Positions 1 through 35,365 of a DNA stretch of 35,365 bases are shown in pieces. This DNA comes from Chloroflexota bacterium. GTDB taxonomy: Bacteria; Chloroflexota; Dormibacteria; Dormibacterales; Dormibacteraceae. Every line of letters begins with the position of its first letter. The stretch's first letter is position 1. Below the pieces are notes generated by a model. It made no database searches. It saw only the letters and a list, made by a program, of their open reading frames with translations, and was not told the origin of the DNA. Made by a program: the position numbers and the translations under genes. The DNA lies in the NCBI GenBank assembly GCA_005883575.1, contig VBFH01000070.1, positions 1-35,365 on the forward strand, in the 5' to 3' direction.

Positions 1-103
1 CTCCCTGCTTTCCATTTACATTCGGTCGCTCAGTCGAGATCAAAAACCTAGCCGTGCCAATATGGTGTGCGATTCGAACCGGCGTTTGACCCTAGCGGGG
101 TAG

Positions 104-1035
104 CTAACTCCTCGCCACGAAGCGGTCCCGCCAGGTGGTATGCCGCGGCACCCAGCCCAGCTCCCTTTTCGCCTTCGCATTGGACTCCCCCCGGCCTTCG
201 CGCAGAGTCGCCGCGGCGAACCGACCCGCCAGGAGCGAGACCAGCCATCCGGGCACATACATCGGCGCGGGCGCGCCGACGTCGCGGCAGAACGCGGGGA
301 TCCAATCGCGAGCCGCGGCGGGGTCGTCGTCCACGATGTTGTACACGCCGTCGCCATGCTCCAGCGCCACGACGGCCGCGCCGGCCGCGTCGTCCACGTG
401 GACGAACGAAAAGACCCCGCTGCCGCTGCCGACAATCGGGAGCATCCGTCGCCGCGCCTGGCGGGCGAAGTCGCCATCGCGGTCGAAATAGGTTCCTGGC
501 CCGTACAGCTGCCCGTAACGCAGCACCACTCCCGTCATGCCATCGGCCGAAAGCGCGAGCCGCTCCCCCTCGGCCGTCGCACGAACAGCCAAGCCAAAAG
601 GATCAGGCGCATCCAACGCCAGCCCCGCATCCTCCCGACGACTGCCGGGCCGGCCGTCGCATACATGAAAGCGATCGACTGGTACACAAAGCGCCCCGCA
701 CCGGCCTCTCTGGCGGCGGCCAGCAACGTGCGCGTGGCCTCAACCCGCAGCAGCGATGTGCGCTCGTAAAACGGACCCAGCTTGCGCGGGTTGTACCGCT
801 GCGGAAGATCGGTCAACTGGTTCATCACGGCCTCAGGCCGAAACTCGGTGACGGCCCTCTTCAGCGCTGCCGCATCGAGCGCATCGACCACTACCGGACT
901 AGCGCCCAGCGACTTGAGCATCGTTGTCTTGGCGGCTGACCGGGTCGTCGCGGCGACCTGGTGGCCGGCTGCCACCAACTGTGGAATCAGCCGCCGCCCG
1001 ATCGCGCCGCTTCCGCCGGCCAGGAAGACCTTCAT
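104..1035 (-). pseudogene. NAD(P)-dependent epimerase/dehydratase, frameshifted
   Basis: This is a short-chain dehydrogenase/epimerase-type Rossmann protein, the family that acts on nucleotide sugars or related substrates; the substrate cannot be told. The N-terminal half begins MKVFLAGGSGAIGRR, the GxxGxxG dinucleotide-binding motif. The C-terminal half contains VLRYGQLYGPGTYFD and a VHVDDAA segment typical of the family. The two halves lie in different frames. They join smoothly if one G is restored in the G run at about 634-636 (complement), giving ...AVVGEDAGLALDAPDPFG.... I chose the ATG at 1035 because the nucleotide-binding strand starts there; an upstream in-frame ATG at 1188 adds about 50 residues unlike the family. 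A sequencing error is the main alternative to a true pseudogene. Family assignment is firm; pseudogene status is moderately sure. Confidence 0.8.
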
Positions 1036-1272
1036 GCGCGGTCCAGCACCGGCTATGTCAGGGAGCCCGAAGGCAACGGCGTCGCCGAGCGCTTCATCCT
1101 TTTGACGCGGGTTAAAGTCGGCTGGAGTGCCCTCTGGCGGCAGGACTAACGACCCATTGACAATGTATCTGCGCACGCGAATCATCACCGCGATACGGCG
1201 CGCTGCCTTCCGCGGCGACGTCGCTCATCGGCTGTCGTTTCGCGTGCGTGCTCGAGCAAAGGAGGAGGTGCA

Positions 1273-1338
1273 GTGACACCGCCCTTATGTACAGCCCGCT
1301 GCCGTGGGTCGCAAGGACGTTGCGGTCATCTTTCCTAG
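1273..1338 (+). CDS. Possible 21-codon leader ORF with very strong RBS
   Basis: A near-perfect Shine-Dalgarno run (AAAGGAGGAGG at 1258-1268) precedes GTG at 1273, which opens a 21-residue ORF (MTPPLCTARCRGSQGRCGHLS) ending 33 nt before the secreted protein gene at 1372. The peptide is basic with three cysteines and matches nothing I know. It could be a leader peptide, a real small protein or chance. The rest of 1036-1371 holds no other ORF or RNA that I recognise. Confidence 0.3.
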   Translation: MTPPLCTARCRGSQGRCGHLS

Positions 1339-1371
1339 GGGCGCAGCAAGCCGCATGGTGGGAGGGATCTC

Positions 1372-1839
1372 ATGAAGAGGACCATTAGCATCCTTTTATT
1401 TGTGGGCACAGCGCTCTTTGGGCTCGTGCCGGTCGGAGCCGCGGCGCAGGAAGTCCCGACCGCGGATATGGCGATTGTTTCTAACACAGCGAACGTCAAG
1501 CACGCGCGCGTGGGTCAGGAGGCCAGTTTCACGATTGTTGCGATCAACAACGGCCCGGACCCCGTGGAAGTCCTTGCCGTCACTTATACATCGGTTCAGA
1601 ACTTACAGCCCGTGGACGAGATCTGCGACCTTGGTATCTCCGCCGACTCGCCGTCGTGCGAATACTCCACTGTGCAGCCCGGTCAAGCGCGTACGACCAT
1701 CGTCGTTGCCGAAATCGTCGACACTGGTGCCAAGATTGCGAGCCTCACGGTTTGCGTCACGGCACTCGATCCAACCAACGACCCGAACGGTGCCAATAAC
1801 TGCGCAACCGCGACAGTGAAAATAGTCGGCAAACGGTAG
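1372..1839 (+). CDS. Secreted DUF11/CARDB-like beta-sandwich protein
   Basis: This is a 155-residue exported protein. Residues 1-25 form a classical signal peptide: MKR, then a hydrophobic stretch ending GAAA before QEVP. The mature part is one Ig-like domain of the DUF11/CARDB kind. It starts with ADMAIVSNTANVKHARVGQEASFTIVAINNGPDPV, the usual 'nonadditive continuation of a speech about noise between similar domains' pattern of A-strand, VGQ...FT and NNGP turn, and ends DPTNDPNGANNCATATVKI. Four mature-region cysteines are present (in EICDLG, SCEYS, TVCVT and NNCATA), so two disulfides are possible. A good RBS (GGAGGG, 1361-1366) supports the ATG. Such single domains are usually cell-surface or extracellular; the partner is unknown. 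Confidence 0.75.
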   Translation: MKRTISILLFVGTALFGLVPVGAAAQEVPTADMAIVSNTANVKHARVGQEASFTIVAINNGPDPVEVLAVTYTSVQNLQPVDEICDLGISADSPSCEYSTVQPGQARTTIVVAEIVDTGAKIASLTVCVTALDPTNDPNGANNCATATVKIVGKR

Positions 1840-2110
1840 ACGTGGGCTGACTGCCCGCTCATTCGCCAACCCATTTTCCGCAAAACGGCGAGGGGCGCTC
1901 CAGCCTGCTCAATTGCTGCGACCGCAACGCAGTCGCGGATATGACCATCTCTGAGAATTCGCGGGCGGCGTCCGTGACAGACATGTGGGCAGCTCTGTAC
2001 GTAATCGCCCGCGTCAAGGTCGGCTGCGATGGCCCAAACTTGATTCCTGGCGAGGGAGCCCGTTTGGCAGAAATCGCTTTGAAGCCCGTTAAAGACGGCC
2101 AACGCTGGGG
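1840..2110. other. Decayed intergenic stretch, possible antitoxin N-terminus
   Basis: No intact gene is visible. On the minus strand ATG at 1984 opens MSVTDAAREFSEMV (to 1943), which looks like the N-terminal DNA-binding start of Phd/YefM-type antitoxins. The following residues do not continue the family in any frame. This could be a remnant or chance. The plus strand has an open frame from 1941 with no recognisable similarity. Confidence 0.2.
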
Positions 2111-2338
2111 ATGTGGTGCCGCATCTTCGAGCGCGAGCGGGACAGGTTGACGATTCCCCCGGCGCCGCAGGCGCTCGAGATGATCCAGACCATGTACGGC
2201 GGCGGCCCGACCCGGGGGAACCACCCGCGGGATCTCCTCGAGCGGCTGGTCGACGTATCGTCGGCCCGCGGGGTACGCCCTCAGCTGACGCCGGAGCTCA
2301 TCGAGGCGGCCTGGAACACCCTGTTCGTCGCGAGCTGA
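2111..2338 (+). pseudogene. C-terminal remnant of an AAA-type ATPase
   Basis: The 75-residue open frame reads FERERDRLTIPPAPQALEM, then GNHPRDLLERLVDVSSARG, then LTPELIEAAWNTLFVAS. This resembles the C-terminal lid region of a family of predicted AAA ATPases that end in a HPRDLLExVVDL...LTPELLxxA...FV pattern. The similarity is recalled, not computed. No Walker A or B motif lies upstream in any frame, so the ATPase core is missing and the product would be inactive. The ATG at 2111 has no convincing RBS and may not be used. It ends five bases before the convergent Kelch lipoprotein gene. Confidence 0.45.
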
Positions 2339-2343
2339 GGCAG

Positions 2344-3357
2344 CTAGCACCCGGGCGCGTCTGAGCCGCCGAACACCAACACGTCTCCGTCGGGATCCTG
2401 AGCCACAGCTGCTCCCCAGCGCGCAGTTACGTTCACCTGAGCGGCAGACCATTTCGCTCCGTCCCACGACCAGCCCGCGGTGGTCGGGTCCGGACATGCG
2501 ATCCCGAACATGACCACCACGCGGTGCGTGATCGGGTCCCAGATAGCGTTCCCGTTGGCGGCGATAGGGCGACCCGATGCCGGCAGGTGCACCCAGGTCG
2601 CGTTCTTCATCGACCATGCGTCGCTCAACAGAAGTCCTAGGTTTCCGGGGCCGGCGTCCGGCCTGATGCCGAGGCCGCCATACACGAACAGCGAGGAATC
2701 GTCGGAATCCCACGCAATCGCGGCGTCCCCGCGGCCTTGGGGCGTGGGCCCGTGATCGACTCGCGACCACTTCGCCCCGTCCCATGTCCAGGCGTCCCCG
2801 AAGTAGCGGACGTTCCCGACGTGGCCGCCGAACATGAGGACTCGATTGCCCGCCGTGACCATGCGTGGACCGTCGCGATAACTCGGGCCGCTGTTGCCCA
2901 CGCTGGCCTCGGTCCAATCGCTGCCGTTCCACGTCCATGTGTCGGCGGCCTCGGAACCCTCCGACTGGTCGGGGATCAGCCCGCCGTACAGGACGACCAC
3001 CTGGTGCTCGGGGTCGTATGCCATCGCCGCGTCGCGGTGTGGAGGCGGCCTGTGCGCCGGCGACTTTTCGGTCCACGTGGACTTCGTGGGATCCCACGTC
3101 CACGTTTCATCTGAGGTCCCCTTGGCGGTCTGGCCGCCGAAAAGCACGTAGACGTGGCGTGGCGCGTCGTAGGCGAGCGCTGCAAAGTAGCGCGGAGCCG
3201 GCCCGGGCACGATGACCTGGCCCCATTTCGCGCCGTCGCTGATCCACGTATCGCCCAGTGGGCCAGGGGGGAGCGGACTCGGACGCGGACCCAAGGGATG
3301 CGAGCTGCTGCACGCCATAAGCAGAACGACAGCCAGGAGCGACGGGAATTTCCTCAC
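2344..3357 (-). CDS. Kelch-repeat lipoprotein
   Basis: This is a 337-residue surface lipoprotein. The N-terminus MRKFPSLLAVVLLMAC is a lipoprotein signal peptide with Cys16 as the lipidated residue, followed by a Ser/Pro-rich linker. The rest is a series of Kelch-type blades. Each has a variant of DTWTWDGxxW, PxxRxxAAMAYDxxxxxVVLYGG (for example RYFAALAYD...YVLFGG, HRDAAMAYD...VVLYGG, GRGDAAIAWD...FVYGG), giving about five to six blades of a beta-propeller. The last segment (WGAAVAQDPDGDVLVFGGSDAPGC) closes the propeller. Such proteins are probably outer-surface binding modules; no catalytic motif is visible. It is transcribed alone, and 55 nt separate it from the neighbouring mobile-element genes. 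Confidence 0.8.
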   Translation of the reverse strand: MRKFPSLLAVVLLMACSSSHPLGPRPSPLPPGPLGDTWISDGAKWGQVIVPGPAPRYFAALAYDAPRHVYVLFGGQTAKGTSDETWTWDPTKSTWTEKSPAHRPPPHRDAAMAYDPEHQVVVLYGGLIPDQSEGSEAADTWTWNGSDWTEASVGNSGPSYRDGPRMVTAGNRVLMFGGHVGNVRYFGDAWTWDGAKWSRVDHGPTPQGRGDAAIAWDSDDSSLFVYGGLGIRPDAGPGNLGLLLSDAWSMKNATWVHLPASGRPIAANGNAIWDPITHRVVVMFGIACPDPTTAGWSWDGAKWSAAQVNVTARWGAAVAQDPDGDVLVFGGSDAPGC

Positions 3358-3412
3358 GCGACCGCAGCTTATCCGCTGAAACGGAGTAAGACTTAGCCAG
3401 CTTTAACGCGCG

Positions 3413-3640
3413 TCAAACCGATTTCGGCCAAAAGGGGTTCGCGTGCACACCTTTGCAGGCCTCCGCAAGCGCTTCAAGGCGATCCCACGTGTGCTGAGCG
3501 GCGGGGCCGTAGCTGCCGACTTTGGGTTCAGTGTCGATCTCCTTTAGCAGGCGACGGAAAAGCCCGAGTTGCCAACGCCACTCGTCGTACAGGAGCTGAT
3601 CGAGGTCGGCCTTCGGCGCCGCAGGAGCGTCCCGGATCAT
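3413..3640 (-). CDS. Hypothetical protein, 75 aa
   Basis: The product is 75 residues, starting MIRDAPAAPKADLDQLLYDE and ending VHANPFWPKSV. It is rich in charged and aromatic residues (DEWRWQLGLFRRLLKEID) and probably helical. I do not recognise a family. Its ATG overlaps the TGA of the recombinase remnant (ATGA), suggesting translational coupling when the upstream gene was intact. The reading frame is open without an internal frameshift. Confidence 0.5.
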   Translation of the reverse strand: MIRDAPAAPKADLDQLLYDEWRWQLGLFRRLLKEIDTEPKVGSYGPAAQHTWDRLEALAEACKGVHANPFWPKSV

Positions 3641-3898
3641 GCGGCCAAGTGACGGTAGAGCGTTGCTCGGGCGATGCCCGTCACTCGGGCCACTTGGCTG
3701 ATGTTCATGCCGCCCGCCAGCATCTCGCGCACCGCGGCTTCGCGCTCCGGGTAGAGGACCGTTCGCCGGCCGAGCTTCCGACCGCGCGCCTTGGCGGCTG
3801 CAAGCCCGGCGGCGATCCGCTCCCTTGGTCAGCTCACGCTCGAACTGCGAGAGGGCGGCCAGGAGGTGCAGCACCGTGGCGGCCAGAGGCTCGAGCAT
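3637..3898 (-). pseudogene. Serine recombinase (resolvase) C-terminal remnant, frameshifted
   Basis: The first frame gives LHLLAALSQFERELTK, the end of the long E helix of resolvase/invertase enzymes. After removing one G from the GGG at about 3819-3822 (complement) the next frame reads ERIAAGLAAAKARGRKLGRR, then MLAGGMNISQVARVTGIARATLYRHLAA and a stop. That is the family's DNA-binding helix-turn-helix. The N-terminal catalytic domain with the active-site serine is absent, so it cannot be active. The first ATG lies inside a 28-nt segment repeated near 4586, which suggests rearrangement at this point. Confidence 0.75.
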
Positions 3899-3909
3899 GG
3901 ATCGGCTAG
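3882..3909. repeat. Direct repeat, copy A
   Basis: This 28-nt segment begins GCCAGAGGCTCGAGC and ends CGGCTAG. It is repeated in the same orientation at 4586-4614 with one inserted base and two or three substitutions. It covers the 5' end of the recombinase remnant. It may mark a duplication or deletion junction. Confidence 0.55.
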
Positions 3910-3910
3910 G

Positions 3911-4186
3911 TCAGGCCTCCTCGATCTCCCGCTTGGCGGCCTCCACCTGGTCGGGCGCCACGGGCTCGACATCGAACACTGGGTCGTCCTCCAGCTCGCC
4001 CAGCTGCGTCTGCAGTTCGGCCACCCGCTGGAAGAGTTGGGCGACTCGAGCGGGGTCGGGGTTGGGCTTGGCCTCTTCCTGGCGCAGCGCGCTCAGGGCG
4101 GCGTTGTACGCGGCCTGGGTGTCGCCGTGGTCGGTGACCACCTGTTCCATCCGCATCCGGCGTTCTCTCTCCTCGCGCTGGCGCAT
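3911..4186 (-). CDS. Hypothetical coiled-coil-like protein, 91 aa
   Basis: The protein starts MRQREERERRMRMEQVVTDH and ends QVEAAKREIEEA. It is strongly charged, with heptad-like helical stretches (ALSALRQEEAKPNPDPARVAQLFQRVAELQTQLGELEDD), so a short coiled coil is likely. I recognise no family. The ATG is preceded by GAGGAG that also encodes the EEE of the upstream gene's FEEER segment. The same arrangement appears at the starts of the genes at 4903 and 5139. It belongs to the leftward small-gene operon. Confidence 0.55.
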   Translation of the reverse strand: MRQREERERRMRMEQVVTDHGDTQAAYNAALSALRQEEAKPNPDPARVAQLFQRVAELQTQLGELEDDPVFDVEPVAPDQVEAAKREIEEA

Positions 4187-4382
4187 CGCTCCTCCTCGAA
4201 GTGCAGCAGGTCGGCCCCCTCGGCCTCGTCGGCTGCGTGCTGGTCGCACACCTGGTAGCTGACCTCCTGCCCTTGCCACGCGCCGCGCAAGGTCCGCGTC
4301 GCCGGCTGGGGCAAGGCCAGGAAATGCCGTGCTCATCGGTGATCACCACGGCGCAGGGGCCCAGGCTGGGCTCAGGATTCAT
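4093..4382 (-). pseudogene. Small cysteine-containing protein, copy 1, frameshifted
   Basis: Read across one missing C in the run near 4303-4310, the product is MNPEPSLGPCAVVITDEHG + ISWPCPQPATRTLRG + AWQGQEVSYQVCDQHAADEA + EGADLLHFEEER. It has three cysteines and a C-x2-H pair (VCDQH), which together could bind a metal; that is inference only. Copy 2 (5136-5332) is clearly homologous over the whole length. Here the usual stop after FEEER is lost because ATGA has become ATGC, so the frame runs on to 4093. The next ORF starts inside it at 4186. Confidence 0.6.
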
Positions 4383-4418
4383 CGCTCAACTCTGCCACTC
4401 CTGGGCCTGCGCTGGGGG

Positions 4419-4608
4419 TCACGCGCTTGCCCTCTCGACCTCGGTGAGCAGGCCGTCGACCACGCTGCCCAGCTCCTGCAGGGTGGTCAACATGACTTCT
4501 CGCTTGAAGTCGGCCAGGGCCTCCCACTCGCGCGTCAGGATCGAGTCAACAGCCCCGCCCCAGTGCGCTTGCTCCAGACGTAGGCGCCAGAGGCTCGAGC
4601 CCTGGACC
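4419..4608 (-). pseudogene. Open frame without a start codon
   Basis: An uninterrupted frame of 62 codons encodes LWRLRLEQAHWGGAVDSI, then LTREWEALADFKREVM, then LTTLQELGSVVDGLLTEVERASA and a stop at 4419. It looks like a genuine amphipathic helical protein. A TAG lies immediately upstream at the direct-repeat copy, and the only ATG leaves 24 residues. The 5' part was probably lost or frame-shifted at the repeat. No family is recognised. Confidence 0.4.
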
Positions 4609-4614
4609 GGCTAG
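4586..4614. repeat. Direct repeat, copy B
   Basis: Near-identical to 3882-3909, same orientation, about 700 bp away. It lies exactly at the truncated 5' end of the start-less open frame, as copy A lies at the truncated 5' end of the recombinase remnant. Confidence 0.55.
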
Positions 4615-4621
4615 TGGCGGC

Positions 4622-4903
4622 TCAGTCCTGTTCGCGCCAGGGCCGCAGGTCGAGCATGTCGAAGACCGCGACCAGGCGACCTTGCCTCAAGGTCGGGCGG
4701 CTGGGGTCCACTGGGCGGAGACCACCCGCAGCGTGGCGCTCGGCTTTGCCCAGGGCGGCGGCGAAAGCCGCCTCGTCCTCGGCCATCTGGGCCCGAGCCT
4801 TGGCCTGATCGCGAGCCTCGTAGACGGCTTGATAGCGACCTTCGGTCCCTGGCCGGTAGGGATCCTCGGTGAAGTCGCCCAGGGTGCGAATCGTGGCCTT
4901 CAT
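4622..4903 (-). CDS. Hypothetical protein, 93 aa
   Basis: The protein begins MKATIRTLGDFTEDPYRPGTE and contains an alanine-rich helical centre (YEARDQAKARAQMAEDEAAFAAALGKAERHA), ending VAVFDMLDLRPWREQD. I do not recognise it. Its ATG overlaps the TGA of the preceding gene by the ATGA arrangement. The RBS is the GAGGAG that encodes the EEE of that gene's C-terminal FEEER, so translation is probably coupled. Confidence 0.55.
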   Translation of the reverse strand: MKATIRTLGDFTEDPYRPGTEGRYQAVYEARDQAKARAQMAEDEAAFAAALGKAERHAAGGLRPVDPSRPTLRQGRLVAVFDMLDLRPWREQD

Positions 4904-5139
4904 CGCTCCTCCTCGAAGTTCAACCAGCCCTCCGGCAGCTCCGGGAGCTTGCCCTTGTAGTTGGGGTACCGCTTGCGGAACTGGGCCTGGAACTCGGCCA
5001 CGTCATGGGCGCAGCTCCACTCCTCGACGCTGGCAAAGCCCTCGCGCTGGGCCGCCCTCAGGTAGATGGCGTGGTCTTGCCCCATGGCCTCGTAGAAGAG
5101 GTCCCAGACGTCGCGCTCTTCTCGAGCTTGCTCGCTCAT
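4900..5139 (-). CDS. Hypothetical protein, 79 aa
   Basis: The sequence starts MSEQAREERDVWDLFYEAMG, passes through YLRAAQREGFASVEEWSCAH and EFQAQFRKRYPNYKGKLPEL, and ends GWLNFEEER. It is acidic, soluble and probably helical. No family is recognised. The C-terminal FEEER codons carry the Shine-Dalgarno of the next gene. Its own start overlaps the stop of the small cysteine protein copy 2 (ATGA). Confidence 0.6.
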   Translation of the reverse strand: MSEQAREERDVWDLFYEAMGQDHAIYLRAAQREGFASVEEWSCAHDVAEFQAQFRKRYPNYKGKLPELPEGWLNFEEER

Positions 5140-5332
5140 CTCTCCTCCTCGAAGTGCAGGACGTCGGCGCGCTCGGCCTCGTCGGCTGCATGCTGCCTGC
5201 ACACCTGGTAGGTCACCTCCTGCCCCTGCCACTCGCCTCTCAAGGTGCGCGTCGCCGGATGGGGGCAGGGCCAGGAAACGCCGTGCTCATCCGTGATCCC
5301 ACCGCGCAGGAGCCGAGCTCAGGACTTTCCAC
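5136..5332 (-). pseudogene. Small cysteine-containing protein, copy 2, frameshifted
   Basis: Restoring one base near 5294-5302 gives MESPELGSCAV + ITDEHGVSWPCPHPATRTLRG + EWQGQEVTYQVCRQHAADEA + ERADVLHFEEER, about 65 residues from a GTG at 5332. It is a paralogue of copy 1, with the three cysteines and the VCxxH pair conserved. The frameshift is at a different place from that in copy 1. The 3' end keeps the ATGA overlap with the next gene. The 5' end overlaps the stop of the gene at 5319-5600. Confidence 0.6.
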
Positions 5333-5600
5333 GACTCGATTCTCGACCACTCCGGCCTGCCTTGGGGTCGCCCTGCTCGATGGCTTGCAGCGTGCCCACG
5401 AAGTCCTGGATCTTGGACTTGGCCATCTGCTGGCGGTAGCGCTTGGAGCGACGCGAGACCAAGTTCTCGGGCTGCTCCTGGGCACGCAGGATGACCCGGA
5501 CCGTGCCGTTGGGCAAGATCACCTTGCGCACCCGCCGCCGCGAGGAGCGGTGCAGCTCCGCCCACTCCTCGGCGCTCAGCTCGGGATCCCGCTCGTTCAT
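5319..5600 (-). CDS. Hypothetical basic protein, 93 aa
   Basis: The protein starts MNERDPELSAEEWAELHRSS and continues with a very basic segment (RRRVRKVILPNGTVRVILRA, then SRRSKRYRQQMAKSKIQD). It may bind nucleic acid, which is inferred from charge only. The ATG overlaps the TGA of the XRE-like gene (ATGA), placing it second in the operon. No family is recognised. Confidence 0.55.
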   Translation of the reverse strand: MNERDPELSAEEWAELHRSSRRRVRKVILPNGTVRVILRAQEQPENLVSRRSKRYRQQMAKSKIQDFVGTLQAIEQGDPKAGRSGRESSRGKS

Positions 5601-5803
5601 GCCAGCAAGTCGGCCAGCTTGCGGACCTCGGTCCGCTCCAGGGCCTGGGTGATCGAGACCATGGTCTTGAGCCGGATCGGGCGGCCCAGCCGGGCCCGCG
5701 AAACCACCGAGCGGTGGAGGCCGGAGATCTGGGCTAGCTGCTCCCCGTCAAGGGCCCGCGCGGCGAGCGCGGAATTGAGCCTGTCGACGTCGAATCTGGG
5801 CAT
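5597..5803 (-). CDS. XRE-type helix-turn-helix regulator, 68 aa
   Basis: This is a 68-residue protein consisting of a single Cro/CI-like helix-turn-helix: LNSALAARALDGEQLAQISG, then LHRSVVSRARLGRPIRLKTM, then VSITQALERTEVRKLADLLA. The pattern of xxLAQxSGLHRSVVSRxxxG...T...I..AL is the standard XRE fold. It is the first gene of the leftward small-gene operon and very probably its regulator. The 115-nt stretch between the predicted promoter and its start contains a dyad at 5870-5885 and an 8-bp tandem repeat at 5823-5838, both candidate operators. The RBS (AGAGGG) is reasonable. Confidence 0.75.
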   Translation of the reverse strand: MPRFDVDRLNSALAARALDGEQLAQISGLHRSVVSRARLGRPIRLKTMVSITQALERTEVRKLADLLA

Positions 5804-5869
5804 GGTCGCCCTCTAGTCGAGCGCTGACTAGCTGACTCAGCCCACCCGTCTCTCGCTCCACCTCAAGGT

Positions 5870-5885
5870 AGGGCTGGCGCGCCCT
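5870..5885. promoter_or_regulatory. Candidate operator dyad
   Basis: AGGGC-TGGCGC-GCCCT forms a 5-bp inverted repeat between the predicted promoter and the XRE-like gene. A near-perfect tandem GCTGACTA/GCTGACTC lies at 5823-5838. Either could be the autoregulatory site; neither is proven. Confidence 0.3.
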
Positions 5886-5925
5886 GTAAGGCTCGGGCGC
5901 CGACCATCGCCGATTTGGTGCGAGC

Positions 5926-5955
5926 ACTATAAGAAGCCGCTGGCGCGAAATGCAA
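5926..5955 (-). promoter_or_regulatory. Candidate sigma-70-type promoter for small-gene operon
   Basis: Reading leftward, TTGCAT (5955-5950) and TATAGT (5931-5926) are separated by 18 nt. This is a good match to the -35/-10 consensus in a GC-rich context. It lies just past the integrase stop codon and points at the XRE-like gene. Confidence 0.5.
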
Positions 5956-5965
5956 GCGCCCCTTC

Positions 5966-6904
5966 TCAGTCCTCGGCGCGCAGCGCCCGCATCATCGAGT
6001 CGTGCACGTCGCCCGGGGTCACGTGGTCGTAGCGCTCGCGCAACATCTTCAACGAGCTGTGGCCGAGTACCCGGGCCACGTCGAGCGAGTCCATGCCCCG
6101 CCGGCGGAGCTGGGTGGCCGCCGTGTGGCGCAGCTGGTGGGGGTGGATCTGCTTGTTCAGAACCCGCTCGCCCAGGTTGCGGATCATCTGCGTGATGCCG
6201 GACGGAGTTAGAGCGCCCACCTCCCCGTTCGGCCTCCGCCGCAAGCCGAGGAAGACCCGCTTGCTGGCCATCTCGGCGGGCCGGCCGGCGATGTAGCGGC
6301 GGAGCCGGCGCGCCAGTCGAGGCGTGATCGGCACCCGGCGATCGCGGCTGCCCTTGCCGTGGACCCGGAGGTAGTTCTTGCCTCTCTCCTCGAGGATGTC
6401 AGCGACGCCCAGGCGGGCCAGCTCTTCCCGGCGCAGGCCGCTCTCGGCCAGGGTCCGGACGATGATCGCGTCGCGGGTGTTGCCGGCCGCCGCCTCCAGG
6501 AGATCGACTTCTTTGGCGGAAAGGGTTTCGACCTCGGTCTGGGGCAGCTTGGGCAGCTTGGCCTCGCCGGCCACCGGTTCGCCCTCTTTCTTGGCCCAGG
6601 CCAAAAACGAGCGAACCGCCTTGACGTAGGTCCAGCGGGAGGCGACCTTGAGCTGGCCCTTCTTGCCTCCCACCTCCTCGAGGTGGATGGCGTACTGGTT
6701 GAGAACCCGGGTGCTCAGCTGCTCCAGCGAGTCGATGCCGGTCGCCGCCGCCCAGGGCAGAAAGATCTGGCGCAGGGGGAAGCCGTAGCCGTACTTGACC
6801 GTGGCCGGGCTCAGGCCCTGGGCGCGGGCGTCGGCCAGGTAGTCCTCGACCAGGGAGGCCAGGGCTGAGGGCTGCTGGGCGGGGACCAGGGTGAGCTTGC
6901 TCAC
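5966..6904 (-). CDS. Tyrosine recombinase / phage-type integrase
   Basis: The 312-residue enzyme catalyses site-specific strand exchange. Residues 1-110 are the SAM-like core-binding domain (LVEDYLADARAQGLSPATV...). The C-terminal catalytic domain has the full set: Arg158 (ESGLRREEL), Lys184 (VHGKGSRDRR), His256-x-x-Arg259 (HPHQLRHTAAT), His282 (LGHSS) and nucleophile Tyr292 (ERYDHVT). Length and motifs resemble XerC/XerD-like integrases. The start is 117 nt from the 3' end of tRNA-Thr, the usual position of an integrase in a tRNA-integrated island. The same strand carries the small-gene operon. It appears intact. Confidence 0.93.
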   Translation of the reverse strand: MSKLTLVPAQQPSALASLVEDYLADARAQGLSPATVKYGYGFPLRQIFLPWAAATGIDSLEQLSTRVLNQYAIHLEEVGGKKGQLKVASRWTYVKAVRSFLAWAKKEGEPVAGEAKLPKLPQTEVETLSAKEVDLLEAAAGNTRDAIIVRTLAESGLRREELARLGVADILEERGKNYLRVHGKGSRDRRVPITPRLARRLRRYIAGRPAEMASKRVFLGLRRRPNGEVGALTPSGITQMIRNLGERVLNKQIHPHQLRHTAATQLRRRGMDSLDVARVLGHSSLKMLRERYDHVTPGDVHDSMMRALRAED

Positions 6905-7020
6905 GGATTTGACGATTGCGTTTGCAGAGTAGCACTTACCTGCCTGGGATTTTCAGCGGCGCGCAACAGAAGCGAAAGCTGGGTAAATGCTGCACGTCGT
7001 ATTCGCGAAGGGGACTTGGA

Positions 7021-7092
7021 GCCCACGCCCGGATTCGAACCGGGGACCTTTTCCTTACCAAGGAAATGCTCTACCGCCTGAGCTACGTGGGC
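7021..7092 (-). tRNA. tRNA-Thr (anticodon GGU)
   Basis: The minus-strand sequence folds as a complete 72-nt cloverleaf. The acceptor GCCCACG pairs with CGTGGGC, the D-arm has GCTC...GAGC, and the anticodon stem TTTCC/GGAAA encloses loop TTGGTAA with anticodon GGT. The T-arm is CCCGG-TTCGAAT-CCGGG. No CCA is encoded. Its 3' end faces the integrase gene. Confidence 0.95.
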
Positions 7093-7137
7093 GGGGCTCA
7101 ATCCGATTCTATCTGCTACAAAGTGAGGCCCAGATCC

Positions 7138-7515
7138 ATGCCGACTGTCGATGATGTACTCAAGAAGGCTCGGCGCCGGCTCAAGCGAGTCACGCCCGAG
7201 CAGGCCGCCGCTGAGCACGCCCATGGCGCCCTGCTGGTCGACACCCGGACCTCGGAGCAGCGCGCCCGAGACGGCGCGATCCCGGGGGCGCGGAACATTG
7301 ATCGCACAGTCCTCGAGTGGCGACTAGACCCGGCTTCGGCGGTCCGCATTCCCGAAGCCACGGACCACAACGTCCGCGTGATCGTGATCTGCGCCCAGGG
7401 CTACTCGTCAAGCCTGGCCGCCGCCTCGCTGCAGAATCTGGGCCTTGTGAACGCGACCGACGTCATCGGCGGCTTCGAGGCCTGGAAGGCCGCGGGCCTG
7501 CCAGTCGAGCCCTAG
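7138..7515 (+). CDS. Rhodanese-domain sulfurtransferase
   Basis: This is a 125-residue single rhodanese domain. [26 protein letters not shown] is the CH2-type motif. The active-site loop has Cys85 in [15 protein letters not shown], and the domain closes with [17 protein letters not shown]. It probably transfers sulfane sulfur from a cysteine persulfide in the cytoplasm; the acceptor is unknown. I chose ATG 7138 because the domain starts soon after and the tRNA gene occupies the sequence upstream. The 3' end overlaps the convergent TRAP gene by four bases. Confidence 0.88.
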
Positions 7516-7766
7516 GCTCCTGAGGTCACCTTTCCGACGTCGGTCATGATCTCGGCCTTGCCTCGGATCTTGATCGCCGCGGTCAGCTCCGTGAACTGCG
7601 CGACCAGCACCTCGCCGGCGTCCAGACGCTCCGAATGGTGCGAGCGTGTGTCCTTCCCCCGGGTGAGGCCCATGATCACGACCCCGTCCTCAAGCGCCTT
7701 GACCACGATGTAACGACCGCTAGCCTCTTCGTCCTCGGTCACCGTTCCCACCCCTGCCATTGCCAT
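7512..7766 (-). CDS. mtrB: TRAP: trp RNA-binding attenuation protein homologue
   Basis: This 84-residue protein aligns throughout with Bacillus subtilis TRAP, the tryptophan-activated 11-mer ring that binds (G/U)AG repeats in trp leader RNA. Conserved segments are [48 protein letters not shown]. The three basic RNA-contact residues of the B. subtilis protein (Lys37, Lys56, Arg58) correspond to Arg47, Lys66 and Arg68 here. Several pocket residues are kept (Thr35, Gly37, Thr40, Gln57, Thr59); position 63 is Ala instead of Ser. The start is uncertain: ATG 7766, ATG 7760 or GTG 7742. All overlap the 3' end of dnaE, so it is probably cotranscribed with dnaE. I see no GAG/UAG-repeat leader in this window. 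Confidence 0.9.
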
Positions 7767-10700
7767 TGGACTGCGACTTGGGCCGCACAGTCTCGAGCTT
7801 CGTCGCCGCCTGCCCCACCAGATCGCCGATCTCGGCAAGGAGCGCCGGGCCGGCGAGGACATGATAACGATCGGCATTTACGACCACCTCACGGCTGCCG
7901 ACGACGATGTGCAGCACAACCTCATCTGTGCCCGGGTGCCGCGCCAGCACCGATTCCAGGCGGTCCGCCAGACCTGCGTCACCGCTCGGAAGGCGCACGT
8001 GGACCAGCTGCCGGCGCGCGACCGGCACGCACCCCGGGTCATCCCACAGCCATGCCCCCTCAGCCACGACCGAGGCGCTCTCAATCTCAGTTTCGATCTC
8101 CGGCTCGACAGGCGAGCCCGAGCTGCCGTTCGCGCGCGTGCTCCCGGCACGGGCGTCCACCTTGCCCTGGACCACGAGGACCTTGTCCGGCTCAAACAAA
8201 AGCCTCGTCTGCTCGAACACGCGCGGGAAAAGCACGACGTCGACGGTTCCCGTGAGGTCCTCCAGCGTCGCGTAAGCCATGATCTGGCCCTTTCGCGTCA
8301 CCACGCGGCGCACCTCGCGCACCAGCCCTGCGACCCGCACCTCGGTGTCCTGCAGGGCGCTCGTCACCTCGACCGCCTGCGTGTCGGAGAGCCGGGCAAG
8401 CTCAGCGGAGATGCGCCGCAGCGGGTGATCGCTCAAGTAGAGGCCCAACAGCTCTTTCTCGAGCCGCAGCTTTTCGTCGCCTGCCATCGGGGCGACATCG
8501 ATCGTCAGACCGTAGTGGTCAGCCTCGGCCTCAGGCGATCCAACCATTTCGAGCAGCGACGTTTGCCCAGACTCGCGATCGCGGCGGGCCCGCTCGGCCC
8601 GGCTGACGGCGTGGTCCAGCGCCGCGATCAACCGCGCCCTCTCGCCCAGCGAGTCACACGCACCCGACTGGACCAGCGCCTCCAGCACTCGCCGGTTGAC
8701 GTCCTGGATCGCCGAAGTCCGCTCGCACAGGTCCTCGAGCGACTTGAACGCGCCGTCGGCGTCGCGCATGGCGACGATGCTCTCCACGGCGTGCCGGCCG
8801 ACGTTCTTGATCGCGGCTAGACCAAAGAGAATGCGCCCTCCTGAGTCACGCCCCTCTCCCCGATGGGGAAAGGGCGAAGGCCCATCGGTCATCGAGAAGT
8901 CCACGCGCGACTGGTTGATATCCGGCGCGAGCACATCGATCCCTCGCAGCCTGCAGTCGACGATCGCCGTGGCCACGCGGTCCGCGCTGCCCTCCATGTG
9001 CACGAGCAGGGCGGTCATGTACTCGAGCGGATAGTTTGCCTTCAGGTAGGCGGTCTGGTAGCTGATGACGGCATACGCCGCGGAGTGCGCGCGGTTGAAG
9101 CCATACTCCGCGAACTTTGCGATGCTGTCGAACAGGGCTTCGCCGGTTGCCTTCGGGATGCCACGCTCGCCCGTGCCGTCGACGAACTTCGTCCGCAGCT
9201 TGGCCATCTTGACCTTGTCCTTCTTGCCCATCGCGGCGCGAAGGATGTCGGCCTCGCTCATCGTGAATCCGGCCAGCTCGCGCGCGGCCATCATCACCTG
9301 CTCCTGGTAGATCATCACCCCGTAGGTCTCGCGCAGGATCGGCTCCAGGCGCTCGTGCATGTACTCGATCGGCTCGCGCCCCTGCTTCCGCGAGATAAAG
9401 GCCGGGATGTTGATCATCGGTCCCGGCCGGAACAGCGCGACCGCGGCCGACACATCCTCGAAGCTCTGGGGACGCATGTCCATGAGCATTCGGCGCATAC
9501 CCGCACCTTCGAGCTGGAAGACGCCGTGCGTATCGGCGGCGGAAATCAACTCATAGGTTTTGACGTCGTCGAACGGCAAGTGCTCCAGGTCGATGTCGAT
9601 TCCGCGCCGCTCCGTGATCAGGCGCAGGCAGGTGGCGATGATGTCCAGGTTCTGCAGACCGAGGAAGTCGATCTTCAACAGGCCGATGTCGCCGACCGCC
9701 TTCATGTCGTACTGCGTGATCACCGCCTCACGACCCGGTCCGTACTGCAGCGGGGTGTAGCCCACAAGCGGCTCCGGCGCGATCACCACCCCGGCGGCGT
9801 GGGTGCTCACGTTGCGCGACACGCCTTCCAGCGTCTGGGCGACGTCGACCAGCCGCTTCGCCTCCTCGCTCGACTCGTAGGCTTCGCGGAACTCCGGCAC
9901 CTCCTTGATCGTGTCCTGGAGCGTCTTCGAGCGACCCTGCCATACGGGCACGAGCTTGGCGAGGCGGTCGGTGTCGCGCAGCGGAACTTCGAGCACGCGG
10001 CCGACGTCGCGGATCGCCGCCTTCGAGGCCATCGTCGTGAAGGTGATGATCTGAGCCACGCGATCGGCCCCGTATTTCTCCGACACGTAGCGGATCACCC
10101 TCTCCCGCCCCTCGACTGAGAAGTCGCAGTCGATGTCGGGCATGGACACGCGGTCGATGTTCAGGAACCGCTCGAAGATCAAGCCGTGCTCGAGCGGGTC
10201 GAGGTTGGTTATGCCGAGGCAGTAGGACACCAGGCTGCCCGCGGCGCTGCCGCGTCCCGGCCCGACCACGATCCCGTTCTTGCGCGCGAAGTTGTAGAAG
10301 TCCCAGACGATCAGGAAGTAGGACGCGTAGCCCGTCGCCTTGATGACCGACAGCTCCTGCTCGGCTCGTTCCTCGGCGGCCGCCGATGCCTGGCCGAAGC
10401 GCCACTCGAGCCCTTTCAGGACGAGCTGCCGCAGGTACTGGTCAGGCGTCATGCCGTCAGGCACGTCGAACGGCGGCAGCAGCGTGGCCCCGAGGTTAAC
10501 CTTCAGCTCACACTGCTCCGCCACCTCGATGGTGCTCGCCAGCGCCTCGGGTAGGTCGTCGAACGCCTCGATCATCTCCTCCGGCGTCTTCAGGTAGTTC
10601 TCCTGCGTCGAGAACCGCCATCGATTCGGATCGTTGAAGCGCGCCCCGGTCTGCAGGCAAAGAAGCACGTCGTGCGCCTCCGAATCGTGACGGTGGACGT

Positions 10701-11337
10701 AATGGAGGTCGTTGGTCGCGCACAGGCGAAGCCCAAACTCTTTGCCAAAGCGCGCGAGGACGCCGTTGACCTCGGTCTGGCGGTCGATTCCGTGGCGTTG
10801 CACCTCGAGGAGGAAGCGATCCTTGCCGAAGATGTCGCGGTAGGCTGCGACCGACTCGCGCGCGCCGTCGACGTCGCCGTCGACGATTCGGCTCGCCGCC
10901 TCGCCCTGGAGGCAGCCGGACAAGGCGATCAGGCCCTTGGAGTGCTCGGCGAGGATCTCCTTGTCGATCCGGGGCTTGTAGTACATGCCCTCCATCTGGC
11001 CGATCGTGCACAGCCGCATCAGGTTCAGGTAGCCGGCGTGGTCGGCGGCGAGCAGGGTGAGGTGGTTGGGATCGCGGTCGACACGGCCTTCGCGCAGCAG
11101 GCGGGACCGCGGCGCGACGTAGACCTCGCAGCCGATGATCGGCTTGATCCCCGCCTCCTTGCATGCCTTGTAGAAGTGGATCGCGCCATACATCACGCCG
11201 TGATCGGTGAGCCCGATCGCGGGCATCCCGAGCTCCGCTGCCCGGGCCACCATCGCGTGGATGCGGCTGGCGCCATCGAGCAGCGAAAACTCGGTGTGGT
11301 TGTGGAGGTGGACGAAGGTTTTCGGGGCGTGCGGCAT
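7720..11337 (-). CDS. dnaE: DNA polymerase III subunit alpha
   Basis: The 1,205-residue replicative polymerase has an N-terminal PHP domain with its metal-binding motifs ([15 protein letters not shown] at 8-22, [18 protein letters not shown]). The palm carries the catalytic aspartates Asp401 and Asp403 (PDIDCDF) and Asp557 (LKIDFLGL). A helix-hairpin-helix region follows, then an OB fold ([20 protein letters not shown]...). The DnaE-type order PHP-palm-OB without an exonuclease insertion separates it from PolC. Residues 818-834 ([17 protein letters not shown]) interrupt an otherwise conserved segment, ...VDFSM|T...[14 protein letters not shown], and are encoded around a hairpin. It starts 48 bp from the divergent aminotransferase gene, and the TRAP gene overlaps its 3' end. 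Confidence 0.98.
8852..8874. repeat. Palindromic insertion inside dnaE
   Basis: CCCTCTCCCC-GAT-GGGGAAAGGG forms a 10-bp stem with one mismatch and a 3-nt loop. Its translation, PFPHRGEG, is typical of dispersed CCCTCTCCC-type palindromic elements. It is in frame within the polymerase gene. I found no second copy in this window. Confidence 0.65.
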
Positions 11338-11385
11338 CGTTTGGTTCGGGTGTGGCGGCCCCCGCGCACTAGTCTATCGGCAGCA

Positions 11386-12555
11386 ATGGCCCGTACAGCA
11401 CTGCCTTCACTGGCCCACGGCCCCGCGGAGATGGCCCACTCCGGTATCCGGGAGATCGCCAACGAGGCGGTCCGCCGGCCCGGGACGATCCGGCTCGACG
11501 TCGGCCAGCCTGACTTCCCCACACCCCAGCATGTCAAGGACGCGGGCAAGCGTGCGATCGACGAGAACAAGACCTTCTACACGCACACCCAAGGTTTGCT
11601 GTCGCTGCGCGAGAAGCTGGTCGACAAGCTCGCGCGAGTCAACGGCATCGCGTCGTCACCTGAACGCATAGCCAGCGCGCCGGGTGGTGTGGGCGCGATC
11701 GCGGCCATGTTCGCCGCCGTGCTGGAAGGGGGTGACGAGGTCCTGCTCCCGGATCCGGGCTGGCCGAACTACAGGATGATGCTGCCCTGGCTCGGCGCTC
11801 GCGGCGTCTACTACCCGTGCCCGCCGGCGTCAGGTTTTCAGCCCGATCTGGAAGCGCTCGAGCACTTGATCACGCCACGAACCAGAATCCTCGTCGTCAA
11901 TAGCCCGAACAATCCGACTGGCGCCGTTTATCCGACCGCGACCATCGGCGCCATGATCCAACTCGCCCAGCGCCACAACCTCTGGCTGCTGAGCGATGAG
12001 TGCTATGACCAGATCGTTCTCGACGGCACGTGGACCAGCCCGGCGCACCTCGCGCCCGACGATCCTCGCATCGCCACCGCGTTCACTTTTTCGAAGACGT
12101 ATTCGATGACTGGCTGGAGGCTCGGCTATTTGACCGGATCGGGCGAGCTCATCGACACCATGACCAAGGTGCTCGAGTCGAACTCCTCGTGCGTTTCGAC
12201 GATCACCCAGGTCGCCGCGGAGGCGGCGCTGGTCGGCCCGCAGGACTGCGTCACCGACATGGTCACCTCGTACCGGAGGCGGCGCGATCTGGTGGTCGAC
12301 ATCTTGAAGGAGGCCGAACTCCTGATCGCCGAACCAAGCGGAGCCTTCTACATCATGGTCGACGTCTCCCCGGCCGGTCTGCCCTCCCGGGACTTCGCCT
12401 TCACCTTTCTGCGCGAGCGGGGGGTCAGCGTGGCGCCTGGAACAGCCTTCGGCGAGGTGGCCGGGGGCGCGGTCCGGATCAGCCTCGCGAGCTCAGACTC
12501 CGATCTCCGTGCGGGCGTTGGCCGGCTGGCCGAATTCGTACACGGTCGTACCTAA
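11386..12555 (+). CDS. Class I/II PLP-dependent aminotransferase
   Basis: This 389-residue fold-type I aminotransferase is of the aspartate/aromatic aminotransferase group. It shows GQPDFPTP (39-47), the NSPNNPTGA loop with Asn176, SDECYDQI with Asp204 and Tyr207, and the PLP lysine Lys237 in FSKTYSMTGWRLGY. The C-terminal substrate arginine lies in GAVRISLAS. It most probably moves an amino group from an amino acid to a 2-oxo acid in the cytoplasm; the substrate cannot be set from sequence alone. The ATG lies 48 bp from divergent dnaE. No clear RBS is seen, so a leaderless or very short leader is possible. Confidence 0.92.
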   Translation: MARTALPSLAHGPAEMAHSGIREIANEAVRRPGTIRLDVGQPDFPTPQHVKDAGKRAIDENKTFYTHTQGLLSLREKLVDKLARVNGIASSPERIASAPGGVGAIAAMFAAVLEGGDEVLLPDPGWPNYRMMLPWLGARGVYYPCPPASGFQPDLEALEHLITPRTRILVVNSPNNPTGAVYPTATIGAMIQLAQRHNLWLLSDECYDQIVLDGTWTSPAHLAPDDPRIATAFTFSKTYSMTGWRLGYLTGSGELIDTMTKVLESNSSCVSTITQVAAEAALVGPQDCVTDMVTSYRRRRDLVVDILKEAELLIAEPSGAFYIMVDVSPAGLPSRDFAFTFLRERGVSVAPGTAFGEVAGGAVRISLASSDSDLRAGVGRLAEFVHGRT

Positions 12556-12630
12556 CCCCGGTCGATCGTTTAAGCTGCGGCCGTTGAAATCGGGCGTAAC
12601 CGTCCCCGCCTACGATCCGTTTGGCCCGAC

Positions 12631-12738
12631 ATGCAGCTTCTGAAGCCGATCCTCTCGATGGTCGCGAGACAGCTCGGCCCAGGGCGACTTCGGCTTTCCG
12701 TGGTCAAGTTCGTCCGGAAGCTGGACCGGCCGAGCTAG
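12631..12738 (+). CDS. Possible 35-aa small protein
   Basis: ATG 12631 opens MQLLKPILSMVARQLGPGRL RLSVVKFVRKLDRPS, ending 12738. The sequence is short, basic and amphipathic. No RBS is clear. It fills the gap between the aminotransferase and the convergent methyltransferase gene, which it overlaps by four bases. This could be chance. Confidence 0.25.
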   Translation: MQLLKPILSMVARQLGPGRLRLSVVKFVRKLDRPS

Positions 12739-13976
12739 CTTCGCTCCAGCAGCGCCAACGACTCGATGTGGTAGGTCTGCGGGAACATGTCGACGATTGC
12801 GGCTCGCCTGACCCGATAGCCGCCTCGCACCAGCGAGACCAGGTCCCGCGCGTGCGTCGACGGCTCGCAGCTGACGTAGACCAATCGCTCGAGACCTAGC
12901 CGGATCAGCTCAGCCAGCGCCGCGGGCTCGCATCCCGCGCGGGGCGGATCCAGGATCGCGGCCTGGAAATGTCCGAGGCGGACACCACGCAGCGAAGCTT
13001 CCACCTTGCCGGGCACATACTCGACCCGCGCCGAGTTGATCCGGGCATTGAGCCGGCCAAGCTGGACCGCGTGGGGGTTCTCTTCGACCGCCGTTACGGA
13101 GGCCCCTGCTCTCGCCACTGCGGCGGAGATCGTGCCGATGCCCGCGTACAGGTCGAGAACGCGCTCCCCGGATCTTGCCTGGAGCATGTCGAGCGCGGCG
13201 CGATAGAGCACGAGCATCTGGCGATAGTTGGTCTGGACGAAGGTGTCGCTGCGGATGCGAAAAGTCATGCCCCAGAACTCGAGTGACATGGCATCGTCGA
13301 GCAGCGTCAAGTCGGGTAAAAGCTCTGCGACGCGGCGGGCGAACTCGTCGCGCGGCCAGCTTGGCTCGGGGCCGGTAAAACGCAGCCGCCACATCAATCC
13401 GGGGCCTGTAGGCTCGACGGTGAGCAGCAGGTTTTGCAGACCAGTCAGGCGCTGCTCATTCGCCGCCGCGGCAAAGGCGGGAAGCGCGCGCTCGATGCGC
13501 TCGTCGTGGATCAGGCAACCGTCGATCGGCAGCACGGAGTGCGAACGGAGCCGGTGGAAGCCGAAGCGCCAGCCGTCCGCCTCGCTCACGGCCTCGAACT
13601 CGCCGCGGATGCGATAACGCCATGCATCCTCCATGCCGAGCACGGCGGTGTCGGGCGGCAGCCGTAGTCCCGCCCGCGCCCACGCGTCTTCGACCACCTG
13701 CCGCTTGAGCTCCAGCTGATGCGCGTACGCGGCGTGCTGGAGCTGGCAGCCCCCGCATGCGCCGAAGTACGGGCAGGGCGCGGCGACGCGATGCGGTGAC
13801 GCCTCGATCACGCGGGTGGCGGCCGCGACCGCCACGCCGCCCTGGCGCCCTCGCGGCTCCGCCTCCACCACCTCGCCGGGCAGCGCGTAGTTGACGAGCC
13901 AGACCTTGCCGTCCTCGCGGGCCACTGCCGCGCCGCCGTGCGCCGGAGCGCTGGGTTTGAGGATCAGCGGCGCCAC
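12735..13976 (-). CDS. 23S rRNA (uracil-5-)-methyltransferase, RlmD/TrmA family
   Basis: This 413-residue SAM-dependent enzyme makes 5-methyluridine in rRNA (tRNA is possible in some members). An N-terminal TRAM-like domain (residues 1-55) is followed by iron-sulfur cysteines Cys68, Cys74 and Cys77 (CPYFGACGGCQ) with the fourth at Cys154. The Rossmann SAM site is VLDLYAGIGTISAAVA (273-288), ILDPPRAGCE follows, and the catalytic cysteine is Cys370 in YVSCEPSTHARDL. All catalytic parts are present. Whether it modifies U747, U1939 or both (RlmCD type) cannot be read from sequence. It is the last gene of the pcrA-ligA-gatCAB operon and overlaps the PHP gene by 13 nt. Confidence 0.92.
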   Translation of the reverse strand: MAPLILKPSAPAHGGAAVAREDGKVWLVNYALPGEVVEAEPRGRQGGVAVAAATRVIEASPHRVAAPCPYFGACGGCQLQHAAYAHQLELKRQVVEDAWARAGLRLPPDTAVLGMEDAWRYRIRGEFEAVSEADGWRFGFHRLRSHSVLPIDGCLIHDERIERALPAFAAAANEQRLTGLQNLLLTVEPTGPGLMWRLRFTGPEPSWPRDEFARRVAELLPDLTLLDDAMSLEFWGMTFRIRSDTFVQTNYRQMLVLYRAALDMLQARSGERVLDLYAGIGTISAAVARAGASVTAVEENPHAVQLGRLNARINSARVEYVPGKVEASLRGVRLGHFQAAILDPPRAGCEPAALAELIRLGLERLVYVSCEPSTHARDLVSLVRGGYRVRRAAIVDMFPQTYHIESLALLERS

Positions 13977-14755
13977 AACGAAACCGGATCAGTCGCGCGC
14001 TTGAATCCAGCGGCCTCGACCATCTGCGTGGCGACGCGGAAGCCCTCGGCGATCTTGTCCGGGCTGTGGGCATCACTCCCGTACTGGACAGCCTGGCCTC
14101 CCAGCTCCCGCCACCAACGCACGACGGTGAGATCCGGGCACAACGTGTCGCCGCGTGTGGTGTTGACCTCGAGCACGCGGCCTGTCCGCGCCGCGGCATG
14201 CAGCACGGCGCGGATCTCGGCTTCGAAGTCCTTCTCCCTGTACGCGGGCGTTCCTTGTTTCCAGTACCGCTTCGGGTAGTCGAGATGGGCAACCGCCTCG
14301 AAGGGCTGGCCGCCCTCGATCATGGCCAGGACCTCACCGAAGTACTCCCTGGTCGCGGCGGTCTGGTCCACGCCTTCGCGGTCCCGCAGCTGGCTGGCGT
14401 CGACGATCTCGCCGTCCAGCTTCACGCAGTGGACCGAGCCCAGGACTTTGTCGAGCGGACCCGCGGACAGCACCGCCGTCGTCTCGGCGGGAAACCAGTG
14501 GGGCTCGCCGAGCTCGACGCCGCTCAAGATGCGCAGCCCTGTGAATTTGGCGCGGCAGCGCTCGACCGAGTCGAGGTAGCCGGCGATGTCGACGCAGTAC
14601 TGGTCCTCGTGGACCTTCACAAAGTCGGCATGGTCGGTGAAGGCGATGGCCGGAAGACCCAGCTCGATCGCGCGCTCGCAGCTGCGCTCCATCGAACCGC
14701 GGCGGCCGTCGTAGGACCACTCGGTATGCACGTGCAAATCTGGAGGAGCTGGCAC
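13964..14755 (-). CDS. PHP-domain phosphoesterase, histidinol-phosphatase-like
   Basis: This 263-residue PHP-fold metal hydrolase has DLHVHTEWSYDG near the N-terminus, FTDHADF, GVELGEPHW, GSVHC, VAHLDYPKR, LEVNTTRG and YGSDAHSPDKI, which provide the trinuclear metal ligands in family order. The layout matches HisK-type histidinol-phosphate phosphatases (last-but-one step of histidine synthesis). No other his gene is nearby, so the substrate is inferred only. It lies 23 nt after gatB and overlaps the methyltransferase gene. Confidence 0.85.
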   Translation of the reverse strand: MPAPPDLHVHTEWSYDGRRGSMERSCERAIELGLPAIAFTDHADFVKVHEDQYCVDIAGYLDSVERCRAKFTGLRILSGVELGEPHWFPAETTAVLSAGPLDKVLGSVHCVKLDGEIVDASQLRDREGVDQTAATREYFGEVLAMIEGGQPFEAVAHLDYPKRYWKQGTPAYREKDFEAEIRAVLHAAARTGRVLEVNTTRGDTLCPDLTVVRWWRELGGQAVQYGSDAHSPDKIAEGFRVATQMVEAAGFKRATDPVSLWRR

Positions 14756-14778
14756 GCGTCAAGGCTACCCGTCCGGCG

Positions 14779-16188
14779 CTAGCCGAGCAGTTTCAGCAGC
14801 AGCTCGTTGGCGATCTTGGGGTTCGCCTGAGGCGCGCGTTTGCGCAGGTCGGCCATCAGAGCTTGCATGGCCTGCTTCCTCCCCGCGCGGAAGTCCGCGG
14901 CCGCTTTCGGGTTGGAGTCGATCACCGCCTCGGCGAGCACACGCAGCTCGGACACGTCGCTGAGCTGCGCGTAACCGTGCTCCGCGACGATCTCGGCGGG
15001 GGTGCGTCCAGTCTCGACGGACTCCATGAGCACCTCACGGCCTTGATCGCGCGTGATGCTCCCGTCGCCGACAAGGCGAACCAGCTCCGCGAGATTCTTG
15101 CCGCTGGGCAGCTTCCCCGTCGGCGCGATCTCACCGACGATCCAGTTCGCGGTCTGCTTCGCGGGGGCGCCGGCGGCCGCGGCTTCCTCGAACAGGTCGG
15201 CGAGCGAGCGATCCGCCACGATCCGAGCCGCGTCCGATGATGACAGCGCGTACTGGGTGACAAGCCGCCCGCGCCTCGCACCTGGCAGCTCGGGCAGCGC
15301 GGCTCGCAGCTCCTCGATCCATGCCCGATCCAGCTCCAGGGGAGGGATGTCCGGCTCGGGGAAGTAGCGATAGTCGTCGGCGAACTCCTTGCTCCGCTGC
15401 GAGAAGGTGCGCTGCTCCGACTCGGACCAACCGCGGGTTTCCTGGACCACGCTCCCGCCCGACTCGAGCACCTGCGTCTGCCGTTCTACCTCATAAAGGA
15501 TCGCCCGGTGCAGCGCCCGGAAGGAGTTGATGTTCTTCAGCTCGGTCTTGACGCCCAGCTCCTCTGATCCCGCGCGCCGGATGGAGATGTTGGGCTCCGC
15601 CCGCAACTGGCCTTTCTCCATATCCGCGTTGGAGGCGCCGAGCGTGCGCAGCAGGGTCTGCAGCTCCATGGCGTAATCGCGCGCCTCGTCGGCCGAGCGG
15701 AGGTCGGGCTCGCTCACGATCTCCATCAGCGGAACGCCCGCGCGGTTGAGGTCGACGTACGACTCCCACGCCTTGTGCAGCTTGTCGCCCGCGTGGATCA
15801 GCTTGCCCGTATCCTCCTCAAGGTGGACGCGGCGGATCCGCACCGTCCGGGCGCCTACCACGAGGTAGCCGTTCAGGCTCATCGGCAGGTCGTACTGGCT
15901 GATCTGATAGCCCTTGGGCAGGTCGGGATACATGTAGTTCTTGCGGTCGAACTTGGTGTGACGTGGGATCTCGCAGTTCAGAGCCAGCGCGGTCTTCAGG
16001 CAGGCCTCGATCGCCGCCTTGTTAGGGACCGGCAGCACGCCCGGCATGCCGAGGCAGATCTCGCACACATGCGTATTGGGTGCGGCGTTCAGCTCCGCGA
16101 TAGCACAGCCGCAGAACATCTTGGAGCGTGTCCGCGGCTGGACGTGCACCTCCATTCCGATCACAACTTCCCAATCGCGGTCAGACAA
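14779..16188 (-). CDS. gatB: Asp/Glu-tRNA amidotransferase subunit B
   Basis: The 469-residue subunit binds misacylated Glu-tRNA(Gln) or Asp-tRNA(Asn) and carries the kinase step. It begins [16 protein letters not shown] and has the zinc-site cysteines (FCGCAIAEL...[11 protein letters not shown]). [18 protein letters not shown] and EEDTGKLIH follow, then [17 protein letters not shown]. The C-terminal helical/YqeY-like tail ends [16 protein letters not shown] chose the TTG at 16188: it gives the standard N-terminus, has AGAGGTGG as RBS, and overlaps the gatA stop by eight bases. The ATG further in (GMEVHVQ) would remove the first strand. Confidence 0.96.
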
Positions 16189-17650
16189 CCGATGCCACCT
16201 CTGCTCTGACCTCGCTCGCTTCCTCGTACGCGCGCGCGACGCGCAGGACGACGTTCTCGCCCCACTGCGGACCCAGCACCTGCAGCCCGACAGGCAGCCC
16301 GTCGGAGGTGCCACACGGCACGCTGATCCCCGGCAACCCCGCGAGGTTGCCGCCGAGGGTCAACACATCGCACAGGTACATCGAGAGCGGGTCCTGCGTC
16401 TTGGAGCCGATCGGGAAGGCGACCGTCGGCGAGGTCGCGCTTACGATCGCGTCGCAGTGCTTGAAGGCTTCGTCAAAATCGCGCTTGATCAGCGTGCGCA
16501 CCTTCTGCGCCTTGAGGTAGTAAGCGTCGTAGTAGCCGCTCGACAGCGCATACGTCCCCAGCATCACGCGGCGTCGGACCTCGGTGCCGAAGCCCTTGCG
16601 CCGCGTCTGCAGGTACTCGTCCGTGATGTTCGGCGCGTCGACCTCGGACAGCCCGTACTTGACGCCGTCGAAGCGCGCCAGGTTGGACGAGCATTCCGCC
16701 GGCGCGATGATGTAGTACGCGGCGAGGCCGTAGTCGGTGTGAGGAAGCGAGACGTCGACGATCTCGGCGCCGGCTATCCGCAGGACGGCCAGGGCGGCGT
16801 CGATCGCGCTTTTGACGCCCGCCTCGATTCCCTTCACGTCGTAGTACTCGCGCGGCACGCCAAGCCGCATGCCCTTGACTCCTCCGCCGAAGTTGTTGAG
16901 CACCTCCATGCCGGGCCGGTCGGATGACGTAGCGTCGAGCGGGTCGAGTCCGCTCATCAGCGACAGCACCACGGCCGCGTCGTCGACGCTGCGCGTGAGC
17001 GGCCCGATCTGGTCGAGGCTCGAGGCGAAGGCGATCAGGCCGGAACGGCTGACCCGGCCGTACGTCGGCTTCATGCCCACCACGCCGCAGAGCGCCGCCG
17101 GCTGGCGGATCGAGCCGCCGGTGTCGGTGCCGAGCGCGATCATCGCCTCGCCCGCAGCCACCGCCGCGGCGCTGCCGCCTGAGCTTCCGCCCGGCACGCG
17201 ATCCAGGTCCCAGGGATTGCGCGTGGGAAAGTATCCGGAGTTCTCGGTCGAGCTCCCCATGGCGAACTCGTCGCAGTTGGTGACGCCCAGCATGACGGCG
17301 CCTGCCTCGAACAGGCGAGCCACCGCGGTTCCGGTGTAAGGCGGTTTGAAGCCACGAAGAATCCGCGACCCCGCGGTGGTCTCGACTCCACGCACGCAAA
17401 GCACGTCTTTGACCGCCAGCGGTATGCCCGCGAGCGGCGGCGCGTCCCCCTGCCGGATCCGGCGGTCCGCCTCGTCGGCCTGCTTCTCCCAGAGCTCCGG
17501 GGTGAAGCGCAGGTACGCTTTCACGTGCGAATCGAGCCGCTCGATCCGCTCGACGTGCGCGGTCACGAGGTCGGACGCGGAGATCGAGCCCAGCCGGAGC
17601 AGACGCGACGCCTCTTTGATGCCGAGCTCCGTCAGATCGCTGGAAGTCAT
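16181..17650 (-). CDS. gatA: Asp/Glu-tRNA amidotransferase subunit A
   Basis: The 489-residue glutaminase/amidase subunit releases ammonia from glutamine for transamidation of mischarged tRNA. The amidase-signature triad is visible: Lys81 (GIPLAVKD), cis-Ser156 ([15 protein letters not shown]) and nucleophile Ser180 ([12 protein letters not shown]). The [27 protein letters not shown] segment is highly conserved in GatA. Its start overlaps the end of gatC by four bases, so translation is probably coupled to give balanced subunits. Confidence 0.97.
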
Positions 17651-17940
17651 GCCTCTTCCTGAATCGCAGGAACTCGGAACGAGCCGTCGACCGCCGCCGG
17701 CGCGTTGGCGAGCGCCTCCTCCTGGGTGAGCGACGGACGCGGCTCGTCTTCGCGGAGTCGGCTGGCAACCTCAACGACCTGCGCGGTCGGCGGGATGTCT
17801 TCGGTGTCCAACTGCTGCAGGCGGTCGATGTGGCCGAGGATCCCGCTCAGCTGATGGGCGTAGAACTCCTCGTCGCCCTCCTCGAGACCGAGGCGTGCAA
17901 GCGTCGCGACGTGACGGACTTCGTCTTTGGAGAGAGGCAT
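17647..17940 (-). CDS. gatC: Asp/Glu-tRNA amidotransferase subunit C
   Basis: The 97-residue GatC wraps around GatA and stabilises the GatCAB complex. It begins MPLSKDEVRHVATLARLGLE and contains the conserved helix QLSGILGHIDRLQQLDTEDI followed by the proline-rich link and DEPRPSLTQEEALANAPA. Length and order are normal. The stop overlaps the gatA ATG (ATGA). Confidence 0.95.
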   Translation of the reverse strand: MPLSKDEVRHVATLARLGLEEGDEEFYAHQLSGILGHIDRLQQLDTEDIPPTAQVVEVASRLREDEPRPSLTQEEALANAPAAVDGSFRVPAIQEEA

Positions 17941-17944
17941 CAGC

Positions 17945-22367
<4,423 letters not shown>

Positions 22368-22414
22368 GGGAGAAACGAGTTTACCGGTGGCTGGAATTGC
22401 CCTATTCCGCCGTT

Positions 22415-23608
22415 ATGCTCCACGTGACTTTGGCACAGGAAGTCGATCTCGGCATGCGCGATCGCCTGCTCTACGAGCTGGCACGCGACCTCAGCTCCTC
22501 GCTCGACCTCGACACGGTGCTCGAGAAGGTCATGGACCGCGTCATCACGCTGATGAAGGCGGCGCGCGGCTTCATCGTCCTCGTCGACCCGCTGGACGGC
22601 AGCCTGTCGGTCCAGATGGCGCGGGGCGAAGCCGACCCTGAGAAGGCGCGCCAGTTCCTGGGCTCAAGAACCGTCATCGAGCACGTCGTCAAGACCGGCC
22701 AGGCGGTCGTCTCGACCGACGCCAGCCTCGACGACCGCTTCAAGGGGCGGCAGTCGGTCATCCTCCAGAACCTGCGCTCGATCATCGCCGTGCCTCTTGT
22801 GACCAAGGGCAAGGTCATCGGCGCCGTCTACGTCGACAACCCGTTCCGGGCGTCCATCTTCGAGGAGAAGGACAAAGAGTTCCTGCAGGCGATCTCCGAC
22901 CTGGCCGCGATCGCCATTGACAACGCCCGCCAGTACGAGCGCTCGGAGTTCTTGCGCCAGGTCTTCGAGGCCCATGTCAACAAGCAAGTCACCGATTACG
23001 TGCTCACCCGCTCCGGCCGCACCCTGAGGTTCCTGCCTGGCGAGCGCCGCGAGGTGACGATGCTCAACTCCGACATCGCCGGCTTCTCGACCCTGTCCCA
23101 GAGCATGGACGCAGAAGAGCTCGTGCGCTTCCTGAACGACTACTTCCAGCGCATGATCCGCGTGGTCCTCGACCACGGCGGCAACATCGACAAGTTCCAG
23201 GGCGACGGCATGCTGGTCGTCTTCGGGGCGCCGAACCCCATGCACGACCACGCCGAGCGCGCGCTCAACGCGGCCCTGGCAATGGTCAGGGAGGTCGATC
23301 GCTTCAATCGCGAGCTGGTCGACGCCGGCCGGAGCGCGATCGCGGTCGGGATGGGCCTCGACACCGGCGAGGTGGTGGCGGGGCATGTCGGGTCGGACGA
23401 TCGGATGGAGTTCACGTTGATCGGCGTGCCGGTCAACAACAGCGCTTACCTGTCCAAGGTCCGCCCGGCCCGGGTCCTGATGTCGGAGTCGACCCGATCG
23501 CGGATGCCGAACGGATTCCACGTCGCCGACTTCGAGCCATTGCTGCTCAAGGGCGCGAAGGGCCCGCAGGCGATCTACGAGCTGGCGATCTCAGTCACGA
23601 GCGACTAG
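22415..23608 (+). CDS. GAF domain-class III nucleotidyl cyclase
   Basis: The protein has 397 residues. An N-terminal GAF domain (about 20-172) is linked to a class III adenylyl/guanylyl cyclase domain (about 212-395). The metal-binding aspartates are Asp220 (LNSDIAGFS) and Asp264 (FQGDGMLVVFG). Lys260 and Thr334 match the purine-selecting Lys/Thr pair seen in some adenylyl cyclases, and Asn341 is kept. The transition-state arginine expected four residues on is Tyr345 (VNNSAYLS), and the usual GD before VN is GV. Catalysis may therefore be weak, altered or lost. The start could be ATG 22415, which has no RBS, or ATG 22454 with AGGAAG upstream. It is divergent from pcrA. Confidence 0.88.
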   Translation: MLHVTLAQEVDLGMRDRLLYELARDLSSSLDLDTVLEKVMDRVITLMKAARGFIVLVDPLDGSLSVQMARGEADPEKARQFLGSRTVIEHVVKTGQAVVSTDASLDDRFKGRQSVILQNLRSIIAVPLVTKGKVIGAVYVDNPFRASIFEEKDKEFLQAISDLAAIAIDNARQYERSEFLRQVFEAHVNKQVTDYVLTRSGRTLRFLPGERREVTMLNSDIAGFSTLSQSMDAEELVRFLNDYFQRMIRVVLDHGGNIDKFQGDGMLVVFGAPNPMHDHAERALNAALAMVREVDRFNRELVDAGRSAIAVGMGLDTGEVVAGHVGSDDRMEFTLIGVPVNNSAYLSKVRPARVLMSESTRSRMPNGFHVADFEPLLLKGAKGPQAIYELAISVTSD

Positions 23609-24189
23609 CCCTGGCACACCCAGCGGCCGGGACCATAGTGGGAGTAAAGCCACGCGGCGGCGAAAGCATTGGCACGGGGATCGAAGGGCGACTGGCTGGC
23701 GTACGGAGTGCCCGACCACGTGCTGGGCAGGAACTGGAACAAGCCTGACGCGCCGCTGTCGGTGTTCACCGAGTTCGGGTGGTAGCGCGACTCGCACCAG
23801 GCGACGTTCATCGCCCACTGGACGGCAGCGGCCCCCAGCGGGCTGAATGCGTCGGTGATGTCCTTGGCGATCTCGGCCGGGGGCGCGGGGTGGTTGCTGC
23901 GGGCGGCGATGGCGGCCGCCTGGGCCTGCGCCGCGGCCAGGGCCTGCTGCTTGGCCTCATAGTCCGCCAGTCCCTGCTTCAACTCACTCGACCACGAGGC
24001 GACCTGCGCCATCTGCGCGGCCTGGACACGCTCGCTGCGGTTCTGCTGCACCACCGAGTTGCGGTCGAAGGCGTTCAGCTGCGTGACCGCCACCTGCACC
24101 GGGTGCATGGTCGGCGGATCCATGCGCGGAAGGATCACGCTCACCAGCAACACCACCCACACGAGCACCGCTCGGAATAGCGGCAGCAA
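23605..24189 (-). CDS. Secreted lytic transglycosylase / Rpf-like protein
   Basis: This is a 194-residue exported muralytic protein. A hydrophobic N-terminal segment (AVLVWVVLLVSVILP) is a signal peptide or anchor. An alanine/glutamine-rich helical linker (about 40-110) follows, then a lysozyme-like domain: AAVQWAMNVAWCESRYHPNSV with the catalytic glutamate, GASGLFQFLPSTWSGT and DPRANAFAAAWLYSHYGPGRWVCQ. It cleaves peptidoglycan; the pattern fits SLT/resuscitation-promoting-factor domains. A TTG start at 24189, preceded by AAGAAGGGG, fits best; a GTG slightly downstream is possible. Its stop overlaps the convergent cyclase gene. The 163 nt upstream show no riboswitch that I can recognise. Confidence 0.85.
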   Translation of the reverse strand: MLPLFRAVLVWVVLLVSVILPRMDPPTMHPVQVAVTQLNAFDRNSVVQQNRSERVQAAQMAQVASWSSELKQGLADYEAKQQALAAAQAQAAAIAARSNHPAPPAEIAKDITDAFSPLGAAAVQWAMNVAWCESRYHPNSVNTDSGASGLFQFLPSTWSGTPYASQSPFDPRANAFAAAWLYSHYGPGRWVCQG

Positions 24190-24352
24190 CCCCTTCTTTC
24201 GCTCCTTCCTTGGACTCGCCCTACCCCTGGGGCGGTGTCAGGCCTGAGCTCGGAGCGACGACGTGGAGAGGGCGTGCTCAGGTCCGGGAAAGGTGCCACC
24301 TTACCACATGGCCGGCAACCTTCCGTAGCCGTACGCCCCGGTACCGAAACGG

Positions 24353-25060
24353 CTAGAAGAGGTGGGTCAGCGTCCTGCGCAGCAGCTTGCGACCGGCGGG
24401 CTCTGCGTACGCCGGAAGCATGCCCTGGACCCTCTGGAATGCCAGCTCGGTCAGCGCCGCGGGGTCCTGACCGGACGTGGGGATCGCCGGCCCGACGACG
24501 ACCCCGATCCTTTTCCGAAACCAGAGGTCCTTGGTGCCGGAAAGCGCCACGGGGATGACCGGCACGCCCGCCTTGATCGCAAAATGCGCAAAGCCTTTGT
24601 GGAATGGGAGCAACTGGCCCTCGGCCGGACCGTAGTTTGCCTCCGGAAAGATCGCCACCGCGCCGCCCAACTCGAGACAGCGGTCCACGTGCCGAAACAG
24701 CGCCTTGTCGCCGCGCCGCTCGCGTACGACGGGCACGTATCCGCCGGTCGAGCGGACCAGCCACCACTGGAACTTGCGAGTGATGAGGATGGTCGGGTCG
24801 GCGAGAAAGTGGAGACGCGGCTCGACCGGAAACAGATAAAGGAGGGCGAACTCGTCCAGCCAGTTCAGATGGTTCGCGATGACGATGAAGTTGCCGCCGC
24901 CCGACACTGGGATGTTCTCGCGACCGCGGATGTCGAACTTGAAGCAAAGGCGAAGCAGTGGAATCCCGAGCAGCCGGACGAGGCGATAAGGGATGTTGGC
25001 GCGGGGGCCGACGGGAAGCAGGTCGGCGGCGGGAAGGGCGGCGCCGGCCACGGCCATCAC
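24353..25060 (-). CDS. 1-acylglycerol-3-phosphate acyltransferase-like protein
   Basis: This is a 235-residue PlsC-family acyltransferase, a membrane-associated enzyme adding an acyl chain to lysophosphatidate or a similar acceptor. The catalytic HX4D motif is NHLNWLDE (His64, Asp69). The acceptor-binding motif is FPEANYG in place of the commoner FPEGTR. Motif IV is VPVIPVALSGT. The FPEANYG variation suggests that the acceptor may differ from standard PlsC. It is ten bases downstream of the PKD gene on the same strand and may be cotranscribed. Confidence 0.87.
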   Translation of the reverse strand: MMAVAGAALPAADLLPVGPRANIPYRLVRLLGIPLLRLCFKFDIRGRENIPVSGGGNFIVIANHLNWLDEFALLYLFPVEPRLHFLADPTILITRKFQWWLVRSTGGYVPVVRERRGDKALFRHVDRCLELGGAVAIFPEANYGPAEGQLLPFHKGFAHFAIKAGVPVIPVALSGTKDLWFRKRIGVVVGPAIPTSGQDPAALTELAFQRVQGMLPAYAEPAGRKLLRRTLTHLF

Positions 25061-25070
25061 GGGGCGAAGT

Positions 25071-26756
25071 CTATAGGCCTAGCGGCCACCATTCGAGGAA
25101 TCGGTTGAACGTGCCGAGCGCACCTTTGACCGCGTGCACCGCGTTGCTCAGGGTGGTCGCGTCACCGGCGGACAGCTTGCCGGTGTTCTGGTCGGCCCGG
25201 ACCTCGTTGAGGAAGGCGTTCAGCTGGTTGTTGGCGGCGTTCGTGTCGCCACGTGCCGCCGCCGCCGAGGCCGCGTTCAGCTTGGCCGTGAGGCTGTTCT
25301 TCTGGCCCGCGTTGAGGGTCGAGATCTTCTGCACGTATCCGGAGATGGAGCCGAGCGCCTGCTGAGTGGTCTGGACGGGGACCTGGATCGTGGCGTGACC
25401 GACCCCACCGTCATCGTCGGTGACCGTCAGCGTGACCCTGTATGTCCCGGCGGCGGCGTACGCGTGGGCGGCTGTGAATCCGCTTGCCGAGCTCCCGTCG
25501 CCGAAATCCCAGATCGCGGTGTGCGTGTCGAGGGTGCTGGGATCGGTGAAGGTCCCGCTGAAGGTCAGCAGCTCCTGGGGCGCGATCACAAGGGGAGCCG
25601 CTGCTTGCACTGGCTTGATGGTTGCGGTCGGTGCGACGTTGGTTCCGATCACGGTCATCGAGTCGCTCCCCGACATGCCCCCGTCGTCGGTCGCCTGGAA
25701 GGTCACCACGTACGTGCCCTCGTCGTTCGGCGTGAAGCTGAACGACTTCCCGGAGCCGCTGGCGTAGACGCCCCCGTTCTTGGTGACGTGCCACGTGTAG
25801 CTGAAACCCGCGCTGTTGTCGGCCGACGCGGGGCTGGACGCCGCCCCGGTGAACGGCTCCGTCGTGCCCTCGGGCACCTCGGTCGGGTCGGTGACGATCT
25901 GCGCCGTCGGCGCCACCGCGACCACACTGAGCGTGAACGATGTCGTGACGGAATGGCCCTGCCCATCGTCGGCGGTGATCGTGATCGTCTGGCGTGGACC
26001 CTCATCAGACGCGGCCTGAGTCCACGACCAGGTTCCGCTGCCGGCGCCGGTCTTGTTCACAGCGCCCGAAGATGCGGACAACGTGAGCGAGTCGCCGTCT
26101 GGGTCGGAAAAGGTCCCCGTGTTGGTTGGGGCCGTGCCCTCGTTGACTGTTACCGCCGCGCTGTCGCTTGTCAGAACCGGAGCGCTGTTCACGCTGGTCG
26201 CGACCCAGGTCTTGAACGCAAAGTCCATTCCGAACTGGCTGCCGGTCAGCCAGGCACATCCGCTGCAGGCGACGAATGCCTGGCCGCCGGCGTAGGCGTC
26301 GACCGTCGAGTCGTTGTACCAGGTCAGAACGCCGCCCACGGTCTGGACAACGATCGCGTAGTGCGTTCCGCCGGCGATGGCGACCGTCGGGTTGATGTTG
26401 AAATCGTGGAAGCCGCGGCAGCAGACGACCGAGCCCTGCCATGCGACCGTGGTCCCGAGGGTCGTGCTGCTGGGCTGGCCGTTGGAGTTGATGGTCCGGA
26501 TGGACACCCTGAGGCTCGCAAAGCCGGTCGGGGTGTCGTAGGCGAGCGTGAGGCGGTCGAGCTGACCGGTCATGCCGGCGGTGAAGGTCTGGGCCATCAT
26601 CGTGATCTGGCGCTGGGAGCTCAGGGTCAGCGTCTGGGCCTGGTCGACGCTGTCATTGGCCGCCTGGGCCGGGACCCACCCAGCCAGCGAAAGCATCGCG
26701 GCAAACGCCGCCGCCATCGAGCCCCGAACGACACTTCCCCCTAACGAACTCTTCAC
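25071..26756 (-). CDS. Secreted multi-Ig/PKD-domain protein
   Basis: This is a 561-residue exported protein. Residues 1-33 are a signal peptide (cleavage after PAQA). The N-terminal 34-185 region is a beta-rich carbohydrate-binding-like domain (QTFTAGMTGQLDRLTLAYD...) with two CC/CxxC pairs. Cadherin-like Ig domains follow (FSDPDGDSLTLSASSG, ITADDGQGHSVTTSFTLSV), then an Ig domain near 290-375 and a PKD domain near 385-465 (IWDFGDGSSASGFTAAHAYA ending TLTVTDDDGGV). The C-terminal about 90 residues are a helical, FIVAR-like segment (LNAGQKNSLTAKLNAASAAA...). It probably binds polysaccharide or surfaces; no catalytic domain is visible. Confidence 0.85.
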   Translation of the reverse strand: MKSSLGGSVVRGSMAAAFAAMLSLAGWVPAQAANDSVDQAQTLTLSSQRQITMMAQTFTAGMTGQLDRLTLAYDTPTGFASLRVSIRTINSNGQPSSTTLGTTVAWQGSVVCCRGFHDFNINPTVAIAGGTHYAIVVQTVGGVLTWYNDSTVDAYAGGQAFVACSGCAWLTGSQFGMDFAFKTWVATSVNSAPVLTSDSAAVTVNEGTAPTNTGTFSDPDGDSLTLSASSGAVNKTGAGSGTWSWTQAASDEGPRQTITITADDGQGHSVTTSFTLSVVAVAPTAQIVTDPTEVPEGTTEPFTGAASSPASADNSAGFSYTWHVTKNGGVYASGSGKSFSFTPNDEGTYVVTFQATDDGGMSGSDSMTVIGTNVAPTATIKPVQAAAPLVIAPQELLTFSGTFTDPSTLDTHTAIWDFGDGSSASGFTAAHAYAAAGTYRVTLTVTDDDGGVGHATIQVPVQTTQQALGSISGYVQKISTLNAGQKNSLTAKLNAASAAAARGDTNAANNQLNAFLNEVRADQNTGKLSAGDATTLSNAVHAVKGALGTFNRFLEWWPLGL

Positions 26757-26876
26757 TTGAGCCGATAGACGCGCCTGAAGAGAAATTCCTGCGCGAATTT
26801 ATCGAGGTACTGCGAAACTCTCGCGCGAGCCTGGCCCGGATGGCTCGGAAGCCCTTTCAGGCGAGCCGTCCTGAGT

Positions 26877-26921
26877 TGGTGCCGGCGCAGGGATTCGAAC
26901 CCTGGACCATCGGTTTAAAAG
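26877..26921 (-). pseudogene. tRNA-Lys 3' fragment (candidate attachment site)
   Basis: Forty-five nucleotides match the 3' part of the tRNA-Lys at 29016-29093 from the anticodon loop to the encoded CCA: 41 of 45 identical, no gaps, same strand. The differences keep a paired T-stem (CAGGG/CCCTG). Beyond the anticodon loop the similarity stops at once, and no 5' half with GCCGGCG is present. It is therefore a displaced fragment and not a full tRNA. Confidence 0.85.
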
Positions 26922-27051
26922 CTCGTCCCGACCTCCGCGGGACGCCTCCTCAGGGCCCCCTGCGTATTGGATTCTCCGCACCGCGCCTCTCCGTGGCACC
27001 CCGAGTATCCGCGGCTTGGCTGTGCGTATCGGCTTTAAAGATGGGCCCAAA

Positions 27052-27453
27052 TCAGCGAACGACCTGAACGCGTTTATCAACCCTGCGCCATCCAGCGTCG
27101 GCGGTAAGGATCGCGGATGCATCCGTAACCCGCCCGACGGCGAGAACGAGTGCGTCCGGCAGCCTGAGGGACCTGTGGTGACCGCATAATGCCGCGGCAA
27201 CTCTTGCAACATCCCTGTCGATTGGATGGACCACATCCACGACGGCGTCAACAAACCCTTCGGTCCTGATGATTGCCTCGGTTCCGAGCCGAGTGGCACC
27301 CACCAGCACTTCAGCAAATGCACTCGCCGGAAGAAGGATCTGGCCGCCGCGAGACCGGGCCAAACGTAAGGAATCTACAGAAGCAGAATGGTGTGCATCC
27401 TGCGGGTCGAGGACCCCCAAGATCACACTGCCGTCGACGGCTACCGGCGCCAC
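27052..27453 (-). CDS. PIN-domain ribonuclease toxin (VapC-like)
   Basis: This 133-residue PIN nuclease has the acidic metal-binding residues Asp7 (VAVDGSVILGVLD), Glu48 (SAFAEVLVG), Asp100 (LRLPDALVLAVG) and Asp119 (ILTADAGW). Family toxins cut tRNA or rRNA when freed from their antitoxin. The GTG start at 27453 lies 13 bases inside the upstream antitoxin gene, so translation is coupled. All four acidic positions are intact, which suggests a functional toxin. Confidence 0.87.
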   Translation of the reverse strand: MAPVAVDGSVILGVLDPQDAHHSASVDSLRLARSRGGQILLPASAFAEVLVGATRLGTEAIIRTEGFVDAVVDVVHPIDRDVARVAAALCGHHRSLRLPDALVLAVGRVTDASAILTADAGWRRVDKRVQVVR

Positions 27454-27689
27454 TCTTCTCGCAACTGCTCAAGCTGAGTAGCAGCGCCAAGGCCAGGAAT
27501 CGATCCGGCGAACTCGTCTAGCGGATCGACGGAACGCTCGAGGAGAATCCGACCGTCCCCTTTGGCACTCACCCGCAACTCGTCGCCATGCGAGACGTGG
27601 GCCGCTGTCAGCGCGGCTACAGGAAGAGTCACCTGATTCTTCCTAGAAAGCCGCGTAGCGCCGCGGCTACGCTTTACTTTTGACCGCAC
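27441..27689 (-). CDS. AbrB/SpoVT-type antitoxin
   Basis: This 82-residue protein has an N-terminal swapped-hairpin DNA-binding domain (ATRLSRKNQVTLPVAALTAA...GDELRVSAKGDGRILLER). The acidic C-terminal tail (DPLDEFAGSIPGLGAATQLEQLREEWRR) probably wraps the PIN toxin. The GTG at 27689 follows GGGGAG at good spacing and gives a complete hairpin domain, so I prefer it over the longer upstream frame. It probably represses its own operon. A 20-nt dyad sits at the start of the coding region. Confidence 0.8.
   Translation of the reverse strand: MRSKVKRSRGATRLSRKNQVTLPVAALTAAHVSHGDELRVSAKGDGRILLERSVDPLDEFAGSIPGLGAATQLEQLREEWRR
27653..27672. promoter_or_regulatory. Inverted repeat in the antitoxin 5' coding region
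   Basis: GCGTAGC-GCCGCG-GCTACGC has perfect 7-bp arms. It lies 15 nt inside the AbrB-type antitoxin gene. It could be an operator or an mRNA hairpin near the start codon. Confidence 0.4.
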
Positions 27690-28088
27690 GAGTAAAGCTC
27701 CCCACCAAAGGGAGTCCGCCTGGAACAGCCACGGCCACGGATGCCAGGTGCTCCAGAGGAGTCCTATCAGCAATCGCCGCCCACAAGGCGCCTATCCGAG
27801 TTTGAAGTCGGGGCTGTCCAAACCCTCTCCAACCGAGTTCCTCGCCGAGCGCCCCACGCGGTGCCGATAGCGCCGAGCATCGGGGCGACGGCTACTCAGG
27901 GTACGCAGAGGATTGCTAGGTGACACGCGCGGGGGCGCTGCTCTGCCGCCTGAACTCTAAGAGAGTTCACGGAACGGGCGAACGCGATGGTTGAGTTTGC
28001 CGACGCCGGCCTATTCGCGATCAAGCTCTGGAACGCGGAATGACGCTGGCGGATGCAACGAGTTTCCGACATACCCCGCCACCTTGTT
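27690..28088. other. Non-coding spacer between divergent TA modules
   Basis: No convincing gene is seen in about 400 nt. A perfect hairpin, TGAACTCT-AAG-AGAGTTCA (27951-27969, 8-bp arms), is present without a following T run, so it is not a standard terminator. The leftward promoter of the AbrB-PIN pair and the rightward promoter of the RHH-PIN pair should lie here. Confidence 0.45.
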
Positions 28089-28104
28089 GATGTAGGCTTA
28101 CATC
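28089..28104. promoter_or_regulatory. Candidate operator abutting RHH antitoxin start
   Basis: GATGTA-GGCT-TACATC is a perfect 6-bp inverted repeat ending immediately before the ATG at 28105. Ribbon-helix-helix antitoxins bind short palindromes over their own promoter, so this is a natural operator candidate. It also leaves almost no room for a Shine-Dalgarno sequence, which suggests a leaderless transcript. Confidence 0.5.
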
Positions 28105-28362
28105 ATGAGCCACAGAACGCAGGTGACGCTCACAGACGAGCAATATGCTCGACTCAAGGCCGAGTCCAGGCGAAGCGGATTGGGCCTTGCGGAGTTGGTG
28201 CGTCGGGCGCTTCAGGTCCTGTACGGCAAATCCGCTCGAGAGAACCCGCAGGCGGTCCTTCAAGCAACGGCGGGCGCGTGGCGCAAGCGTCATGAGAGCG
28301 GCGAACAGTACGTCGAACAGCTCCGCCCAGGTCTAGCCGAGCGTGAGCGCCACGTGGGTTGA
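28105..28362 (+). CDS. Ribbon-helix-helix antitoxin
   Basis: This is an 85-residue antitoxin. Residues 1-45 are a ribbon-helix-helix domain (RTQVTLTDEQYARLKAESRRSGLGLAELVRRALQ). The C-terminal helical tail (WRKRHESGEQYVEQLRPGL) likely covers the toxin active site. The stop overlaps the TTG start of the PIN toxin (TTGA). The start ATG touches a palindrome that may be its operator. Confidence 0.85.
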   Translation: MSHRTQVTLTDEQYARLKAESRRSGLGLAELVRRALQVLYGKSARENPQAVLQATAGAWRKRHESGEQYVEQLRPGLAERERHVG

Positions 28363-28748
28363 AGTTCCTCGTCGACACCTCAGTGCTCGTCGACCATCTC
28401 CGAGGCGATGCACGAGCGACCAAGCTGCTGAGCGAACTGTTCCGATCAGACGAAGTGATTGGCTCGGTGATGAGCCGAACCGAAATCCGGGCCGGGATGC
28501 GCGCAGCAGAGAAGCGGGGCACCGAGCGTCTGCTAAACACTCTGACATGGATCCCGGTCGACGTCGAGATCGCGGATCGGGCCGGAGAGTTGGCACGTCG
28601 TTATCGAACCTCACATCCAAGTCTGGACACCGTGGACTACGTGATCGCCGCAACAGTCGTGGTAAACGAAGTTGCTTTCTACACCCGCAACGTCAAACAC
28701 TTCCCAATGATCAAGGGCCTTCGCGATGCATACTCCACCTCGGTTTAG
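28359..28748 (+). CDS. vapC: PIN-domain ribonuclease toxin (VapC type)
   Basis: This is a 129-residue PIN nuclease: MKFLVDTSVLVDHLRG gives Asp6, SRTEIRAGM gives Glu42 and LDTVDYVIAAT gives Asp93. The last acidic position is replaced by Asn111 in FYTRNVKHF, a common variant in VapC proteins. It begins at TTG 28359, overlapping the antitoxin stop; the N-terminal KFLVDTSV strand is standard, which supports this start. Members cleave tRNA or rRNA in the cytoplasm. Confidence 0.9.
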   Translation: MKFLVDTSVLVDHLRGDARATKLLSELFRSDEVIGSVMSRTEIRAGMRAAEKRGTERLLNTLTWIPVDVEIADRAGELARRYRTSHPSLDTVDYVIAATVVVNEVAFYTRNVKHFPMIKGLRDAYSTSV

Positions 28749-29015
28749 TCGGCCTTGACGCGATACCTCTCGAGATCGGATGTTTCCCGACTGTTCGCTA
28801 CTGCACGGGAAGCAGCGAGCGTCGAGAGTAAGCCGCTCAGCCCTTTTTGCAGCGGTCTGAAAACCGCTGCTCACCAGTTCGGCATCCAACCTGAATCTCC
28901 TCCCTTCGCCTCCTCACGCCTCCCTGAGCTCCTCGGCTTGGCTATACCGATGGCAAGGCGTTGGCTATATGCCATCAGCGTCACGAACCCGACAGCGGGA
29001 AATTGAGTTCGGATT

Positions 29016-29093
29016 TGGTGCCGGCGCGGGGACTCGAACCCCGGACCCTCGGTTTAAAAGACCGCTGCTCTAACCAAGCTGAGCTACGCCGGC
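29016..29093 (-). tRNA. tRNA-Lys (anticodon UUU), CCA encoded
   Basis: The minus strand gives a full cloverleaf: acceptor GCCGGCG/CGCCGGC, D-arm GCTC...GAGC, anticodon loop CTTTTAA (anticodon TTT), T-arm CGGGG-TTCGAGT-CCCCG, then A and an encoded CCA. The top anticodon-stem pair is a G-A mismatch. Its 3' end faces the toxin-antitoxin island. Confidence 0.93.
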
Positions 29094-29111
29094 CAAAAGG
29101 AATTGTGGCGG

Positions 29112-30103
29112 TTACGAATCTAGGCGGTGGGGCGCTTCAGGCGCAGTGAAGACGCTACCGTCGTGCGGGCTCGACCGCTCGACGAACAGCGATCCTCCAT
29201 ACCGCTCCGCGAGCTGGCGGCTGATATAGAGCCCCAGCCCGGTGCCGGACGGATACCCGAACTCGACATCGTCCACCCGATAAAACTGCTCGAACATCAC
29301 TCGCGCCGCAGCCGGTACTCCGATGCCGGAATCGGTGACCCTCACTTCGGGCGCCTCGCCATCAGCGACCTGCACCTTGATGCGCGCCGGCGGATGGCTG
29401 TACGTCATCGCGTTGTTGAGCAGGTTGTCGAGGATGATGCCGATGTCGTGTGGGCTGCTATCGACGGTGAGGTGAGCACGCCTCTCAGCAGGCGGTCGAC
29501 TACGCGCACCGGATCCGTCTCCCTGGCCAAGGCCTCGGCGACGTCGAGGCCGATCCGGCGGCGCTCGGCCGCAGGCGCGACTTCTTCAACTGCCCGCCTC
29601 CGCGAGCACCGAGCCTGAGTACTGCCAACATCAACCTGACCCGCCGCTGACGCTCACGTTCGCGCTCGTGCAGCGAGGCGGCGTGCTGGCGCGGCCGAAG
29701 TGGTCGATCTTCGCGGCCATCGCGGGTGAAGTTCCTGCGCTGCACGGCCAGCGTTTCAGCCAGGCGACGTCGACCCTGTCCCGGAAACAAAACGAAGTGC
29801 CCCACCCACATCACAGCCGTGGCCGAGGCGATGAAAACGACCGGAAGCGAGCGCCAGCTCTCACGCAACGCGGCGTCGAGCGAACCCAGGAGAGCCGCGA
29901 CGAGCATGCATGCGAACGCGAGGCCATCGCACACGGGTACGAACCATGTGAGCGTCGGCGCCGATGGCGTGAAGGGGCCCCACAACAAGATCGGCATGCC
30001 GATCGCCAGCGCGGCCCGCCGAGCCGAGCCGGACCGAGAATTGCGACCACGCCGAATTCGCTGCGAACAGATACCTCTCGGTGTTGAACCGGATGGAGAG
30101 CAT
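29112..30103 (-). pseudogene. Membrane sensor histidine kinase, internally deleted
   Basis: Three parts of one protein lie in order on the minus strand in different frames. The first is a membrane segment (ALAIGMPILLWGPF...LTWFVPVCDGLAFACMLVAA...VVFIASATAVMWVGHFVLFPG). The second is a GAF-like start (ERRRIGLDVAEALARETDPVRVVDRLLRGVL, around 29,480-29,580). The third is a kinase ATPase domain with N-box (IILDNLLNNAMTYSHPP), G1 box (VTDSGIGVP) and G2 box (GTGLGLYISRQLAERYGG). The GAF body and the HisKA phosphoacceptor helix are absent between the last two parts, so an internal deletion plus frameshifts is the best explanation. It cannot autophosphorylate. Exact ends are uncertain. Confidence 0.7.
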
Positions 30104-30106
30104 GAA

Positions 30107-31774
30107 ATGGCGCGAGTGTTTAGCCTTCCCCGGGTGCGTTCGGGCGCCCGGCTCATGCTCCTCATGCTCGTGGCTGCCGCATGCAATCCCAACGCCAATC
30201 CCCCGCCCTCGCCCGAACCGCTGGCCTCCGATCAGACCCTCAGCTTCCCGATCGCGCAGGACGTCGGTGACTTCGACCCTGCGCTGATCTCCAGTGCCGC
30301 CGACGTCGACATCCTGCGCAACGTCTTCTCGGGCCTTTATCGATTCGACCAGCGCCTTCAGGAGGTGCCAGACATCGCCGCCGGCCCGCCGGCTGTCTCA
30401 GACGATGGCCTCAGGTACACGTTCCACGTTCGCTCCGACGCCCGCTTCTCCAACGGCGATCCAATCACCGCCGACGATTTCATCTACAGCTGGAACCGCG
30501 CTGCGGCGAAGCAGGGCGACTACGCGAGCCTGTTCGATGTCATCGCCGGCTATCAAGCAGTCGCGGCCGGCAGGACCGGCCAGATGATCGGCCTCAACAA
30601 GGTCGACCCCACGACCTTCACGGTCACGCTCGTCAAGCGCGCCGGCTACTTCGTTACCGAGGTCGGGCTCTGGCCGTTCTGGCTCGTCGACCAGAAGGTG
30701 GTCGCGAGCGCCGGTGAGGATGCCTGGTTCTCGAAGCCTGAGACGCTGATCGGGAGCGGCGCCTTTCGAATGACCGCACGCACGCCGGGACTGTCGATTG
30801 ACTTCGAGCCGGTGAGCGGCTGGTACGGCGGGAAGACCGGGCAACTTTCCCGTGTCCACATCGCGGTCATGGCCGACGCCACCGCGCAGGTCGCGCAGTA
30901 CGAGTCCGGAGTGCTCAGCCTGATCGGATATGGTCGCCAGGCTCTGCCACCGGCGGCAGCCGCGCGTTACACGACCGACTCCAGGCTCAGGGGCCAGCTC
31001 GCTCTCGTTCCGCTCGGAACCACCTTCTGGGCAGGCTTCAACCTGAAGACAGGTCCGTTCGCAGGGATCGACGCCGGACGCGCCGGCCGTCACGCATTCA
31101 GCATCGCGATCGACCGCAAAACGCTTGTCGATGCCGTGTGCAACGAGAAGACGACTTGCGAGGCGGCGAGCGGCGGAGTCGTGAGCAAAGGCCTCGCCGG
31201 CTACCTCGGCGACGGCCAGGACCACAACTTCAAGTTCGACGCGAAGGCCGCAAGGGCCGAGTACACTGCGTGGGATCCGAGCGGCGTGAAGGTGAAGGGG
31301 CTGTCGTACACGTATGACGCTAACCCGTTCAATAAAGCCGTCTGCACGAACCTGCAGCAGCAGTGGAAGAAGAATCTCGGAGTCGACGTCGGGTGCGTGG
31401 AGATGGATCGGAAGACGTTCTTCGATCAACGCAACGGCGCGTGCGCCTATCCGATGTTCAGGCAGAGCTGGGCGGCCGACTACGACCACCCACAGGATTG
31501 GTTCGACTACCTGTTTGTCAGCGGCGCGAGCTCATCAGGCTCGTGCTACTCCAATCCCGACCTGGACAAGCTGGTTGCGAGCGCCGACCAGGTTCCGCTC
31601 GCGCAGGGATTGATCGATTACAAGACCAGCGGCGCACTCCTGGTCAACGATTCGGTCTTCGCGCCCCTCGTCTATGGCGTGCAGCAGTACCTGGTTCATC
31701 CATATGTCGTTGGCGCGGGCGGCAACGCGCTGTACGACAACTACTGGACGTCTGTTCGCATCCTCAAGCACTAG
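30107..31774 (+). CDS. Peptide-type ABC transporter substrate-binding lipoprotein
   Basis: This 555-residue extracytoplasmic binding protein belongs to family 5 (OppA/DppA/NikA). A lipoprotein signal ends in LVAAAC (Cys26), followed by a Pro/Ser linker. The mature part has [56 protein letters not shown] (the family signature), SGAFRMT and [11 protein letters not shown]. It delivers oligopeptides or related solutes to the permease; the ligand cannot be stated. I chose ATG 30107, with GGAGAG as RBS. It is on the strand opposite to the other importer genes and overlaps the end of oppF by four bases. Confidence 0.93.
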
Positions 31775-32781
31775 ACATCCTGCGAGAAATGACAAGCGGC
31801 CAAGTGACCCCGCAGCTTCTCCTCCAGCGGCGGCTCCACCTCGGCGCACGGAGTCGGGACCCGCGCGATTGGGCAACGGGTGTGGAAGCGGCATCCCGGC
31901 GGGGGATGGATCGGCGAAGGAATCTCGCCCGAAAGCTCGACCAGGCGACGGCCACGCTGCAGCTTTGGATCAGGTAGCGGGATCGCCGACAGTAACGCCT
32001 TCGTGTATGGGTGCTTCGGATTGCTGTACGTCTCAATGCTGTCCGCGATCTCGACGATCTTCCCCAAGTACATCACCATGACGCGATCGCTGATATGGCG
32101 CACCACTGAAAGGTCATGTGCGATGAACAGATACGTCAGATTGAACTCGCGCTGCAGGTCTTCGAGCAAGTTCACGATCTGCGCCTGGATCGACACGTCG
32201 AGAGCCGAAACCGCCTCGTCGCAAACAATGAGCTTGGGGTTGAGAGCGAGCGCTCGCGCAATCCCGATGCGCTGGCGCTGACCGCCTGAGAACTCATGCG
32301 GGTATCGGTTGTTGAAGTTGGGATTCAGACCCACGACGCGAAGCAGCTCCTGAACGCGTTGATTGAGCTTGCGGCCGCGCATCATCCGGAAGTTCACGAG
32401 TGGCTCGCCGATGATGTCGCCGACGGTCATCCTTGGGTCGAGCGACGCGAACGGATCCTGGAAGATGATCTGCATCTGACGCCTCTGCTGGCGCAGCTTC
32501 TCGCCGTGGATCTTGGTGAGCTGGACGTCGTCGAGAAAGACCTCGCCCGAGGTCACCGGGATTAGCTGCATGACGAGCCTGCCGAGCGTCGACTTGCCGC
32601 AGCCAGATTCGCCGACAAGCCCGAGCGTCTCGCCGTGGCGGATCTCGAAACTCACGCCGTCCACCGCCTTCACGGTCAGTCCGATGCCCACCGGAAAGTG
32701 CTTGACAACGTTTTCGACCCGGACCAGGACGGGCGGGCTGTCACCGGCAGGCAGCGGCCTCTCGCGTACTGCCTGCGCCAT
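31771..32781 (-). CDS. oppF: Peptide ABC transporter ATPase, OppF/DppF type
   Basis: This 336-residue nucleotide-binding protein has Walker [10 protein letters not shown] (57-65), Q-loop [16 protein letters not shown], signature [15 protein letters not shown], Walker [19 protein letters not shown] and H-loop FIAHDLSVV. The C-terminal oligopeptide extension has [14 protein letters not shown], typical of OppD/F/DppD/F, where cysteines can hold an Fe-S cluster. ATG 32781 overlaps the oppD stop by one base (TGATG) and gives the normal N-terminus. It pairs with OppD to drive import. Confidence 0.94.
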
Positions 32782-33839
32782 CAGTCGACCAGCTTGCCTG
32801 GCTCGAGCCCCGATGCCGCGCCCGGCCGGATGTCGAGGAGCTGGTCGGCGCCCATCTCTGCGCGTGCTCGGTCCATGGTGACCCAGCATGACGCGAACTG
32901 GTTGGGCTTGATCTCTTTCAGCTCCGGCTCGTCGGTAAAGCACTTCTCGATGCGGAATGGGCAACGCGGATGGAACCGGCAGCCGGCAGGCGGGCGCAGG
33001 AGGTCCGGCGCGATGCCCTCAATCGACCGCAATCGTTCATGGCGAAGGGCATCGACGCGTGGAATCGATTTCAGAAGCGACCACGTATACGGATGTTGCG
33101 GCCGGTCGAAGATCTCATCGACAGGTCCCTGTTCGACGATCTTCCCGGCGTACATGACGAGGACCCGTGTGCACAGGCCGGCGACCACGCCCATGTTGTG
33201 TGTGATCATGATGATCGCGGTCCCAAGCTCCTGATTCAGGTCCCCCAGCAGCTCCAGGATCTGCGCCTGCACGGTGACGTCGAGTGCGGTCGTCGGCTCG
33301 TCGGCGATCAGAACCGATGGGGCGTTGGCCAGTCCCATCGCGATCATTGCGCGCTGGCGCATGCCTCCGCTCAGCTGATGCGGAAAATCCTTGACACGAC
33401 TCTCGGCAGCGGGGATGCGCACACGTTTGAGCAGCTCGATGGTGCGCTGACGTGCCTGCGTTTTGCTCGCCATCTTGTGGGCGAGCATCGCCTCGGCGAT
33501 CTGGAAACCCGTCTGCAACACCGGGTTGAGTGAGCTCTGCGGGTCCTGGAAGATCATCGCGATGTCGCGCCCGCGAATCTCGCGAATCTCTTCGTCGGTC
33601 ACCTGCAGCAGGTCTTGATTCCGAAACAGGACGCGGCCGCCCACCACCTTGCCCGGATCGGGCACTAGACGGAGCAGCGATAGAGCCGTCATCGATTTTC
33701 CGCTTCCGGACTCACCGACGATACCGAGGCTCTCGCCGGGATAGAGGTCGAAGGTCACGCCGTCCACCGCCCTCACGATGCCGTCGTGCGTCCTGAACTG
33801 AGTCTGGAGATCCTTGACTTGCAGAATCGGTGACGCCAA
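32781..33839 (-). CDS. oppD: Peptide ABC transporter ATPase, OppD/DppD type
   Basis: The 352-residue ATPase has Walker A GESGSGKS (about 43-50), Q-loop [13 protein letters not shown], signature [15 protein letters not shown], Walker [17 protein letters not shown] and H-loop MITHNMGVV. The C-terminal [10 protein letters not shown]...C motif is the OppD/DppD hallmark. It lies nine bases after oppC and is followed directly by oppF, so the two ATPases form the importer's heterodimer. Confidence 0.95.
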
Positions 33840-33848
33840 CCGATCCTC

Positions 33849-34739
33849 CTACCGGCGCTGGCGGGGGTCGAGCGCGTCGCGCAGACCGTCGCCCAGGAAG
33901 TTAAAGGCCATCAGAGTCAGCGACAGCGCGATCGACGGCGCGATGACCATCGCCGGCGCGATTCGGATGGTGACGATTCCCTCGGCGGCCATCGAACCCC
34001 AGGTCGGGGTCGGGGGTGGGACGCCCAACCCGAGGAAGCTGAGGAACGCCTCGAAGAGGATCGCGGCGGGCACGCCAAAGGTCGCCTGGATGATGATCGG
34101 ACCCAGCGCGTTGGGCAGGATGTGACCGAACAGGATCTTTGAAGGCTTGGCTCCGCTCGCGCGGGCCGCCTCGATGAACTCACGCTCTCGCAGGCTGAGC
34201 GTCTGACCACGCACGAGGCGCGCCATGTCCATCCAGCGCGTGACGGCGATCGCGATGATGATGTTGGTCAGGTTTGGCCCGAGCAAGAAGACCAGGATCA
34301 GGGCGACCAGCAGGTCGGGGATTCCGTAAAACAGGTTGATTATGAACGTGACGACCTGGTCGAACCAGCCTCTGAAGTACCCCGCGGCCAGACCGATCGG
34401 CACGCCAATCGCCAGCACCACGATCTGTGTGCCGACACCGACGATGAGCGAGATCTGGGCCCCCGCCATCAGCCGGCTCAGGGTGTCGCGTCCCAAGGCG
34501 TCGACACCGAGCCAGTGCTGTCCACCCGGTCCTTGGTAGGGGATTCCGACGCCAACCTCGTACGTCGGGTAGGGGGTGTGGATGAGGGCGACCAGCGCGA
34601 CCACCACCAGGAAAGTCAGATAGACGACCCCTGCGAGGGCCAGCCGGTTCCTTCGGAGCCGGCGCCAGGCATCGCTCCAGAGGCTTGCTTGCTCCGGCGC
34701 GATCGGACGGGTGACGACTGCAGCTGCGGTGGCTGCCAT
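33849..34739 (-). CDS. oppC: Peptide ABC transporter permease, OppC/DppC type
   Basis: The 296-residue integral membrane protein begins with a short cytoplasmic tail and a TM helix (LALAGVVYLTFLVVVALVALI). The family HWLGVDALGRDTLSRLMAG motif follows, then several more TM helices and the EAA loop (REREFIEAARASGAKPSKILFGHILPNA), which contacts the ATPases. The end (FNFLGDGLRDALDPRQRR) is typical of OppC/DppC. The start overlaps the oppB stop by one base. Confidence 0.95.
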   Translation of the reverse strand: MAATAAAVVTRPIAPEQASLWSDAWRRLRRNRLALAGVVYLTFLVVVALVALIHTPYPTYEVGVGIPYQGPGGQHWLGVDALGRDTLSRLMAGAQISLIVGVGTQIVVLAIGVPIGLAAGYFRGWFDQVVTFIINLFYGIPDLLVALILVFLLGPNLTNIIIAIAVTRWMDMARLVRGQTLSLREREFIEAARASGAKPSKILFGHILPNALGPIIIQATFGVPAAILFEAFLSFLGLGVPPPTPTWGSMAAEGIVTIRIAPAMVIAPSIALSLTLMAFNFLGDGLRDALDPRQRR

Positions 34740-35365
34740 CAGTACCTGATCCTTGGATCAATCACTACGTAGAGAAGGTCTACGCCGAGGTTGGCCAGGC
34801 CGACCAGCGCCGCGTACCCCGTGAAGACGCCGATCACGATGTTGTAGTCGCGATTCAAGATGCTCGTGGCGAACTCTTTGCCAAGGCCGGGAATGCCGAA
34901 GATGTTCTCGATCACGACGCCCCCGGTGATGATCCCGATCACAAGGGGGCCCAGGATCGTGATCACCGGGATCAACGCATTGCGGAGCGAGTGGCGAATT
35001 GTGATCACCCATTCGCGAAGGCCTTTGGCGCGCGCGGTCCGGATGTAGTCCTGGCGGATCACCTCGAGCATGCTGGCTCGCGTCAGGCGGGCGACGATGC
35101 TGGCGTAGGGAAAGCCCAGCGCGAACGCGGGCAGCCAGATCGCGCCGATGGTCCCATATCGACCTGGCCACCCGATCTGGAAGTAGAAGGTGCCTTGCGT
35201 GATGTTGTCCAGCCACACGCCGAACGCCAGGATGAGAAATGTCGCGACCACGAAGTTCGGCATGCTGTAGCCGACCACCGACGTCGTGCTCAGAACGTAG
35301 TCAAGCCACGTGTTCTGGCGGATGGCCGCGACCACCCCAAAAGACATGCCGATGCCGATGGTGAA
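34739..35365 (-). CDS. oppB: Peptide ABC transporter permease, OppB/DppB type (partial)
   Basis: The gene runs off the right edge; the visible 208 or so residues are the C-terminal two-thirds. Seen are TM helices, the EAA loop (YIRTARAKGLREWVITIRHSLRNALIPVI), the ENIFGIPGLGKEFATSILNRDY segment and the final DLLYVVIDPRIRY, the standard OppB/DppB end. The frame continues past MSFGVVAA into FTIGIG at the window edge, so that Met is not the start. It should be the first gene of the oppBCDF operon. Confidence 0.95.
   Translation of the reverse strand, partial: FTIGIGMSFGVVAAIRQNTWLDYVLSTTSVVGYSMPNFVVATFLILAFGVWLDNITQGTFYFQIGWPGRYGTIGAIWLPAFALGFPYASIVARLTRASMLEVIRQDYIRTARAKGLREWVITIRHSLRNALIPVITILGPLVIGIITGGVVIENIFGIPGLGKEFATSILNRDYNIVIGVFTGYAALVGLANLGVDLLYVVIDPRIRY

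Follow-up and report, generated by a model that had tools for sequence, protein, structure and literature searches.

Gene Organization and Domains at the Locus

The window, meaning the whole 35,365-nucleotide stretch analyzed here (contig VBFH01000070.1), belongs to an assembly of 3.6 Mb in 127 contigs and encodes a 397-amino-acid protein with a GAF domain and a class III cyclase-like domain (22415..23608, + strand), as indicated by the open frame, Pfam matches and orthologs. The frame runs from an ATG at 22415 to a stop codon at 23606–23608; a GTG at 22310 lies upstream in the same frame, and the start codon is unproven. The GAF domain (residues about 30–170; 22502..22921, + strand) matches PF13185 and PF01590, and this region also matches the NifA model TIGR01817 weakly over residues 19–186 (62 bits vs. 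a cut-off of 529). The class III cyclase catalytic domain (residues 207–391; 23033..23587, + strand) is delimited by PF00211, a structure model and structural matches; the match to Pfam Guanylate_cyc (PF00211) spans residues 212–389 with an E-value of 5e-21 and 75.5 bits, above the cut-off of 21.9. We take the protein to be a soil-bacterial relative of cyclic AMP-making enzymes.

The divergent neighbor is a pcrA/uvrD helicase gene (20145..22367, − strand) that lies 47 bp from the cyclase-like gene. Among 52 orthologous loci (L015–L066, in which many organisms are counted twice), 49 show this divergent arrangement, and the other three have less than 300 bp of upstream sequence. The convergent neighbor encodes an SLT-domain protein (23605..24189, − strand) and is present in 46 of the same 52 loci; it is missing from L038, L042–L044, L039 and L064, the last two of which end within the cyclase-like gene. 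At the window locus, ligA is next after pcrA, and the order ligA–pcrA–cyclase (18160–22414 in the window) is kept in those orthologous loci that reach that far. Both pcrA and ligA are housekeeping genes. Genera that lack the cyclase-like gene have a different gene before pcrA (L108:1947-3101 and L110:182-1225); Pfam gives no match for these open reading frames at E <= 0.001, and by eye they resemble membrane proteins.

In some orthologous loci, a gene for an AAA-ATPase/class III cyclase lies beyond the SLT gene on the opposite strand (e.g., L050:8001-11264; also at L016, L022, L024, L033, L051, L052, L057, L059, L061, L062 and L066). Its product is about 1100 amino acids long where complete, has the catalytic Arg, and shows weak TPR-like matches. 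This AAA/TPR cyclase was considered as a linkage-based partner and rejected, as the two genes are not co-distributed: among 42 family genomes searched at E <= 1e-40, its cyclase domain was found in 15 and was absent from 27, the window genome included, and thus it is no obligate partner.

Distribution of Orthologs

Of the 42 GTDB-family genomes, 31 (window genome included) carry a full or partial ortholog at E <= 1e-40, and a class-wide search (110 genomes, E <= 1e-35, with up to 17 candidates scored per genome) found none beyond the same 31 genomes. In a phylum sample of 301 genomes (up to six candidates scored per genome), the next best full-length match outside the orthologs has 36% identity. 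Named ortholog records are metagenome-assembled genomes of Chloroflexi, Candidatus Dormiibacterota or Dormibacteraeota, and the most distant orthologs (L042–L044) are about 55–57% identical to the window protein. The gene is missing in 11 of the 42 family genomes, four of which have pcrA without an upstream cyclase; the other seven have no pcrA match (E <= 1e-60), so that the absence of the cyclase-like gene from them may reflect missing assembly. In genomes of genera g2, g7 and g8, which are without the gene, the window protein has only weak matches (best E-values 6e-7 to 3e-13). No Arg-bearing ancestor was found at the pcrA locus when the upstream flanks of pcrA (about 3 kb each, 2 kb for G026) from 18 genomes in which no ortholog had been detected, four of the same family (G018, G024, G025, G026) and 14 from other families of the class, were searched: none of their open reading frames matched the cyclase HMM at E <= 0.01.

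Active-Site Residues of the Clade

Residue counts were taken from 30 orthologous loci (L015–L044, window copy included), of which 29 cover residue 345; L039 stops short of it. All features given below are on the + strand. The first metal aspartate, Asp220 (23072..23074), is present in 30/30 loci, and the second, Asp264 (23204..23206), in 29/29. Base-selecting Lys260 (23192..23194) and the second base-selecting residue, Thr334 (23414..23416), are likewise invariant (29/29 each), as is Asn341 (23435..23437), the Asn of the N-x3-R motif (29/29). These five residues, which the first-pass annotation had listed as kept, are read directly in the translation. Lys is the adenylyl cyclase-type first base residue, and Thr is the second in some adenylyl and guanylyl cyclases (excerpt of PMC4215837). 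Of the features of catalytic competence, the metal aspartates and the base-selecting pair are present and the N-x3-R motif is incomplete.

Tyr345 (23447..23449) occupies the place of the transition-state Arg. This replacement, from which the first-pass annotation had started, is read directly, and the alignments to Cya2, CyaB and CyaC agree in putting Tyr345 on the N-x3-R arginine. Close orthologs with Arg at the site were looked for and none was found: the residue is Tyr in 26/29, Phe in 3/29 (L023, L024 and L038) and Arg in 0/29, and Tyr is also present in the broken-frame locus L066. An aromatic residue persists here in orthologs down to about 55% identity. The substitution is therefore fixed in the clade and is no isolated mutation. 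The interchange of Tyr and Phe makes a chemical role of the Tyr hydroxyl unlikely.

A shift in alignment that would yield an Arg was also looked for. The phmmer alignment to CyaB (3r5g) is free of gaps from Asn341 to Ala352, so no shift brings an Arg onto the site, and the first Arg downstream of Asn341 is Arg350, nine residues on. A frameshift or sequence shift behind Tyr345 was rejected, given that the same letters occur in many genomes and that the CyaB alignment is ungapped near the VN motif. An apparent Phe at position 345 in the non-clade domains L069 and L076 is an artifact of a gapped view, and the HMM alignment shows Arg there.

Other positions also mark the clade, in the sense of being shared by 95% or more of family rows but by less than a quarter of outgroup rows; they include Ala222, Asn257, Gln262, Asp316, Val338, Asn342, Ser347, Lys348 and Arg350. 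Gln262 (23198..23200) is probably a base-pocket position; it is Gln in 29/29 family sequences and in 0/53 domains outside, one of which is gapped there, and the position is mostly hydrophobic or small in relatives. Phe336 of human soluble adenylyl cyclase (sAC) presumably lies two residues past the base-selecting lysine and so would match Gln262. The adenine pocket of human sAC is shaped by hydrophobic residues including Phe336 (excerpt of PMC4506562). Lys348 (23456..23458), a candidate substitute charge, is Lys in 29/29 family sequences and in 0/53 outside (HMM alignment), and Arg350 (23462..23464) is present in 29/29 and in 3/53 outside. Compared with CyaB and Cya2, the segment following Asn341 has one residue fewer, and the placement of the gap around residues 347–350 is uncertain: L087–L091 keep Arg and have a Lys one residue beyond position 348, which a gapped tblastn view places under 348. 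Lys379 (23549..23551), in an LKG motif, is invariant in 20 aligned rows, and motif alignment suggests that it is the counterpart of Lys1065, the β/γ-phosphate lysine of transmembrane adenylyl cyclase (tmAC).

Val338 (23426..23428) takes the place of Asp in the common GDxVN form, and is Val in 29/29 family sequences, compared with Asp in 37/45 outgroup sequences. The first-pass annotation had correctly read this GV in place of GD; as a diagnostic sign, however, it carries little weight, because three crystallized cyclases are also without that Asp (at the aligned position, Cya2 has Ala, CyaB Arg and CyaC Pro).

The cyclase domain is under purifying selection among the nearer orthologs, with a dN/dS of 0.07–0.23 against L016–L026 (81–90% identity). 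For the distant orthologs L038 and L042–L044 the ratio is 0.50–0.63, a value that is unreliable because dS is about 0.5–0.8 near and far alike and so looks saturated.

Comparison with Other Class III Domains

The comparison set of 53 class III domains outside the clade, 13 from the window genome and 40 from relatives, consists of hits of searches with the window protein or PF00211 and is thus a non-random sample. Arg is present at the position of residue 345 in 51 of the 53; one domain has Lys (L014) and one has Cys (L106), the alignment being less sure for the most divergent domains of the window genome (L010–L014). Among the 26 outside domains that keep both aspartates, Lys, Thr and Asn, 25 have Arg and one has Cys. 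L106 belongs to a different family of the phylum; its residue at the position of Gln262 is Glu. In the relatives, Asp338 is found in 33/40 and Glu or Gln at 347 in 26/40; both are replaced in the clade along with Arg.

In a tree of 73 domains, a single branch with support of 100/100 separates the 29 family rows from the rest, which is consistent with, but does not prove, a single origin of the clade. Support is weak (88/43) for joining the clade to L100 and L102, which bear the Arg, and better (96/84) for the wider group that takes in L068 and L071; the tree carries a long-branch warning for the outgroup.

The full-length structure model was poor (pLDDT 64), and the fold search used a model of the cyclase domain instead. 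This model, built from 20 sequences, has middling confidence (pLDDT 77, pTM 0.78; the other four of the five domain models scored 59–63), and represents a ligand-free monomer with a predicted class III fold in which residues 343–346 form only a short helix. The domain model (mf6c1b95b56d9) matched P. aeruginosa CyaB (3r5g_B) best, with a Z score of 21.2 and 185 residues aligned at 3.0 Å, and matched Cya2 (2w01) with a Z score of 20.0. Synechocystis Cya2 (2w01/6fht) is also the best sequence match to the window protein (E 4e-35 to 5e-35). Cya2 and CyaB share the metal and Asn positions with the window protein but, unlike it, keep the Arg (VNLTYR and VNLASR), and they have Met or Val at the position of Gln262 and one extra residue after the Asn. 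GAF plus class III cyclase-like proteins from other families of the same phylum (L087–L097) align with the window protein across both domains (residues about 18–381, 31–36% identity); unlike the window clade, all 11 carry Asp338 and the Arg at position 345, and they have no Lys at 348.

Comparable losses are already known from neorhodopsin guanylyl cyclase subunit NeoR and from the C1 halves of mammalian cyclases. NeoR likewise has no N-x3-R arginine and keeps the base residues but, unlike the window protein, is without the Asn too (T455, K459), and it is a fungal, rhodopsin-linked subunit of a heterodimer (excerpt of PMC12264004). NeoR is inactive alone, with Lys at the Arg site, and its heterodimer site is proposed to be regulatory; restoring both Asn and Arg in NeoR-cat gave no activity, and such losses can therefore accompany other changes (same excerpt). 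Some cyclase-like proteins of Bacteroidetes have Gln, His, Tyr or Cys at the position of the Cya2 Arg; these belong to another lineage, have a Glu-Lys/Arg base pair, and several members keep the Arg (excerpt of PMC4886424). A Toxoplasma GC2 domain has Met in this place (excerpt of PMC6592433), and Ma1120 is active despite the absence of the Asn, the Arg being kept there (excerpt of PMC4215837). A search of open-license PMC papers found no report of the present clade, and no active homodimeric class III cyclase that naturally is without the Arg; for both, this is weak evidence of absence.

Possible Functions of the Domain

The roles assigned to these residues in studied enzymes differ. In tmAC, the equivalent arginine, Arg1029, coordinates the α and β phosphates and has a proposed role in phosphoryl transfer, whereas holding the triphosphate and acting in the first step falls to Lys1065 together with the aspartates and metals (excerpt of PMC9223806). 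In sAC, Asn412 and Arg416 straddle the ribose and α phosphate (excerpt of PMC4506562). Judged by the tmAC assignments, the clade retains the residues that serve binding and is missing the one to which chemistry is assigned. The reading that we favor, and hold tentatively, is that the protein may form a class III cyclase-fold homodimer coupled to GAF that would bind metal and a purine nucleotide (probably ATP), and in which the phosphoryl-transfer step would be lost or very slow because the N-x3-R arginine is aromatic throughout the clade. The protein would then report the nucleotide, or nucleotide plus GAF ligand, by its conformation, with little cyclic nucleotide made; nucleotide binding, dimerization, low turnover and a signaling role are thus what we infer. 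In favor of this reading, position 345 is always Tyr or Phe while Asp220, Asp264, Lys260, Thr334 and Asn341 never vary. Against it, fully retained metal aspartates are expected equally well of an active enzyme, fixed Lys348 and Arg350 could replace the lost charge, and loss of the Arg might reduce activity rather than abolish it.

It is possible, though on the unlikely side, that the protein is instead an active cyclase with an altered site, in which Lys348 (less likely Arg350), about one helical turn on in the shortened segment, would supply the charge and Gln262 would adjust the base pocket, perhaps with a changed substrate preference. The clade-wide Lys348 and Arg350, the absence of that Lys from the outside domains, the one-residue shortening after Asn341 with only the short helix in the model, and the invariant metal, base-selecting and Asn positions all fit such an enzyme. 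However, the gap placement at 347–350 is uncertain, L087–L091 have a nearby Lys and yet keep the Arg, and NeoR, with Lys at the Arg site itself, is inactive alone (excerpt of PMC12264004).

A third reading, which we consider improbable, draws on analogy with NeoR/RGC1: the protein may be the regulatory half of a heterodimer, its aspartates serving the site of a partner and its own pocket binding nucleotide without turnover. This would account for the retention of everything except the Arg, it has precedents in NeoR/RGC1 and tmAC/sAC (excerpt of PMC12264004), and a further 13 class III domains are encoded in the window genome, 12 of them with the Arg. Against this, no sister gene with the same GAF–cyclase build was found among the five other cyclase open reading frames of the window genome that were read (one has CHASE2 by Pfam, one is a similar 322-residue frame, and three are membrane-linked or ATPase-linked by eye), and the AAA/TPR cyclase is absent from this genome and most of the family, as described above. 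Two related cyclases, L125:1107-3350 (CHASE2 by Pfam) and L125:13678-14643, lie about 10 kb apart in the window genome (G000, contig C94); the latter has an open frame of just 322 residues, possibly because of a truncation or frameshift.

That the domain is degenerate and kept only as a dimerization or structural module for GAF is very improbable. The loss of the catalytic Arg along with the usual Asp338 and Glu/Gln347 speaks for it, but in a mere scaffold the residues for metal and base would be expected to vary, and they are constant in 29/29. Any of the options that the first-pass annotation had offered, namely a slow cyclase, another residue or a partner acting in trans, and a nucleotide sensor, may apply; the AAA/TPR cyclase was one candidate for the option in trans. 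The window genome has nine matches to cNMP-binding domains at E <= 0.001, eight of them above the family cut-off; together with its 13 other class III domains, these mean that parts of cyclic-nucleotide signaling are encoded whichever reading holds.

Biological Significance

The arginine of the N-x3-R motif counts as a hallmark of catalysis in class III enzymes. A stable bacterial clade that is without this Arg and keeps the other catalytic positions named above is a natural test of the need for the arginine, and also tests whether homodimeric cyclase domains can act as nucleotide sensors. It is, in our estimate, rather doubtful that the clade represents a stably inherited homodimeric lineage with a rebuilt site, with an aromatic residue for Arg, the charge moved to Lys348 on a shortened helix, and a pocket changed by Gln262; if true, the charges of such an enzyme would be laid out differently, and its nucleotide substrate might differ as well. 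The clade would also be a caution that not every protein with PF00211 should be annotated as a cyclase.
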